A stretch of 64,000 bases of DNA, from contig NZ_CP084631.1 of the NCBI RefSeq assembly GCF_022878925.1, forward strand, positions 62,001 through 126,000. Direction: 5' to 3'. The notes under the pieces are model-generated. The model had not been told where the DNA came from. It saw only the letters and a list, made by a program, of their open reading frames with translations, and did not search any database. The position numbers were made by a program, and so were the translations under genes. Positions 1 to 64,000 of the stretch are shown one piece after another. Within the stretch, counting starts at the first letter, position 1. Each line of letters opens with the position of its first letter. Source of the stretch: Caballeronia sp. TF1N1 (GTDB lineage Bacteria > Pseudomonadota > Gammaproteobacteria > Burkholderiales > Burkholderiaceae).

Positions 1-562
1 CTGGATAAGTGCGATCCGGACTATCGAAGAGTCGAAGCAGAAGCTAAACATCCTCGTGAATAACGTGGGAATCAACGACCGAAACTCCATCATGGGAACG
101 TCGCTTGCCGACTGGAGCAATACGATGGAGAGCAACGCGACCACGATGTTTCTGGGCATCCGCTCGGTGGTCCCGCTGATGCGCAAGAGCGGAGGCGGTT
201 CGATCATCAACATCGGCTCCACTTCAAGCGTGACCGGAACGCCCTATGCCGCCTACAGTTCCAGCAAATGGGCGATGAGAGGGTTGGGGAAGATCGCCGC
301 GCGTGAGTTCGTGGCCGAAGGCATTCGCGTCAATACCGTCTGCCCGGGATTCATTCTCAATGAGTTCAATGAAGGGCAACCTTACGTCGAAGCGCTCAGG
401 AAAAGTGTGCCGATGGGGCGAGCAGGCTCGTCCGATGAAGTCGCGCATCTCTCCCTCTATCTTGCATCGGACGAGGCGGCCTACGTTACCGGTCAAGACA
501 TCGTGATCGACGGTGCACTGAGCATGCCGACCTACGTACTCAGCACTTTCGCAGGCAAATAG
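1..562 (+). CDS. SDR-family oxidoreductase, 5' end outside window
   Basis: C-terminal part of a short-chain dehydrogenase/reductase, an NAD(P)-dependent oxidoreductase. The reading frame is open back to base 2, so the start lies upstream of the window. Visible landmarks are the LNILVNN strand after the Rossmann core, the serine of NIGSTSS, the catalytic YSSSK (Y and K spaced as in the family) and the PG motif in VNTVCPGF. The C-terminal VTGQDIVIDGA is typical of SDRs that form tetramers. It precedes an MFS carrier and the start of a second SDR, which suggests a small catabolic operon. The substrate cannot be read from the sequence. Confidence 0.9.
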   Translation, partial: WISAIRTIEESKQKLNILVNNVGINDRNSIMGTSLADWSNTMESNATTMFLGIRSVVPLMRKSGGGSIINIGSTSSVTGTPYAAYSSSKWAMRGLGKIAAREFVAEGIRVNTVCPGFILNEFNEGQPYVEALRKSVPMGRAGSSDEVAHLSLYLASDEAAYVTGQDIVIDGALSMPTYVLSTFAGK

Positions 563-647
563 CACAAGACCGTCAATCCGGATGCTCCGCGCAATTGTGC
601 ACGGGGCTTCCCTTGATTCCCAAAGATACGGTCGCTCCGGAGAGCAC

Positions 648-1910
648 ATGACCACCCCATACAACACAGTCGGCACCGCCCGCGACGAGACCGGAAACCC
701 GTGGCGTCATGTCGTCGCAGGGTTTATCGCACTCGTATTCGGCGTGAATATCGTTCCTGTCATGTTCAATCTGCTCGGCGTGCCTTTTATCGCCGAATTC
801 GGATGGACGCGACCGCAGATATCGAACGGGCTCGCGCTTTTCACTTTCTGCGACGGGCTGAGCATGCTGGCCGTCGGTGCGCTGGTCGACCGGCGCGGCA
901 TCAAATCCGTCGTGCCGATGGCGATGGCTTTCGGCGGCGGGCTGATTCTGCTGACGTTAATCCCCGGGCAAATCGAGTGGTTCTATGCCCTGTGCGCGGT
1001 GATCGGCCTGGGTGCGGGCGCCGTTGCACCGACCGTCTACTCGATCGTCATCACCGCCTGGTTCGATACCCGACGCGGCCTTGCGCTGGGTATCCTGAAT
1101 GTCGGTCTCGGCTTGTGCGGCGCTTTGATGCCCTTTCTGCTCTCGACCATTCTCAGGACGGAAGGCTGGCGCGCGGCGATGATGATCGTCGGCGGTATCT
1201 CCATGCTCCTAGCGCTCGCGAATCTGCTGTTCGTCCTGTGCATGCCGCCTGCGTGGGAAAAGGACCGACGTGCGGCGCGAGGCCACGGGACCGTGGCCGG
1301 ACCATCGCTCATCAGTCTTGCCCGATCGAAGCACCTGTGGCTCGTTTGCCTATCGATCTTTTTTGTGTCGGCGGCGACGTACGGCCTTCTTGCTCAGCTC
1401 GTGCTGGTGACGACCGATCGAGGCATCGCGATGTCGGTCTCCCTGGCCGCGCTGTCGACCATCAGCATGAGTTCGGTTGGTTCGCGAATCGTGGTGGGCG
1501 CATTGCTCGACCGGATTTTCGCGCCCCTGCTTGCGGGCGTCATCTTCGTTCTCACTGCTGCAGGCGTTCTTCTTCTGAACCATACCCATGGCGCGTCCGG
1601 CGTGTACCTCGCCGCGCTGCTCGTCGGCGTGGGCCTGGGCGCAGAGGGCGACATCGCCGCCTATATCCTGAGCCGATACGTGCCTCGCGCAAGCTATGGC
1701 CGCGCCTTCGGACTCGTCATGTTTCTCTTTGCGCAAGGCGGCGGCCTCGGTGTCTTCGTCCTCGGGAAATCATATGGATTGCTCGGCTCGTACACCGCGG
1801 CCTTGTATCTGATCGTTGCGCTAGTGCTGGTGGCCGCCGTCTGCATCTCCCTGCTCGGGCCGTACCTCTACTCGGTGTCACACACGGCTGACACGTCGCA
1901 AAGCAGTTGA
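648..1910 (+). CDS. MFS transporter, monocarboxylate/oxalate-formate type
   Basis: Twelve-helix major facilitator predicted in the inner membrane, about 420 residues from the chosen ATG at 648. An in-frame start at 582 would add a polar, non-conserved leader, so 648 is preferred. Helix 1 starts with HVVAGFIALVFGVN, and the loop 2-3 motif DRRGIKSVVP is present. The protein is clearly a paralogue of the carrier at 31019-32278: both share GLGAGAV.PTVYSIV.TAWF and NVGLGLCG. That second copy also sits among SDR genes, so both probably import organic acids for the neighbouring oxidoreductases. The substrate is unknown. Confidence 0.88.
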   Translation: MTTPYNTVGTARDETGNPWRHVVAGFIALVFGVNIVPVMFNLLGVPFIAEFGWTRPQISNGLALFTFCDGLSMLAVGALVDRRGIKSVVPMAMAFGGGLILLTLIPGQIEWFYALCAVIGLGAGAVAPTVYSIVITAWFDTRRGLALGILNVGLGLCGALMPFLLSTILRTEGWRAAMMIVGGISMLLALANLLFVLCMPPAWEKDRRAARGHGTVAGPSLISLARSKHLWLVCLSIFFVSAATYGLLAQLVLVTTDRGIAMSVSLAALSTISMSSVGSRIVVGALLDRIFAPLLAGVIFVLTAAGVLLLNHTHGASGVYLAALLVGVGLGAEGDIAAYILSRYVPRASYGRAFGLVMFLFAQGGGLGVFVLGKSYGLLGSYTAALYLIVALVLVAAVCISLLGPYLYSVSHTADTSQSS

Positions 1911-1984
1911 ACACATGTCCGCAACATCGCGTCTTGAACGGTTGACGCGTCGCTTAAACAATCGAATGTCAAGGAGACAAGAAA

Positions 1985-2072
1985 ATGGGCAATGAAGCCG
2001 ACGCAGCATATGCCGAGCGAGTTGCCGTCGTGACAGGCGCAGCAGGCGCAATGGGCTATGAAATCTCCAGAC
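1985..2072 (+). pseudogene. SDR N-terminal fragment cut by IS6 element
   Basis: An ATG behind a good ribosome binding site (AAGGAGACAAGAAA) opens a frame with VAVVTGAAGAMGYEIS, the glycine-rich NAD-binding start of a short-chain dehydrogenase (TGxxxGxG). Only 29 codons remain before homology ends at the left end of an IS6-type element at about 2073. The rest of the gene is not found on the other side of the IS block, so the 3' part was deleted or lies elsewhere. It was probably the third gene of the SDR-MFS-SDR operon. Confidence 0.8.
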
Positions 2073-2477
2073 GGCGTTGTCAAGTTGGTGGGCCGGTCGC
2101 GTAAGATGGCGTGATGAAGAAACCGAAATCGCTCTATCACGGTCACCGTTTTCCAGCCGAGGTCATCAGTTGCGCCGTGCGCTGGTATTTCCGCTTCCAG
2201 TTGAGCTTGCGTGACATCGAGGAACTGCTCTTCGAGCGCGGGGTGACCGTGACATACGAGACGATTCGTTGCTGGTGCGACAAGTTCGGCAAGGGCTTTG
2301 CTCATGGGATGAAAGCGGTGCGACGCAAGCCAGGTAGCACGTGGCACCTCGACGAGATGTTCGTCACACTGCGTGGCGAACCGTACCTGCTGTGGCGTGC
2401 GGTCGACGAGCACGGCGCCGGACTCGACATCCTGCTACAAAAGCGGCGCGACAAGGCCGCAGCCAAACGGTTCTTTA
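2073..2477 (+). mobile_element. IS6-family element, left part only
   Basis: Starts with GGCGTTGTCAAG, an IS6-type terminal sequence, directly at the break in the SDR gene, and continues into an IS6 transposase frame. It is cut at 2477 by a second IS6-family element. The right end is not found downstream of that element. Confidence 0.7.
2114..2477 (+). pseudogene. IS6-family transposase, N-terminal part
   Basis: About 120 residues of an IS6/IS26-type DDE transposase. The N-terminal helix-turn-helix (SLRDIEELLFERGV, then TIRCWC) and the first catalytic aspartate in WHLDEMFV are present. The frame is interrupted after AAKRFF by the inverted repeat of the next element at 2478. The second Asp and the Glu of the DDE triad are missing, so it cannot be active. 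Confidence 0.85.
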
Positions 2478-3282
2478 GGCTCTGTCGCATTAAGACGATC
2501 TGCTATCGTAGCGCCCGGAAAATGAAAGACTTGATCGACGATGACAACGGACAAGGTGTTCAAACGGTTGCACTATCCGCTGGATGTGATGCTGACTTGT
2601 GTGCGCTGGTACGTGGCCTATCCGCTGAGCCTGCGTCATCTGGAAGAGATGATGGCCGAACGAGGCGTATCGGTCGATCATTCGACCGTGCATCGCTGGG
2701 CCATCAAACTCCTCCCGGCGCTGGAAAAGGCGTTTCAACGTCACAAACGCGGAGTCGGTAGAAGCTGGCGAATGGACGAAACCTACGTGAAGGTCAACGG
2801 GGAGTGGAAGTACTTGTATCGTGCCGTTGATAAAGCGGGCGATACAGTTGACTTTCTGTTGCGAGCCAGGCGCGACAAGGTTGCCGCGCGGCGTTACTTC
2901 GAGAAAGCCATTGATGAAAACGGTGTTCCGGAGACGGTGACGATCGACAAGAGCGGCGCCAATCTCGCGGGGCTACATGCGATTAACGCCGAACGCGAAA
3001 CGTCAATTAAGATTCGTCAGGCCAAGTATCTGAACAACATCGTCGAGCAGGACCATCGAGCTATCAAGCGGCGCATTCGTCCAATGCTGGGATTCAAGAA
3101 TTTTCGTTGCGCCCGCATCCTGTTGAGCGGCATCGAAGTCATGCACATGATTAAAAAAGGGCAGATGATGTGTCGCGACAGCACTGCGCGGACTGCAGCT
3201 GAGCAGTTCTATACATTGGTGGCATAAGCAGTACTCAAGATATCACCTCCGCTTGGCCCAACCTCCTTATTGCGACAAAACC
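2478..3282 (+). mobile_element. Complete IS6-family insertion sequence, about 805 bp
   Basis: Left end GGCTCTGTCGCATTAAG and right end (reverse complement) GGTTTTGTCGCAATAAG form the imperfect terminal inverted repeats expected for IS6/IS26 elements, and enclose one transposase gene. The 8-base flanks (GTTCTTTA left, CGTTGCCG right) do not match, so there is no target duplication. This fits a cointegrate or adjacent-deletion history in which the rest of the older IS6 element was lost. Confidence 0.88.
2541..3227 (+). CDS. IS6-family transposase
   Basis: Full-length 228-residue IS6-family transposase, close to the usual 230-240. In order: HTH region (SLRHLEEMMAERGVSVDHSTVHRW), first catalytic Asp in WRMDETYVKV, second Asp in TIDKSGAN, and Glu in VEQDHRAIKRR. 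The C-terminus follows the family pattern (GFKNF, GIEVMHMI). It lies 63 bp inside the left inverted repeat. No frameshift is seen, so it may be active. Confidence 0.93.
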   Translation: MTTDKVFKRLHYPLDVMLTCVRWYVAYPLSLRHLEEMMAERGVSVDHSTVHRWAIKLLPALEKAFQRHKRGVGRSWRMDETYVKVNGEWKYLYRAVDKAGDTVDFLLRARRDKVAARRYFEKAIDENGVPETVTIDKSGANLAGLHAINAERETSIKIRQAKYLNNIVEQDHRAIKRRIRPMLGFKNFRCARILLSGIEVMHMIKKGQMMCRDSTARTAAEQFYTLVA

Positions 3283-3580
3283 CGTTGCCGCGCCAGCGTT
3301 TACCCTTGTGGAACACTCCGCTGACGAAGACGCGGTGTAACGCCGGCGCGTGCCGGGGGACCGGGTTCCGACTTTTTCTCGTTCTTCGCCGTTGGAAGCC
3401 CGACTTACAAAAAATCCGCGCAGCGTTCTTCCCCTCTAAGAGTTCGAACCTTTCCACAGTCGGCTCTTCTCTTTTCGCTGAAGCGGGCGAGAAGTCCATT
3501 ACTTGACTCTGCTGAAACGTTGATACGTTGAAGATGATGCGAGCTAACTCGCGTCGCAATGAAACTTAAAGAGATCGCAC
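3283..3580. other. Non-coding stretch after IS6
   Basis: No convincing gene. Short frames on both strands lack a ribosome binding site or any recognisable family. It separates the IS6 block from the next gene and may hold that gene's promoter; no clear -35/-10 pair was assigned. Confidence 0.4.
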
Positions 3581-4513
3581 ATGGAAAACAACAAGAAGCA
3601 ACCCGTCGATTCGATCAAGTCACTTATCGACCTCACTCAAGCATCGTTTGCAATCGCATGGAAAGCAGTCCTCCTTCTCGGGGGGCTGATCGTCGTCGCC
3701 TACTGTTATTTTGAGAGTATCGTGCCCGAAGGGCTTTCACTCAGTGATGCTTTCTTTCTCGCGTCAGCCGCCTTCTCACTCACTTGTATCGCGATAATCG
3801 GTGTTGGCTTCTGCGCCTTCGCAACGGTGTGGGCAATCAAGTTTCTCGTCATCGGCAACAACTTCAGGCTTAGGCACCGCGGCCACCCCCCAGCCCACTC
3901 GCTTCATTCTGCATTCGATAACGGATCGACGGTCTTCATGTCGTTCCTCGTGGCGCTTCCGCTTGCCTATCTGTTGATCTTCGTCCGGGACCAAGCACCC
4001 GACACCCGCATGCACGCGACACTGTTGTTTTTCACGGCGGTAGGCGCAATCGCAGCGATCCTTCTTCTCATTGTTCCCGTAACAACACGCAGGCGCAATG
4101 TACGCATTTCATTGAGTTTCTTTGCGATGACGGTATTTGCATCGCTGGTTGTAACCCAGCCTGCTATTCTCAATCTCGCAATGGTCAATCTCGGTGTGCG
4201 ATCCGCGCCCGGTCAAGTCGTGCTCTTTTCAGACGCCGAGCACACGCAGTTGGCGGCGATCGCGAGTGCCAACGGCGTAAAGGTCCAATTCTGCAAATTG
4301 AGCGATACCGACAAATGGGGCACGCGTGACGCTCGCGCCGTGTGGCATGGCGTAGGCGGAAGTTCTTACGTTCGGCTCTTCGACGAAAACGACGCGTCGC
4401 GGAATGTTCTCGTACGGGCTAATCGCGCGGATGTAGAAGTCCTCCGAGCGGAACGAACCCGTTTCAATTGCCCGTCCGGATCCACGAGTGCACCGGTCAA
4501 CAAATCTTCCTGA
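3581..4513 (+). CDS. Multi-pass membrane protein of unknown function
   Basis: A 310-residue protein with about five hydrophobic segments (near residues 27-49, 57-92, 115-133, 145-167 and 174-197) followed by a soluble C-terminal domain of about 110 residues. That domain should lie on one side of the inner membrane. It contains RDARAVWHGVGGSSYVRL, which suggests a small beta-rich fold, but I recognise no family. The N-terminus is polar (MENNKKQPVDS). It stands alone, with no operon partner within 400 bp. Confidence 0.7.
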   Translation: MENNKKQPVDSIKSLIDLTQASFAIAWKAVLLLGGLIVVAYCYFESIVPEGLSLSDAFFLASAAFSLTCIAIIGVGFCAFATVWAIKFLVIGNNFRLRHRGHPPAHSLHSAFDNGSTVFMSFLVALPLAYLLIFVRDQAPDTRMHATLLFFTAVGAIAAILLLIVPVTTRRRNVRISLSFFAMTVFASLVVTQPAILNLAMVNLGVRSAPGQVVLFSDAEHTQLAAIASANGVKVQFCKLSDTDKWGTRDARAVWHGVGGSSYVRLFDENDASRNVLVRANRADVEVLRAERTRFNCPSGSTSAPVNKSS

Positions 4514-4936
4514 GTCGCCCCGACTGACCGGGATACCCGCGGCGCCAGTGGATAGCGAGGGACTTGTCATCGTTACAGGGCGCATGCCGCACAGGCGAGA
4601 TGCCCTGACTGTGAGTGGTGCTTTGGCGGCTTCGCAAACTCAGCCAAGTCAAAAGCGCATCAAAAAGGCTGCTCTTTCCAACACTTCCAGCATTTGATCA
4701 GCAGATAATCTGTCAACGCCCTGGGAGATTTGATGCCCTTCACTGGCGTCAACGACCTCCCCGGCACGTATCACCCTTGGCGCAGTGCCCCCCATCTCCA
4801 GATGGCGGCCCACACCTCCCTAAACGCATGCAGGACCCGGCCTAGCTGGAGCTAGCCGGGGTTGTACTGGATTCGACAAGGCTTGGCAACCTGCTGACCT
4901 TTCCCTGAACAGAACACGTAACCTTTAGAAAACGAC
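4514..4936. other. Intergenic region with a strong hairpin
   Basis: No gene recognised. A near-perfect inverted repeat at 4837-4861 (CCCGGCCTAGCT / AGCTAGCCGGG, one bulged base) could act as a terminator or RNA hairpin, but no T-run follows on either strand. The last 80 bases probably hold the promoter and leader of the small membrane gene at 4937. Confidence 0.4.
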
Positions 4937-5131
4937 ATGCGCCTCTTTCTCGCGATCATCATTCCCTGGCTACAGTTTTTTACGATCGGCCGCCCGATCG
5001 CCGGAGTGATCTGTCTTCTCCTGCAGTTCACACTGATTGGTTGGATCCCCGCAGCAATTTGGTCGGTCTTTGCGCTCAGCCAGTACAAGACGGATCGCAA
5101 GATCGAGCGCGCACTCGCGAGCCGCGCCTGA
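4937..5131 (+). CDS. YqaE/Pmp3-family small membrane protein
   Basis: A 64-residue protein with two hydrophobic segments: FLAIIIPWLQFFTIG, then a glycine/isoleucine-rich helix ending in LIGWIPAAIWSVFAL. This layout, with GWIPAAIW in the second helix and a short basic tail (KTDRKIERAL), matches the YqaE/Pmp3 family of small inner-membrane proteins linked to salt and stress tolerance. The length is normal for the family. The assignment rests on pattern recognition only. Confidence 0.75.
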   Translation: MRLFLAIIIPWLQFFTIGRPIAGVICLLLQFTLIGWIPAAIWSVFALSQYKTDRKIERALASRA

Positions 5132-5228
5132 TCGGTTCCATCGACCTCAGTAATGAACTATCGTTCACGCAGGTAAGGGCGCACGGGCGACTCGCGCGCC
5201 TACTATATCAACGAAGATTCCCTTCATT

Positions 5229-5405
5229 TCATTCGATCCAGTCGCCGATCACGATTTCGCCATCGACGTTATTGTCCGCCGCAACCTGCTGTGCGATGGC
5301 CATCAATTCTTCGCCGCTCAGAGAAGCGTGTTCTTGGGTCGTAAGTACCACGTCGACTCCATTCGATGCCGCGTCCGATAGCGCGTAAGCTGCGCGATAC
5401 GTCAT
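5229..5405 (-). CDS. Small acidic protein of unknown function, 58 aa
   Basis: A 58-codon frame with a very good ribosome binding site (CGGAGGACATCAA before ATG). It starts MTYRAAYALSDAA and ends VIGDWIE. The sequence is acidic and probably helical, with no signal peptide or membrane segment. It sits downstream of the SRAP gene on the same strand, 43 bp away, so it could be its operon partner. The family is unknown. Confidence 0.6.
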   Translation of the reverse strand: MTYRAAYALSDAASNGVDVVLTTQEHASLSGEELMAIAQQVAADNNVDGEIVIGDWIE

Positions 5406-5448
5406 TTGATGTCCTCCGTTCTGTCACTGCGCGGCATCGACCGGCCGC

Positions 5449-6159
5449 TTAACCACCCTCGTCCGCGAGAAGGGATGCCTGAGCGAGATCGGCCTTGGGC
5501 GTTGCCATTTTCTTGGTTGTACGCGGCGGCAATGGAAACGGCTCAGCGTGCATTGCGTCCGCCGGATATAGCTGCAGGAACGATCGCGCCTCATCTGTGC
5601 TCTTACAAGAGAGCCAATTTTCGTACTCGGTCGGCTCAATGATCACGACCGAGCGTTTCTCCGCCCCAGGCCGGTGGAACCGCTTCATCAACGGATGGTC
5701 ATCTGCGTTGACGGTCAACATTGTCATACTCAAGCTGGTCGAGCCGTCAGCCGGGTCTTTCCATGCACGCCAGAGCCCCGCGATCGCGAGCGGCGATTCG
5801 TCCGCCATTCCGATCCGCCAACGAACAGCCTTGCCGGTTTCATAATTCGGCTCGTAGAACCGCAGGCACGGGATCAGAGCAAGCTGCAGTTTGTTCCACG
5901 CGGAGCGGAAGCTCGTCTTCTGCCCGACCGACTCAGCTCGCGCGTTCATCGTGTCGAACGCCTTCACGCCTTGCGGGATGAATCTGCGCGGGACAATCCC
6001 GAAGCTGGCCGCGTCAGTCGAATTGTCACGGTCAATGCGGCGGAAGATCGGGGCAGCGTAATCTTTGTAGATCTCCGGCTTGTAATCAAAATTCGGCACA
6101 GGGAAGAGGCTGAAGACGTCGAAACGGTCCTTCGGATTAGACTCGTAACTTGTGCACAC
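5449..6159 (-). CDS. SRAP-domain protein (HMCES/YedK-type SOS-response peptidase)
   Basis: 236 residues. Members of this family crosslink to abasic sites in single-stranded DNA through the N-terminal cysteine. MCTSYESNP places Cys at position 2. The NARAE segment (MNARAESVG), the RSAWNK stretch, the FYEP motif and TMLTVNADDHPLMKRFH, which contains the conserved His near the active site, are all visible. It is transcribed divergently from Ku across 192 bp. Pairing of an abasic-site shield with an end-joining gene suggests a DNA-repair island. Burkholderiaceae often carry several SRAP copies, so this may be an accessory one. Confidence 0.9.
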   Translation of the reverse strand: MCTSYESNPKDRFDVFSLFPVPNFDYKPEIYKDYAAPIFRRIDRDNSTDAASFGIVPRRFIPQGVKAFDTMNARAESVGQKTSFRSAWNKLQLALIPCLRFYEPNYETGKAVRWRIGMADESPLAIAGLWRAWKDPADGSTSLSMTMLTVNADDHPLMKRFHRPGAEKRSVVIIEPTEYENWLSCKSTDEARSFLQLYPADAMHAEPFPLPPRTTKKMATPKADLAQASLLADEGG

Positions 6160-6351
6160 TTTTTCGCTCCTCGGCCAAACTTACAAACTGCGGAAAGATA
6201 GTGAGCGCCGCCGTCCGAGTCTGACCGGCGACCTCCGTCATGGCACCTATTTTGCACGAATTGCTCATTTGGCCTTGCCGCTGAGCAGGACGCTGCCTCC
6301 TAAACGAGGCGCGAACGTGGCCGGCCTAGAAACCTACCGCAAGGGGATCTT

Positions 6352-7299
6352 ATGGCTGCCCGCTCGATTGCGTCGCTGACGCTCAGTTTTGGCCTTGTAT
6401 CCGTACCCGTTAAGGTCTATACCGCGACCGAAAGCAAGACAGGGGTCGGCTTCAACCTAATGCACAAGGATTGCGGCACCCGGCTTAAACAGCAATACGT
6501 CTGCCCCCACGATGGCAAAGTCGTCGAGCGCGCCGACATGGTCAAGGGCTATGAATTCGAGAAAGAGCGGTACGTGATTTTTGAGAAGTCGGAGCTTGAC
6601 GCACTTGAGGCCAGCGCGAGCCACACCATCGATATCGTGTCCTTCATGCCCACCGAGGCAATCGACCCCATCTATCTTGACAAACCCTACTATCTCGCCC
6701 CCGACAAACGCGGCGGCAAACCGTATCGCCTTCTACAAGAGGCGATGAAAGATAGCGGCACCTGCGCTTTAGCCCGTTGGACGTGGAAGGGGAAGCAGCA
6801 TATGGTGCAGATTCGCGCCGGCAGCGACGGTTTGATTCTTCAGACCTTGCTTTATGCCGATGAGGTTCGCTCCCAGGCCGATATCGGCATCGACCAACCG
6901 GAAATCCAGCCGACGGAGCTGCAGCTTGCCGAGCAGTTGATTGAGCAGTATCGCGTCGACAGCTACGACGCGGCAGCGTACAAGGATGAGGAGAAGGAAC
7001 GAATCCTTGCGGAGATCGATAAAAAGATTGCGGGCAACAAAATCACCGCCGTGCCAGCCGTCGAGCAGCCCGGCGCGCAGGTCATCGACCTTGTAGAAGC
7101 TTTGCGGGCCAGCTTGAAGAAAAAAGCAACCGCGGTACAGCCGGCAGCGGCACCGCGCGCTGTACGAAAGACAGCCCGAGCGGCCGAACCGGAGCCGGAA
7201 GTGGCAAACCAAACCGCGGCCACGAAGCGCCGCTCGGTTCGCCGCGCGTCCAACGAAGTTCAACCCGCACCTGCACGCAAGACCGGCACGAAGAGGTGA
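6352..7299 (+). CDS. ku: Non-homologous end-joining protein Ku
   Basis: A 315-residue bacterial Ku homodimer subunit that would bind double-strand DNA ends and recruit LigD. The start ARSIASLTLSFGLVSVPVK is the classic N-terminus. The core beta-barrel, the KGYEFEK.RYV segment and SFMPTEAIDPIYLDKPYYL are conserved, followed by a Lys/Arg/Ala-rich C-terminal tail (from about 245) of the kind that binds DNA and ligase. It is followed after one base by the HTH-TPR gene, so the two are probably cotranscribed. The LigD gene downstream is broken, so its partner must be encoded elsewhere or is lost. Confidence 0.95.
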   Translation: MAARSIASLTLSFGLVSVPVKVYTATESKTGVGFNLMHKDCGTRLKQQYVCPHDGKVVERADMVKGYEFEKERYVIFEKSELDALEASASHTIDIVSFMPTEAIDPIYLDKPYYLAPDKRGGKPYRLLQEAMKDSGTCALARWTWKGKQHMVQIRAGSDGLILQTLLYADEVRSQADIGIDQPEIQPTELQLAEQLIEQYRVDSYDAAAYKDEEKERILAEIDKKIAGNKITAVPAVEQPGAQVIDLVEALRASLKKKATAVQPAAAPRAVRKTARAAEPEPEVANQTAATKRRSVRRASNEVQPAPARKTGTKR

Positions 7300-7300
7300 C

Positions 7301-8125
7301 ATGCCCCACAATGGCTACCGCCTTCGCGACGTTCAGCGCATGCTGGGCGTTTCTCGAAGCGTCGTAGAGAAGCTTGTTGCGGCCGGCTTTGTTTCGCCAG
7401 ACGGCGAGCGGCGAGACTGGCGCTTTACGTTCCAGGACATCGTCTTGCTTAGGACCGCACAGGCATTGCGCGCGGCTGGCGTGTCTTCTTCGAAGATCGT
7501 TCGCGCGCTTGATCATCTGCGCAAGAGTTGGGGCCACCAGGGAGCGCTTACCGGTGTGCGAATTGCGGCCGTCGGCGACCGTGTCGCCGTGCGGGACGAT
7601 GCGAGCCGCCAGTGGGATGCCGAGACCGGTCAATTGCTTCTAGATTTCGACGGCCTGCCCGCCACGTCAAACATCGCTTCGCTGCAGGCGCCGTTGGCAA
7701 ACAGAATGCGGGAAGCGGCAAGCGAGCTCTTCCATCGCGCCCAAGCGCTCGAAGATGAGGACATTGACGCTGCCGAATCTGCCTACCGGGAAGCACTTGC
7801 GCGGGCCCCCGACTATACAGACGCATCACTGAATCTTGGCGGCATCCTCGTCGACACAGAGCGGTACGACGACGCCATAGCGGTCTATCGCGACGCGCTT
7901 CGCCACCGACCGACCGATCCCGTATTGCACTTCAACATCGGAGTTGGGTTGGAAGATTCTGGCCGCTTACGGGAAGCATTACAGTCCTACGATCTTTGCA
8001 TCAAATACGCGTCAGACTTCGCGGATGCCCACTTTAACGCCGCGCGCATCTATGAGGAGCTTGGCGAGGCGAGGAAGGCGATCCGCCACTTCAATGCTTA
8101 CCGCAAATCGCAGAACGGGGCGTAA
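7301..8125 (+). CDS. MerR-like HTH protein with TPR repeats
   Basis: A 274-residue protein. Residues about 6-75 form a MerR-type winged helix (YRLRDVQRMLGVSRSVVEKLVAAGFV), and residues about 125-265 hold at least three tetratricopeptide repeats (for example AESAYREALARAPDYTDASLNLG). It starts one base after the Ku stop codon, which implies translational coupling. The architecture, a DNA-binding head and a protein-docking tail, would fit a regulator or scaffold for end joining; that role is inferred from position only. I know no characterised function for this fusion. Confidence 0.8.
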   Translation: MPHNGYRLRDVQRMLGVSRSVVEKLVAAGFVSPDGERRDWRFTFQDIVLLRTAQALRAAGVSSSKIVRALDHLRKSWGHQGALTGVRIAAVGDRVAVRDDASRQWDAETGQLLLDFDGLPATSNIASLQAPLANRMREAASELFHRAQALEDEDIDAAESAYREALARAPDYTDASLNLGGILVDTERYDDAIAVYRDALRHRPTDPVLHFNIGVGLEDSGRLREALQSYDLCIKYASDFADAHFNAARIYEELGEARKAIRHFNAYRKSQNGA

Positions 8126-8225
8126 AAGCGATCGGGACATGTGTTGTTGCATGCCAACCGGGACAAGAACGAGACGCGAAAAGGCAGACCAAACAAACCC
8201 GGCTGGAAGCCCACCCCTTAAGCAT

Positions 8226-8579
8226 TTACGAAGTGTGTACTTGAGCTTTCTTAACAGCGTCAAAGCCGTCCGTAGCATCGAACAGCGATACCGATATTTC
8301 TTTGACGAGCCTCGCTTGGCACTCAGGCGTAAGGTGCTCGCGACGGCCAAACTGTTCGACGGCTGCCCGCAGGCTTTCCGCGGCCGTCCCGCCGTCTATG
8401 GAGTCGATCTTGCCAGCGTGAAAAACCGTGGCGATACCATGACTGCGCAGAATCCGGGCAAAGTCGCCCAACTGTGAAGGAAGGTGCGGCGCAGACTGCT
8501 TGCTCGCAAGCTCTCTCTCCAGACGCTCGATTTTCTCGGCCATAGCCTGAACCGCAACTGATTCAGCTTGTGTGCTCAC
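8226..8579 (-). CDS. Hypothetical coiled-coil protein, third gene of small operon
   Basis: A 117-residue frame opening with GTG at 8579 (VSTQAES) that overlaps the end of the previous gene. The start is supported by the overlap, although an internal ATG at 8543 is possible. Residues about 10-30 (AMAEKIERLERELASKQ) look like a coiled coil; the rest is soluble. Family not recognised. It is the last of three minus-strand genes that appear to form one operon. Confidence 0.5.
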   Translation of the reverse strand: MSTQAESVAVQAMAEKIERLERELASKQSAPHLPSQLGDFARILRSHGIATVFHAGKIDSIDGGTAAESLRAAVEQFGRREHLTPECQARLVKEISVSLFDATDGFDAVKKAQVHTS

Positions 8580-8853
8580 GTTTTTTTGTTTCCTTTGGGT
8601 TGGATCGCAAGCGAATCGCACGTGCCGCTGCTCGAATCCGTTTTGCCGCGCCATGCGGGGTATCGCACACCGCAGTCCAGTCATGGTGCCACCACTGGAT
8701 GACTTCGGCCGCTTCATTCAACGAACGCGCAGCGACCACCTCGCGAACTTCGTCCGCGACTTCATTCCACCATGCCGAACTTTCACCCTCGCTCGCGCGC
8801 GGATCGACAGCGTGGCGGTAGATTGTCTTTGCGGCTTCAAGTGCGATCGCCAT
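8563..8853 (-). CDS. Hypothetical protein, middle gene of small operon
   Basis: 96 residues from an ATG with AGGATAAC upstream. It is helical and Trp-rich in the middle (SSAWWNEVADEVREVVAARS, then QWWHHDWTAVCD) with a basic C-terminus. It starts 12 bp after the stop of a 41-codon membrane gene and overlaps the next gene by 17 bp, a tight operon arrangement. No family recognised. Confidence 0.5.
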   Translation of the reverse strand: MAIALEAAKTIYRHAVDPRASEGESSAWWNEVADEVREVVAARSLNEAAEVIQWWHHDWTAVCDTPHGAAKRIRAAARAIRLRSNPKETKKREHTS

Positions 8854-8865
8854 TGTTATCCTATG

Positions 8866-8991
8866 TCAAACGAGCCGTCCGATCCAACCGACCGGAACGA
8901 GCCAGACCACGAGCGCCGCGATAAGCGCGATGAAGAGAACCCATAAGCCAAGTCGCAACGCAAGGTTCCTTTTCGATCGGCGCTCAGTCAT
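8866..8991 (-). CDS. Single-span membrane microprotein, 41 aa
   Basis: ATG at 8991, preceded by TTAGGATAGTCA, opens 41 codons: a basic head (MTERRSKRN), one long hydrophobic helix (LGLWVLFIALIAALVVWLV) and a short tail ending GWIGRLV. The positive-inside charge pattern predicts a cytoplasmic N-terminus. It is the first gene of a three-gene minus-strand operon, 12 bp ahead of the next. Its shortness makes it easy to overlook; the membrane pattern, ribosome binding site and spacing all support it. Confidence 0.5.
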   Translation of the reverse strand: MTERRSKRNLALRLGLWVLFIALIAALVVWLVPVGWIGRLV

Positions 8992-9106
8992 TGACTATCC
9001 TAAGAAGTGTCTTCCGAAATTTATTACTTACCTCATGCATCGTTGCGTGCGGACATCACAATCTTCACGTTGTGCGTCATAGTTACCTCGGCTTCGGTGG
9101 CGTTGG

Positions 9107-9373
9107 TTACGCGTTCTGATATGCGATGCAAACCTCTCGCGGCAAACTCGTCACCGCTATGAGAAATTCGACAGCCGATTCATCCGACACGCGGCCTTCA
9201 CCCGAAGGCGAAACTGTCAGTAGATGCGCATAGGCAAGCCAGTCCGACTCGGCTTGCGCGTCGAGCTTCCCACCATGCCCCAAGAAATTGTGGTATCGGA
9301 GATTTGCTGCTTGAAGCTGATCGAGCTGAGTGTCGGACAGGCTTCCGCTGTTGACGGTTCTTCGTTTTCCCAC
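9107..9373 (-). CDS. Hypothetical protein, 88 aa
   Basis: A soluble 88-residue frame from a GTG start, with a basic N-terminus (GKRRTVNSGSLSD) followed by predicted helices (TQLDQLQAANLRYHNFL). No family recognised. It lies 26 bp downstream of the PIN toxin gene on the same strand, so it might ride on the toxin-antitoxin transcript. Confidence 0.45.
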   Translation of the reverse strand: MGKRRTVNSGSLSDTQLDQLQAANLRYHNFLGHGGKLDAQAESDWLAYAHLLTVSPSGEGRVSDESAVEFLIAVTSLPREVCIAYQNA

Positions 9374-9399
9374 GGTAGCTTAAACATCATGCGGCTTTT

Positions 9400-9765
9400 C
9401 TAAATCTTGTACGGCACGCGGACACCCGGCTCGTCCGCTGGAAAGTCCTTTGTATTTCGCGAAACGAGCAGCAGCGAGTGAACCTGTGCCGACGCCCACA
9501 CGATCGCATCGGGAAGACGAATCTTTTTAGCCCGGCGAATGTCGACGGCGCGATTGGTGACGGCACTGTCTACCGCGATGACATCAAATGAATCGAGCCA
9601 TGCGCGGATCGCGGCGTCTTCTTCTGCGGATGCCCCGACCAGCACCTCCATCCAGGTGATCGCGCTGATCGCGCGATACTCATAGCGGGCGATTTCTTTC
9701 TTGGCTGCGCTGACCCCGTTGAGATAGTCAATGAGGATATTCGTATCGAAGAGCGCCTTCACCAT
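9400..9765 (-). CDS. PIN-domain toxin ribonuclease (VapC-like)
   Basis: A 121-residue PIN-domain protein. VapC-type toxins cut tRNA or rRNA when released from the antitoxin. The acidic metal-binding residues are in place: KALFDTNILIDYL (first Asp), the Glu of TWMEVLVG, and DAIVWASA and SRNTKDFP for the later acidic positions. ATG 9765 is chosen because it overlaps the antitoxin stop by 7 bp, a normal coupling in these pairs. A longer in-frame start would run deep into the antitoxin gene. Confidence 0.9.
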   Translation of the reverse strand: MVKALFDTNILIDYLNGVSAAKKEIARYEYRAISAITWMEVLVGASAEEDAAIRAWLDSFDVIAVDSAVTNRAVDIRRAKKIRLPDAIVWASAQVHSLLLVSRNTKDFPADEPGVRVPYKI

Positions 9766-9977
9766 TCGGAACGAAGCTCCTGCTGGTACGCAAGGCCATC
9801 CGTCTTCCGGCTCTTCCACAGACCGAATACTTCGGTTCCGAGCGCGCGCTTGCGCTGTGAGATATACGCCTCAATGGCATCGCGGATGACGGCTGCGCGT
9901 GGCCGCTGTTCTGCCTCCACAATCACCGCGAGGTCGTCAACCTGCGACTCCGGCAGATCAACCAGGATACGACTCAT
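9759..9977 (-). CDS. Ribbon-helix-helix antitoxin
   Basis: 72 residues. The N-terminal strand MSRILVDLPESQVDDL followed by two helices is a CopG/ribbon-helix-helix DNA-binding fold; the C-terminal tail (LWKSRKTDGLAYQQELRSEW) would neutralise the PIN toxin. The ribosome binding site CGGAGGTGGTT supports the start at 9977. The protein should repress its own promoter through the palindrome just upstream. Confidence 0.88.
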   Translation of the reverse strand: MSRILVDLPESQVDDLAVIVEAEQRPRAAVIRDAIEAYISQRKRALGTEVFGLWKSRKTDGLAYQQELRSEW

Positions 9978-9993
9978 AACCACCTCCGTTGCA

Positions 9994-10014
9994 TGATATA
10001 TACATCGTATATCA
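9994..10014 (-). promoter_or_regulatory. Palindromic operator of the toxin-antitoxin operon
   Basis: TGATATA-N7-TATATCA is a perfect 7-bp inverted repeat centred about 27 bp upstream of the antitoxin start. Its AT-rich half-sites and position fit autoregulation by the ribbon-helix-helix antitoxin. Confidence 0.7.
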
Positions 10015-10256
10015 ATCGAAGATCTTTCGCAAGCGGTGTGTCCGGTTTATCGGCAGAGAAGCGACGGTTATTTAGTCACGCGTTGCGCATCCGACGCCGC
10101 GTCCCCCTTCGGTTTCGTAGCTCAGACGGCGGCCGTGACCGGAGCCGTCGGCGTCGCGCGGCGGCGGATAAATTCGGCCGACCCGCTTCAACTGGCTGTT
10201 AACGGTTAAAGCACGGCCCGGTATGATCGTATGCCCCGAAATGTCGCGGTGCACTG

Positions 10257-12175
10257 TCAGTCGTGCCCAACCGCCCGTCGCATGGCAGCCGTGATACCTT
10301 GGCGCGTTCTGAAAAAACCGTCCCAAGGATCCGCCGACAGAGTTTGGACGCGTTGCGCAGCATTCTGGATGGTCCACTGGTCTGCCGCCCTGACACTCTC
10401 GAGCTCTTCCCAGGCGATCGGCATTGATACGCCAAGCCCGGGTCGGGCGCGCGCCGAGTACGCCGCCGCCGTGCTGGCGCCCTTCCCGTTGCGAAGATAG
10501 TCAATGAAGATCTTTCCGACTCGATTTTTTGGGCCGAGGACAGCAGAGAATCGCTCGGGCATGAGGCGCGCCATGTAGCGCGCGACGGCGCGCGAAAAGG
10601 CTTTGACTTCGTTCCATTGCTGTCGGCGGGTCAGCGGCACGACGATATGAAAGCCCTTGCCACCGCTTGTCTTGATAAAGCTTTTGAGTCCGATCTCATC
10701 GAGCAGCACCTTGGACAGCTTCGCGGCGTCGACCATCATCTGCCACGGCAGCGCCGGGTGAGGGTCCAGATCAAGGATGAAACGATCAGGATGATCGAGG
10801 TCTGGCTGAACAGCGTTCCAACTATGCGATGACGTTCATCTGAGCGAGGCCGATCAGTGCTTCATGTTGGTCCACAACAAGCAACGGTGAATGTGTCGCG
10901 TGATGCCGGGGATCTTGGAACGCTCCTCGTGCTTCTGGAAGAACATTTCGGATTTGATGCCTTCGGGCGCGCGCACGAGCGATATCGGTCTGTCCTTGAG
11001 GTAGGGCAAGGCAAACTCGGCGATCGTATCGTAGTAGCGAACGAGATCGATTTTGGTGACGCGCGTCACGTCGTCAATGACGCGCTCGGCATTCGACACT
11101 TTCACGCCGGCGACGATGAGATTCCCGCTGCGGCCGGGAGTGCTGCGGCTCGCGCCTTTGCGTAGGCTCTGGCTTTTCGGCTTCTCTATGTCGACTACCG
11201 TCTCTTCGGTCACGGTATTGGCGGACTTGTCATCTCGCATGCCATGAAAAACCGGGTGACGAACCTCACCCGCAGGCGTCCATTCAAGGAACGATGCTTC
11301 CACAACGAGCTCGGGCTCGATCCATACGAAGTCGCGATCCTTCTCGCGCTGCGGCGGGTTATAGAATGGCGGATCTTGCCGAACCAGCACGCGCGCTCTC
11401 TCTTCGAGCTCGGCTAGTGGGCGCGGTTTCAACTCTGCCTTCACGGTCCCGGCGAAACGCAAGCTACCGTCTCGCTCGTGCACTCCGACCATAAGCGACC
11501 GTATGCCAGCTTTAGCACCGGCGAGACGCGTATAGCCGCCCACGACGAATTCCTGCCTGCTCAGGCATTTGAGCTTGATCCAAGCCGTCGAGCGACCGGA
11601 GCGATAAGGCGCATCGGCGCGCTTGCCGATAATCCCCTCGAGCCGCATTTGGCACGCCGATGCGAGCAAGGATTGCGGATCCTCATTGAACGACTCGCTG
11701 AAGCGGACGCGCTCGCTCGGGGTCCGGGCGATCAGTTCGCCCAGCAATTGCCTGCGCTGCGCGAGTGGTAATGCCCGTAGGTCGCGCCCGTTCAGAAACG
11801 GAATGTCGAAAGCGAAGAATGTAAGTTGTGCCGTGCTGCGGCGGTCGAACGCATTTTGAAGCGCGTTGAAGTCTGGAACGCCGCTTTCGGTGAGTACGAC
11901 GACTTCGCCGTCAAGCCATGCATTATCGACTGGTATCGCCTCGATCGCGTTCGCAAGCGCGGGCATCTTGTTCGTCCAATCGTGCCCGCCTCGCGTAATA
12001 AGCTTTACGCGCCCGCTATCGAGCCTGCACATCAGACGATAGCCATCAAACTTGATCTCATAGGACCATTCGCCATTCGTAGGCGGACGCTTGCGAGCGT
12101 CGCGAGTTGCGGGGCGATCGACTCGGGAAGTACGGCACTCGATGGTGCACGGGAGGGCACGGATAGTTTCGCCAT
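10257..12175 (-). pseudogene. ligD: DNA ligase D, frame-broken (ligase and polymerase domains)
   Basis: LigD joins ends held by Ku. The ATP-dependent ligase domain is readable: the adenylation motif EIKFDGYRLMCR carries the active-site Lys, followed by DGEVVVL, FFAFDI, EGIIGKR and WIKLKC. The primase-polymerase domain then begins (LIVAGVKVSNAERVI). Three breaks are visible: near 12095 (IAPQLATLA reads in one frame, RPPTNGEW in the next), near 10890 (after EERSKIPGI) and near 10825, where an in-frame TAG and another shift precede PDRFILDLDPHPALPW. The C-terminus is recovered to 10257. No N-terminal phosphoesterase domain is seen. It is almost certainly non-functional unless the assembly has errors. 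Confidence 0.88.
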
Positions 12176-12193
12176 TCGTTGGGCGAGATCGTC

Positions 12194-12382
12194 TCAGAAC
12201 CCTACGCCTACGCCGACACCACCTCCGCCTCCGAACCTGCCGCCTCCTACGCCCACGCCGATGCTGGGACCGGGCGCATAGTAGCCGGGGCCGTATGCAG
12301 GATCCTCGTAACCATAAGGGGGCGCGGATACGCATCCGGAGGACGCCGCCACAAGCGTCACACTGAAAAAAAGTCTGAGCAT
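12194..12382 (-). CDS. Small Gly-rich exported protein, possible lipoprotein
   Basis: 62 residues. A hydrophobic signal segment (MLRLFFSVTLVAASSGC) ends in a cysteine with a weak lipobox (SSGC). The rest is Tyr/Pro/Gly-rich, then a pure glycine/valine tail (GVGVGGGRFGGGGG). Such small surface lipoproteins are common in Burkholderia. The gene ends just before the LigD remnant on the same strand. Function unknown. Confidence 0.6.
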   Translation of the reverse strand: MLRLFFSVTLVAASSGCVSAPPYGYEDPAYGPGYYAPGPSIGVGVGGGRFGGGGGVGVGVGF

Positions 12383-12535
12383 GATCTTCTCCCGTGTTGC
12401 ACGTTCCAGCAAAAACTAATCCCAGATTGGAAACTGGAGTGAGCTGTCGGAAGCGCTTTCGGTCCTCTCACACACCGTTGGTGGCGCGATACTATGGCCG
12501 AGACGGTAAGTCAAAACCCGCCGGTGCATGCTCGG

Positions 12536-12751
12536 TTAGAAGTTTTCATCGAGCCAGGCTTTGGCCCACCCGATCGCACGCAGATGTGCGGCGCTCGCAG
12601 TGTCAAAATAGCCGATGTCGGAAAAATTAAAAATTTGCCCATCCGCCTGATCCTCAGACGGCTGCCGCTCAACCGAGCACCGCGAATGCCAATAGTGGCC
12701 AGTCTGCTCCGGCCGGGATTCGATGGTCCATTCTTGATACTCAACTTTCAT
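12536..12751 (-). CDS. Hypothetical protein, 71 aa
   Basis: Soluble, Trp/Glu-rich protein (MKVEYQEWTIESRPEQTG to GWAKAWLDENF). The ATG at 12751 is chosen over one at 12772 because the conserved-looking part starts there and 12772 overlaps the divergent ORF start inside CCATGG. No family recognised; the composition looks like a stress-type small protein of Burkholderia. Confidence 0.5.
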   Translation of the reverse strand: MKVEYQEWTIESRPEQTGHYWHSRCSVERQPSEDQADGQIFNFSDIGYFDTASAAHLRAIGWAKAWLDENF

Positions 12752-12770
12752 ATGATGCTCAGAGACAGCC

Positions 12771-13025
12771 ATGGTTTCGATTTTTAACGAGAGGACGCGA
12801 GACGGCGAAATCGCTCGCGCGTTAAATCTTGCGCTTCATGCTTTTAGCGTCCACTCCCGCGCCGAGGTGACGATGGAAGGTGAACGTATCGTGCTGGATT
12901 TTACGCGGGAGACTGCTGCCCTGATGCACGCCCTCCGATTGCTTGGCGTGCAGCCCGGTGAGATTCTGCCAGCGCCCAACTTCGACGAATTCGATCTCGG
13001 AAAGAAAAACGTCCCGGGGTTTTAG
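12771..13025 (+). CDS. Hypothetical protein, 84 aa
   Basis: A frame with strand-helix character (RIVLDFTRETAALMHALRLLG) and an acidic tail. It runs into a hairpin that serves the opposite strand (13010-13034), and its last codons lie inside that hairpin. The ribosome binding site is weak. Family unknown; I consider it a moderately likely gene. Confidence 0.42.
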   Translation: MVSIFNERTRDGEIARALNLALHAFSVHSRAEVTMEGERIVLDFTRETAALMHALRLLGVQPGEILPAPNFDEFDLGKKNVPGF

Positions 13026-13034
13026 CCCGGGACG
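13010..13034 (-). terminator. Rho-independent terminator
   Basis: CGTCCCGGG / CCCGGGACG forms a 9-bp GC-rich stem with a 7-base loop. On the minus strand it is followed by TTTTTCTTT. It ends transcription of the DndC-like gene that stops at 13059. Confidence 0.8.
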
Positions 13035-13058
13035 TGTTCGAAAGTAGATGGGCGGTTG

Positions 13059-14369
13059 CTACGCCGCTTCTGCAAAGAGATTGAGTTGCCTCGCGTCATA
13101 GCCTAGCAACTGGTCGTGGACCGTATCGCTGATCGCATGAGCAACAAGATGCGCGTCGAGGTCGGCGGGCGTCATGTTCAGACGCTGCGCGAGCCGCGAG
13201 AAGTACTGCCCGCGCTTTGCCATCTCCTGATACCGCTGGGCCATGCCAGTCGGCAACTTCACGATGCCCTCGTTCAGCCAAAAATGCGCTGAGTCGATTG
13301 CGTCGCGATGCTGCGTGTCCAGCATGCACGCGGTGTCGTAGGTGCAGGTGACGAACAAGCATGCTGCTTGCGCATCGACGTCGAACTGCGAAGTCTCCTC
13401 GAAATACACCGTCTGCTCGCCGCCGGTCGTCCGCGCATATCGCCCAGGGCGACCTGGATGCCGGTACGGGTTCCACTGTTCGGCGTCGAAAGAGCGCAAT
13501 CCAGTTGCAGGCGCGTCCTTGTCGTACTGCCCGACTGGATACCAGCCGTGCAACACGATATCAGCCTTAGGCAGCGCTTCTAGCTTCGAGACCGGATAAC
13601 GACGCCCCAGCACATTGACGTCGTGCCAGACAGCGAGCGCGGGAAACGCATGCGGCGCGTAGTGATGCATCGACAGAAAGAAGTCGATGGCCACCAGTTG
13701 CTGCGGCGTCACGAACTCAAACTGCGGCTCGCACAGCATCCGATTTTCTTCAGTGTCAGGAATCAACCCGGTCGCCAGTGCACCGGAGTGCGCTTCGGCA
13801 CGATCACGCTCGACCGCGTCGATACTGCAGAGCTTCTTCAGCAAATCGACTCGCGTTAGATAGCTGTAAGTGTCGGCCTGGATGCGCGTGTACCCTGCAT
13901 TGCTCAACGAGCGCCCCACCAACTCCCGGCGCGACATATCCCACTGGATCGCAAGTAGATAGTTGCGGAAGTCGTTGAGCGGTCGAAGATGCCCGTACTG
14001 CTCATCCTCGATCATGGCCTCAAGCGACTTGTCGCGGTCGCCAGAGACAAGACAAATCGCGCACCCAAAACGACTCCCACAGGAAGCCCTGGCACCCGAG
14101 TCGCCTACCACCACGCCGCACGTTCCTCCGTTCCCCGCCCGGTAAATGTCGGACAGACGATGAATCGTGCGAGGCATCAATGGCGATCGAAAAGTCAGGT
14201 CCTGCCCGTCGGCCAATAGCGCGAGCATGGTCCACACATCATCTGAAGTCCAATCGCTCAGCGGTGAAAGTGTGAGCGCCCCGGTTCGGCTTCTGACCGC
14301 ATCTTCAGCGCTGTCTCGCCGTTCTGCCATCGCGACCGCACGCGAAGTACTTTCGTCAAAGCCAATCAC
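13059..14369 (-). pseudogene. DndC-like PAPS-reductase-family protein, N-terminus lost
   Basis: 436 readable residues of a phosphoadenosine-phosphosulfate-reductase-family ATP pyrophosphatase. The region after the P-loop domain is present: GFDESTSRA, then SPLSDWTSDDVW, then four cysteines (about residues 84, 97, 103 and 106 in GTCG...CGSRFGCAIC), a pattern fit for an iron-sulfur cluster as in DndC. The SGGKDS nucleotide loop that should open the protein is missing. Upstream, MAVTL-stop-RAAVDVIGFDES shows a TGA in the former coding frame. Thus it is probably a dead remnant. No dndB, D or E partner is seen nearby. The role, DNA sulfur modification or another sulfur transfer, is inference. Confidence 0.6.
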
Positions 14370-15131
14370 ATCTACGGCTGCCCGTCAAAGTGTTACAGCC
14401 ATGCCGCATTGACGAATTCACACAGTAACACTCTCGACGTGTCTTGCCTCGCAATCTTTCCGGGTTTCAGCTACCAGCTTCGGGAAGGTGTTACCGTTCC
14501 ATTCGACGGTGCAACGCCCCGTGAACGGGCTGGGACCGATGGCCCATTGCCCCATTCAGATGAGCGGCATTCAGCGTCGGCTTTTGATGGCATTTGAGAC
14601 ACTGGATGCATGATCGAGATCTCGATCGATACTTTCCTGCGATGAACTATCCGATATGACTAGACCGCGGGTTGTGCTGCGGGGAAACGCCAGCTCCCGT
14701 CCGAAGATGGCTGCACGCGGGAGGTAAAGCCGGAGCATGCGTCAGGAAGCGCGCTTCCGAGCGCGCGTTGCTGTCACATTCTTTGCGCTGGTGGCCATGA
14801 GGAAGCCGGCCCGCCACAAAGTGCGCCTGTAGCCGCACGCTCGCGTTCGACGCTCAGTTACGCGAAACGTCCCGCCCTCGTTGAATGCACCCCGTTCCCC
14901 GTTTCGATTGTCCGATAACAGAATAGGCACGTGCGCAAGCTTGCCGCCCCTGCAATCCGCCGACACCCGCAAACTGGAACACCTCAGTGTTGTAACCAAA
15001 TGCCCGCTTCGTCTTCGAACGCACCGAGCTTCCTGGCACGCAGGCTCGCTTTGTCCTAACGATGCTTCACCCGCTGGGCACCGAATAAGCGCGGTATGGC
15101 CCCCGTGGCCGGGGGCCGCATTGAAGGACTG
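14370..15131. other. Long stretch without a supported gene
   Basis: About 760 bases. The first part holds degraded upstream sequence of the DndC-like gene (minus strand). Frames beyond that are Arg/Cys-rich shadows with no ribosome binding site or family, including one of 140 codons at 14742-15164 on the minus strand. No RNA gene recognised. Confidence 0.4.
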
Positions 15132-15162
15132 GACGCCGGTAAAGAGGGCAGCTACCGGCGTC
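15132..15162 (-). terminator. Hairpin downstream of peptide gene
   Basis: GACGCCGGTA / TACCGGCGTC is a perfect 10-bp inverted repeat with an 11-base loop, 15 bp past the stop codon of the double-glycine peptide. No long T-run follows, so it could be a terminator or an RNA-stabilising stem. Confidence 0.5.
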
Positions 15163-15177
15163 ATACAGCTGCAATCT

Positions 15178-15414
15178 TTAGCCGTCGTTATCCGCCGTGA
15201 CAGGCACGATGTTGAAGTCCCCCATCGCGTTGTACATGGTCACGTCGGTATAAGGAAGGTCGTTGTTCGCGATATACGTCGCAAGCGTGACCGTCTGGTC
15301 CCACGTGAAGTTGAGAGCCTTCTCGGCAGCCCAGTACACAACGAATTCGATTGCTTTGTCGACCAACCCTCCGCCAGAGACCGCGGAATATTCTGACACT
15401 TCAAGCGTCTGCAT
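15178..15414 (-). CDS. Double-glycine-leader bacteriocin/microcin-like precursor
   Basis: 78 residues. The N-terminus MQTLEVSEYSAVSGG fits the double-glycine leader rule: with cleavage after Gly15, Leu4 is at -12, Glu8 at -8, Val12 at -4 and Gly14/Gly15 at -2/-1. The 63-residue product starts GLVDKAIEFVVYWAA, an amphipathic helix-like stretch, has no Cys, and ends in an acidic tail. TTGGAGAAAAACA supports the start. A C39-peptidase ABC exporter cluster lies upstream on the same strand, now separated by an IS copy at 15545. Function as an antimicrobial or signal peptide is inferred. Confidence 0.7.
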   Translation of the reverse strand: MQTLEVSEYSAVSGGGLVDKAIEFVVYWAAEKALNFTWDQTVTLATYIANNDLPYTDVTMYNAMGDFNIVPVTADNDG

Positions 15415-15544
15415 TGTTTTTCTCCAAGTAAAGTTACGACTAGTTGCAAAGGACTACGAACACATAAAGTGATCGAGGTCAAGTGCTCTTGATGAGCCGC
15501 CCTTCCAGGGTAGCCCCGTATTTTGCGCCGACGGATAGGTCTAG

Positions 15545-16877
15545 CAGGCTGTTGAAATACCCTTTGCGCGGTCATCCGTGCGTAAGGGAGAGACGTTGAT
15601 TTAAAGAATTCGACGACACAGAGACAGAAGCGATGCGCGGCCCCGACAGCTACACTGAATCGATGTTCACGATGTCCAGACTGGACGATTTCGTTCCGGC
15701 CAATCATCCGCTGCGACCGATTCGCCTGTGGCTGAACGAGGCGCTCAGGCGCATGGACGAGGTGTTTTCGCGCATGTACGAGAGCGAGGCCAAGGGCGGT
15801 CGCCCGAGCATCGCGCCGGAGAAACTGATACGCGCGCTGTTGTTGCAGGTGTTGTATTCGATTCGCAGCGAACGCATGCTGATGGAGCAAATCTCCTACA
15901 ACATGCTGTTTCGATGGTTCGTCGGACTGGCGATGGATGATGCGGTCTGGGACCACTCTACCTTCAGCAAGAACCGCGACCGGCTGATGGTCCACGATGT
16001 CATGGTCAGCTTGTTCAACGAGACTGTCGAGACGGCGCGCGTGCAAGGTCACCTGTCGGGCGAGCACTTCAGCGTCGACGGCACGCTCATTCAGGCGTGG
16101 GCGGGACACAAGAGTTTCGTGCCCAAGACAAAGTCGGATGACGATTCGCCGCCTGAGGGCGGAGACGGCTCGCAGGAGAACTGGCGCGGCGAGAAACGCA
16201 GCAACGACACCCATGAATCCAGCACGGACAGTCAGGCGCGCTTGTTCCGCAAGAGTCGTGGCACGGGCGCGGTGCTTTGTTACATGGGTCACGTGCTGAC
16301 CGATAATCGGCATGGTCTCGTGGTCAACGCACAGGTCACGCAGGCCAATGGCACGGCCGAACGGGATGCGGCCGCGCAGATGCTGCGGATGCTGCGCAAT
16401 TTGCCGGTACGACCATAACGGTCGATGCTGACAAGAACTACGATACGGCGGGCTTCGTGGCGACGTGTCGCGAGAACAACGTGACACCGCACGTGGCGCA
16501 AAACGATGCACGCGCGGGCGGTTCCGCGATTGACGCTCGAACCACACGATGGCCAGGCTATGCAATCAGTCAGTGCAAACGCAAACGCATCGAGCAGGTG
16601 TTCGGATGGGCAAAGACCGTTGGCAGAATTCGGCAGGCGATGTATCGAGGTCTGAAGCGAGTCGACCAGCTCTTCGTGCTCACTCAGGCGGCGTACAACC
16701 TCACTCGCATGCGAACGCTTGCTGCTAAGGCAGCTTGAAAGAGTAAGCGAGAAGGAACGCGGCATCGGCGGCATCTGAATCAAGGAGAATCGGCGTCAAT
16801 TTATTTGGAACATTCCAACGCGCTAGCTCTTCCGAATAATCGAGCCCACGTTCATTGAGGCATATTTCAACAGCCTG
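15545..16877 (+). mobile_element. IS5-like element, copy 1 (defective)
   Basis: Ends CAGGCTGTTGAAATA and, as reverse complement, the same sequence form perfect terminal repeats. It is nearly identical to the copy at 23534-24867 but one base shorter. Flanks are CTAG (left) and CTAA (right), near the CTAR-type target of IS5 elements but not an exact duplication. It lies between the CPBP gene, whose stop codon abuts its right end, and the peptide gene. Confidence 0.92.
15633..16738 (+). pseudogene. IS5-family transposase, frameshifted
   Basis: Same protein as the intact copy at 23622-24728, but one T is missing near 16383 (CAGATGCTGCGG against CAGATGCTTGCGG). The frame leaves the true sequence after AQML and stops at 16418. 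The C-terminal part with the last catalytic Glu resumes in another frame (ORF 16457-16738). A second difference changes GTCGGT to GTCGAT. The product would lack two DDE residues. Confidence 0.9.
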
Positions 16878-17468
16878 CTAAGCGTTTCTCAGAAAGAATA
16901 GCGAGGAGTTGTAAAGGGAGTGGACCACTATTGTTGTCGCAATCGGCCGCCCATCTTTTCTCGCTTCAATCACAAACGTCGCGGCGAAAACAACTCCGCC
17001 GAAGATCGCCTTTGCAAGGAGCCTTCCTTCAAGGCCGTGAGCCACGCCGAAAATCAACGCGGAGCATGAAGCTGCGATGAGATACGGCATCCTCAACCAC
17101 TTTTTACCCGCTCGTATTGGCGCCCACTGAAAAACCATGGTCTCCACGATTGGTGCCAATATGCACACTACGAGCGGATTGGTGGCCAGGCGGCTGGGCG
17201 GTAGAGCCCGCGCTACCGCTGATGCTCCGAACAGCGCATCTGCGATCGACTCAATCATATATTGTGCGACGTACAAAACCGAGATAGCGGCCACGACGAT
17301 GCCCCCACGCGTAGCGACCGCGGTCCTTGTAGAGTGCGATACGTAGGGTACCGATACGATGTAGCCGAGGTGCCCTGCCCACCTGCGGTACATCCGCCGC
17401 AGGGTCGATGTCGCAACGGAACTGGCAGTCGTCGGAGTCGGCTCGCCGTTGATGACTCGTCGTGGCAT
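16878..17468 (-). CDS. CPBP-family intramembrane protein
   Basis: 196 residues with several membrane helices. ATG 17468 has an ideal ribosome binding site (AGGAGGAACATTT). CPBP/CAAX proteases use EExxxR, FxxxH and HxxxN. Here motif 1 is altered to VETMVFQ (one Glu, 109), motif 2 is FGVAHG (His144) and motif 3 is VVHSLYN (His183, Asn187). Homologues act in bacteriocin immunity or peptide maturation, which fits the double-glycine peptide and exporter beside it. The altered motif 1 may mean reduced or no proteolysis. The IS5 copy starts exactly after the stop codon. Confidence 0.75.
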   Translation of the reverse strand: MPRRVINGEPTPTTASSVATSTLRRMYRRWAGHLGYIVSVPYVSHSTRTAVATRGGIVVAAISVLYVAQYMIESIADALFGASAVARALPPSRLATNPLVVCILAPIVETMVFQWAPIRAGKKWLRMPYLIAASCSALIFGVAHGLEGRLLAKAIFGGVVFAATFVIEARKDGRPIATTIVVHSLYNSSLFFLRNA

Positions 17469-17494
17469 AAATGTTCCTCCTGTTGCAAAGTAGG

Positions 17495-18472
17495 CTACGA
17501 ATCCAGCACACATGCAGATAGGCCCGACGCTGCTAGTAGAATTTCCCGTACGTCCTGCATTTCCTCATCGCTGAGAGTCCAGCCTCCAGCAGCTGCATTC
17601 GTTGCAACTTGCGCAGGGGAGCTTGCTCCGGCGATGACGCAAGGAACCACAGAGTTTTTCAGCAACCAACCGAAGGACAGCTCGATGAGGGATCGTCCCC
17701 TTGATGCTGCATACTCACCCAGCCGTCTAACCCTGTGAAAGTTTGCCTCTGTAACGTACCGCTCAGCTATGTGAGGTGAAGACTTCAGGCGGGAGCTCGC
17801 GGGTAGAACGTAGCGGTCCAGATGCAGACCGGTGAGCATGCCGCCGGCAAGTGCCAGGAAAGGCAGGAGGGCTCCACCGGCATCGGCCAGCTCCGCTAAA
17901 TCGCTGAAAAGGAGGGGAGCGGGACTGAGTAGGCTGCATTCCGCTTGGAGCGAGACGAAGCGTTCACGTCCGGTAGAGCGCGCTTTGACCAATCTAGACA
18001 AAAAGGGTTTATTGCCAATGTTGCAGTAACCAAGGTAGCGAACTTTCCCGCTACGAACCAATCGCTGTAGTGTCTCGTCCGTCTCATCCAGAGAGTCGAG
18101 ACCGGATGGCCCATGTAGCTGGTACAGATCAATGTAGTCGGTGCCCAGTCGTTTGAGACTGGCTTCAAGCGATTCTTCTATGAAACGTACGGGCGACAAA
18201 GGGGCTCGCGCGGTGGGAAGCAACCCTCGTCCGAACTTCGTCGCAACAAGCACATTTTTTCTGTTGCTACCAAGGACTTCTCCAAGAATTCGCTCAGAGC
18301 TTCCGGCGTGACCGTAGACGTCAGCAGTATCGAAGAAGTTAACGCCTTCGTCGAGCGCTGCGCGAATCACACGGGCCGCGTTGTCAGGCGGAATGCGGCT
18401 TCCGAAGCCGTTGCATCCGAGGCCTATCACTGACGTGTGAAGGGAGGATTGACCGAGGCGTCGCGTTTGCAT
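17495..18472 (-). CDS. Aldo/keto reductase
   Basis: A 325-residue NADPH-dependent reductase of the AKR fold. The catalytic tetrad is visible: Asp48 in NFFDTAD, Tyr53 in DVYGHAGSSE, Lys79 in ATKFG and His120 in YQLHGP. The cofactor-binding C-terminal part (SFGWLLKNSVVPCVIAGASS) is complete. It follows the TolC-like gene by 19 bp and ends 27 bp before the CPBP start, so it appears cotranscribed with the peptide exporter. An AKR is unusual there; it might modify the peptide or be a passenger. Confidence 0.88.
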   Translation of the reverse strand: MQTRRLGQSSLHTSVIGLGCNGFGSRIPPDNAARVIRAALDEGVNFFDTADVYGHAGSSERILGEVLGSNRKNVLVATKFGRGLLPTARAPLSPVRFIEESLEASLKRLGTDYIDLYQLHGPSGLDSLDETDETLQRLVRSGKVRYLGYCNIGNKPFLSRLVKARSTGRERFVSLQAECSLLSPAPLLFSDLAELADAGGALLPFLALAGGMLTGLHLDRYVLPASSRLKSSPHIAERYVTEANFHRVRRLGEYAASRGRSLIELSFGWLLKNSVVPCVIAGASSPAQVATNAAAGGWTLSDEEMQDVREILLAASGLSACVLDS

Positions 18473-18491
18473 GGTGGGATCTCGTGTCGAT

Positions 18492-19940
18492 TTACGGCTT
18501 AAGGGCGCCCAGCGCTTGCGCCAGCGTCGACCTCGATAGCTCGATCTGCTTTACTGCGTCCAGCGTCTCGAAGTTAGCGTTGGAGAAGTCCTCCTGGGCT
18601 TTTAGTACCTCAAGCGCGTCCCCCACGCCTGCTTTCAATCGACCTTGCGCAATATCAACACTCGCGCGGGCGACGGCTAGTAGGTCCTTTGCGGCATTGA
18701 GGCGTTGGACTCCGTTTTGCCAGCCTAGGTAAGATTGCCACGCGTCGAGTGACACATCGCGTTCAACCTTCTCCAGTTCCACCTGGCGACTGTACATGTC
18801 AGCGCGAGCGGCCTCCGCCTTCGCACGCTGGGAGAAACCATCGAAGAAGGGAATGCGCACCTGCACGACTGCCGATAATGCTGTCGTTCGTTGTGCCACC
18901 TGGTCACTAGGGAGAGCGTTGCTTCGACCTGACGAGAGTGCCAAAGAGATCGTTGGCAGTCCGCCGGCCGTTGCATATGCGACATTGCTTTCCGCTGCGG
19001 ACAACTGCGCGCGTGCCGCTTTGATGCGGGGATTCGCGGCGAGTGCATCGGTTACCACAGAGCGAAACTGGGATGGGTCCGTCAGCTCGACTGAATCTCG
19101 GCTCGGAAACTCGATCTGCAACGGGTCTGAAGGTGCGAATCCAACGAAAGAAAGAAGAGATGCCCGCGCCGCATCAACCGCACCACGGGCTTGGATAGTG
19201 TTCGCTCGTGCTCTCGCAACGTTACTTTCTAGAAGCAGCTTGTTCGACAATTGCCCGACGCCTGCGGCGTTTTGTGCTTGAGCCACAGCGAAGCTGGCTA
19301 TTGCAAGCTTTTCCGTTACCTCGTAGGCGGTAAGCGTCCCTTCCTTGCTTTCCAGATCATAGAAGCGCTTGGCCGTTTCGTGGAGTATTTCCTGGATGGC
19401 CGCGCTTCGACTGTCAATGGCGGCTTCGACTGAGAATTTTCCTGCCGACAGATTGCTGCTGCGAGATCCAAAGTCATACAAGAGCCAAGTTAGGTTGGCT
19501 TGCAGATTGTTTGTGTTCGCCCGGGTGCGCTGAGAAACGCCGATGTCAGTGTAGTCAGTATCCTTGCGCAGTTTCCCAACGTATCCGGATCCTTCAAGTT
19601 GCGGGTAATACGGTGCACGCGATTGCCTCTCGAACGCCTCGCTTCTCATGACCTGCGCCAGGGCGGCTTTCGCGTCCGGGTTGCGACAGAGCGCCGCGGA
19701 AGACAAAGCCGTGAGGGTCATGGGCGAGGGAACGGCTGCGTCGCATTCCCCGAATGCGCGAATTTCTGTCTCTATAGGCACGTTTTCTGGAAGCACGGTA
19801 TCAACGACAGCGCTATGCGCGGGTGCGGCTATCTGCGAAATAGCAATTGCGAAAGCAAACGAGACATAGCTGCTGACGCCTCTGCCCATGAGCGGCATCG
19901 ACATGGTCCGCCCTCGGGCCCTATGGGTGAGAACTGTCAT
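18492..19940 (-). CDS. TolC-family outer-membrane efflux protein
   Basis: 482 residues from ATG 19940, which overlaps the ABC gene's stop as ATGA. A signal peptide (VSSYVSFAFAIAISQIAAPAHSA) precedes two outer-membrane efflux repeats rich in long helices, with YDFGSRSSNL and FFDGFSQRAKAEAARA at the paired positions typical of TolC. It would form the outer-membrane channel for the C39 ABC exporter and the fusion protein upstream. Length and helix pattern are normal. A longer in-frame start at 20312 would overlap the ABC gene widely and is rejected. Confidence 0.9.
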   Translation of the reverse strand: MTVLTHRARGRTMSMPLMGRGVSSYVSFAFAIAISQIAAPAHSAVVDTVLPENVPIETEIRAFGECDAAVPSPMTLTALSSAALCRNPDAKAALAQVMRSEAFERQSRAPYYPQLEGSGYVGKLRKDTDYTDIGVSQRTRANTNNLQANLTWLLYDFGSRSSNLSAGKFSVEAAIDSRSAAIQEILHETAKRFYDLESKEGTLTAYEVTEKLAIASFAVAQAQNAAGVGQLSNKLLLESNVARARANTIQARGAVDAARASLLSFVGFAPSDPLQIEFPSRDSVELTDPSQFRSVVTDALAANPRIKAARAQLSAAESNVAYATAGGLPTISLALSSGRSNALPSDQVAQRTTALSAVVQVRIPFFDGFSQRAKAEAARADMYSRQVELEKVERDVSLDAWQSYLGWQNGVQRLNAAKDLLAVARASVDIAQGRLKAGVGDALEVLKAQEDFSNANFETLDAVKQIELSRSTLAQALGALKP

Positions 19941-22087
19941 GCGATATAGTCCCGTACGGGAGCGGTCGTTAGATCGTCCCCCATACGTGGGCCTCGCGCG
20001 ACGCGACTGAGATCCAAGATCCGGTCCGCAGAATCTATAGTTTCTTTCCGATGAGCAATAAATATCCGGGTGATCTGCATCCGACGGATGTTTTCGTTGA
20101 TCAGCTTTTCGTTGAGGGTATCGAGGTGGCTCGTCGCCTCGTCTAACAAAAGGATCTTGGGCTTTTTGTAGAAGGCTCGCGCTAACATGATCCGCTGTTT
20201 CTGACCGCCCGATAGGCCCGAGCCTAGATCGCCGATGAGGCTCCTGTATCCCATCGGCATGGCGACAATCTCGTGATCCATACGGGCCATCGCGGCACAC
20301 TCTTTCATCCATGCGCGGTCCGGAGTTGGATCGAAGAATGTGATGTTTTCTTCGATGGTGCCTGCGAATAGGGAGTCGTCCTGGAGCACCGCACCGATCA
20401 TGTTACGCGTCTCGTCAAGGCCGATGTCGGAAACAGCGACGCCGCCGATACTGACAGATCCCGAGGTCGGCGAATAAAGCCCCAGCAGGATGTTGGCTAG
20501 CGTCGACTTACCGCATCCAGATGGGCCGACGATGGCTACGGACTCGCCCGAGCGGATCGACGCACTCACGCCGCGGAGGACATACGGGTCGCTGGGCGAG
20601 TACTGAAACGATATGTCCGAAAGTTCGACAGAGTATTCATTGAGCTCGTGGGAAGAATATGGGCCTGATCCAACGGTGGTTTCCGCGGGGGTATGCACGA
20701 TGTCAGACAGCCGTTCCATTTGAACGTGAAGGAGCCTGAATTCAAAAAACCTGTCGATGACGGAGGTTACCTTGGCGTCGAACTGATTCTTGTACGATAT
20801 GTAAGCGACAAGAAGGCCGACCGAGAAGGTGTGGTCGAGGACAAGCTTAGCGCCCACCCATATGACCATGATGTTCTCAATAGCAGAAAGCAGCGAGTTC
20901 GCGGAATGGTATGCGATACCGAGCTTCTGTATCCGCAGGCTCGCGTTGACCTGGTTGACCAGCAGCGAGAGCCAGATATTCGTTCTTGAGGCTTGGCGGA
21001 CAAAAAGCTTGATGGTCTTGCTGCCTCGCACGGACTCGAGGAAATGACTCGCTGACCGGGCAGAGTGGATAGATTCCTCCATAGTGGAGTCGCGCAACGG
21101 CCTGTAGCGGAGAAATCTCCCGAGAGCATAGACGAGCATGAAGCCGATCGGTATTGCGGACAGCTTGGCACTGTATAGGAGCATCAGTGCGCAGGTAACA
21201 AGCGCGACGCATCCGTCGATAATCCCGGTTACGAGGGAGAGGGTAACCGTGCTTTGTATTGCGTCGACGGTCCCGAAGCGAGACACGATATCGCCCGCAT
21301 GGCGCCGTTCGAAGAACTCGGCTGGCAAACGAATAAGACGAGCGAAGACGTTTGCTTTCCATTGCACGCTAAGGGACGTACCGAAGTACATTACGGCCCA
21401 ATATCTTGCGACAACGATAAGTTGCTGGATGAGCGTGAGTATTATGTAACCTATAACCAGGACGGTGAGGAGGTCCGCGTCCGAGGCGACGAGCACATCG
21501 TCGATCACTACCTGTGTCAAGAGCGGCAGGAGCAGGGCCATAATCTCTAGACATGCCGCCATGACGAATATCTGTGCGAGCGAGCGGCGGAGACCAACCA
21601 CCGATCCCCATAAGGATCGTATCGATATTGACTCGGCTTTTTCTCGCTTCTCGAACAACGGGGAGGGCCAAAGCTCTAAGGCGACACCCGTAAACCGCTG
21701 AGAAAACTCATCTCTGCTTATGCGCCGTTGACCGACGGCCGGGTCAAGGATGGTAAAACCCCTAGGAGTGACCGACTTCAGTACGACAAAGTGATCGAAA
21801 TTCCAGTGGATAATCGCAGGAAGTCGAAGTTGACTCGCTTCGTCGATGTCGAGCTTCAACGGGCGGCTTCCCAGCTTTAGTTCGTCCGATATAGATATCA
21901 ACTGCCCAATGGTCGAACCCTTCAGAGACTGGGGGAAGCGCGACCGAAGAGACGAGAGCGTCGTTGCGTGCCCGAAATAGTTTGCGACTATGCCGATGCA
22001 TGCAAGTCCACACTCCGCAGCCTCTGTTTGTAGGATAGGTCGAAGACGGCGTGCAAATCCAAGATTGAGTACGTTAGAGAGATCCAT
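19937..22087 (-). CDS. Peptidase-containing ABC transporter (C39, bacteriocin export)
   Basis: A 716-residue exporter that cleaves double-glycine leaders and pumps the peptide out. N-terminal C39 peptidase: Gln20 and catalytic Cys26 in QTEAAECGLAC, His99 in WNFDHFVVL, Asp115 in ILDPAVG. A six-helix membrane domain spans about residues 160-440. The ABC domain has Walker A VGPSGCGKST, signature LSGGQKQR and Walker B ILLLDEATSHLD. All key residues are intact. The start overlaps the fusion-protein stop by one base. It resembles CvaB/RaxB-type proteins of colicin V secretion systems. Confidence 0.95.
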   Translation of the reverse strand: MDLSNVLNLGFARRLRPILQTEAAECGLACIGIVANYFGHATTLSSLRSRFPQSLKGSTIGQLISISDELKLGSRPLKLDIDEASQLRLPAIIHWNFDHFVVLKSVTPRGFTILDPAVGQRRISRDEFSQRFTGVALELWPSPLFEKREKAESISIRSLWGSVVGLRRSLAQIFVMAACLEIMALLLPLLTQVVIDDVLVASDADLLTVLVIGYIILTLIQQLIVVARYWAVMYFGTSLSVQWKANVFARLIRLPAEFFERRHAGDIVSRFGTVDAIQSTVTLSLVTGIIDGCVALVTCALMLLYSAKLSAIPIGFMLVYALGRFLRYRPLRDSTMEESIHSARSASHFLESVRGSKTIKLFVRQASRTNIWLSLLVNQVNASLRIQKLGIAYHSANSLLSAIENIMVIWVGAKLVLDHTFSVGLLVAYISYKNQFDAKVTSVIDRFFEFRLLHVQMERLSDIVHTPAETTVGSGPYSSHELNEYSVELSDISFQYSPSDPYVLRGVSASIRSGESVAIVGPSGCGKSTLANILLGLYSPTSGSVSIGGVAVSDIGLDETRNMIGAVLQDDSLFAGTIEENITFFDPTPDRAWMKECAAMARMDHEIVAMPMGYRSLIGDLGSGLSGGQKQRIMLARAFYKKPKILLLDEATSHLDTLNEKLINENIRRMQITRIFIAHRKETIDSADRILDLSRVARGPRMGDDLTTAPVRDYIA

Positions 22088-23229
22088 CACAGCTTCCCAG
22101 TAATGCTGTACAGGGGTTCGAGTGCCCACTCGTAGAGTGCTCGCTTGTCCTGGAAGACACTAGCTTCAACGGTCATACCGGCTTGTAAGGGAATGTCTGC
22201 TCCATATGCTCGGATCGCTTGACTGTTCAACCGAATCGAAACTCGGTACAGTGGCTCAGCCACTCTGCTGTCGCGGGGATCAGCGACAGCGGCACCTGGC
22301 AGTTCGGTCGCGGGAAGCGACGTTCGGGACACGTGCTGAACCGTACCTTGCAGCTGCCCAAACTTTTGATACGGATACGCAGGAAGCCGTACGAGGACCG
22401 TTTGGCCCGGCCGTATGAAGCCCACGCTGCTCGACAGCGCGTAGAGTTCAGCGATAAGTTCGTCGCCAGTCGGAATAATCGACGCGAGAGGCTTCGATGG
22501 GTCGGCCACCTGTCCTTTGTAGGCCGTTACCGTGGTAATGATCCCATCAACGGGGCTCCGTATCTGCAGGCCTCCTTTTGCTTCGTTCTCGGTGGATTCC
22601 TGTGTGGTTGTGCTTATAAGACGATCCAGCTGGGAGATGTCGTTTTTCACCTTTATCGCCGCCGTAGCCATTTCACTACGGCGAAGTGCCAGCTCTCTCG
22701 AAACGGTTGTCAGGTCTCGCTCAAGAGACCGCTTTCTGGTCAACTGATCTAGGTAGTCACCGCGCTTCTGCTGGTATTGCTCATTTGTGACGTAACCCTG
22801 TTTCACGAGCGAGGCGTAGGACTCAGCTAAGGCCGCGGCGGCACCTGACCGCTCAATTGCGACATCAAGAAGGGAATGTACTTCGCCGAGCTCGCGCTCA
22901 AGACTTCGAACGCGCTCAATCGCGCCCTGGTTGTCACGCTCGTAAATCTCTCTCACAAGCCGTCTCTCTGTCTTTGCCCTGTTGAGACGATCGTTGACTT
23001 GGGCCGCGACAAGTTCGGTCATTTCCCCTCCCGCGATGCGGCGGTCCGTTGACAACGTGAAAAGGGCTTGCCCTGCCTGAATCCGTGTCCCTTCTCCAGG
23101 CGGCATGTCGACAATGCGACCGGGCTGAGGAGCGAATACTTTAACCATCCCGCGTGAAGGCGTCAGTTGGCCGACAAGCTCCGTCCGGCGTGTGTACGAC
23201 TCTCGTGCTTCGGGCCGATCCGACAACAT
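22087..23229 (-). CDS. HlyD-family membrane fusion protein, damaged N-terminus
   Basis: 380 readable residues of a colicin-V-type periplasmic adaptor. SYTRRTELVGQLTPSRGMVKV and FAPQPGRIVD open the barrel/lipoyl part, long coiled coils follow (about residues 75-210), then the second lipoyl half (GLQIRSPVDGIITTV) and the C-terminal barrel. Missing is the single transmembrane helix that should precede SYTRR. Upstream, RFQCEMLSDRP resembles the pre-helix segment of such proteins but joins directly to SYTRR. So about 25-30 residues appear deleted and no proper start is seen. Export may therefore be broken. Confidence 0.75.
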   Translation of the reverse strand: MLSDRPEARESYTRRTELVGQLTPSRGMVKVFAPQPGRIVDMPPGEGTRIQAGQALFTLSTDRRIAGGEMTELVAAQVNDRLNRAKTERRLVREIYERDNQGAIERVRSLERELGEVHSLLDVAIERSGAAAALAESYASLVKQGYVTNEQYQQKRGDYLDQLTRKRSLERDLTTVSRELALRRSEMATAAIKVKNDISQLDRLISTTTQESTENEAKGGLQIRSPVDGIITTVTAYKGQVADPSKPLASIIPTGDELIAELYALSSSVGFIRPGQTVLVRLPAYPYQKFGQLQGTVQHVSRTSLPATELPGAAVADPRDSRVAEPLYRVSIRLNSQAIRAYGADIPLQAGMTVEASVFQDKRALYEWALEPLYSITGKL

Positions 23230-23354
23230 TTCGCACTGGAAGCGGCACCTGCTGCGCGCCTCACTTTATCGCAAACAACTCGCAGCCCGGTTCGTTGCAT
23301 GGCGCGAATTCGCCCAAAATCCGTCGACTACCTTCTGACCCGTCGTCGCACCTG

Positions 23355-23516
23355 TCATCGTGCCGGCTTGCACTCGGCAAGTTGACAACGCCTTTTCCAG
23401 TACGCCGGGATCGAGGCGAGCAGTGGACCGTGCACCGTGTGCCAATGCTCGTTGAACTGCTCGCGCGTGAGGTCTGGGCGGCGCTTGAGCAACGAGAATT
23501 TCTGAATCGTATCCAT
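23355..23516 (-). pseudogene. EthD-domain protein, N-terminal fragment
   Basis: About 40 residues of an EthD-type small alpha+beta barrel protein: KFSLLKRRPDLTREQFNEHW then HTVHGPLLASIPAYW, with the conserved His-Trp-His pattern. Homology ends after AYWK, where GGCGTTGTCAAC starts (minus strand, at 23392). That sequence resembles the end of the IS6-type element at 2073. A stop follows at 23355. EthD proteins serve in degradation and polyketide pathways, so this is a leftover of a catabolic operon. Confidence 0.75.
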
Positions 23517-23533
23517 GGATGAACCTTCTTTAG

Positions 23534-24867
23534 CAGGCTGTTGAAATACCCTTTGCGCGGTCATCCGTGCGTAAGGGAGAGACGTTGATTTAAAGAATTC
23601 GACGACACAGAGACAGAAGCGATGCGCGGCCCCGACAGCTACACTGAATCGATGTTCACGATGTCCAGACTGGACGATTTCGTTCCGGCCAATCATCCGC
23701 TGCGACCGATTCGCCTGTGGCTGAACGAGGCGCTCAGGCGCATGGACGAGGTGTTTTCGCGCATGTACGAGAGCGAGGCCAAGGGCGGTCGCCCGAGCAT
23801 CGCGCCGGAGAAACTGATACGCGCGCTGTTGTTGCAGGTGTTGTATTCGATTCGCAGCGAACGCATGCTGATGGAGCAAATCTCCTACAACATGCTGTTT
23901 CGATGGTTCGTCGGACTGGCGATGGATGATGCGGTCTGGGACCACTCTACCTTCAGCAAGAACCGCGACCGGCTGATGGTCCACGATGTCATGGTCAGCT
24001 TGTTCAACGAGACTGTCGAGACGGCGCGCGTGCAAGGTCACCTGTCGGGCGAGCACTTCAGCGTCGACGGCACGCTCATTCAGGCGTGGGCGGGACACAA
24101 GAGTTTCGTGCCCAAGACAAAGTCGGATGACGATTCGCCGCCTGAGGGCGGAGACGGCTCGCAGGAGAACTGGCGCGGCGAGAAACGCAGCAACGACACC
24201 CATGAATCCAGCACGGACAGTCAGGCGCGCTTGTTCCGCAAGAGTCGTGGCACGGGCGCGGTGCTTTGTTACATGGGTCACGTGCTGACCGATAATCGGC
24301 ATGGTCTCGTGGTCAACGCACAGGTCACGCAGGCCAATGGCACGGCCGAACGGGATGCGGCCGCGCAGATGCTTGCGGATGCTGCGCAATTTGCCGGTAC
24401 GACCATAACGGTCGGTGCTGACAAGAACTACGATACGGCGGGCTTCGTGGCGACGTGTCGCGAGAACAACGTGACACCGCACGTGGCGCAAAACGATGCA
24501 CGCGCGGGCGGTTCCGCGATTGACGCTCGAACCACACGATGGCCAGGCTATGCAATCAGTCAGTGCAAACGCAAACGCATCGAGCAGGTGTTCGGATGGG
24601 CAAAGACCGTTGGCAGAATTCGGCAGGCGATGTATCGAGGTCTGAAGCGAGTCGACCAGCTCTTCGTGCTCACTCAGGCGGCGTACAACCTCACTCGCAT
24701 GCGAACGCTTGCTGCTAAGGCAGCTTGAAAGAGTAAGCGAGAAGGAACGCGGCATCGGCGGCATCTGAATCAAGGAGAATCGGCGTCAATTTATTTGGAA
24801 CATTCCAACGCGCTAGCTCTTCCGAATAATCGAGCCCACGTTCATTGAGGCATATTTCAACAGCCTG
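23534..24867 (+). mobile_element. IS5-like element, copy 2 (intact)
   Basis: Terminal repeats CAGGCTGTTGAAATA on both sides, 1334 bp, direct orientation relative to copy 1 at 15545-16877. Flanks TTAG and TTCG do not match. It sits right behind the 5' end of the EthD remnant. Two direct copies bracket the exporter genes from CPBP to the fusion protein. Confidence 0.93.
23622..24728 (+). CDS. IS5-family transposase
   Basis: 368 residues. The N-terminal DUF772-like region (RPSIAPEKLIRALLLQVLY, then SEAKGGRPS) is followed by a DDE domain: Asp in FSVDGTLI, Asp in GADKNYD, Glu in RKRIEQVFGW. Full length and without frameshift, so probably the source or intact sister of copy 1. Confidence 0.93.
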   Translation: MRGPDSYTESMFTMSRLDDFVPANHPLRPIRLWLNEALRRMDEVFSRMYESEAKGGRPSIAPEKLIRALLLQVLYSIRSERMLMEQISYNMLFRWFVGLAMDDAVWDHSTFSKNRDRLMVHDVMVSLFNETVETARVQGHLSGEHFSVDGTLIQAWAGHKSFVPKTKSDDDSPPEGGDGSQENWRGEKRSNDTHESSTDSQARLFRKSRGTGAVLCYMGHVLTDNRHGLVVNAQVTQANGTAERDAAAQMLADAAQFAGTTITVGADKNYDTAGFVATCRENNVTPHVAQNDARAGGSAIDARTTRWPGYAISQCKRKRIEQVFGWAKTVGRIRQAMYRGLKRVDQLFVLTQAAYNLTRMRTLAAKAA

Positions 24868-25254
24868 TTCGGCAATCGGACCTGACACACTAGGCGAACT
24901 CGGCCTCTCATGGCCAATGAATTAGCACGCTCAGGTATGCCGCAGCGGATATGCCGGCGACGGCACCCGATCGACGGACGGCCTTATCGAAATTGTCGAA
25001 TCGTTGTATCGAACCCATGCTATGGACTGCTGTAAACAGATGCGGTCCAATCATTCCCGAGGCGCCGCAAAGCGAACGTGACGGGATCGATATGACCCTT
25101 CCGCCTCTGAATAAATGCCTGCCGTGACTCACTCGGTGGTCTAAAAAAACAAATCAAAACGTCTGGCAATGTGTGATCTGAAGACCTGGGAATTTCATCT
25201 TCTCCCCAGGGATGGCAGGTGCAAGTCAAAGACGAAGTAAATTTTGGAGACAGC
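24868..25254. other. Leader region of the porin gene
   Basis: No gene supported. A minus-strand frame at 24908-25132 has a helical C-terminus but no family or ribosome binding site. The AT-rich part near 25137-25160 (CTAAAAAAACAAATCAAAAC) may carry the porin promoter. A ribosome binding site TTTTGGAGACAGC ends the region. Confidence 0.4.
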
Positions 25255-26424
25255 ATGAAAGGCAAGGGAGCCCTGCTCTTGGGCACACTCTTCGGGACGA
25301 TGTGCTCGTCCGTCCACGCGCAAGACCGCGTTACCTTGTATGGCGTGATCGATCAAGGCATTCACTTTCAGAACAACGCCGGACCCGGCAAGAAGGTGTC
25401 GTTCGACTCGTTGGCCGGCATCGTAGGCAGTCGATGGGGCGTGACGGGCGAGGAAAACCTGGGCGGCGGCATCAAGGCGATCTTTGCGCTGGAATCCGGC
25501 ATCAGCCTGGGCAACGGTCAATTCGGGCAAGGCGGCACCGAATTTGGCCGGCAGGCGTTTGTAGGATTTAGCAGCAAGGAGTACGGGCAATTCACGCTTG
25601 GTCGTCAGTACGACATGATCTGGTACTTCCCCGAGCCGTTGACCGCCAACGCGCTCGTGGGCGCTTCGCCGACCGCTCACCCGGGTGACTTTGACAACGC
25701 AGGGAACACCGTTCGTTTCAACAACGCCTTGCGATACATGAGCCCGGACATTCGAGGCATCACGTTCGGTGCCGAGTACAGCTTCGGTGGCGTGGCCGGC
25801 GATTTCACTTCCACGTCCGGCTATTCCGTCGGCGCTCAATACACGAACGGTCCGTTCAAGATCGCTGGCGCATTCGACTACTTCAAGAACCCGACATCCG
25901 CGCCGGGGACCGGATTCTTCACTGCATTCGCGAACGGGGCAAGTCCCCTTGCTTTCTCGCTGAATCGCGCTTATCGCGTGGCGCAAGCCTATCAATCCGG
26001 CGTGATCGGCGCGAACTACGCAATCGGGAACTTCACGATAGCGGCGTCCTATTCGAACGTACAGTACGCAAATCTCGGTGCCGGCTTCAACAACGGCACG
26101 GCCGTTTTCAACAACTACGATATCGGCGTGAACTACCGCTTCACTCCGTCGTTGTTCGCCGGCATCATGTACGACTACATGAGCGCGCGCGCCGTCACCA
26201 CGTCAGCGGGCAGGATCGTCGGCAACCAGCATTACAACCAGGTCGGCTTCCTGGTGGACTATTTCCTCTCGAAACGCACCGATATTTACGGTGGCATGGG
26301 CTTTCAGCAAGCGTCCGGCACCTCGTCGCTTGGGCTGCCCGCGGTCGCGAATATCGACAACCAGGCGGATTCGTCGACCAACAAACAAATTCTGGTCCGG
26401 CTCGGCATTCGCCACAAATGGTAA
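25255..26424 (+). CDS. Gram-negative porin (Burkholderia OmpC/Porin_4 type)
   Basis: A 389-residue trimeric outer-membrane channel. The signal peptide ends at VHAQDRVTLYG, the standard mature start of these porins (SSVTLYG). SRWGVTGEENLGGG, FGRQAFVGFSSKEYGQFTLGRQYD and the closing strand RLGIRHKW with terminal aromatic residue are diagnostic. ATG 25255 follows GGAGACAGC. It is monocistronic, with a strong terminator after the stop codon. It faces the LysR gene and probably admits aromatic acids for the cluster, an inference from position. Confidence 0.93.
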   Translation: MKGKGALLLGTLFGTMCSSVHAQDRVTLYGVIDQGIHFQNNAGPGKKVSFDSLAGIVGSRWGVTGEENLGGGIKAIFALESGISLGNGQFGQGGTEFGRQAFVGFSSKEYGQFTLGRQYDMIWYFPEPLTANALVGASPTAHPGDFDNAGNTVRFNNALRYMSPDIRGITFGAEYSFGGVAGDFTSTSGYSVGAQYTNGPFKIAGAFDYFKNPTSAPGTGFFTAFANGASPLAFSLNRAYRVAQAYQSGVIGANYAIGNFTIAASYSNVQYANLGAGFNNGTAVFNNYDIGVNYRFTPSLFAGIMYDYMSARAVTTSAGRIVGNQHYNQVGFLVDYFLSKRTDIYGGMGFQQASGTSSLGLPAVANIDNQADSSTNKQILVRLGIRHKW

Positions 26425-26437
26425 TCGGACGGGCTCG

Positions 26438-26472
26438 GTCGATACCCGTTCGGGCCATGAACGGGTATCGAC
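26438..26472 (+). terminator. Strong hairpin after porin gene
   Basis: GTCGATACCCGTTC / GAACGGGTATCGAC is a perfect 14-bp inverted repeat with a 7-base loop, 14 bp after the porin stop, followed by GTCTCTTTC. It is well placed to end porin transcription and possibly that of the opposing LysR gene. Confidence 0.75.
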
Positions 26473-26536
26473 GTCTCTTTCAAGTCTGTTCGCCTGGCTG
26501 CTTCCGACGCCGTAGGGTGCAAACTCGCCTGAACGT

Positions 26537-27436
26537 TCAGCCCTGGTCCAGAAAAAGCTCGGCCAGCAGGTTCCGCAGCCAACGATGAGCCGGATCGTGG
26601 TGATATCGCGCGTGCCAGTGTTGCTTGACGTCGAAATTCGGAGCGTCGAAAGGCGCAGCGAACCGGACCACGGGAATCGTCGGGCTAAGCAGGTCGCCGA
26701 GTTTTTCAGGCACGGTTGCAAGCAGGTCGGTCTGTGCAACGAGATCGGCCAGCCCGAGATAATTGGGCAGTTCCAGCACGATACGGCGACTCAATTGCTT
26801 CTCGCGCAGCACTTTGTCCACGATCGAATGCCCGGTGCCCGACGTCGTCACGGCGATATGGTCGGCTGCCAGATACGATTGGAGCGTCATGTTCGCACCG
26901 ACCCCTCGTCGATTCGACGAGGCCAGCACAACGTAGCGTTGCTGGAAGAACTTCTGTTGATAGAAGCCGGCCTCCAGTTGCGGCATGAACCCGACCGCAA
27001 GCTCGAGTTCACCCTTCGCTAGCAATTGCGGCGTATCGGCGGAGATATGGCATATCTGCACGCGCGCCTTGGGGGCGGCATCCCGCAGCTTGTTCAAAAG
27101 CGTGGGCAACATGACGATCTGGCTAATATCGGTCATCGCTATGCGGAAAATCTTGCCTTCGCTCATCGGATCGAACGTCGTTTGAAACGACGTCAGTTTT
27201 CTGAACGAAGCCAGCACGTCGACGACATGTTCGTACAGGTCCACGGCGAACGGCGTGGCCTCCATGCCGCGCGGCGTGCGCACGAATAGCGGATCGCGAA
27301 AGTGCTCGCGCAGTTTCGAAAGGCTGAAGGAGATCGTGGACTGAGACAGCCCGAGCTCTTCCGCAGCCTGCGTCACACTGCTCCGCTTATAGGTCTCGGC
27401 AAACACCGAAAGCAACTTCACGTCAATTTCGCACAT
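26537..27436 (-). CDS. LysR-type transcriptional regulator (NodD/NahR-like)
   Basis: 299 residues. The N-terminal winged helix (KLLSVFAETYKRSSVTQAAE, LGLSQSTISFSLSKLREHF, then DPLFVRTPRGMEAT) is followed by a LysR substrate domain. The layout with VRTPRGMEATPFA is that of the NodD/NahR/LeuO branch, which responds to aromatic compounds. Its downstream neighbour is the convergent porin; upstream lies the same-strand FUSC efflux gene, so it may control one or both. Confidence 0.9.
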   Translation of the reverse strand: MCEIDVKLLSVFAETYKRSSVTQAAEELGLSQSTISFSLSKLREHFRDPLFVRTPRGMEATPFAVDLYEHVVDVLASFRKLTSFQTTFDPMSEGKIFRIAMTDISQIVMLPTLLNKLRDAAPKARVQICHISADTPQLLAKGELELAVGFMPQLEAGFYQQKFFQQRYVVLASSNRRGVGANMTLQSYLAADHIAVTTSGTGHSIVDKVLREKQLSRRIVLELPNYLGLADLVAQTDLLATVPEKLGDLLSPTIPVVRFAAPFDAPNFDVKQHWHARYHHDPAHRWLRNLLAELFLDQG

Positions 27437-27507
27437 GGTTCAATTCCGTTAGCCTCGACGGCAAACTCGATGCCACATCGCGCCATCCGTTGCCGAGAGA
27501 TCGTCGA

Positions 27508-29532
27508 TCAGCGACGCGCAGGTCGCTCGTTCGGGAAGATGGCCAGGCGTATGCCCGACAAAGCAACGGCAAGCGGGCCTGCGCGGCCCGCCGACCATGC
27601 CGATACATCGATGAGGACGTCGTCAAGTTCGTAGAGCAGCGCGCGAGGAGGAGCGGCGACTCTGCCCGGCGCCGCGTCGAACGCCGCTCCGATATGCGCA
27701 AGAAGTTTCTCCACCTTTTCCAACAGGGGCGGCGGCAACGCGCGAGAGAGCCGGCGGAGGTCCATGGCGTTGGCCCCGAGACGAAGTTCACGCAGCAATG
27801 CCTCGTCGAGCCGATGCGCCTCCGTATCCTCCATGCTCTTTAGCTTGATCGTGACCAGATAGAACCGGTCGAGCATGCGCCGAACGAACTCGATTCTCGC
27901 CGTCCTCGAATACGCGGACCGATGGCGGGCCTGAAGCGCCTGCCGCAGATCGAGGCGAGCAGCGTCGGCAATCCGCGCGGCGCTCCATTGCGCGCTCCTC
28001 GCCCGCATGACCGCGATAACCAGGGTGGTGAGAACGATGCCGACCATCAAGGCAAGCCCCGCGTTCAAGGACGCGGAGAAGTCGGAAACGTACCGGTTGT
28101 TCAGGCCGACGAGCGTCGACACGTTTGTCGAAATGACCATGCCCACGAAGTTCGTGCGCGGGTTCGCGATAAGAAGCCCGAGCACCAGGAAGGCCGGCGC
28201 CATGAACAGCGCAGCCAATTCGAAGGTGGTGGCTGCCGGAAGGATGACGGTCGAATAGACGAGACTGATGACGATGGCCACCAGCGCGAACGTACCAAAC
28301 TTCTTCATCGACGGCAGCGGGCTATCCTGCGTTGCGAAGAACGAGCAAGCGACGGCCGCGATCATTGGCACGGACGCTCCGTCGGTCCAGCCGGTGAGAA
28401 TCCAGACCGCACAGCCGGTCAGAATAGAAATGACCGCGGTGGCGCACGAAAGCAACGCAAGCCGCCTGTCCACGTGACGCCGGAAGCCGAAGCGCCGTTT
28501 CCTGGCCGGCAGCCGGACGCCGGGTGCCCGAAGCCGGGTCTCGTACCGCGCATAGTCACGCATCACATCAATCAGCTCGCGCAACCGCTCGAGCAAACCC
28601 AGATAAAGCAGATCGTTCGGGTCGTCGCCCTCGCTATGCTGCGTTCTTAGCTCGGCGGTTCTGCGGCCAAGCTCGTCAAGCGACGGCGCGCCCTGATCGT
28701 CGTCGAGATACGCATTCAGAAGCGCGATCAACTCGTGCATTCGAGGCGGGAGTGCAATCTTCTGCGACTGAAAGAATGCCATTCGCTCTTCTATCGAGGA
28801 GAGAATGGGCAGCAGCTTCTCGAGACTCCACTGGAGTGAATGAAGGGCTTGCTGCTCGCTTCGCAACTCGGGGCTGTCGAAGGGCACGTTCACGAGCAGC
28901 GCATCCAGATCGATCGGATGCCTCGACATTAGAGGCACGGAAGCGGCCGGTAGCGACGCATTGTCGATCAACGCGCCCAGCACGAGCGACGCCCATTGCC
29001 TGCTGTCGCGCATCCACAGGTCGATACGTGAACGAACCGCATCGGCCACGCTCTTCGGCGCGATGAGACCATGAATCAGCGCGCTGCACACCACCGCGAG
29101 CGAGATTTCCTCGACACGTGCAACAGCTGTGTTGAAGATGTCCTCGGGACGGTCTACTCCGGGAAAAGCGATGAACGCCACGCTATACCCCGCGAGCATA
29201 AAAATATAGCTCCGCGGTGAACGGTCCTGGAGCGAGATATAAAGGCAACCCGCTACCCAGAGCGCCAGTGCGAGACAGAGCAACTCGGGCGCCTGAACCA
29301 GCGCGGGAACCAGCAGCACGGAAGCCGCCGCCCCCAGAATCGTGCCGGCCACGCGATACAACGACTTCGATGCGGTCGCGGCCGCGAACGGCTGCGACAC
29401 CACATACACGGTCGTGACCGCCCATCCCGGCCGGTCCAGCCCCGTTGCGAGCGCGATATAGAGGGCGAGCAAGGCAGCGCCATACGTTTTAACCGAGAAA
29501 AGCCACGCTTCCCGGTCACACAGGTTGTTCAT
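27508..29532 (-). CDS. FUSC-family aromatic acid efflux protein (AaeB-like)
   Basis: 674 residues with two blocks of about six membrane helices (about residues 12-165 and 350-510) each followed by a cytoplasmic helical part: the FUSC/AaeB layout. The start LFSVKTYGAALLALYIALATGL and PYWAVTTVYVV-like WAVTTVYVVSQP are typical. AaeB exports hydroxybenzoates as a relief valve. Here no AaeA adaptor is adjacent, but aromatic genes follow, so a role in hydroxybenzoate homeostasis is plausible. The end of the gene lies 71 bp before the LysR start. Confidence 0.85.
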   Translation of the reverse strand: MNNLCDREAWLFSVKTYGAALLALYIALATGLDRPGWAVTTVYVVSQPFAAATASKSLYRVAGTILGAAASVLLVPALVQAPELLCLALALWVAGCLYISLQDRSPRSYIFMLAGYSVAFIAFPGVDRPEDIFNTAVARVEEISLAVVCSALIHGLIAPKSVADAVRSRIDLWMRDSRQWASLVLGALIDNASLPAASVPLMSRHPIDLDALLVNVPFDSPELRSEQQALHSLQWSLEKLLPILSSIEERMAFFQSQKIALPPRMHELIALLNAYLDDDQGAPSLDELGRRTAELRTQHSEGDDPNDLLYLGLLERLRELIDVMRDYARYETRLRAPGVRLPARKRRFGFRRHVDRRLALLSCATAVISILTGCAVWILTGWTDGASVPMIAAVACSFFATQDSPLPSMKKFGTFALVAIVISLVYSTVILPAATTFELAALFMAPAFLVLGLLIANPRTNFVGMVISTNVSTLVGLNNRYVSDFSASLNAGLALMVGIVLTTLVIAVMRARSAQWSAARIADAARLDLRQALQARHRSAYSRTARIEFVRRMLDRFYLVTIKLKSMEDTEAHRLDEALLRELRLGANAMDLRRLSRALPPPLLEKVEKLLAHIGAAFDAAPGRVAAPPRALLYELDDVLIDVSAWSAGRAGPLAVALSGIRLAIFPNERPARR

Positions 29533-29579
29533 CTGCCCCGCCGCTCTCTCTCATCCGTCAACGCTTCCGTCCATAGCCG

Positions 29580-30383
29580 TCAATGCGGCGTCAGCACGGC
29601 GCCACCGCACACTGAAATGACCTGACCGGTCACGTACCTTGACAGATCGGTCACGAGAAACTCCAGTACGTTCGTGCAGTCTTCGGCCACACCGAACCGG
29701 CGCAATGGAATGCCTGCCATCTCGTCTGCCGTTCCGACGCCCCGTTCCGCGGCCTTCGATGCGACCCGTCCCGTCATCATCACGCCGGGCGAGATGCAAT
29801 TGGCCCGAATGCCGGACGGGCCGACTTCCGCCGCCAGATAGCGCGTGTAGGTCGTGATCGCGGCCTTGCTGGCTCCGTAGGCCGAGAGCTTCCCTCCTTT
29901 GTAGGTCGTAATGCCGCTCTGCGCGGACGTATTGACCACCACGCCGGATTGCTGTTGCTTCATCACCGGCGCGACTGCCTGACAGCAGAACACGGCGCTC
30001 ATGTAATTCAGGTCCATCAGGAAGCGTGTGTCCTCTTCCGGCGACTCGCTGGCGGCGCTTCGCTCGGCAGGCGTCAACGCCCCGCCTGCGTTATTGACCA
30101 GGATGTCGATCCGGCCGAACTCGCCGAGCACGCGCTCGACCATTGCCTTGACCTGCTGACGCTCGGTCAGATCGGCCTGAATGCCGATGCTTCGCCGGCC
30201 GAGTGCCTGCACTTCGTCGCTTACGGTCGGGGCGCTCAACTTCTCGCCGAACTCGGCAGCTGCGGCGAGGTCGATATCGACCACCACGACATCGGCGCCG
30301 AGTTCCGCGAGCCGCAGCGCATACGAGCGCCCCAAACCTCTCGCACCGCCCGTGACGATCGCTACTTGTCCCTTCAACTTCAT
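29580..30383 (-). CDS. SDR-family oxidoreductase
   Basis: 267 residues. TGGARGLG (cofactor loop), NNAGG, the catalytic Ser in NTSAQSG, YGASK (Tyr and Lys) and CISPGVM are all present, so this is a classical NAD(P)-dependent short-chain dehydrogenase. ATGAAGTTGAAGG follows a GAGGGAGAAAACG binding site. It is the fifth-from-first gene in a minus-strand set that includes a flavoprotein, a VOC protein, an MFS carrier and DUF3237. The substrate is unknown. Confidence 0.92.
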   Translation of the reverse strand: MKLKGQVAIVTGGARGLGRSYALRLAELGADVVVVDIDLAAAAEFGEKLSAPTVSDEVQALGRRSIGIQADLTERQQVKAMVERVLGEFGRIDILVNNAGGALTPAERSAASESPEEDTRFLMDLNYMSAVFCCQAVAPVMKQQQSGVVVNTSAQSGITTYKGGKLSAYGASKAAITTYTRYLAAEVGPSGIRANCISPGVMMTGRVASKAAERGVGTADEMAGIPLRRFGVAEDCTNVLEFLVTDLSRYVTGQVISVCGGAVLTPH

Positions 30384-30431
30384 CGTTTTCTCCCTCGACG
30401 AAATTCTTGCGTTTGTGATGTCTTCGCCGGG

Positions 30432-30929
30432 TTATTTGATTTCGAAGACGCTGTACACGGGACCCGTGCTCAAGCGATGGCCCACGCCGACGGCGAGGAT
30501 GTTGTTGAGCCACTGATACTTGCCCTGAGGCGCTTCGAAAGTCGGCGCAATGCGGAAGTAGTACGACGCCGGGTCGACTTCCTGACCTTTGTCCATGCGC
30601 TTCTTCACTTCGTCCGACATCTGCCGGATGCCGTAGTAGGTCATCGAGATATGGACGTCGTCGTCGGTCTTCAGAATCAGCCGTGCATCGAGCGTGGTAC
30701 TGCCATCGCTGCGCACGGCCAGCAGGTCGCTCGATCCCTCCAGCACGCTGGCTGAAATCTTTTCTCCTTCGACGGACCCCGATACGACCACGCCGATACG
30801 CCGGTTGGCCGCGGGCGTTTCGCCGACGACGATGATCGGCTTGACCGACAGCCTGAGCACGAATATCGGTTCCGCTTCGAGTGTTTGCAGCGCAGCGGGA
30901 AGTTCCTTGAGCGAGGAATGACGGGTCAT
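30432..30929 (-). CDS. DUF3237 domain protein
   Basis: 165 residues. After an N-terminal helix the protein forms the DUF3237 barrel pattern: NRRIGVVVSGSVEGEKISASVLEGSSD, then DARLILKTDDDVHISMTYYGIR, and a final GRLSTG-like GHRLSTGPVYSVFEI. DUF3237 proteins often occur in aromatic and terpenoid degradation clusters, and no reaction is firmly assigned in my knowledge. Its position between SDR and MFS genes supports a catabolic function. Confidence 0.88.
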   Translation of the reverse strand: MTRHSSLKELPAALQTLEAEPIFVLRLSVKPIIVVGETPAANRRIGVVVSGSVEGEKISASVLEGSSDLLAVRSDGSTTLDARLILKTDDDVHISMTYYGIRQMSDEVKKRMDKGQEVDPASYYFRIAPTFEAPQGKYQWLNNILAVGVGHRLSTGPVYSVFEIK

Positions 30930-31018
30930 GGATAAACCTCGATACGATGTTGGCGATCAGGTGCGCAGCGCGCTTGACGAATCTGGCCTCGGGCGGCCGC
31001 GCACCTGGTGAAATGGAC

Positions 31019-32278
31019 TTACGCTGCCGCGGTCTCGCTTCCGTCGGTCTCGTACTTGTACGGGCCGAGACACAGCACGAGCACGCCTGCGATCACCACC
31101 GAGATGGCGATTCCGATAATCGCAAGCTTGTAGGAGCCTGTCAGGGTGTAGGAAGAACTGAGCGCGAAGATCCCGAACGCACCGCCTTGCGCGAACAGGA
31201 ACATCGCGACGCCGAGGACTCGCGCATACAGTTGCTTGGGGATATAACGGCTGATGATGTAGGCGACGATATCGCCCTCTGCGCCCAGTCCGAGCCCGAT
31301 GCACACCGCGCCGACATAAAGCATGTCCAGCGAGTGCGTCGTGGAAAGAACGATGACGCCGGCCGTGCAGATGGCGAAGATGATCGCCGTCAAAAGCGGC
31401 GCGAACATGCGGTCGAGCAGTGCGCCGACCACGAAACGCGACGCAATCGAACTGAGGCTGACGGCCGACAGGACGGCCACCGCGGTGGCGGCGGGAAATC
31501 CCCGGTCGATCGTCATCGAGACCATCTGCGACATCATTCCGTAAGTCGACGCGGACACGAAGAACACAGCGAAGCAGATCAGCCAGAACACCCGGTGACG
31601 AATCACCTCGCTCATTGGCATCCCCGCCGAGCGGCCTTTGCGCTTGGCCGCAAGACGTTCCTGTTCCCATGCCTTAGGCATGCGCACCACGAAAATGTAG
31701 GCGAGCGCGTGCAGGACGCCGCCGATCGCGCCCATCGCGACGAATACCGAACGCCAGCCGTAGTCCTTGAGGATGAGGGAAACGATGAACGGCGTAACGG
31801 TTCCGCACAGTCCAAGGCCCACGTTCAGGACGCCCAACGCGAGTCCCCGGTTACGTTCGAACCAGGCCGTGACGACGATCGAATAGACCGTCGGGGTTAC
31901 GGCGCCGGCGCCCAGACCGATGAACGCACAGATGACATAGAGCATGGTCAGGCTGGGCGGCAGAAGCGACAGCACCATGATGCCCACGCCGAATAGAATG
32001 GCCATCGGCGTAGCGATTCGAATGCCGTATCGATCCACCAGGAAGCCTAGCGCCAGCAGCCCGATGCCGTCGCATACCGTGAAGATGGACAGGCCCGACG
32101 AAATCTGCAGGCGATTCCATCTGAAGGTCGCGACCAGGGACGGCGAGAGCACGTTGAACAGAACGTTCATCATGTTGACGCCGAAAATGAGTGCGACGAA
32201 TCCCGTCAGCACGTAGAGCCAGGGACGTAGCCTGCTTGTCTGCCCGACGGCGATGGCGCCGGTTGATGTCGTTTCCAC
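31019..32278 (-). CDS. MFS transporter, monocarboxylate/oxalate-formate type
   Basis: About 419 residues, twelve predicted helices. GTG 32278 is chosen because GAGGAGACTGTCA precedes it; a longer start at 32332 would overlap the upstream VOC gene. Shared motifs with the carrier at 648-1910 (GLGAGAVTPTVYSIVVTAWF, NVGLGLCGTVTPF) show they are paralogues. It probably brings the pathway substrate into the cell. A stop at 31019 is 90 bp before the DUF3237 start. Confidence 0.88.
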   Translation of the reverse strand: METTSTGAIAVGQTSRLRPWLYVLTGFVALIFGVNMMNVLFNVLSPSLVATFRWNRLQISSGLSIFTVCDGIGLLALGFLVDRYGIRIATPMAILFGVGIMVLSLLPPSLTMLYVICAFIGLGAGAVTPTVYSIVVTAWFERNRGLALGVLNVGLGLCGTVTPFIVSLILKDYGWRSVFVAMGAIGGVLHALAYIFVVRMPKAWEQERLAAKRKGRSAGMPMSEVIRHRVFWLICFAVFFVSASTYGMMSQMVSMTIDRGFPAATAVAVLSAVSLSSIASRFVVGALLDRMFAPLLTAIIFAICTAGVIVLSTTHSLDMLYVGAVCIGLGLGAEGDIVAYIISRYIPKQLYARVLGVAMFLFAQGGAFGIFALSSSYTLTGSYKLAIIGIAISVVIAGVLVLCLGPYKYETDGSETAAA

Positions 32279-32304
32279 TGACAGTCTCCTCAAAGTTCTA
32301 GTTC

Positions 32305-33237
32305 TTAGGGTTTCGTCTGGCAGAAGCCCCAACGGACACCGAGGGTCTTCGCTGCGTCGGTGAACAGGCCTTCCTTCGTTTCGATGAACGGCACGCTTTG
32401 AGCCTTCAGATGCTGCGCGGCTGCCGCAACGTCCTTCACCTCGAACGAGATGCCGACATAGCGATCGCCCATCGCTTTGTTTCCGTCGATGTCGAGGATC
32501 GACCCGCTACGCGGAGTCGTGAAACGCAGATTCGACTTCGCGTAGGCGATCGTCACGTAGTCGGCGTCGAGCGACTTGTCATAGCCTTCGGAAATCACCT
32601 TGCCGCCTAGTACATCGACATAGAGACGCTGAGCGCGTGCGCGGTCGTTCGTGTGAATGTCGTGATAGGCCGACCGGACGATGCCGAGCGGATCCTTCGA
32701 ATCGACGCAGCCGTCCTCCCATTTGTCGCTGAGACGGGGATCGCCTTTTTCCGCGTAGTAATCCCAATGTCTGCGCCCCATTTCGAAGAACTCGTAGGTC
32801 AGGCCGGTATCTTCCGGAATCGACCAGATCATCGGGCAATCCGCCACCATGTTGGACGCCGGCACATCGCCATCCCTGATGACCTCGCCTTCCTGATTTC
32901 TCGTCCGGAAGCCGTGCTTCTCGAGGTGAATCGACACGGCCTTGATATCGTCCGTGTACCAGGCGATGTCGACGAGTTGTCGGACTTCCGGATAGACCGC
33001 CTTCTTGCCATCCGGCAATTTCAGCAGTGACGGGCAGAGCGCATCGAGGCAGACATCCGCGATGACGTAGAAGTACGAGTAGTTCAGCGGATAGCTCGGA
33101 TTGAGCCACTCGATATGCCACTTTTCTTCCCAGCGCACGGCGGGCCGATTGAATACTCGCGCAAACCAGCTGGACGTTTCGTCAAGGTTTTCGACGAGAA
33201 CAGTCGGGTGAAACATCATCGGCATCGGGTTAAACAT
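32305..33237 (-). CDS. VOC-superfamily (extradiol dioxygenase-like) protein
   Basis: 310 residues with two vicinal-oxygen-chelate modules: about 8-145 (FHPTVLVENLDETSSWFARVF) and about 190-305 (YHDIHTNDRARAQRLYVDVL then YVGISFEVKDVAAAAQHL). His at position 10 and His193 with Glu residues late in each module are candidate metal ligands, but the exact 2-His-1-Glu set cannot be fixed by eye. It could be a ring-cleaving dioxygenase, isomerase or lyase. It sits 51 bp after the flavoprotein gene in the catabolic set. Confidence 0.8.
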   Translation of the reverse strand: MFNPMPMMFHPTVLVENLDETSSWFARVFNRPAVRWEEKWHIEWLNPSYPLNYSYFYVIADVCLDALCPSLLKLPDGKKAVYPEVRQLVDIAWYTDDIKAVSIHLEKHGFRTRNQEGEVIRDGDVPASNMVADCPMIWSIPEDTGLTYEFFEMGRRHWDYYAEKGDPRLSDKWEDGCVDSKDPLGIVRSAYHDIHTNDRARAQRLYVDVLGGKVISEGYDKSLDADYVTIAYAKSNLRFTTPRSGSILDIDGNKAMGDRYVGISFEVKDVAAAAQHLKAQSVPFIETKEGLFTDAAKTLGVRWGFCQTKP

Positions 33238-33288
33238 TCGTCTCTTCCTTTCTTCGTGAGCGCAGGGAACGGCTCGTGGTCAATGCAT

Positions 33289-35055
33289 TCAATTGGTGGT
33301 CCGCTGCCTGAGCACCGGATTCGTGATTCGCTGCATGGCTGTCAGTGCTTCGGCATCAGACTTTCCCGCGGCATGCATGGCCGCGCGATAGGCAAACGTC
33401 AGAGCCGGTCCGAGCGTCGTGCCTGGGCCCGGATAGGTTCCGAGCATCACGGAAGCCATGTCGTTGCCGCACGCGTACAGTCCTTTCAGGGCGTCGCCGT
33501 TTTCGTCGAGCACCTGGGCGTCTTCGTTGGTCCTGAGCCCGGCGCTCGTCGCGATATCGCCCGGCCACACGGCAAGCGCGACGAAGGGTCCGCTCTTGAT
33601 TTCCGCGAGACAGGGATTGGGCTTCACGTCTGGGTCGCCATTGAAGCGATTGAGTTCGGTCTCACCCTTGCCGAAATCGACATCGTTGCCCTGTCGGGCG
33701 TAGGCGTTGAAGCGGTCGACCGTCTTCGAGAGTTCGCAGGGATCCACGCAAATCTTGGCGGCGAGTTCGGCAATCGTATTGGCAACCTGGACGTAGCCCG
33801 ACCGTTCGAAGGGTTTAAGATTCTGCGTGCCCGGATAGATGATGCCGAGCCCGTAGCGCGTCACGAAGCTCGCCTCGCAAAGCAGATACGCGGGCGTGCC
33901 TCGCGCCAGCCCCGTGTCGGAGAGCATGGCGTCCACGAAGTCGTGATACGAGCATCCTTCGTTGACGAAGCGTTGCGCCCGGTCGTTCACCGCAATCAGG
34001 CCCGGCTTCGCACGGTCCAGCAAGAGATGGGGAAACAACCCGGAGCTTCCATCCGCGCGCTTGACCACCGACATTGGCGTCCAGAATCCGCCTCTGCCGT
34101 GCTCCTTCACGTCGACCGCAGCGCCGGTGCGTCGTGCGAGTTCGATGCCGTCGCCTGTGTTGCCGGGGCTTGCGAGCGAGAAATCCGCCGGGTTGGTTGG
34201 CATGAGTTCCGCCCGGAGCGCGGCGCTATGCCCGAAGCCGCCAGTGGCGATCACCACGCCTTTGCGTGCCCGGATTCGCTGGGTCGATTCCCCCGTCCGC
34301 ACGACTGCGCCGAGCACCGTATTCCCTTCCCGGATGAGTTGCGACGCATGCGAGTTGAGAAGCAAGGGCACATTGCGCTTGCGCAGGCTGAAAAAAAGAC
34401 GCGCCACCAGAGCATTGCCCATCACCAGACGCGTGCCGCGGCTGAATCTAAGGCGGTCCATGAAGTACCGCGAGACCAGCCGCCCGGCGTAGACGAAATT
34501 CTTGACCGAACGGAAGCGCCCGAGCAGCGGAGGCAGATCTGCCTTACCCACCATCATGCCGCCGAGAACGAGAAACTCCGGAATGGGCGGACGCACCTTT
34601 TCGAAATCTGTCCCGAGCAGGCGCCCGTCGAACATTTCCGGCACCAGCGCTCGACCGAAGACGGCCGCGCCCGGCAGGTCACGGTAATCCGGATGCTTGC
34701 CGCACGGTACGAAGCGAACGTCGGAGCGCTCCCTCAGATAGTCGACCATCTGCGGACCGGTCGCAAGATACGCATCGCGCACCGGGTTGCTGCCATCTTC
34801 CCCGGCGAGAAGCCGCATGTACTTCTCCGCGTCCCTCGGGTCGTCCTTATACCCTGCATCCCGACTCTGCTTGTTGCCAGGGATCCAGATGGAACCTGCG
34901 GAGGTCGATGCCGTACCGCCCACCCTGTCGGTCTTCTCCACAACCAGGGATTCGAGGCCCTCGATAGACGAGACCAGTGCGGCGGCAAGCCCACCGGCGC
35001 CGGCGCCCAGAACCAGAACGTCCACTTCCTTGTCCCACTGTTTCTCGACCGACAC
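33289..35055 (-). CDS. FAD-dependent dehydrogenase (3-ketosteroid dehydrogenase/fumarate reductase type)
   Basis: 588 residues. N-terminal FAD site VLVLGAGAGGLAAALVSS (residues 13-30), GGTASTSAGSIWIPGN, and the C-terminal FAD-closing motif (GLYACGNDMASVM, then GTYPGPGTTLGPALTFAYRA). This is the architecture of KstD-like Delta1-dehydrogenases and related FAD_binding_2 enzymes. Such enzymes oxidise ring C-C bonds. In this cluster it could aromatise or desaturate a cyclic substrate. It is the second gene of the unit behind the SDR at 35271. Confidence 0.9.
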   Translation of the reverse strand: MSVEKQWDKEVDVLVLGAGAGGLAAALVSSIEGLESLVVEKTDRVGGTASTSAGSIWIPGNKQSRDAGYKDDPRDAEKYMRLLAGEDGSNPVRDAYLATGPQMVDYLRERSDVRFVPCGKHPDYRDLPGAAVFGRALVPEMFDGRLLGTDFEKVRPPIPEFLVLGGMMVGKADLPPLLGRFRSVKNFVYAGRLVSRYFMDRLRFSRGTRLVMGNALVARLFFSLRKRNVPLLLNSHASQLIREGNTVLGAVVRTGESTQRIRARKGVVIATGGFGHSAALRAELMPTNPADFSLASPGNTGDGIELARRTGAAVDVKEHGRGGFWTPMSVVKRADGSSGLFPHLLLDRAKPGLIAVNDRAQRFVNEGCSYHDFVDAMLSDTGLARGTPAYLLCEASFVTRYGLGIIYPGTQNLKPFERSGYVQVANTIAELAAKICVDPCELSKTVDRFNAYARQGNDVDFGKGETELNRFNGDPDVKPNPCLAEIKSGPFVALAVWPGDIATSAGLRTNEDAQVLDENGDALKGLYACGNDMASVMLGTYPGPGTTLGPALTFAYRAAMHAAGKSDAEALTAMQRITNPVLRQRTTN

Positions 35056-35270
35056 AGGGTTTCTCCAGTTTCAAACGAATGTGCCGCCTCGCGCGATGCG
35101 CAGACGGCGTCGAAGCCGCGCCTGAGGATCACCACGTCCTTCAGTCTCGCGTCGACACAAACAAAAACAACGTAGTTGTACTACGCGCCTCGTCCCCGCG
35201 CCGCGCCGCTTTTGCCGCGCCGGCTTCGAAGTCACGTCATGGCGTGCCGGACATCGCGCAGAAGGCGCGC

Positions 35271-36038
35271 TTAGCCCATGAATGCGCCGCCGTTCACGTC
35301 GATGGTCGCGCCCGTGATGTAGGCCGACCCGTCCGATGCGAGGAAACTCACCGTCGAGCCGATTTCGGCCGGCGTCCCGACGCGGCCGAGCGGAATGCCT
35401 TTCATGGACTTGGCGATGATGTCGGCAGACTGGCGCGAGGAGATATCCGACTCGATCCGGCCCGGAGCAATGCAGTTGGCCGTGATGCCGGACGCGCCGC
35501 ATTCGCCCGCAAGCATCCGTGTCATTCCGATCAGGCCGGCTTTGGCGGCCGAGTAATGGACATTGCTGGCGGCGACGTACGTGCGACCCGCGCGCGACGT
35601 GACATTCACAATGCGCCCCCACTTCCGCTGCTTCATGGCCGGGACGAATCCACGGCAAAGCAGAAACGGCGCTCGCAAGTTCACGTTCATCATGAGTTCC
35701 CAGCCATCGTCGGTGACTTCTTCAACGAAGAATTTCGAACCATCCGGCTTGTCCAGATTGATGCCCGCGTTGTTGACCAGCACGTCGCATCCGCCGAAGG
35801 TGCCATGAACCTCGTCGACGAAGGCGTTGATCTCCTGCTTGTCCGACAGGTCGGCGACATAGCCCTTGACCTTCGCTCCGCCGCGCTCGAGTCGAGCGGC
35901 CGCATCGATGACGCTCGGGTCACGGTCAAGCATCAGCACCGTCAGTCCATCGTCGTGCAATAGGGCGGCGATCCCGTGGCCCAGGGATCGAGCAGAACCG
36001 GTAACAACGGCAATGCGGTCTTGAGGTCTCTTATCCAC
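35271..36038 (-). CDS. SDR-family oxidoreductase, first gene of catabolic set
   Basis: 255 residues from GTG 36038, which has GGAAGGCGCTACAGC upstream. A longer start at 36095 would add a non-homologous leader. VVTGSARSLGHGIA, NNAGINLDK, VTSRAG, YSAAK and CIAPGRIESD give a complete SDR signature, close to FabG-type 3-oxoacyl reductases. It is divergent from the TetR gene; an extended inverted repeat lies in between, so it is the likely controlled gene. Confidence 0.92.
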   Translation of the reverse strand: MDKRPQDRIAVVTGSARSLGHGIAALLHDDGLTVLMLDRDPSVIDAAARLERGGAKVKGYVADLSDKQEINAFVDEVHGTFGGCDVLVNNAGINLDKPDGSKFFVEEVTDDGWELMMNVNLRAPFLLCRGFVPAMKQRKWGRIVNVTSRAGRTYVAASNVHYSAAKAGLIGMTRMLAGECGASGITANCIAPGRIESDISSRQSADIIAKSMKGIPLGRVGTPAEIGSTVSFLASDGSAYITGATIDVNGGAFMG

Positions 36039-36106
36039 GCTGTAGCGCCTTCCAGAGTTGGTTTGCGGCGGCCGATCGACAGCCGGGGCCGACACTCGCC
36101 GCTTAA

Positions 36107-36148
36107 AACAAGTCAGATGACCAATATTAACAGGTCGTTTGACTTGTT
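36107..36148. promoter_or_regulatory. Long inverted repeat, candidate TetR operator
   Basis: AACAAGTCAGATGACC and, 10 bases on, GGTCGTTTGACTTGTT are inverted repeats with 14 of 16 positions matching by eye. It lies in the 252-bp divergent region between the SDR and TetR genes. A second small palindrome, GTTTATAAAC, is at 36210-36219, and TATAAT at 36250 may be the -10 box of the TetR gene. Confidence 0.65.
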
Positions 36149-36290
36149 ATCAACGCCTGCCCTATAGGGGAAAACGCGACATATCCTGGGTATTCATCAA
36201 AACTATACTGTTTATAAACGACATTTTTCGCTCGACGGTGACCGAGTATAATTATGCAAATGACCGGTTAATGATAAATATCCGAACTTG

Positions 36291-36953
36291 ATGACGACTC
36301 TTACTCCTTCCAATGGCAGTCAGGCACGAAGCCGCACACGAACCGAGGCAGTCAAGCGACGAGGCAATCGCACGACCCGCATTCCCGAGATATTGGATGT
36401 CGCCATTCGCGTGTTCGCGCGTCACGGCGACAATGGCTTCACGCAGCGGCGTATCGCTGCCGATGCGGGCATTCAGCTAGGCACGCTCCAGCACTATTTC
36501 GATAATCGCGACAACCTGCTCAAGGCGACGATCCAAGAGAGTTCGCGGCGCTATCTGGCCATTTCGCACGCGCTCGTCTCCGATTCGATCCTTACGCCGA
36601 CCGAGCGACTGGAAGCGCTGGTCGATCACACCTTTGCCACCTTCACTGACCCCGAGACGCTGGTGAGTCCTTTCGCGCTCGAATGCTGGTCGCTCGCCGA
36701 ACAGCACGAATGGATGCGTGAAATCATGGAGAAGGTCAGCGAGAGCTATCACGCGCTCTTCAGCGAACTGGTCGGACAGATCAACCCGAAGCTGACCGTG
36801 GAAGAGAGCTGGGTCCGCGCAGCGCTCATCTATTCTCACTGGCAGGGCCTGCTCGTCTTCCTGCGACGCTCGAAGTTCGGCCATACCCATCCCATGATTC
36901 TGAAAGGACCTGTCAAGGCACAGTGGGTCGAGCTTGCGCAGAACATGAAGTGA
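36291..36953 (+). CDS. TetR-family transcriptional regulator
   Basis: 220 residues. After a disordered basic head, residues about 28-75 form the TetR helix-turn-helix (ILDVAIRVFARHGDNGFTQRRIAADAGIQLGTLQHYF). The C-terminal helices would bind a small ligand; the LQHYF at the end of the recognition helix is a common TetR form. The divergent SDR and catabolic genes are the probable regulon. The ATG at 36291 is preferred over the TTG one codon earlier. Confidence 0.9.
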   Translation: MTTLTPSNGSQARSRTRTEAVKRRGNRTTRIPEILDVAIRVFARHGDNGFTQRRIAADAGIQLGTLQHYFDNRDNLLKATIQESSRRYLAISHALVSDSILTPTERLEALVDHTFATFTDPETLVSPFALECWSLAEQHEWMREIMEKVSESYHALFSELVGQINPKLTVEESWVRAALIYSHWQGLLVFLRRSKFGHTHPMILKGPVKAQWVELAQNMK

Positions 36954-36993
36954 CAGCATGACGCGACGTCATGCCGCCTCATGCGTTCGGCGG

Positions 36994-37953
36994 CTAGGAC
37001 ACCGTCCAGCCGCCGACTGTCGGTGTTGCCGATTCCCGCAAGCTCTCGATGGCCATTTGCACGGCCGGACGCGCGACGCCCGGCGCATGCCAGTACATCG
37101 AGACCGAGCCGTATCCTTCGAGGTCGATCGGCAGGATGCGAATGGCATTGAGTGCCTCGAAGCGCCTTGCGGCGCGATGGGAGGCGACGCCGACGAGATT
37201 CGAGTTGTTCAACAGGGCGAGATTCAGCAAGGACGAGTTCGACTCGACGCAATGGCTGGGCATCGACTTGCCTGCGGCGACCAGCGCGTCCTGCATCGCG
37301 TTTCGAACGGGCGTGCCTTGCGGCCAGACGATCCATGGAAAGCCGATCACGTCGTCCCACGTCAGCGACCCCCGAGCGACCAACGGATGCTGAGGTCGCG
37401 CCACCAGGTTGATGCGCTCGTCGTAGAGCTTTTCCACGAAGAGTTCGGCATCGTCGTGCGGATGGTCCGAACGGCCGACGACGATATCCAGTTCCCCGCT
37501 TGCGAGTTGCGGCATCAACTGGTTCATCGTGCTCTCGACGATTCTCACCTGCGCGCGCGGCATTTTTTCGATGAGCCGCGCGACGGCGAGCGGGACGGTA
37601 TCAGCGGCGGACACGCCGGACGTGCCGATCGCGACCAGCCCGCTGCCGCCTTCCCTCATCGCGGACATATCGTCCCGCGTCATGTCCAGTTGCCCCTCAA
37701 TACGGCGGGCATGTTCGATGAGTGCCTCGCCGTACCGCGTTGGACGCAACCCTCGCGCGTGCCGTTCGAAGAGCGGCAAGCCGACGTCTTCCTCCAGTTC
37801 CCGAAGCCATTTCGACAGCGAAGGCTGCGTCGTGTTGAGCGCGGCCGCCGACTGTGTCAGGTTCCCCGTTTTGGAAAGACTGAGCAGCACCTGCAGGTGC
37901 CGAAGCCTGAGCCGATAGGTCCAGTCCATGAGCAAGGTTGTCCGCGTTGGCAT
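36994..37953 (-). CDS. LysR-type regulator of the gentisate operon
   Basis: About 319 residues. Helix-turn-helix in LRLRHLQVLLSLSKTGNLTQ, SAAALNTTQPSLSKWLRELE and LPLFERHARGLRPT, then a LysR sensor domain. The start at 37953 is chosen; an ATG eight codons later (MDWTYRL) is also possible. It is divergent from the gentisate dioxygenase gene with the conserved promoter between them, so it is probably the activator that senses 3-hydroxybenzoate or gentisate. A frameshifted paralogue lies at 43986-44967. Confidence 0.88.
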   Translation of the reverse strand: MPTRTTLLMDWTYRLRLRHLQVLLSLSKTGNLTQSAAALNTTQPSLSKWLRELEEDVGLPLFERHARGLRPTRYGEALIEHARRIEGQLDMTRDDMSAMREGGSGLVAIGTSGVSAADTVPLAVARLIEKMPRAQVRIVESTMNQLMPQLASGELDIVVGRSDHPHDDAELFVEKLYDERINLVARPQHPLVARGSLTWDDVIGFPWIVWPQGTPVRNAMQDALVAAGKSMPSHCVESNSSLLNLALLNNSNLVGVASHRAARRFEALNAIRILPIDLEGYGSVSMYWHAPGVARPAVQMAIESLRESATPTVGGWTVS

Positions 37954-37986
37954 TTGGCGCGCCTTGAGCGAGGTATACCAAAAACC

Positions 37987-38039
37987 ATATGGGTGAGAAG
38001 AAAATCCCATTTTACGAAGTATGGGTGCTGCGAATATAA
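37987..38039 (+). promoter_or_regulatory. Promoter and LysR-type operator of the gentisate operon
   Basis: -35-like TTTACG (38011-38016), 17-bp spacer, -10-like ATATAA (38034-38039). Just upstream, ATGGG-N12-CCCAT (37989-38010) is an inverted repeat suited to LysR binding, overlapping the region ahead of -35. The same 53-bp block recurs at 48917-48969 with 45 of 53 positions matching by eye. Confidence 0.7.
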
Positions 38040-38110
38040 AGCATCTTCATGGAATTGCGAAAGGTGCCTTGAGGCTGCCTTCGAGCCACTAACAACACGA
38101 TGGAGACATC

Positions 38111-39154
38111 ATGACGAAGACACCCAACCCGGCCCGCGCCGCTTACTACGACAAGATCGCCACCCGCGGCATGGCGCCGTTGTGGGAATCGCTGCACAAC
38201 CTCGTTCCGAAGTCGCCGCAGCCGGCCGCGCAACCGGCGCACTGGAAATATGCCGACGTCCGCGATCTGGTGATGGAAGCCGGTTCGCTCATCAGCGCAG
38301 AAGAAGCCGTGCGCCGCGTGCTGGTGCTCGAGAATCCCGGCCTGCCCGGCAAGTCGAGCATTACGCCAAATCTGTATGCGGGTCTGCAACTCATTCTCCC
38401 GGGTGAAATCGCGCCGAGCCATCGCCATTCGCAGTCGGCGCTGCGCTTCATCGTCGAAGGCAAGGGCGCGTGGACGGCGGTCGATGGCGAACGCACGACG
38501 ATGCATCCGGGTGACTTCATCATCACGCCGTCCTGGACCTTCCACGACCACGGCAACCCGTCCGTAGAAGACGGCGGAGAACCGGTCGTCTGGCTCGATG
38601 GTCTCGATATCCCGATCGTCGCGCACATGAATGCGGGCTTTGCGGAGAATCATCCGGAGAAGGTGCAGCCGGTCTCGCGCAAGGAAGGCGACAGCTTTGC
38701 TCGCTTCGGTCACAACATGGCGCCGGTGCGGCACAAGGTGAGCGACCCGACATCGCCCATCTTCAGTTATCCCTATGCGCGCAGCCGGGAGGCGCTCGAC
38801 AGCCTGTATCGAAACGGCGAACTGGACGAATGGGACGGCTCGAAGCTGCGATATGTGAATCCGGCGACCGGGGGCTGGCCGATGCCGACCATCGCGAGTT
38901 TCATGCAATTCCTGCCGGCGGGTTTTTCCGGCCGCACGTACCGAACCACCGACGCCACCATCTTCTGCGTCGTCGAAGGCTCGGGTGTCGCGGCGATCGG
39001 CGACGCGGAGTTTTCATACGCGGCGCACGACGTTTTCGTGGCGCCTTCCTGGGCACCCGTGCAGTTGCGAGCATCGACCGATGCAGTCCTGTTCAGCTTC
39101 TCCGACAGGCCCGTTCTGAGCGCCCTCAATCTCCTGCGCGAAGAGCGCGTCTGA
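38111..39154 (+). CDS. Gentisate 1,2-dioxygenase
   Basis: A 347-residue bicupin that opens gentisate to maleylpyruvate with Fe(II) and O2. The first cupin carries the iron ligands His104 and His106 in [11 protein letters not shown] and His145 in TFHDHGN; the SHRH...[11 protein letters not shown] pattern is that of GDO. The second cupin (near 265-325, [16 protein letters not shown]) is degenerate, as usual. It is the first gene of the four-gene operon and the length fits the family. Confidence is high because all partners of the pathway follow. Confidence 0.95.
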
Positions 39155-39210
39155 GCGAGCGGCACCACACGCATCGCACCATTACACCACTCCATAGCAC
39201 TCAAAAGATC

Positions 39211-39909
39211 ATGAACTTTGTTTTCTCCCCTGAAGCGCCCGTAGCCATTCCCGTTGTTGGCAGCGATGCAAGCTTTGCGGTACGCCGCGTTTACTGCGTC
39301 GGCCGCAATTACGCGGCGCACGCGCGCGAAATGGGCTTCGACCCGGACCGTGAACCGCCGTTCTTCTTCTGCAAGCCTGCCGACGCCATCGTTCCCGTGG
39401 GCTACGACGAAACGCTGGAGCTTCCGTATCCGGCGCAAACCACGAACTACCACTACGAAGCAGAACTGGTTGCCGTAATCGGCAAGGGCGGTGAAGACAT
39501 CGCGCTCGCCGACGCGCTGAATCACGTCTACGGCTACGCGGTCGGCCTCGACATGACCCGCCGCGACCTGCAGATGAAAATGCGCGAGATGGGACGTCCC
39601 TGGGAAATCGGCAAAGCCTTCGACAAGTCCGCGCCGATGGGCCCGATCCATCCGGTCGACGCGTCGGGACACTTCGAGAAGGCCGGCATCTGGCTGACCG
39701 TCAATGAAGAAAGCAAACAAAAGAGCGACGTTTCGCATCTCATCTGGTCGGTCGCCGAGACCGTGGCCGATCTCTCGAAGTATTTCCGCCTCGAACCGGG
39801 CGACGTCATCTTCACCGGCACGCCTGAAGGCGTCGGCCCCGTCGTATCCGGCGACGTGATGAAGGTCGGCATCGACCGTCTCGGAGAATTGACTGTGCGG
39901 GTCGGTTAA
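39211..39909 (+). CDS. Fumarylpyruvate hydrolase (FAH family)
   Basis: A 232-residue fumarylacetoacetate-hydrolase-fold enzyme that splits fumarylpyruvate into fumarate and pyruvate. RRVYCVGRNYAAHAREMG starts the FAH domain. Metal ligands are expected in NYHYEAELVAVIGKGG (Glu) and VGLDMTRRDLQ (Asp); FTGTPEGVGPV closes the site. It follows the dioxygenase by 56 bp. The 232-residue length matches NagK-type enzymes. Confidence 0.94.
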   Translation: MNFVFSPEAPVAIPVVGSDASFAVRRVYCVGRNYAAHAREMGFDPDREPPFFFCKPADAIVPVGYDETLELPYPAQTTNYHYEAELVAVIGKGGEDIALADALNHVYGYAVGLDMTRRDLQMKMREMGRPWEIGKAFDKSAPMGPIHPVDASGHFEKAGIWLTVNEESKQKSDVSHLIWSVAETVADLSKYFRLEPGDVIFTGTPEGVGPVVSGDVMKVGIDRLGELTVRVG

Positions 39910-39937
39910 CGCGCTCGATCGACTCGGAGTTCCGCCC

Positions 39938-40579
39938 ATGAAACTGCATAGCTTCTTTAATAGTTCGACATCCTATCGGGTTCGGATCGCCCTAAATCTC
40001 AAAGGCATTTCGTTCGAGACGTTGCCGGTCAATATCCGCACCGGCGAACATCGCGCCTCCGCATATGTCACCGATGTCAATCCGTCGGCGGCCGTACCCG
40101 CCCTGATCGACGACGACTTCGGGCTCGGGCAGTCGCTTGCCATCATCGACTACCTCGACCAGAAATTTCCCGAACCGCGTCTGATTCCGGAAGCAATCGA
40201 GAAGCGGGCTCGCGTTCTGGAATTCGCATCGCTCATTGCCTGCGACATTCATCCCGTCAACAACCTGCGCATCCTGAAGTATCTCGATCAGGTCCTCGAG
40301 GTTTCACCCGAGCAGAAAAGCGCCTGGTACAGGCACTGGGTCGCGGAAGGCATGGCGGGCGTCGAGCGGATGCTCGACCGAAACAACACGGGGCCGTGGT
40401 GTTTCGGGGAGCAGGTCACGCTTGCGGACGTTTGCCTGATTCCGCAGATCGCCAACGCGCTGCGCATGGATTGCGACCTGTCTGCCTACAAGCGTTCGAT
40501 GCGCATTTTCGAGCATGCCGGCCGCCATCCTGCGTTCGCCGCGGCCGAGCCCGCGAAGCAACCCGACTACAGCAAATAA
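39938..40579 (+). CDS. Maleylpyruvate isomerase (zeta-class GST)
   Basis: 213 residues. The glutathione-dependent cis-trans isomerase converts maleylpyruvate to fumarylpyruvate. FFNSSTSYRVRIALNLKG is the zeta-GST signature with the active-site Ser/Cys-type loop; VNPSAAVPALI and GQSLAIIDYLD bind glutathione. The C-terminal helical domain is complete (VTLADVCLIPQI). It follows the hydrolase by 28 bp and resembles NagL. Confidence 0.93.
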   Translation: MKLHSFFNSSTSYRVRIALNLKGISFETLPVNIRTGEHRASAYVTDVNPSAAVPALIDDDFGLGQSLAIIDYLDQKFPEPRLIPEAIEKRARVLEFASLIACDIHPVNNLRILKYLDQVLEVSPEQKSAWYRHWVAEGMAGVERMLDRNNTGPWCFGEQVTLADVCLIPQIANALRMDCDLSAYKRSMRIFEHAGRHPAFAAAEPAKQPDYSK

Positions 40580-40598
40580 GCATCCGAAGGAGACAGAG

Positions 40599-41801
40599 AT
40601 GGAAAAGCAAGCCGGTCAGTCGGTTTTGGTCATCGGTGGCGGTATCGGCGGTCTGGCGGCGGCACTTGCCCTCGCCAAGCAAGGCATCCAGGTACTCATT
40701 CTCGAACAGGCACCGGAGATTGGCGAAATCGGCGCAGGCATCCAGCTTGCCGCGAACGCCTTCAACGCGCTCGACGCGCTGGGCGTCGGCGAGGCCGCTC
40801 GCAGTCGGGCCGTATTCACAGACTATCTGAAGCTGATGGATGCCATTGACGCACGCGAGGTTGCATGTGTCGAGACGGGCGATGCCTATCGCAAACGATT
40901 CGGCAACCCATATGCGGTCATCCACCGTGCAGACATTCACCTCTCGATTCTGGAAGCGGTCAAAGTCAATCCGTCGATTCGCTTCAAGACGAGCACGCAG
41001 GTTGTCTCTTTCGATCAGAACGGTTCGGGCGTGGTCGTGATCGACCAGCACGGCGAGCGCTATCACGCCGATGCGGTGATCGGTTGCGACGGCGTCAAAT
41101 CCGTCATCCGGCAGGCGCTCGTCGGCGACCAGCATCGCGTGACGGGACACGTCGTCTACCGCGCTGTGGTCGACGTGCAGAACATGCCCGACGATCTGCG
41201 GATTAACGCCCCGGTCGTGTGGTGCGGGCCGAACTGCCACCTGGTTCACTATCCGCTTCGCGGCGGCCAGCAGTACAACCTGGTCGTGACCTTCCATAGC
41301 CGCGAGCAGGAGGAATGGGGCGTTCGCGATGGCAGCAAGGAAGAAGTGCTCAGCTACTTCCAGGGTATCCATCCGCTGCCGCACCAGATGCTCGACCGGC
41401 CGACGTCGTGGCGACGCTGGGCAACGGCCGACCGCGACCCAGTTGACCACTGGAGCGCCGGACGTGCAACGGTGCTTGGCGATGCCGCCCACCCGATGAC
41501 GCAATACATCGCTCAAGGTGCATGCCAGGCGCTCGAAGACGCCATCACGCTGGGCGAGGCGGTGAAAGTGACGCAGGGCAACTTCGAAGATGCCTTCAGG
41601 CTTTACGAAAAAGCGCGCATTGCGCGGACCGCCCGGGTGCTGTACTCGGCGCGGGAAATGGGCCGTGTCTACCACGCCAAAGGTGTCGAGCGTCTTGTGC
41701 GCAACGGCCTGTGGGCCAATCGTCCGCAAGAGCGGTTCTATGACTCGCTTGAATGGCTCCATGGCTGGCGCGCGGAGGACTGTCTGAAAGACGCGCTGTA
41801 A
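40599..41801 (+). CDS. 3-Hydroxybenzoate 6-monooxygenase
   Basis: A 400-residue class A flavoprotein hydroxylase that makes gentisate from 3-hydroxybenzoate with NADH and O2. FAD site VIGGGIGGLAAALALAKQG (residues 11-29), the IGCDGVKSVIR motif near 160-170 and GDAAHPMTQYIAQGACQALEDA near 295. The MTQYIAQGACQAL segment and total length match 3HB6H enzymes rather than salicylate 1-hydroxylases. ATG 40599 is placed 7 bp after AAGGAGAC. It is the last gene of the operon. Confidence 0.92.
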   Translation: MEKQAGQSVLVIGGGIGGLAAALALAKQGIQVLILEQAPEIGEIGAGIQLAANAFNALDALGVGEAARSRAVFTDYLKLMDAIDAREVACVETGDAYRKRFGNPYAVIHRADIHLSILEAVKVNPSIRFKTSTQVVSFDQNGSGVVVIDQHGERYHADAVIGCDGVKSVIRQALVGDQHRVTGHVVYRAVVDVQNMPDDLRINAPVVWCGPNCHLVHYPLRGGQQYNLVVTFHSREQEEWGVRDGSKEEVLSYFQGIHPLPHQMLDRPTSWRRWATADRDPVDHWSAGRATVLGDAAHPMTQYIAQGACQALEDAITLGEAVKVTQGNFEDAFRLYEKARIARTARVLYSAREMGRVYHAKGVERLVRNGLWANRPQERFYDSLEWLHGWRAEDCLKDAL

Positions 41802-41952
41802 TCGAAGTAGAAAGGTCGGGCGGGCCGTTCGATGCCAGACATCGTACGTCCTGCCCGGCGTCCATGCGGCGTAGCAACTCGAACATACCGACTGTTTTGG
41901 TGATGGATATGAATTTCCCCTGTTCGAAAAAGCGTCTCCAGACACGCTGAGC

Positions 41953-42564
41953 ATGAAGAACAAATACGAACGGAACAGTCTCGAGCAGAATTTTTCGACG
42001 AGCGTAACGCCGTTGCAGCGGCTCTGGAGCGTTTCGGCCGACAAGGCCATCGCGCCGGGGAATGGTCTTTCACCTGCACTCTCTTGGCCTCTTGTCGTCA
42101 TGACTTACCTCGACCAACCGCTGACACAAACCGAACTGGCTCTGCTTCTGGGTGTGGAGCGCTCTTCGTTCACCAGACTGCTGGACCGACTGTGCGAAAG
42201 CGATCTTGTCGAGCGGTATCGCATCGAAGAAGACCGTCGCGTCAATCTCCTTCGCCTCACACGTCAAGGTTCGGTCCACGGCGAAACGCTTAAATCGGCT
42301 GTGAGCGACTTCAGAAGCCAAGCGCTCGACGGTATTACGAACGAAGGTCTGACGACATGCCCGAGGGTCTTCGAGCGGATACAGACCAATCTTTCTGAGG
42401 CGAGCCCGCCAGCTGCGATTCTTCGCTTTAGCTTAAACGCAGTGCCTTCGCTCAGGTCGTACATGACTGTCGATCGAATCGGCCGATTCGCCTGTCGACG
42501 CAGTGGTCCGGACGCGTTCTGCCATCTTCGTAACATCGATTCACGCAGTAACCCAAATACATAA
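41953..42564 (+). CDS. MarR-family regulator with unusual C-terminus
   Basis: 203 residues. The winged-helix core is normal: SWPLVVMTYLDQPLTQTELALLLGVERSSFTRLLDRL and the wing IEEDRRVNLLRLT. The helix after it (RVFERIQTNLSEASP) is where related proteins stop. Here about 50 extra residues, rich in Arg and Ser, follow (AILRFSLNAVPSLRSYM...), which suggests a C-terminal frameshift or read-through into former intergenic DNA. It sits between the 3HB operon and its transporter and might repress either. Confidence 0.75.
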   Translation: MKNKYERNSLEQNFSTSVTPLQRLWSVSADKAIAPGNGLSPALSWPLVVMTYLDQPLTQTELALLLGVERSSFTRLLDRLCESDLVERYRIEEDRRVNLLRLTRQGSVHGETLKSAVSDFRSQALDGITNEGLTTCPRVFERIQTNLSEASPPAAILRFSLNAVPSLRSYMTVDRIGRFACRRSGPDAFCHLRNIDSRSNPNT

Positions 42565-42583
42565 ATACACTGGAGACAACCCT

Positions 42584-43944
42584 ATGCGAACACCTAGCGC
42601 GATTACCGTCGATGAATTCGTCGATTCGAGACAGGTGTCCGATTTCAAAAGCGCGTGCTTTTTCTGTGCTTCATCATCGTGGCCATCGATGGCCTGGATA
42701 CCGCCTGCGTAAGTTTTATCGGCCCGGCCATCCGCGCGCATTGGAACCTGACCGCGGCTGCGCTCGCGCCGCTCTTCGGCGCAGGACTTGCCGGACTCAT
42801 GGTTGGTGCGCTGTGTTTCGGACCGATGGCCGACGAGATCGGCCGAAAGAATGTGCTCGTGATATCGGTGCTGGTCTTTGGCCTCGCGAGTCTTGCCTCG
42901 GCATTTTCGACCTCACTGCAGGCGCTTGTCTTGATGCGGTTTATCACCGGCCTCGGGTTGGGCGGCGCCATGCCGAACGCCATCACGCTCACTTCTGAGT
43001 ATTGCCCCACGCCTCGCCGCTCAGGCCTCGTCACCTTGATGTTCTGCGGTTTTACAGTAGGGGCCGCGGGCGGCGCATTGATGAGCGCACAGCTCGTGAG
43101 TCTCATGGGATGGAAGGGTGTGTTGATTGTGGGTGGCGTATTGCCGCTTGCTGCCGTTCCATTCATGGTCCTGTGGCTGCCCGAGTCGATTCGATTCCTC
43201 CTGCTTTCGCGTTCTGACAAGAACCTTCGGCAGGTGAATGCCATTGCCTCGAAAATAGCGGGAGCCAATGAGCCCGTTCCAGCTTTGTACGCAGGAGAGG
43301 CTGTCGCTCGCTCGTCGGTGGGAGCGCTCTTCGCGCCGGGTGTCTTTTTCGGCACCATGTTGCTCTGGTCGACTTTCTTTATGAGCCTGCTCGTTGTCTA
43401 TTCCCTGACGAACTGGCTGCCGGTCTTGCTCACCACGTCCGGAATGTCGCTCAAGCAAACGTCGCTCATCATTATGCTGTTTCAGGTCGGCGCCACGGCA
43501 GGCGGCATCTGGCTAGGCCGCCTGATGGATCGGCACGATCCACAGGTCGTCTTAGGATGGTCCTATACTGCATCGGCCGGACTGATCCTGATCTGTGCAT
43601 TCGCGGCGCAGTCCGCGATCATCGTGTCGCTGTGCGTGTTCGGCATCGGCTTATTTGCGAGCGGCGGACAGATGGGAGGCTACGCACTGGCGGCCGGCTA
43701 CTATGCAACCAGCAGCCGGGCGACGGGCGTGGCATGGTCGAACGCCGCCGGACGCACAGGCTCGGTACTGGGTTCTGTCGCGGGCGGCGCGCTTCTCGGG
43801 ATGGGACTCGAACAACGCGACATCATCCTAAGCCTGGCGGTTCCTGCTTTGATTGCAGCGATCTCATTGTTCGCCTTCAGCCGGGTTCGTAACGGCCAAG
43901 CCGCCCGCGCTGCCGACAATCTCGTTGGTTCAGCCACCGAATAA
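42584..43944 (+). pseudogene. AAHS-family aromatic acid/H+ symporter, frameshifted
   Basis: Transporter of the BenK/PcaK/MhbT type, the likely 3-hydroxybenzoate importer. The ATG at 42584 (TGGAGACAACCCT upstream) starts MRTPSAITVDEFVDSRQVSDF, then one base is missing near 42645: GATTTCAAAAGCGC should be GATTTCCAAAAGCGC. The remaining frame (LFLCFIIVAIDGLDTACVSF, then GPMADEIGRKN and TSEYCPTPRR) is complete to 43944 with twelve helices. Translation from an internal GTG at 42655 could give a transporter without the N-terminal tail. Real mutation or assembly error cannot be told apart here. Confidence 0.8.
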
Positions 43945-43985
43945 CGAGGCGCCCGGCGGCGAAAGCGATCAGGCCGGCGGCAGGT

Positions 43986-44967
43986 TCACTTCTGGACCAC
44001 ACGATCAGGCGCGAGTGCGCCGGCTGGAACTGACGAATCTTCACCCGTCGATGTGCCGCGTACTGCCTTGCGCAATCCGTCGAGCGCGATTCGCACGGTG
44101 TTGCGGGTCCGCGAATTTTCCCGCCAATAGACGGTTACGGCACCGCTCACCGAAAGCGGATAGTCCAGGATGGCGAGGATGTTCATCTTCTCGAGCCGGA
44201 GCGCTGGCCGGCGGGCTGCAATACCGAGCAAGTCACTGCCGGTAAGGATAGAGGCATTCAGAGAGGCCGAATTCGACTCGATAAAATGACTGGGCAGCCG
44301 TTTCCCCGACTCCATGAGCGAAAGGTCGAAGGCTGTTCGGACCGGCGTGCCCTTGGCCCACAACGCCCACCCGTAGCAGCAAAGCTGCTCCCAGCTCGGC
44401 TGCCGCTCGGAGGCAAGAGGATGGCCGCGTCTCGCCACGACGTGAACACGTTCCACATACAGCGACTCGGCGTGAATTTCAGGATTCTGGAACACTATGT
44501 CGCTTCGGGCCACGACGATATCGAGTTCTCCGGCGCTCAGCTTGGCCTGCAATGTTGCTAGTTCGTTCTCTTCGATTCGAACGTGGGCAGCCGGAATCGC
44601 CCGCTTCAGATTCAGAATCGCAAGGGAAATGACCGTATCAACGGAAGACGCTCCGGCTACGCCCATCGCGACGAGTCCCGCGCCGTTCTTCCGCATCGCC
44701 GCGAGATCGTCGCGAGCCTTTTCGAAGTGGGCGACGAGTCCGCGCGCGTGTTCGATGAGCGCTTCGCCATAAGGATGTCGGCCGAATGCCGCGTGCGCGT
44801 CGCTCGAATAACGGCAAGCCGACGTCTTCCTCCAGTTCCTTGAGCCATTTGGATAGATTGGGCTGGGTCGTATGAAGCTCTTCAGCCGAATGGCTCATGT
44901 TGCTGCTTCGCGCGAGGCTCAGCAGCATCTGCAGGTTTCTCAGGCGAAGACGGTCGGTCCAATCCAC
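43986..44967 (-). pseudogene. LysR-type regulator, frameshifted paralogue
   Basis: The N-terminal half reads from GTG 44967 (DWTDRLRLRNLQMLLSLARS, then TTQPNLSKWLKELE and LFERRARGIRPT). Near 44774 an extra base in CCGACATCCTTATGG moves the frame; the sensor domain resumes as KNGAGLVAMGVAGASSVDTV and runs to 43986. It is a paralogue of the gentisate regulator at 36994 (shared RLRLR.LQ.LLSL, LSKWL.ELEEDVGLPLFER.ARG.RPT). Inactive as it stands. Confidence 0.85.
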
Positions 44968-46607
44968 GGTGTAAGACGTCTGATGAACGTCAGCGTGACA
45001 TTGCGGTGCTCGGCGACGAGACGCGGCCCGGAGTGCGGCAAAGTCGCCCGCGCGGCGTCCTGACACCATGGCCCAGCCGATGTGGTGACCGTGTCCCGCG
45101 AGGATGACGCCGCCCTGTTGATGCGCGCGCAAAACTGACCCCCAGTGGGTCAGTTTCCGGTGCAAATCAACAGCCGCCCTGCCCCGCCGACCCGGCGGCA
45201 TAGAGTCCAGGCACAGGGACATTCTCTCCGTTCACGACCTGATGCTCCCGCGAGACCGCCAGGCCGCCCTCGGTGAAGACGATCCAGCTTTGAACCGGTC
45301 CGAGCGCATAGAACGGCCCCTTTCGAATCGGCTGCCTTGCATCGTTTGCGGAGCCTGCCAACGCGAGGCCAGCGTTGAACTCATCGGCGGCTGCGTTCAG
45401 TCCGGCCTTCGGCACCCCGATCTTCGCCGCAAGCCCGTCCAGGGATGAAGCTTCGTGATACAGGTCCTGCCGGGTGCGCTCGTAATCCTCAAGGTACGCG
45501 TAAGCGATGCCGGGCGCAGTCGAAACGAAGTTCGGCCAGCGCGAGAACAGTGCTGCCACGCGCTCGTCGAAGACGATGAATGCTTCCTTGTCCGGCTGAC
45601 TAAGGACCTTCAGCTCCGGCTTGTCGAGCTCGTCGCCGAAGCGCGCGCCGTTGCGGTTGACCAGCATCGCGCCCGCCCTGAACAAAGCCGGCTCCGGCGC
45701 CAGCGACGAGGTCATGAACCGGGTAATGAACGGTCTGAACATCGCTAGCGGCAAATAGGCCAGCGCGAAGGCCATCGGCACGGTCAGGGGCGCGGTGTGG
45801 CGGCAGCCTCTTAAGCAGCGTCTCCTGCGCCGGGGCCTTGAACCGCATGCTGGGTCCCCACATCACATCGGGATTGCGAATCCACGCGCCGACGCTCGCG
45901 GCAATCGCATGTCCGTCGCCCGTGCTCGCCGGATTGACGGCGTCCACGTGCGCCACGTGCGGCAGGTTCTGCGCCTTGAGCGCGAAGCTTGCGCTGAAGT
46001 CGCCGCTCGCCAGGACGACGCCGCTCCGCGCGAAGTATTCCACGGGTCCGGAGGCATTGGATGCAACCAGGCCGACCACTTCGCCGTTATCGACGATCAG
46101 CGACTGAGCGCGCACGCCCGCTTGAATGTCGACGCCGAGGCGCCGGCACTCGCGCGACAAATAGTACGGATACGCCCGCGAGTTCGGCAGCACGTTATGC
46201 ATACGAGGCTTTTGATGCGGAGGCTCGGGCATCGGGCCGTAGAAACTCAGACCGATGCCGATGAGCCACTCCGGCGTCTCTGGAATATGGTCGACGAGCA
46301 CGCGGCGCAGTTCCAGGTTTTCCTTTACTGCAAGCTCGGGAGTCAGGAACAGCGACATGTCGCTGAAATGCTCGTCCGGCGTGTCGTGAATGCCTTTGCT
46401 TTTCTGGAAGCGGGTCCCCGAAGCGGTGATCGACCCGACGGACAAGCGCGTCGTGCCGCCGAGATGGGTGTTCTTCTCCAAAACGATGGTCTTCGCCCCC
46501 GCGCTGGCTGCCGCAGATGCCGCCGCAAGTCCGGACCCGCCTCCGCCCACGACAATCACGTCGGCGACGTGGCGGCGCAGGCCGCGAACACCAGATTCCG
46601 AGTGCAT
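44968..46607 (-). pseudogene. FAD-binding dehydrogenase, broken by frameshift and a small insertion
   Basis: The start ATG at 46607 leads into VIVVGGGGSGLAAASAAASAGA, an FAD_binding_2 family N-terminus with GGTTRLSVGSI. The frame shifts near 45795 and resumes as VPMAFALAYLPLAMFRP. The C-terminal FAD motif VPGLYAAGSAGQGG is interrupted by a 57-bp insertion at 45116-45172, after which VILAGHGHHIGWAMVSGRRAGDF continues. The exact end is unclear because the frame runs into the LysR remnant. The related intact enzyme follows at 46739. Confidence 0.8.
45116..45172. mobile_element. 57-bp MITE-like insertion with IS21-type ends
   Basis: TGTTGATGCGCGCGCAAAACTGACCC at one end and, reversed, TGTTGATTTGCACCGGAAACTGACCC at the other form a near-palindrome. 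Direct repeats GCCGCCC flank it on both sides (45109-45115, 45173-45179), as a target duplication. It splits a flavoprotein gene. The ends resemble those of IS21-family elements, which suggests an internally deleted, non-autonomous derivative. Confidence 0.75.
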
Positions 46608-46738
46608 CAAAGCGTTTCCTCTTCGTTGATGGAGTTGAGGCTATCTAAAGGTTGAACCGGCTTACGGACAATTTCGCCCAGTAGGGCCATGTCCGACTCG
46701 AATGCAAAAAGCGTCGCGCGAGACCGTAGTCGCTTCGT

Positions 46739-48190
46739 TCAATCGATCTTGGAAAACCGAGGTCGCGCCTCGACTGACTCTGACGAAGACCTGAGAATCG
46801 ACTCGCCGGCGAGCATGCCGAACACGCTCGATTTGGAGAGGCCGCCGGAATAGCCCGCCGCGCCGCCTTGTCCTTCGAGTCCCCCGGTGCAGGCACCGGC
46901 AGCGTAGAGCCCTGGTATCGGGTGATACGACCTGTCCAGAACGCGGGCTTGCGCGTCGGTCGCGATGCCGCCCACAGTGTAGGTGATGCCCGCACACAAC
47001 TCGATCGCGTGAAACGGCGGGACGCGCAATGGCCAGGGCTTGTACACCGCAGTCGTGCGCGGCGGTTGGTCGCCAGGATTCCCCGTATTGCACATTGTGT
47101 TGAATGCCTCCACCGATTGAACGAGATGTCGAGGCTCAATACTCAGCGCACGCGCAAGCGCCTCGATCGAATCCGCGGAGATCAGATTCCCGCCCGCAGT
47201 CAAAAGATTGGGATTCGCCGGCAAAATCCAGTCGCGGCCGGGACCGTTCCAAGCGGCATCGTCGAATACGACGACGGAACTCAGCGGGTCATCCAGTCCT
47301 GCGATTGCGTTCGCGATAAAAACACCTCCAAGACCTTCGTCGCAGAATCGACGTCCGCGCTTGTCGACTACCATTCCCGCCGTCGCCAGGGCATCAACGA
47401 CTGGATAGGGCCACAGCCCCGGGTTCGTCATCGCCTGACGGTCGTGGACGTGCCCGTAAAAGCGATCGGTCCCGACCAGCTTCGCGCCAACTGCTTCTGC
47501 CATGAGAAGTCCAGCACCCGCCCCGGAGAGAGCATTGCGTTGCAGAAGGCGCTCCGGGGCCGCCGAGACGAATCGCCGAAGCAGATCGAGATTGGCCTGG
47601 AATCCGCCGTCGGCAATCACGACATACTTGGCGCGGACGACACTTCGCTCGAACGCAGTGTTCGACCATTCGGCGCCTACGCATCGCCCCGCTTCCATGT
47701 GGAGACATTCAGCCTGTGCTCCCCGGATGAGTTGCCCGCCCTTCTCGAGCAGCCGTTGGCCGAGTGTGCGAAGCAGTACGTCGCCGGAACGTCCTCGCCA
47801 GTTAAGGCCTGTGCGGCGCATGCCCGGCGGCGCGAGCGAGTTGCGTCGCAGACCGTCAGGACCCGCCTTGATTAGGCGAACCCCTTGGGCCGACAACCAC
47901 GCCAGAGTTCGGCGGGCATTCTGCGTGAGCGCATTCGCGAGGGCGGAGTCCGCCGTGTTGCGGGTCACTCGCATCAGGTTGGAGCGCGTCCAGGCGGGGT
48001 CACCCGTCATGTCGTCCATCGCGATGTGGAAAAGACCACCGGTGTATCGGCTGTTGCACAGATAGGCCGCGTCCGTGCTCTTTTCCAGTACCGTGACCGT
48101 GAGACCGCCCTCAGCAACCTTGTTGGCCGCAACGAGCCCTGCGATCCCCGCTCCCACGACAAGCACGTCGCAAGTCGACTCCTGTGTCAT
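46739..48190 (-). CDS. FAD-dependent oxidoreductase (fumarate reductase/tricarballylate dehydrogenase type)
   Basis: 483 residues from ATG 48190, preceded by AGAGGATGTC. VLVVGAGIAGLVAANKVAEGG is the FAD-binding start; GGLSKSSVFGMLAGES and the preceding PIPGLYAAGACTGGLEGQGG form the C-terminal flavin site. The YTVGGIATDAQARVLD segment is typical of the fumarate-reductase-like flavoprotein domain. It lies 27 bp after a small two-helix membrane protein and probably works with it. The substrate is unknown. Confidence 0.88.
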   Translation of the reverse strand: MTQESTCDVLVVGAGIAGLVAANKVAEGGLTVTVLEKSTDAAYLCNSRYTGGLFHIAMDDMTGDPAWTRSNLMRVTRNTADSALANALTQNARRTLAWLSAQGVRLIKAGPDGLRRNSLAPPGMRRTGLNWRGRSGDVLLRTLGQRLLEKGGQLIRGAQAECLHMEAGRCVGAEWSNTAFERSVVRAKYVVIADGGFQANLDLLRRFVSAAPERLLQRNALSGAGAGLLMAEAVGAKLVGTDRFYGHVHDRQAMTNPGLWPYPVVDALATAGMVVDKRGRRFCDEGLGGVFIANAIAGLDDPLSSVVVFDDAAWNGPGRDWILPANPNLLTAGGNLISADSIEALARALSIEPRHLVQSVEAFNTMCNTGNPGDQPPRTTAVYKPWPLRVPPFHAIELCAGITYTVGGIATDAQARVLDRSYHPIPGLYAAGACTGGLEGQGGAAGYSGGLSKSSVFGMLAGESILRSSSESVEARPRFSKID

Positions 48191-48217
48191 GACATCCTCT
48201 GGAGGCCGCATCCGAGC

Positions 48218-48463
48218 CTAGTATTTAGGCAACAACGTATCGGCGATAATTTTCAAAACCTCGACGTAGCTCATCAAAATGATGAAAACCCCTGCCGCGC
48301 CGACGATCGACGCGGGGTAAAGCCAAAGCGTCGTGGTTGCGTAACCTGCGTACGCCATGAGCAAGAACGTGCACAGTGCGACGATTACCGCAAGCGCAGT
48401 TCCCTTACCCACGAGGAACTGAACGACTGGATACGAAGGCGGCCTGTAATCGGGTTGGTTCAC
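48218..48463 (-). CDS. Small membrane protein with two helices, 81 aa
   Basis: From GTG 48463, preceded by GGAGCTCAA, the frame encodes MNQPDYRPPSYP-like NQPDYRPPSYPVVQFLVGKG, then two hydrophobic helices (TALAVIVALCTFLLMAYAGY and LYPASIVGAAGVFIILMSYV) and a short tail ending in LLPKY. Longer in-frame starts would add a basic leader that looks non-coding. It lies directly upstream of the flavoprotein gene and could be its membrane anchor or a transport accessory; family not recognised. Confidence 0.65.
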   Translation of the reverse strand: MNQPDYRPPSYPVVQFLVGKGTALAVIVALCTFLLMAYAGYATTTLWLYPASIVGAAGVFIILMSYVEVLKIIADTLLPKY

Positions 48464-49316
48464 TTGAGCTCCGAAGCAAAAGAGGCCCCCGTTGGGCGTT
48501 TCAAAAGCTCGGATGGCTGCTATAAGATGCATGATCACGCATCCGCTCGCAGCCTTTGCGATGAGCAGCGGCTTTCGCCTCAAGCCTTTACTTCCTGGCC
48601 TTAACGCATGTCTCCGATCTTTCTCGACGGCTTGGGACCGTGTGTATGATTGAGTATGCGGCAAGCGCTATGCCCATACCAATGAATAATCTTTCTGCGC
48701 TATATGGTTTTCTTCATGGCTCGGCGACACACGCGAGATTTGGGCGCCTTGCCTGCGCAAACGTCAGGCGTTGCGACGTCGTGAATTTGTCTACAACTGA
48801 AAGTATCTGCATTTGCCGTCAAAGCCGGAGTTAGAGTCCAAGTCGGTGAGTGCAAGCCACCGATAACTCATGCGCAGCAGGATGACGTGCATCGAAAGTG
48901 AGGGATGCCGAGAATTATATGGGTCGGAAGAAAATATCATTTTACAAAGCATGAGTGCTGCGCATATAACCACTTTCATGGGATCAGCGAGAGTATCGTA
49001 TTCTTTCTGGCCAATCCCTGTTACTTAAATCGCTGATTGTGCACTACCGCTTAGTGGCGATCCCCTTGATATTCAAGCGAGCAAATTCATGCAAACAAAA
49101 AGGGGGAAATAAAGCGTGCGTCTCGAAATTTGGCAAGTAGAACACGCAGGATAATATCGATTTCAATCTTTCGACAAAAAACACGAGCGAAGCTCGATGA
49201 CACCAACGGCGACAATCAAGACCCTGGATGGCTTCGACTTCGCAGCTGTCAACGTCGGACTCAATTTCCTCAGAATCGTCGAAGTAAATTTCCCCCACCC
49301 TCTGTATTTGCGGTGA
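48464..49316. other. Gene-poor stretch with an orphan promoter block
   Basis: No gene supported over about 850 bases. It contains the second copy of the gentisate-type promoter (48917-48969) with nothing coherent behind it, and short frames without family such as one at 49044-49298 (minus). The right end adjoins IS21 fragments. It is probably the scar of a deleted operon. Confidence 0.5.
48917..48969 (+). promoter_or_regulatory. Orphan copy of the gentisate-operon promoter
   Basis: TTTACA (48941-48946), a 17-bp spacer and ATATAA (48964-48969), with ATGGG upstream. Compared by eye with 37987-38039, 45 of 53 bases match and spacing is identical. The CCCAT arm of the operator has changed to ATCAT, so LysR control may be lost. 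No gene follows. Confidence 0.6.
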
Positions 49317-49787
<471 letters not shown>

Positions 49788-49804
49788 CACTACAAACCGG
49801 TGTA

Positions 49805-49927
49805 TCAAAACTGAAATGCCGATGCCGGTGGAAGCCGTATCAATTCCAGAGTGCCGTTGACAGAAACAGCTTGTGCTTTCATGGAGGCTTCCACATCTTC
49901 CGATGTGGCCGCGTAGTCCAGCTTCAT
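49805..49927 (-). other. Possible coding remnant on minus strand
   Basis: An open frame reading MKLDYAATSEDVEASMKAQ and on to LELIRLPPASAFQF* continues upstream in frame past 49927 (FDAVLH). Its composition looks coding but the family is unknown. It may be the C-terminal end of a gene lost to the IS activity here. Low confidence. Confidence 0.3.
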
Positions 49928-50271
49928 ATGAAGCACAGCATCGAAATCATTACGATTTCGCCGAGCTAGCCCCGCAGGCCTGGACAGGCACCGAGTCCTC
50001 GTGACCAGAACAGGCGATAGCGGATAACTTTCGCTCTACCCGTCATCGAGCGACACCCTGTATCAACCCCGCCGAACTTCCGCCTGAAGTCGGTGATTGC
50101 CTCACCTAACGTGTCGGCTAACGCGCTCTGAATTAGTCTAGTGCACCTCGCATTCGGATTTTTCCGGAGATGTGCGTCTAATTTAAACCCTACAACATGT
50201 CTCCAAGGAAAATAACACCGTGATGCCGTAATACTTCGGCGCGAAAAATCGCTCAATGGTCCGCACCTAGC
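49928..50271. other. Region between IS21 fragments and peptide remnant
   Basis: About 340 bases. A minus-strand frame (49966-50256) lacks a family and a ribosome binding site. Nothing else recognised. Confidence 0.35.
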
Positions 50272-50440
50272 CTATTGTGATTGCAATACAAAATATTCGC
50301 TTGCACCGTCTTTTGCGTTTATCATTTCGATGTACGATCCAGATTCGCGCCCACCATTAACCGTCATATCCGTTGGTCCAGAGCTAGAGCTATCGTCAAG
50401 AGTAATGGAATGGACGCCCCCACCCGAAACGGCATCGATG
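50272..50440 (-). pseudogene. Second double-glycine peptide, leader cut by IS110
   Basis: The minus-strand frame reads IDAVSGGG followed by about 47 residues rich in Ser, Asp and Gly (VHSITLDDSSSSGPTDMTV, ending YFVLQSQ). IDAVSGG is the end of a typical double-glycine leader; the start codon and first half of the leader are gone because the IS110 element begins there. It belongs to the same class as the peptide at 15178-15414 but shares no clear sequence in the mature part. Confidence 0.55.
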
Positions 50441-51838
50441 TGCCAAAGTGGAAGTGTCAATGCAACCACTTGAATGAGGGGAGCGTCCATCATGAAGGTT
50501 ACGACAGTTGGCATCGATCTGGCGAAGAACGTTTTTTCCGTCCATGGTGTAAATGAGCATGGCCGAACTGTTCTGAGGAAAGTGCTCAAGCGGAATCACG
50601 TTGCGGAGTTCTTCGCCAACCTTCCGGCCTGTGTGATCGGGATGGAGGCATGTGCTAGCGCACACTACTGGGCTCGCAAACTGCAGGCCATGGGTCACAC
50701 AGTAAGATTAATCGCACCCCAGTTTGTCAAACCGTACGTGAAGACGAACAAGAATGACGCGGCCGATGCCGAAGCAATCTGCGAGGCAGTCGCGCGACCG
50801 AACATGCGTTTCGTGCCAGTTAAGACCATCGAGCAGCAATCGGTGTTGTCGCTGCATCGCGTACGCCAGGGTTTTGTCCGGGCACGAACGGCGCAGGCCA
50901 ACCAGATTCGCGGACTGCTCGCTGAATTCGGGATCGCTGTTCCAAAGGGAATCGGGTATCTCAATCGTCAGGTACCTGAGCTGATAGAAGATGCGGAAAA
51001 CGAACTAACAGGCTCGTTTCGATTGCTCATCCAGCGCCTCATGGACCATCTGAAGGAGCTTGACAGGCAGGTCCGGGAGCTCGAGGCGCAGATTCAGGCC
51101 TGGCACCGTAGTGACGACACGAGTCGACGGCTCGCGCGTGTCCCGGGCATCGGGCCACTTACCGCAAGCGCGCTTGTCGCATCTGTCGGTGACGCGAAGA
51201 GCTTCCGGAACTCCCGGCAGCTTGCGGCGTGGCTCGGTCTGGTACCCCGACAGAACTCCAGCGGCGGCAAGAACGTGCTGCTTGGAATCAGTAAGCGCGG
51301 TGATACCTACCTGCGAACATTGCTGATCCACGGCGCGCGCTCGCTGCTGCAGGTTGCCAAACGCAAGGAATGCAAGGGCGGCTGGCTGAGTGGCCTGCTG
51401 CAGCGGCGGAACGCGAATGTCGCCGCCGTCGCGATCGCGAATAAGAATGCGCGGATCGTCTGGGCGCTGTTGGTCCACGGCCGCGAGTTTCACCCTGATT
51501 ACCACGCGCCTGCAGCGACCGCGTAACCATCTGCCGCATGCTTACCGCTCAACCGCCAGCAGGAGACTACAGCCGATTGCTCAGGCGATCATGACGTGAT
51601 GGCGAGACAGGTTAGACCGTGGCTGGGAAACTCTGGGTACACCAATGTGCGCGAAAGCACGCAAGAGTGATGAGAGTCCGGCCAGCATATTCCATCAGGG
51701 ACAGCCGGCCGTGGGCCGGATAGCGAAGTCCGGATGCATGGCTGCAATCATTACCTGCCCGACGTTACGAACGAGAGCTTGGCAAGCCGGGGCGTCCATG
51801 CATGGTGTATGGGCAGCTTGATAGCGTTCGGACTTTAG
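50441..51838 (+). mobile_element. IS110-family element (approximate limits)
   Basis: Contains one IS110-type transposase. IS110 elements lack clear terminal repeats, so the limits are inferred from the break in the peptide frame on the left and from the start of different sequence near 51838 on the right. Confidence 0.6.
50492..51526 (+). CDS. IS110-family transposase
   Basis: 344 residues. N-terminal DEDD (RuvC-like) domain: VGIDLAKNVFSVHG with the first Asp, GMEACASAHYWAR with Glu, and KTNKNDAADAEAI with the last Asps. C-terminal transposase_20 domain: IPGIGPLTASALVASVGD and RQLAAWLGLVPRQNSSGGK. All motifs are in place, so the protein may be active. ATG 50492 is chosen over upstream in-frame codons. 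Confidence 0.94.
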   Translation: MKVTTVGIDLAKNVFSVHGVNEHGRTVLRKVLKRNHVAEFFANLPACVIGMEACASAHYWARKLQAMGHTVRLIAPQFVKPYVKTNKNDAADAEAICEAVARPNMRFVPVKTIEQQSVLSLHRVRQGFVRARTAQANQIRGLLAEFGIAVPKGIGYLNRQVPELIEDAENELTGSFRLLIQRLMDHLKELDRQVRELEAQIQAWHRSDDTSRRLARVPGIGPLTASALVASVGDAKSFRNSRQLAAWLGLVPRQNSSGGKNVLLGISKRGDTYLRTLLIHGARSLLQVAKRKECKGGWLSGLLQRRNANVAAVAIANKNARIVWALLVHGREFHPDYHAPAATA

Positions 51839-51934
51839 GCGGCGAGTTTCTGCTGACCCGGTTGATCGCCTTGCACCGGTTCGCCGTCCCTGAAGAACCT
51901 GTCCGCATTTTTGTGTGCGAGGCGGTAAGCGGAG

Positions 51935-53212
51935 TCACCCGCGTGCGTTGGTAAAACGCTCTCCAAACAAGATGGCAAACTGGTTCATCGCGGACGACCA
52001 GTCGAACGCCGCGCGTACTGACTTTGCCAGCACGTTGCGCAATGCCAGCCACAGCAGCTTGATGGCGGCCTCGTCATTGGGGAAGTGGCCGCGTGTCTTG
52101 ATGATCTTGCGTAGTTGCATGTTCAGACTCTCGATGGCGTTTGTGGTGTAGACGACACGGCGTATGTCCGGCGGAAACACGAAGAACGGTGTGACGTTCT
52201 CCCACGCCCGTCGCCACGACTGCACGATAGTCGGATACTTCGCACCCCACGGGCCTTCGGCAAAGGCCTCCAGGGCCTGCTGAGCGGCCTGTTCACTCGC
52301 GGCGGCATAGACCGGCCGCAGCGCTGCGGCCACGCTCTTGCGGTCCTTGTAGCTGGCGTACTCCAGACTGTTGCGGATCAGATGCACGATGCAGGTCTGC
52401 ACGGCCGTGCGCGGGTACGCCGTGCCAATTGCCTCAGCCAGTCCCTTCAGGCCGTCGACCACCGCGATCAGGATGTCCTGGCAGCCCCGGGTCTTCAGTT
52501 CGTTGAACACTTTCAGCCAGAACTTCGCACCTTCGGTCTGTTCGATCCACAGGCCGAGCACATCGCGCTGGCCGTCGGCCTGAATGCCCAGCGCCAGATA
52601 CACCGCCTTGTTGCTCACCACGCCGTCGCCACGGATCTTCACACGCAGCGCGTCGAAGAACACCACCGGGTACATCGGCTCAAGCGGACGGCTTTGCCAG
52701 GCGAGCGCTTCAGCCATGACTTCGTCGGTGACCGAGCTGATGAAATCGGGCGAAACCTCGGTGCCATAGGCTTCGGCCAGAAACGCCTGGATCTCGCGCA
52801 CACTCATGCCGCGCGCGTACATGGCGATGATGCGCTCGTCGAAACCGGTAAAACGGCGCTCGTGTTTCGGAATCAGGATGGGTTCAAAACCGCCGTCACG
52901 ATCACGCGGCAGATCGACCCTGAGCGGGCCATAATCGGTGATGAGCGTCTTGCCGCTGGCGCCGTTACGTTCGTTGTCCTGGCCGTCGGGTTTCGGCTGC
53001 CCCGCCAGGTAGCCCAGATGCATCTTCATCTCGGCGCCCATCGCGCGCTCGATGAGTGCCTTGTTGAACGCCAGCATCAGGTCCTGGACCTCGGTGGGCG
53101 TCATCGGGCCTTTGACCAGGTCATCCAGCAGACCTTCCGGAAGGGCAGGCAGCGGCCCTCGGGCCGCTGCCTGAGAAGCGACGGTGCGTTTCTTCTTCAT
53201 CGGCATATCCAT
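51935..53212 (-). CDS. IS256-family transposase
   Basis: 425 residues of a mutator-type transposase: conserved ERNGASGKT and DLPRDRDGGFEP, the first catalytic Asp in VVFFDALRVKIR, the second in IAVVDGLKG, the HxxRN motif QTCIVHLIRNSL, and Glu in TTNAIESLNMQLRK. Full length and uninterrupted. Its 5' side overlaps the end of another, damaged IS256-type gene. Confidence 0.94.
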   Translation of the reverse strand: MDMPMKKKRTVASQAAARGPLPALPEGLLDDLVKGPMTPTEVQDLMLAFNKALIERAMGAEMKMHLGYLAGQPKPDGQDNERNGASGKTLITDYGPLRVDLPRDRDGGFEPILIPKHERRFTGFDERIIAMYARGMSVREIQAFLAEAYGTEVSPDFISSVTDEVMAEALAWQSRPLEPMYPVVFFDALRVKIRGDGVVSNKAVYLALGIQADGQRDVLGLWIEQTEGAKFWLKVFNELKTRGCQDILIAVVDGLKGLAEAIGTAYPRTAVQTCIVHLIRNSLEYASYKDRKSVAAALRPVYAAASEQAAQQALEAFAEGPWGAKYPTIVQSWRRAWENVTPFFVFPPDIRRVVYTTNAIESLNMQLRKIIKTRGHFPNDEAAIKLLWLALRNVLAKSVRAAFDWSSAMNQFAILFGERFTNARG

Positions 53213-54416
53213 GACTTTTACCTCTCATAATATGCCTCGCCCACAGAATTACGGATAGGTCCTCCCTGAAGGCAATGCCCTCCAGCAACAGCTTGATCTG
53301 TTCGGGGCCGTTGATACGGCGCCAGGTTTTCTCGGCTTCCTCGATCAGCTTGAATGCCAGACCGAGGAAGGTTGGTCGCGACACGCAGTTGCGGGTGCGA
53401 GTCGTGCGGTGGCGCACGGTCGCGAATGTCGACTCAATCGCATTCGTGGTGCGCAAATGCTGCCAGTGCTCGGCCGGGAAGTCGTAAAAGGCCAACAGGC
53501 TCTCCCGATCCTTCTTCAGCGTTTCGGTCGCCTTCGGATATTTCGCTGCATAGACCGTTACGAAACGATCGAATGCGGCGTACGCATCGGCGCGTGTCGC
53601 GGCCATCCAGATCGCCTGCAAATCCGCCTTGGCGCGCCCCTGTTGCGACTTCGGCAGCGCGTTGAGCACGTTGCCCATCTTATGGAACCAGCAGCGCTGG
53701 CCGCGCGTTGCAGGAAATACTTCCTCCAGTGCGGCCCAGAAGCCCATCGCGCCATCGCCGACGGCCAGCAGCGGGCCGTCTTGCAGGCCACGCGCTTTCA
53801 GATCGAGCAGCAGCTCCTGCCACGACGCCTTCGATTCGCGATACCCGTCATCGCCACACGCTCCTTGCGCCCATCCGGTCTCACGCCGATGATCACAAGC
53901 AGGCACTGACTGACCGTCCGAGTTCTCACTACGCAGGCCGGTATGAATGCCGTCGACCCACCAATACACGTAGCGCGACTTCGACAGATCACGCCGGCTC
54001 CAACTGGCATGCTCATCGGCCCACTGCGCCTTCAGACGACTTACTACGTTCGCCGATAACCCCTTTGCATCCTCGCCCAGCAACACGCTCAGCGCCTCGC
54101 TCATGTCGCCCGTCGAGATGCCCTTCAGATACAGCCACGGCAGCGCGGCGCTCACGCGCGGCGACTTGCGCACGTACGGTGGAACAATCGATGAATTGAA
54201 TTTCACACCCGATCCTGATCGATCTCGAACCTTCGGAACCTTTACCGGAATTGGCCCAGCCGCCCTCAACACTTCGCGCTCCAGCAACGTGGACAACTCC
54301 GCTTCGATTGCCTGCTGGATCACCTGCCGCGCTCCGTGCTGTACCAGCTCGTCCAGGCCCAGACCCAGACCGACTTCCGATAGACCGACGACTTCTTTTC
54401 CCGTAAGCTTGCTCAT
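53213..54416 (-). pseudogene. Second IS256-family transposase, damaged
   Basis: A different IS256-type protein. It starts normally (MSKLTGKEVVGL) but lacks about 30 residues between LLERE and GPIPVKVPKVRDR. A pair of compensating frame changes between about 53845 and 53915 turns CLLVIIGVRPDGRKERVAM into unrelated residues. The Glu motif TTNAIESTFATVRHRT is intact. The C-terminus is replaced by sequence running into the neighbouring IS256 element at about 53228. Not expected to be active. Confidence 0.8.
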
Positions 54417-54629
54417 GGTGGATGGTTTGTTGTTTGCTGGTTTCCGACTTCGACAATCAGATTCTCAGCTGAAACCTCCACCGCCTTCAATCTCCCGCCT
54501 CAAATCCGCTGTACACCAGTTCCGACTTTAGCTCGCAATTTTGGAGACGCACCGGGTCACGTGATTAAAGTGTTTTGCACACAAGCCGTTATTAAGGCGA
54601 ACGTCATCTCGTAGTGGAAAAAGAATCGA

Positions 54630-55427
54630 ATGGAAGTCAGGAATTCTCGACGATGGGCTCCGCGCGGCCGCAAACGATGGATGATCGCGGCAGCCGCACT
54701 GTGTACCGCAGCCGTCGTCCGATTGATTCTTCACCCGCTGCTCGGCCCGATCATGCCCGGGACCGCCTTTCTTATCACTGCCGTGCTCGTCGAGTACTAC
54801 TGTGGCCTCGCGCCTGCAATCTGCGTGATGCTGGCGGGGCTGTGTCTCGCAGATTATCTGTTCGTACCGCCGTACGGACGCATTGACATCATCGACGCGT
54901 CGGATATCCGGCTGCTGGTCTCGTACCCGCTCATTACCATGGTCTTCATTACGCTGGTCGAGCGCCTGAGGCGTGCACAGTATCGCGCCGAGCTGCTGGC
55001 AGCCGTGGCGCACTCCCGCTATGAAATGCTACTGCGCGGAGATAACGAACGCCTGCTCGTGCGTCGCGCCACGGACGAAATGCACCGCATGCTGCATCAC
55101 ATCGCGCAGCACACCCGTTCGCTCATACTCATCAAGGCGCTCGATCCCGCAACAAGTGCACCGCCCAGCAGTTTCGTGGCGGCGGCGGTAAGCTCGACGC
55201 CCGGTGGCACGACCGACGACGCATCGTTCCGTGCAGGCATTGCCTACGGCGCCAGGCATTCGCAAGTGCACCAGGAAGATCTTGCCCGTGTGAGCGACTG
55301 GCTGGTGCCGGGTCACCACCGCATGCGTTTTCTGTCTGGAGCCGAGGATTGGCGGGCAGTCGAATGCATGTGCGAACGCTTCACCACGCCCTCCGGCGAT
55401 TTTCTTATCCTCCGGGCCGAAGACTGA
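54630..55427 (+). CDS. DUF4118-domain membrane protein
   Basis: 265 residues. Residues about 17-110 hold three or four membrane helices with the pattern of the DUF4118 (KdpD-type) membrane domain: LLGPIMPGTAFLITAVLVEYYCGLAPAICVMLAG, then the FVPPYG loop. A soluble part of about 150 residues follows, without HisKA/ATPase motifs. So it is a sensor-like protein lacking a kinase. It runs into an alpha/beta hydrolase gene 2 bp later, implying coupling. Confidence 0.8.
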   Translation: MEVRNSRRWAPRGRKRWMIAAAALCTAAVVRLILHPLLGPIMPGTAFLITAVLVEYYCGLAPAICVMLAGLCLADYLFVPPYGRIDIIDASDIRLLVSYPLITMVFITLVERLRRAQYRAELLAAVAHSRYEMLLRGDNERLLVRRATDEMHRMLHHIAQHTRSLILIKALDPATSAPPSSFVAAAVSSTPGGTTDDASFRAGIAYGARHSQVHQEDLARVSDWLVPGHHRMRFLSGAEDWRAVECMCERFTTPSGDFLILRAED

Positions 55428-55429
55428 CC

Positions 55430-56311
55430 ATGAACGCGCCTCAAAATCTCCCCGCCCGGAGCAACGATCACGCAGTGCTGCTGCTGCACGGGCTGTCGAG
55501 TTCCGCGTCTGAATTGCGGTTTCTTGCACGCCTTCTGACCGAAGAAGGGTTCGTGACGCACACGCCGGAACTGCCTGGCTACAGTGCGGGCACGGGACAC
55601 GTGCCAATGGAACAGTGGATCAGTGCAGCGGTTGCCGAATTCGATGCGCTCGCCGTGCAGCACCAGCACGTATCGGTCTGCGGACTCTCCATGGGCGCGA
55701 CGCTGGCCGCCGCCGTGGCGCAGCAGCGCCCGGCCGCACGCGCCTTGCTGTTGCTGTCGATCACGCTCAATTACGACGGCTGGGCTATTCCCTGGTATCG
55801 ATTCCTGCTCGACTACGCCTATTACACCCCGATGCGCTCGCGCTATCGGTATCGCGAGCATGAGCCCTACGGCCTGCGCAACGAAGCGTTGCGCTCGAAG
55901 ATCGCGCGGGCGATGCAAAGGGGCGAAATCAGCGAAGTCGGGCCTGCATCCATAGCGCTGCCAGCGCTTCACGAAGCAAGCCGGCTGGCGGGCTCGGTGC
56001 GCAAGAAGCTGAAAACCATCAATGCCGATTGCATCATCATTCACGCGATTGACGACGAGACGTCGAGCCCGCAGAACGCGCGCTTTGTCGCGGCGAACGT
56101 CGGGGCGTCGTTTCTTCGCACCATCTGGCTCGATGACTCGTACCATATGATCACATCCGACAACGAACGCGAGGTCGTCGCCCGGGAGTGCGCGCTCTTT
56201 CTGCGCGAAAGCGCAGCGGCATCAGTGTCGAGCAACAATCCGACGCCCGTCGTTTCACGCGCGCTTGCGCGGCGATTAAGGCAGTTGGCGACCGTTGCGG
56301 GGAAAGCGTGA
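55430..56311 (+). CDS. Alpha/beta hydrolase (carboxylesterase/lysophospholipase type)
   Basis: 293 residues. VLLLHGLSSSASELRFLA supplies the oxyanion loop, GLSMGATLAA the nucleophile elbow (Ser), IIIHAIDDETSSP the acid, and DDSYHMITSDNERE the His. The order and spacing are those of monoglyceride-lipase/Est30-like carboxylesterases. No signal peptide, so cytoplasmic. The start is 2 bp after the DUF4118 stop, and its stop overlaps the MipA start (GTGA). Possibly it acts on a lipid or ester handled by these envelope proteins. Confidence 0.88.
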   Translation: MNAPQNLPARSNDHAVLLLHGLSSSASELRFLARLLTEEGFVTHTPELPGYSAGTGHVPMEQWISAAVAEFDALAVQHQHVSVCGLSMGATLAAAVAQQRPAARALLLLSITLNYDGWAIPWYRFLLDYAYYTPMRSRYRYREHEPYGLRNEALRSKIARAMQRGEISEVGPASIALPALHEASRLAGSVRKKLKTINADCIIIHAIDDETSSPQNARFVAANVGASFLRTIWLDDSYHMITSDNEREVVARECALFLRESAAASVSSNNPTPVVSRALARRLRQLATVAGKA

Positions 56312-57099
56312 GGACCCGCAACGCATCGATTAGTCGCCATTGCACCGCGCTCGCAGCGGCACTTGCGTGTTGCACGATGGGATTCGCGCACGCCGACGAA
56401 ACGCCGGCCGACAGCGACTGGAAGATCTCGGTCGGACCGGGCGTGTATCTGTTCCCGAAGCTTCCGGGTTCCTCGCAGCTTCAGGTGCTGCCCTTCCTCG
56501 TGCAGGACATTTCGTGGCGGGACCGCTTGTTTTCGCAGGGTCCGGATGTGCTTGGTGTCAATGTGCTGCGAAGCGAGAATTATCATGTCGGCATGTCGAT
56601 GAGCTTCGACTTCCAGTCAAGATCGTCCTCCGACGATGCGCGGCTCAGGGGCCTGCCCGATGTGCACTACGGACCGAAGCTGCGGCTCTTCGCCGATTAC
56701 ACGTGGTGGGCGTTCACCGGCGCGGCGGCGGTCTATCAGGACATTGCGGGAACCGGACAGGGCCTGACCGCGATGGGCGATCTGTTCATATCGGCGCCTG
56801 TCGGCAACTTGCTTCTTTCAATGGGCCCCGGCCTCACCTGGGCGAATGCGACCTATACACGTACCTTGTTCGGCATCTCGCCGCAGGAAAGCGCGGCATC
56901 GGGATTGCCGCATTACGACACCGCTTCGGGCTTGCGCGATGTTCACTTCAACGTGAATGCAACTTATAAGATCAGTCCGCACTGGTCCGCGAACGTCGCA
57001 GCGGTTGTGGGACGTCTCGAGCGATACGCCGCCGGCAGTCCGATCACAGAGCGCCGGCTTGACCTCAACGGCATGGTGTCGGTGCTCTACCGCTTCTAG
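56308..57099 (+). CDS. MipA/OmpV-family outer-membrane protein
   Basis: 263 residues. GTG 56308 overlaps the hydrolase stop. A signal peptide (HCTALAAALACCTMGFAHADE) precedes a beta-barrel: ISVGPGVYLFPKLPGSSQLQVLPF is the MipA/OmpV opening, and the C-terminal strand ends in VSVLYRF with the outer-membrane Phe. MipA-like proteins act as cell-wall scaffolds or small-solute channels. It is the third gene of the DUF4118-hydrolase-MipA operon and convergent with the PstS-like genes. Confidence 0.88.
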   Translation: MRTRNASISRHCTALAAALACCTMGFAHADETPADSDWKISVGPGVYLFPKLPGSSQLQVLPFLVQDISWRDRLFSQGPDVLGVNVLRSENYHVGMSMSFDFQSRSSSDDARLRGLPDVHYGPKLRLFADYTWWAFTGAAAVYQDIAGTGQGLTAMGDLFISAPVGNLLLSMGPGLTWANATYTRTLFGISPQESAASGLPHYDTASGLRDVHFNVNATYKISPHWSANVAAVVGRLERYAAGSPITERRLDLNGMVSVLYRF

Positions 57100-57118
57100 C
57101 ACCCGTGACGAAGTGCGT

Positions 57119-58117
57119 TCACATACCCGCAAGCCGTTCGCGTTCGCGTTTGAGATCGGCGGCGGACAACGGTGCGAAGCCCTTTTGCACGCTGATCATG
57201 GACTGCGCCTCATCCGAAAGCGCTTCGCTGAAATAAGCCTTGATCCAGGGTTCGAGCGGCCTGCCCTCAGCCCGATACACATAGAATTGCGCATGCGAAG
57301 CGAGCGGATATCGTCCGCTTGCAATGCCATCGATGGTCGGCGGCGCGTACTTTCCCGCCTCCGTCCCCAACGCGAGCGGCCGTACCGTCTGCGGCCAGTT
57401 GACCTGCTCATCCGCGCCTATCAGGCCAATCCCGCAAACGTCCTCGCTGACCGCCTGCGCTACGGCGTCCGCGTTGTCGAAGGTTTCATACGTCGCCGCG
57501 AACGGATGGTTGCCGAATTTCACGCGACGCGTCGTTGTGGCGACCGTCCCGTCATCGCGACGTCCATACAGATGAATGCGCCGGTCGCGGCACTCGGCAG
57601 GCATGCGTGCATCGCCGAGTTGCGACCAGAAGTTGATGTCGCCTTGCGGAGCGCCCGACGTGAAAACCTGCATGAGTTGCGTGATCGTCAGGCCACCGAT
57701 CGCATTACGACGATTCACGATGACAACCGCTGGCCGCTCCACCACATAACCCACGCGTATTACGACGGGATCGCGTCCGTGCACCTGGCGAAAGCCCGCG
57801 CGTTCGCCATCGAACGCGTCGCGTGTGATCGGCGCAAGCGCGCTGACATCGGCCGTCAATGCCGGCAGTGCGGTCGATGCGCCTTTCGTCTCGAGCACGA
57901 ACCGGAACGATGGATAGTCTCGCGCGAACGACGCGTCGAGGTTCTGCACAATGCCGCGCATGGCGTCGTCGCCCATGATCGCGACTGCGCCGTTCGCGTT
58001 CAGGTAAGAGGCCTGCGCGGGAGGTGTCAGCGCGTGCGCAGCGTGTGCATTGAGAAGGTTCATCGACAGAACGATGGCGGCGGCGTGCGCCATCGTTCTC
58101 TGTTTGAGTTTGACCAT
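57119..58117 (-). CDS. PstS-like periplasmic binding protein, copy 3
   Basis: About 332 residues. A signal peptide (HAAAIVLSMNLLNAHAAHA) precedes a substrate-binding domain of the phosphate/PstS type: GVMAIMGDDAMRG-like start, RDAFDGERAGF, then the hinge strand GYVVERPAVVIVNRRNAIGGLTITQ. The third copy is the most diverged of the three paralogues. ATG 58117 avoids overlap with the previous gene; an in-frame ATG at 58147 is possible. It is the last gene of the TonB-receptor operon. Confidence 0.8.
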   Translation of the reverse strand: MVKLKQRTMAHAAAIVLSMNLLNAHAAHALTPPAQASYLNANGAVAIMGDDAMRGIVQNLDASFARDYPSFRFVLETKGASTALPALTADVSALAPITRDAFDGERAGFRQVHGRDPVVIRVGYVVERPAVVIVNRRNAIGGLTITQLMQVFTSGAPQGDINFWSQLGDARMPAECRDRRIHLYGRRDDGTVATTTRRVKFGNHPFAATYETFDNADAVAQAVSEDVCGIGLIGADEQVNWPQTVRPLALGTEAGKYAPPTIDGIASGRYPLASHAQFYVYRAEGRPLEPWIKAYFSEALSDEAQSMISVQKGFAPLSAADLKRERERLAGM

Positions 58118-58146
58118 GGTCGAGTCGTTCCGTGTCCTTGTGTGCA

Positions 58147-59205
58147 TCAGTTCAGCTTCGCCAGTTCAGTGCGGGCTTCGTCGGCGGTGAGCGGCATGTA
58201 GCCCTTCACCTGCGACGCAATGATCTGCTGTCCGTCGCGCGAAAGCACCATGCGCATGTATTCCACCGCGAGCGGATCGAGCGGCTGGCCCGGAACGCGT
58301 CGCAGATAGAAATAGAGGAAGCGCCCATAAGGGTATGCATTGCCGACGATTTCCGCTGGCGTTCCCGTCGTGGCGGCTCCGTTCGCGTCAACGATCGGCA
58401 CTGCCCTGATCCTGTCGGTTTCGCGCCCGATCGCGGCAACGGCGATGCCCGCCGGGTCCGCTTCGAGCCGCTTCAGGATCGAGCCGGTATCGCCATATTG
58501 TTCCGACGATGGCGCAAGCCGCCGGTGCTCGATATGAATCGTTTGCAGGTAGTCGCCGAAGCCCGTGTGTTCCGGCGTGCCATACGGATGGATTGCCCGT
58601 TGTGCCCACACGCCGCCGAGGCCAAGTTGCCCCCAACGGGAATAGTCGCCGCCGAGGTTGCCTATCGACAGCATCTTCACGACCTGTTGCTCGCTCAGGC
58701 GTTCGACCGGGTTCGCGCGGTTGACATAGACGGCAAGGGATGTCGCCAGATGCTGCGACGTATCGTTCGATGCATGCGCCACGCGAAGCTCCAGCGGCTC
58801 GCCGCCGTTGGCATCGCGATACGCCTTTTGTTCCACCGGATTGATGCCCCGGCCGACCGGGCCAAAGAGGATCACCTCATACGTGACCAGCGGCAAGGAG
58901 CTGGTCGTGCCCTTCGCCTGGTTATCGAACGTGATACCGGGATGGGTCTTCGCAAACAATGCATCGAAACGCTCGACGATGTACTTCACATGTTCCGCGC
59001 CACCTACGCGAATTGCACCGGCGGGCGTGATGTAACCCGCACCGGCGGGGACACTGACAGGCGCAGGCTGCCACGCGGGCAGTGCGGCGACTTCTGGCGA
59101 CGATACCGGATGCGGCGTCGCGCAAGCGGCGAGCATGACGGTCACTGCCGTCATCGCGGTCACATGCGCTGCGGCATGCCGCGCGCCTGAAGAGAATGAA
59201 TTCAT
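58147..59205 (-). CDS. PstS-like substrate-binding lipoprotein, copy 2
   Basis: 352 residues. AVTVMLAACATPHP carries a lipobox (LAAC), so the protein is probably membrane-anchored. The core shares GGDYSRWGQLGL, RAIHPYGTPEHTG and the C-terminal YPYGRFLYFYLRR with copy 1, and VYVNRANPVERLSEQQVVKMLS is the PstS-type hinge. It overlaps the preceding gene by 4 bp. No ABC permease is near, so transport is not by a normal Pst system. Confidence 0.85.
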   Translation of the reverse strand: MNSFSSGARHAAAHVTAMTAVTVMLAACATPHPVSSPEVAALPAWQPAPVSVPAGAGYITPAGAIRVGGAEHVKYIVERFDALFAKTHPGITFDNQAKGTTSSLPLVTYEVILFGPVGRGINPVEQKAYRDANGGEPLELRVAHASNDTSQHLATSLAVYVNRANPVERLSEQQVVKMLSIGNLGGDYSRWGQLGLGGVWAQRAIHPYGTPEHTGFGDYLQTIHIEHRRLAPSSEQYGDTGSILKRLEADPAGIAVAAIGRETDRIRAVPIVDANGAATTGTPAEIVGNAYPYGRFLYFYLRRVPGQPLDPLAVEYMRMVLSRDGQQIIASQVKGYMPLTADEARTELAKLN

Positions 59206-60158
59206 TTCAGCTTCTCCAGTTCATCGAGACGTTCCTGCGCATTCAACGCGATATACCCGCGCGGCTGGGCTTCGATCACCGCCTGACCTCCAGGCGACAA
59301 CACCGTTCGCAGGTAATTCACGGCGACAGGATCGAGTGGCTCGTCCTTCACCCTGCGCACATACATATAGACATAGCGGCCGTATGGATAGCGGCCGGCA
59401 GCGACTTCGTCGCGCGTACCGGCAAGCGCCGCACCGCCACCCGCACCGAGGATGCCGACCTGCTTGAGTTGGGCGTTGCTGCGATTGATGGCGGCGAACG
59501 CGATGCCTGCGGGGTCATCGGCGAGACGCTTCAGGATGTCGGGCGTGCTGCCATGCGCTTCGTGATTCGCTGCAAAAGGGCGGCCACCGAGCTGCATCGA
59601 CTGCATGTAGACGCCCATGCCGGTATATTCCGGCGTTCCGTATGGATGAATCGCGCGTGCAGCCCATTCGCCGGTGAGACCGAGCTGGCCCCATCGCGAA
59701 TAGTCGCCGCCTGGATTGCCTACTGACAGTATCTTCGCGACTTGCTCCGGACTCAACGCACCAATGGGATTCGCGCGATTCACATAAATGCCGAGCGAAT
59801 ACGACAAGTCGTCGGTCGGGTTATCGGACGTATGCGCAATACGGATTTCGAGCGGCGGGACACCGTTCTCCGCTTCGAACGCGGCCAGCTCTTGCGGCGT
59901 CGCCGTGCGGCCCATCAGCGCGAAGAGCACGCGGCCATAGGTCAGCCATGGCATCGCGCTTGTCGTACCGCTGACAGGCGGCCCGAAGCGCACACCCGGG
60001 TGAGCCGCGACATACAGCCGGTCGAAGCCCTCTACGATGGTGTCGCCATGTTCCGCGCCTGCGGTGCGAATGGCGCCATCGACGAGATATGCGGGCGGGT
60101 CGGCCCACGTCAGCGGCGCGATCACGGCGCAGCCGAACGCAAACACAATGCGGTTCAT
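59202..60158 (-). CDS. PstS-like periplasmic binding protein, copy 1
   Basis: 318 residues. A signal peptide (MNRIVFAFGCAVIAPLTWA) precedes a phosphate-binding-protein-type domain: VYVNRANPIGALSPEQVAKILS-like hinge, GGDYSRWGQLGLTGEW, RAIHPYGTPEYTG, and GRYPYGRYVYMYVRR. ATG 60158 lies 2 bp after the TonB receptor stop, so the genes are coupled. It might capture the ligand that the receptor brings into the periplasm. Confidence 0.87.
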   Translation of the reverse strand: MNRIVFAFGCAVIAPLTWADPPAYLVDGAIRTAGAEHGDTIVEGFDRLYVAAHPGVRFGPPVSGTTSAMPWLTYGRVLFALMGRTATPQELAAFEAENGVPPLEIRIAHTSDNPTDDLSYSLGIYVNRANPIGALSPEQVAKILSVGNPGGDYSRWGQLGLTGEWAARAIHPYGTPEYTGMGVYMQSMQLGGRPFAANHEAHGSTPDILKRLADDPAGIAFAAINRSNAQLKQVGILGAGGGAALAGTRDEVAAGRYPYGRYVYMYVRRVKDEPLDPVAVNYLRTVLSPGGQAVIEAQPRGYIALNAQERLDELEKLK

Positions 60159-60160
60159 GT

Positions 60161-62365
60161 TCAGAAGTCCAGCTTGGCCGTGACGATCACTTGCCGGCTT
60201 TCGCCTATGTTGACGAACGGCGTGCCCGTGCAGCAACTGCCCGTGTAATACGTGGAGTTGAAGATGTTGCGCGCGTTGAGTTGCCAGTCGATGTACTGCC
60301 CGAAGATATGTGAATTCCACGATACGAACGCATCGGCGACATGACCCCACGGCAACTGATACACCTTGCCGGTGCCATCGCCGACCGCCATGCTGCTGAA
60401 CACGCGCACGCCCGCCCCTGCGCGCACGCGCCCGCTTGCAGGTCCGAACCCGACGTTGCCGAAATCGCGCGTGAGATAAAACGCGCCTTCATGCTTGGGG
60501 GTGTTGGGCAACGGGTTGCCGCCCACGAGCGGATCGTCCTTGTAGCGCGCTTCGGTCGCCGCGTAGCTCGCGATCACGCTCCAGCGATCCGTGAGTTGAC
60601 CGTTCACATCGATTTCCAGGCCACGCGAGCGCGCATGGCCTGCGTTGCGCACGAAGTTGACGCCGTTGATGGTCTGCGTGGTCTGGATGTTTTTCTTGCG
60701 GATGTCGAAGAGCGCAACGGTGCCGGTGATGCGGTTCGTTTCGAGCTTTGTGCCGATCTCGTAAGCAAGACCCTGCTCAGGCGGCAACGTGCCGATAGGC
60801 GCCGCGATCGATGTATTCGGCCTGAACGATTCGCTATAGCTCGCATACGTGGACCATTCGGGCGTGATCTTGTAGACAAGACCAGCGTGCGGCACGAACT
60901 TGCTGTCGCTTTGCGTGGACCCTACAACGAACGGCCTGCCCTTGCCTGTCAGTTCCTGGAAGTTGTCATAACGCACGCCGCCAAGGAGAATCCACCGGTC
61001 GCCGAGATGTATCGCGTCCTGGATGAATGCGCCGCGCTCGATCAGCTTGTCGGTCTGGTCGCTGTCAGCCGGGGACAACGTATAAGTGGCCGGCAGCATG
61101 CCGTAGACCGGCGAGTACATGTTGAACGTTGAGTTGTTCTTCCCACGATACAAATCCGCCAGCACGCGGTAATTACGCATGTAATCGAAGCCGGTCAGGA
61201 TATCGTTTCGCAATCCAAACCATGTGACTTTCCCCTCAAGATTCAACGTGAAGTTGTGCGTGGACTGCACACCGTTTTGCGTGGAATCGACGCGTCGGGT
61301 GAGAATGCCGGTCGTGAAATTCGGGGTCAGCACGCGCGCTTGCTGATCGTTGTAGTACGTGCGGTTCCAGCCGTACCCCGCATGCACGGTCCAGTCCTGA
61401 CTCAGTTTGTGATCGACCCGTACGTTGAGCGCGTCGGAGCGGCCTGCGGAGATGTTGTAGTTTTCGTCGAACCGTTCTTTCGGCGATGCCGACACCGGGT
61501 TGCCAGTACGTGTATCGATGATCGTGCCGCGGTCGATCGGCACCGAGTAGTTCATGTGCTCGTACTGCACGAGCACGCTTGTATCGCGTCCGTACCACGC
61601 CATCGACGGCGCAATGGTGTCTTGCCGGTTGTAGCCGAAGTTGCGCCAGTAATCCACGTTCTGGTGATCGGCAATGAACCGGTACGCAAGTCCCGATGTG
61701 CCGATCGGCCCGGTCAGATCCGCCTGCGCGCCACCGCCGCCGTAGCTGCTTGCAAAACCGGACACCGAATTGGCGCGTTCCAGTTGCGGCTTCTTGGTGA
61801 CGACGTTGATGAGACCGCCCGGGTCCTGAATGCCATAGAGCATCGACGCCGGGCCTTTCAGCACTTCAATGCGCTCGGTTGTCGGCGTGAAGTTGCGCGG
61901 CTGCACGGATTGCAGGCCATCGCGAAGAATCGAGTTGTCGCGGTTGTCCCCGAAACCACGCTTGACGAGGGCATCGAGCGTACCGCCAAGCGTGTTGCCC
62001 ATGCGCACGCCCGGCACGGTTTCGAGCGCCTCGGCGAGGCTGTCCGGCGCGCGATCCTGGATCGACTGCGATGTGACCACGTTGACTGCCTGCGGTACAT
62101 CGACCAGGGGCGTATCTGTGCGCGTCGCGACCGACGCCCGCCGTCCCTGGTAACCGCACTCGGGTTCGCTTTCGTTGACACGGCCTGCGGTGACCTTGAC
62201 TGCTGGAAGCGCACCTTCCGCGCCTGGAGCGGAGGCCGCGGTGGGCACTCCAGCATTTGCAGTTTCAGCTGCAATCGCCTGCCCGCTCGATGCAAATACC
62301 AGCGTCAGCGCGACCGCAACGGGTCTGTGAGACCTGCGCAGACGATCGCGCTTCTTGGCCTTCAT
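60161..62365 (-). CDS. TonB-dependent siderophore receptor (FhuA/FcuA type)
   Basis: About 734 residues. Signal peptide (VALTLVFASSGQAIAAE), then plug domain: TPLVDVPQAVNVVTSQSI, the RIEVLKGPASMLYG motif and PGGLINVVTKKP are diagnostic. A 22-strand barrel follows and ends in VIVTAKLDF with terminal Phe. There is no N-terminal FecA-type signalling extension. ATG 62365 is 9 bp after GAGGA; an ATG three codons earlier is also possible. A Fur-box-like site lies 56 bp upstream. The receptor would import a ferric siderophore or a related chelate. Confidence 0.93.
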   Translation of the reverse strand: MKAKKRDRLRRSHRPVAVALTLVFASSGQAIAAETANAGVPTAASAPGAEGALPAVKVTAGRVNESEPECGYQGRRASVATRTDTPLVDVPQAVNVVTSQSIQDRAPDSLAEALETVPGVRMGNTLGGTLDALVKRGFGDNRDNSILRDGLQSVQPRNFTPTTERIEVLKGPASMLYGIQDPGGLINVVTKKPQLERANSVSGFASSYGGGGAQADLTGPIGTSGLAYRFIADHQNVDYWRNFGYNRQDTIAPSMAWYGRDTSVLVQYEHMNYSVPIDRGTIIDTRTGNPVSASPKERFDENYNISAGRSDALNVRVDHKLSQDWTVHAGYGWNRTYYNDQQARVLTPNFTTGILTRRVDSTQNGVQSTHNFTLNLEGKVTWFGLRNDILTGFDYMRNYRVLADLYRGKNNSTFNMYSPVYGMLPATYTLSPADSDQTDKLIERGAFIQDAIHLGDRWILLGGVRYDNFQELTGKGRPFVVGSTQSDSKFVPHAGLVYKITPEWSTYASYSESFRPNTSIAAPIGTLPPEQGLAYEIGTKLETNRITGTVALFDIRKKNIQTTQTINGVNFVRNAGHARSRGLEIDVNGQLTDRWSVIASYAATEARYKDDPLVGGNPLPNTPKHEGAFYLTRDFGNVGFGPASGRVRAGAGVRVFSSMAVGDGTGKVYQLPWGHVADAFVSWNSHIFGQYIDWQLNARNIFNSTYYTGSCCTGTPFVNIGESRQVIVTAKLDF

Positions 62366-62374
62366 GGAATCCAT

Positions 62375-62636
62375 TCCTCGTTAAACGAACGTTTGCAATT
62401 TGCGACATCGTATCGTTAACGATAATGATTCTCAATATTGTTAGAAACAATTTTGTTGGAAATGCTCGTTATGACGTTTCGATGACAGTCCGGATCGCGA
62501 AAGCTAAGGGCATCCAGTTGTAGTCCAACATTACAGATTGGTACGCATATGGAGGCGGCCCGCGATCTCGTCCAAGAGCCAGCAAGAGGTTTTTTGCTCG
62601 TATAAGCTGTTGCAATGTCCCAAGTGATCGATTACC
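62375..62636. other. Promoter region between receptor and AlbA_2 gene
   Basis: No gene. It contains the Fur-box-like site, and further upstream the sequence near 62600-62640, which in another frame continues the truncated AlbA_2 gene (EVIDHLGH). Confidence 0.4.
62421..62439 (-). promoter_or_regulatory. Fur-box-like site of the TonB-receptor operon
   Basis: GATAATGATTCTCAATATT matches the consensus GATAATGATAATCATTATC at 14-15 of 19 positions by eye. It sits 56-74 bp upstream of the receptor start, a normal place for Fur repression of the promoter. Iron-regulated expression of the operon is therefore likely. Confidence 0.8.
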
Positions 62637-63296
62637 TCAACCCCGCCCTTCCCCGAGGGCTGCGACGCGTGTCGATGCGGCTTGAGTGCCGACGCATAGA
62701 ACGCCCATGTTTGTCAGATATTCCCCGCGCACCAACATGTAGTGTTCGAGCAACTCGTCGATCGACTTTTCTTTGACCGACGCCTTCACACGGTCCGACG
62801 TAAGAATACCCTGCGTGAGCCGCTGAATCTGCTCGGCGTTCACCACCCGTCGAGACACACTTGCTGTGCATTGAGTCTCCCAAGGCAGCGCCGCGCGTTC
62901 GCTCGCAAGCCTCAGCACATCATCGCCCGTGACGGGGGCGCTTTTGTCGGCGATACGGATGAAATAACGTCCGTCGGTGGTGGACGCTACCGCCACCGCG
63001 CGTGGGATGGTTATCTCAAGATACTGCCCGCCGTTCTCAGCTGTTTTTGCCTCAGGCAACGCAACGAAGTTGACGGTGAGCTCGCTCAGACGACGGCGTA
63101 CCAAGTCGGGCAGATCAATCGGAAGCTCTTGTTCAGCCGGGGGCACAGCGACGGCATCTTCGATGCCAATGAGCAGTCGTCCTCCGGTTGCATTTGCGAA
63201 CGCCACCGAGTCTTTAGCCAACTCATGCCAATCCGCTGACTTTCCGGTTACGGCACGCAACGATTTCTTGTCGAGCAACTGCCCTTCTTGGCTCAA
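62637..63296 (-). pseudogene. AlbA_2 (Schlafen-type) DNA-binding-domain protein, truncated
   Basis: 219 residues. HELAKDSVAFANATGGRLLIGIED is the AlbA_2 (Slfn-like) opening, and the DGRYFIRIADKSAPVTGDDV segment belongs to the same family. Such proteins usually continue to 450-550 residues with an ATPase-like second half. Here the frame leaves the family after LTNMGVLCVG and stops at 62637. The other frame reads EVIDHLGHCN, a likely continuation, so a frameshift is probable. Related genes occur as regulators in mobile elements. Confidence 0.7.
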
Positions 63297-63528
63297 GTCA
63301 TACCCCAGGTGAAAACGGCGATTGGCGTTCTAATTAGGACGGTCGCACCGTCACGCGTTAGTCAAACGACGCGGCGGGCGGCGCAAAATAATTTTATGTC
63401 GAAGTCGACGGAGAGATCGTACCTATGCTAATTGCACAATCGAATAGACGATCGACTATCGGCGAGTGGTGCGAGCTGGGCCGGCGTATCGAGCCCGCTG
63501 TTGAGATGCCGCTCTATTGCGTCGAGTC

Positions 63529-63693
63529 TTACTGCCCGCAGCCCGTCATCCGAATCCGATAAGTCGGCACGACGATCGCCGTGTCGACACGTTGATGTGT
63601 ACCTGCAGTACCGTGGAATCTCCGCGCAACATGGTAGTCGATCACAACTTGCTTCTTGTTCGCGGAGTAAGTGATTGCCGCGCGGTTACGCAT
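63529..63693 (-). CDS. Small hypothetical protein, 54 aa
   Basis: From ATG 63693 (GGGAG three bases upstream) the frame encodes RAAITYSANKKQVVIDYHV and ends in TYRIRMTGCGQ. The composition is basic. A second open frame overlaps (ending AVRLDAIERHLNSG..., stop 63428), so the true gene, or a frameshifted longer gene, is uncertain. No family recognised. Confidence 0.3.
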   Translation of the reverse strand: MRNRAAITYSANKKQVVIDYHVARRFHGTAGTHQRVDTAIVVPTYRIRMTGCGQ

Positions 63694-64000
63694 AAACTCC
63701 CGGCTCCGCTCTCATCCTCATCGCCGGTGTGGTCATTTCCTAAAAGGATTCTTTGTTGGGTCCCTCTCCGCTGGCCCTAGACCTGCTTCAAAAGGGCGCA
63801 CTTGCACGCCGATCGCGGCACGCAAAGCCTGCGTCTGTGCAAGGAGCGCTTCGTGCCAGGTCGCGCACCAGAAATCGAGGCGAGACGTTCGTAGTGCCGC
63901 ATGTCGGTAAGCGCCGCATCTTCGAGGCGAAGGTGGTGACTTCGAAGTCGGTTTCGGACCCCGCACCGTACATCGCGCTCTGCACAAGCTCGACCGCGCC
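63694..64000. other. End of window, no firm gene
   Basis: A minus-strand frame entering from the right edge (GAVELVQSAMYGAGSETDF, to about 63788) may be the end of a gene outside the window. Too short to name. Confidence 0.3.

What the first reader, a model, noticed from the sequence alone, without database searches (positions are those of the whole stretch)
15178..23229. Bacteriocin-type export cluster with an aldo/keto reductase and a CPBP protein
MFP, C39-ABC and TolC genes are coupled by overlaps; the AKR follows 19 bp later and the CPBP gene 27 bp after that, and a double-glycine precursor lies beyond on the same strand. C39 catalytic residues are intact. A Burkholderiaceae cluster with this gene order is not one I know as described, although I cannot search. 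The AKR and CPBP could modify, mature or protect against the peptide.
Basis: partly seen in the sequence, partly recalled or inferred. Interest (0 to 1): 0.85.

Follow-up and report, generated by a model that had tools for sequence, protein, structure and literature searches.

The report
IS-damaged microcin-type export cluster
A small exported antibacterial-type peptide and its secretion genes sit together, but mobile elements have cut the start off one secretion gene and split the cluster; the peptide belongs to a very small, apparently undescribed family, while the unusual reductase gene was not found beside any related cluster examined.

Summary
The genes are real: MFP, C39 ABC transporter with its triad, TolC, AKR, CPBP and a double-glycine peptide, all on the minus strand. 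(1) The MFP has lost its N-terminus and membrane helix at a junction (23199/23200) with a 193-bp IS6-family remnant, so the exporter is probably dead as assembled. (2) An IS copy (15545-16877) separates CPBP from the peptide. (3) A second copy of that IS lies on the other side; both copies lack matching target duplications, unlike the genome's four other copies. The exporter is an ordinary class II microcin type (57 of 398 family genomes). The AKR is not part of a conserved set: beside 0 of 68 and 0 of 80 related exporters (sets overlap). The peptide is the interesting part. Best reading: a decayed microcin-like island with CPBP as candidate immunity and the AKR accessory or passenger. More widely, JmjC_2 oxygenases often accompany GG-leader peptides in this family, a pairing I did not see in the paper listings searched.

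The parts
22087..23229 (-). MFP (HlyD family), N-terminally truncated: N-terminal part with the TM helix lost; homologous part begins about 23199
   Evidence: HlyD_3 2e-20; relatives extend further; no TM helix; repeat junction at 23199/23200
19937..22087 (-). C39 peptidase ABC transporter (PCAT), triad and ATPase motifs present
   Evidence: Peptidase_C39 2e-33, ABC_membrane, ABC_tran
18492..19940 (-). TolC-family outer-membrane protein (ATG 19940 or 19904)
   Evidence: OEP 5e-49
17495..18472 (-). aldo/keto reductase; D48, Y53, K79, H120 readable as the tetrad (assignment recalled); best listed relatives 46-48 % identical
   Evidence: Aldo_ket_red 2e-54
16878..17468 (-). CPBP (Rce1-like) membrane protein, 196 aa; its TAG stop lies in the 4-bp flank of IS copy 1
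   Evidence: Rce1-like 1.5e-08; ETxxxQ, FxxxH, HxxxN motifs
15545..16877 (+). IS copy 1 (same element as copy 2; transposase frame only 261 aa against 368); flanks CTAG/CTAA do not match
15178..15414 (-). double-glycine leader peptide, 78 aa, predicted mature part 63 aa with TMYNAMGDFN
23200..23392 (.). 193-bp terminal remnant of an IS6-family element abutting the MFP break
23393..23516 (-). 5' fragment of an EthD-domain gene, cut by the IS6 remnant; not part of the peptide system
   Evidence: EthD 1.2e-05
23534..24867 (+). IS copy 2, DUF772/DDE transposase 23622-24728; flanks TTAG/TTCG do not match

Best explanation
A horizontally acquired class II microcin-like island, now damaged by mobile elements. 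In the intact ancestor the precursor was cut after its GG leader by the C39 domain of the ABC transporter and exported through MFP and TolC as a roughly 63-residue anionic peptide; the CPBP membrane protein protected the producer. The peptide belongs to a very small family with a C-terminal TMYNAM(G/S)DFN block, whose other members lie in a JmjC oxygenase-peptide-CPBP cassette. The AKR is an accessory gene carried with the block: a lineage-specific tailoring or detoxifying enzyme, or a passenger. In this genome the MFP lacks its membrane anchor, so export by this exporter is probably lost. Shown: gene content, motifs, peptide homology, truncation, IS junctions. Inferred: acquisition by transfer, antibacterial activity, immunity role, loss of export.
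For: Exporter components and triad. Related exporters in 57 of 398 family genomes, own included; my leader pattern gave GG peptides, mostly glycine-rich, at 23 of the 68 loci scanned, chosen by eye. Peptide matches in 3 of 299 family genomes: own, G217, G110, and 2 of 65 genomes of that genus. CPBP next to the peptide in G217 and next to its remnant in G110. In G102 the same locus keeps a CPBP 92 % identical to G217's while JmjC and peptide are gone, as expected of a retained immunity gene. CPBP fits the profile given for verified microcin immunity proteins: 51-216 aa, near the microcin, TM helices (PMC9746304, passages; 196 aa, three hydrophobic segments). GC3 of MFP, ABC, TolC, AKR and CPBP 0.56-0.65 against 0.69-0.76 for the four nearest flanking gene-like frames at 10854, 13059, 25219 and 26537. 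Truncation and IS junctions.
Against: No activity data. The mature peptide is acidic (net -7) and not glycine-rich, unlike most peptides seen beside these exporters. The CPBP tree does not join the window's CPBP to the cassette CPBPs (long branch). CPBP homologues occur in 28 of 398 family genomes, own included; of 19 of the 29 non-own places scanned within 1.5 kb, only G217 showed a believable GG peptide and G110 its remnant. In G217 the cassette lies more than 8 kb from the exporter, which has its own GG peptide, so the pairing is not exclusive. Three other MFP-like genes in the genome (E <= 1e-15) might in principle partner the ABC. Peptide gene GC3 is 0.73, higher than the rest of the block.
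Confidence: 0.6

Rival explanations
1. The AKR is a true tailoring enzyme: this lineage has a reductase acting on the peptide where the sister cassette has a JmjC oxygenase, so the product is a modified microcin (RiPP).
For: AKR sits in the exporter block with 19- and 26-bp gaps and similar GC3; tetrad residues are readable; the sister cassette carries an oxygenase; one related exporter locus (L120) has a radical SAM gene plus JmjC.
Against: AKR beside 0 of 68 and 0 of 80 related exporters, the two sets overlapping; no oxidising partner recognised in the cluster; AKRs act on carbonyl groups (recalled), which an unmodified linear peptide lacks in its side chains; best listed relatives are aryl-alcohol-dehydrogenase-like AKRs at 46-48 %.
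Confidence: 0.12
2. CPBP is a maturation protease rather than an immunity protein.
For: Its family includes intramembrane proteases (recalled); FxxxH and HxxxN motifs are present.
Against: First motif is ETxxxQ instead of EExxxR (consensus recalled); the C39 domain already supplies leader cleavage; in G102 the CPBP gene persists without the peptide.
Confidence: 0.12
3. The peptide and the exporter block are unrelated fragments brought together by IS-mediated rearrangement.
For: An IS copy with non-matching flanks lies between them; peptide GC3 differs from the block; in G217 cassette and exporter are more than 8 kb apart.
Against: The same combination of peptide family, CPBP gene and related exporter (ABC 46-48 % identical) lies within about 14 kb in G217 and within about 7 kb in G110, there with a peptide remnant.
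Confidence: 0.2

Closest known systems
Class II microcin systems (colicin V/MccV type, CvaAB-TolC)
   Same: GG/GA leader precursor, C39 ABC transporter with Cys/His/Asp at the spacing of CvaB Cys32/His105/Asp121 (73 and 16 residues), MFP, TolC, small membrane protein nearby
   Different: MFP truncated; TolC gene in the cluster; CPBP as candidate immunity; AKR present; peptide matches no other peptide found beside the exporters fetched; activity unknown
CPBP/Abi bacteriocin self-immunity proteins of Gram-positive bacteria (Kjos et al. 2010, seen only as a reference and in a citing passage of PMC8692603)
   Same: Rce1-like membrane protein near a GG-leader peptide gene
   Different: First motif ETxxxQ; Gram-negative setting; protection untested
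JmjC_2 oxygenases (NO66, MINA, YcfD)
   Same: Domain of the partner enzyme in the sister cassette
   Different: No match in the window's own genome at E <= 1e-15; substrate unknown
Aldo/keto reductases of the YghZ/AKR14, IolS, GSP69, Kv-beta group
   Same: Family and readable tetrad
   Different: 46-48 % to the best listed proteins; the only instance seen beside a microcin-type exporter here

Membership tests
Class II microcin system | Precursor with N-terminal leader ending in GG or GA | tested here: met
   MQTLEVSEYSAVSGG; criterion from PMC9746304 passages
Class II microcin system | C39 ABC transporter with Cys, His, Asp at homologous positions | tested here: met
   CvaB positions from PMC9746304 passages
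Class II microcin system | Complete MFP | tested here: not met
   N-terminus and TM helix lost
Class II microcin system | TolC channel | tested here: met
Class II microcin system | Cognate immunity protein | not testable with these tools
   CPBP fits size, place and membrane profile only
Class II microcin system | Antibacterial activity of the peptide | not testable with these tools
   no assay
CPBP (Rce1-like) family | Pfam profile above cut-off | tested here: met
   35.2 bits against 22.4
CPBP (Rce1-like) family | Protease motif EExxxR | tested here: not met
   ETMVFQ at 109-114; FxxxH and HxxxN present (consensus recalled)
Modified RiPP (AKR-tailored) | Tailoring enzyme conserved with precursor or exporter | tested here: not met
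   AKR beside 0 of 68 and 0 of 80 exporters; none in the G217 cassette locus

The most novel reading that the evidence does not exclude
The TMYNAM(G/S)DFN peptides are a new family of enzyme-modified microcins: the conserved C-terminal block is the site read or altered by a redox enzyme, a JmjC_2 oxygenase in Burkholderia and an aldo/keto reductase here, with a CPBP protein as immunity.
Probability: 0.1. Interest if true: 0.75.

Novelty: new variant of a known kind. Interest (0 to 1): 0.4.

Why it matters
If the peptide family is active, it adds a microcin type with a candidate CPBP immunity protein in Gram-negative bacteria and, in its sister cassette, a 2-oxoglutarate-type oxygenase as possible tailoring enzyme. 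The repeated pairing of JmjC_2 oxygenases with GG-leader peptides in Burkholderiaceae makes a microcin modification question directly testable. For this window itself the practical result is sober: the exporter looks broken and the AKR link is not conserved.

Tried and rejected
Conserved six-gene cluster: rejected. Window CPBP co-inherited with the cassette CPBP: not supported by the tree of 22 sequences, where the window's row is a long branch. Peptide motif as an exact DNA pattern in the named genome collection and in viral contigs: 0 matches each; the genome scan did not recover G217 or G110 either, so it is no proof of absence elsewhere. Viral scan with the peptide: no relative. Protein search with the peptide and with CPBP: only the window's own copies (limited to relatives sharing 5-residue words). 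CPBP in 399 genomes of the order at E <= 1e-6: own and three others, G020, G365, G541; no GG peptide was recognised near them by pattern or eye. Lost MFP N-terminus elsewhere in the genome: a whole-MFP query found other MFP-like genes but no orphan piece; a fragment of about 40 residues could have been missed. Promoter scan upstream of the peptide: none. Rfam and tRNA scans of the window: none. Plasmid collection, near mode: 14 records, the best place of each within the IS. Rows dropped by eye: the hits in L064, L091, L094, L100 and L109, extra hits in L070, L081 and L095, and a PIN-like frame in the window. Structure prediction of the peptide was queued and not finished, so no model is used. 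Literature: listings (top 20 or fewer shown where more papers matched; one search showed 8 of 27), passages of PMC9746304 and PMC8692603; no listed title or abstract start describes AKR or JmjC with GG-leader microcins. Absence holds only for those listings.

Full report
What is there. The minus strand carries, in order, an HlyD-family MFP (23229-22087), a C39-peptidase ABC transporter (22087-19937), a TolC-family protein (from 19940 or 19904 to 18492), an aldo/keto reductase (18472-17495), a CPBP/Rce1-like membrane protein (17468-16878) and, beyond an insertion sequence, a 78-residue peptide gene with a double-glycine leader (15414-15178). MFP/ABC and ABC/TolC overlap, TolC-AKR is 19 bp and AKR-CPBP 26 bp. 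The C39 Cys-His-Asp residues, Walker A/B and signature motifs are readable; the triad has the spacing (73 and 16 residues) of the CvaB positions named in PMC9746304 (passages).

Damage. The MFP is incomplete. Against related exporters its homology begins at residue 11-12, and in the 65 of 68 related loci where a start could be read the MFP carries 19-77 further N-terminal residues; starts were picked mechanically, so the numbers are approximate. The two relatives scored (L082, L104) have a TM helix there, and the window's MFP has none. An in-frame stop lies 14 codons upstream of its first ATG. The base next to the last homologous MFP base begins a 193-bp stretch (23200-23392) that recurs at 98-99 % three times on the same contig (and twice at 79-82 %) as the end of an IS6-family element of about 820 bp with a DDE_Tnp_IS240 transposase; at 23200 the three copies continue into the element while the window continues into MFP. 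Beyond this remnant is the 5' part of an EthD-domain gene. Two copies of another IS (DUF772/DDE) flank the block, 7,989 bp apart in the same orientation; copy 1 has a shorter transposase frame (261 against 368 aa) and lies between CPBP and peptide. The genome's four other copies, one of them interrupted, have matching 4-bp flanks (CTAA, CTAG, TTAA, CTAG); neither copy here does. The flanks therefore look rearranged. I conclude that this exporter is probably not functional as assembled.

Relatives. Related exporters are common: 57 of 398 family genomes at E <= 1e-140, own included. I fetched all 68 non-own places that one search listed. AKR: none adjacent, one at 34 % identity about 6.8 kb past TolC in L066. 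CPBP: 2 (L115, L116, that is G217 and G110). JmjC: 5 (L104, L115, L116, L118, L120). Among the best 80 exporters kept from the named genome collection: AKR 0, CPBP 0, JmjC 1 (L203, Delftia tsuruhatensis). The two sets overlap in genomes, and some loci are short contigs. GG-leader peptides, mostly glycine-rich, were seen at 23 of the 68 loci, chosen by eye from the pattern output.

The peptide. In 299 family genomes only the window's, G217 and G110 match; in the 65 genomes of G217's genus only G217 and G110; a three-row profile over the loci fetched by then found no further convincing member (next best E = 1). That genus is inferred to be Burkholderia, because a contig of a fellow member (G169, 562,655 bases) has the length of a named Burkholderia territorii contig. 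Window and G217 peptides are 38 % identical and share TMYNAMGDFN; no shuffle of 5000 reaches the score, also without that block. In G217 the order is JmjC_2 oxygenase, peptide, CPBP, with a related exporter (ABC 46 %) more than 8 kb away that has its own GG peptide. In G110 a deletion fuses the oxygenase to the end of the peptide and CPBP remains, about 2 kb from the exporter. In G102 the same locus keeps only CPBP, 92 % identical to G217's. A CPBP gene that outlives its peptide is what an immunity gene would do. Against this, the tree places the window's CPBP outside that well-supported clade, on a long branch, so CPBP may have been recruited separately; and CPBP homologues in 28 of 398 genomes are mostly without a recognisable GG peptide nearby (19 of 29 non-own places scanned).

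AKR. Its tetrad residues are readable and it shares the composition of the block (GC3 0.56; block 0.56-0.65; the four nearest flanking gene-like frames 0.69-0.76), so it probably travelled with the block. The best relatives listed from 5.8 billion proteins are 46-48 % identical, and those named are ordinary AKRs (only the 8000 candidates sharing most words were scored). Nothing conserved ties it to peptide chemistry.

Side finding. JmjC oxygenases related to P0002 occur at E < 1e-40 in 9 of 398 family genomes (18 at E <= 1e-15). Of these nine, a GG-leader ORF lies beside the oxygenase in five (G217, G192, G245, G073, G229) and one gene away, past a radical SAM gene, in G771; there is a fused remnant in G110, a broken frame resembling the G192 peptide in G088, and none recognised in G240. 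An exporter lies in the same fetched stretch for G217, G110, G192, G240 and G771, and an MFP start for G245; none was seen within the 20 kb fetched for G073, G088 and G229. The pairing deserves its own study.

Judgement. The ordinary part is the exporter; the damaged state lowers the value of this locus; the new part is a very small peptide family and its cassette. I rate it a new variant of a known kind, interest 0.4.

Noticed in passing
L104, L115, L120, L150, L152, L153 (and remnants in L116, L151): JmjC_2-type oxygenase genes repeatedly sit beside GG-leader microcin-like peptides in Burkholderiaceae; in L104, L115, L116, L120 and L153 a C39 exporter or its MFP lies in the same stretch, in L150, L151 and L152 none was seen.
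   Followed up: partly
L120:12516-14816: GG-leader peptide with a Cys/Pro-rich and acidic tail, a radical SAM gene and a JmjC gene near a C39 exporter.
   Followed up: partly
L253 (G102), about 8309-8806: CPBP gene kept at the cassette locus while oxygenase and peptide are replaced by about 390 bases of other DNA.
   Followed up: yes
L238: CPBP gene close to a frame that looks like a PAAR-type (T6SS) protein; the PAAR label is by eye, no call made it.
   Followed up: no
window 10854-12335 and 6352-7299: LigD-like frame whose primase-polymerase match stops after 54 of 254 profile positions, and a Ku gene on the same contig.
   Followed up: partly
window 2111-3227: Two overlapping transposase-like frames, the first beginning like the IS6-family transposase whose element remnant abuts the MFP; the second IS6-like by eye.
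   Followed up: no
window 13059-14369: 436-residue frame without a Pfam match at E 0.01; it reads like a PAPS-reductase/sulfurtransferase-type protein by eye only.
   Followed up: no
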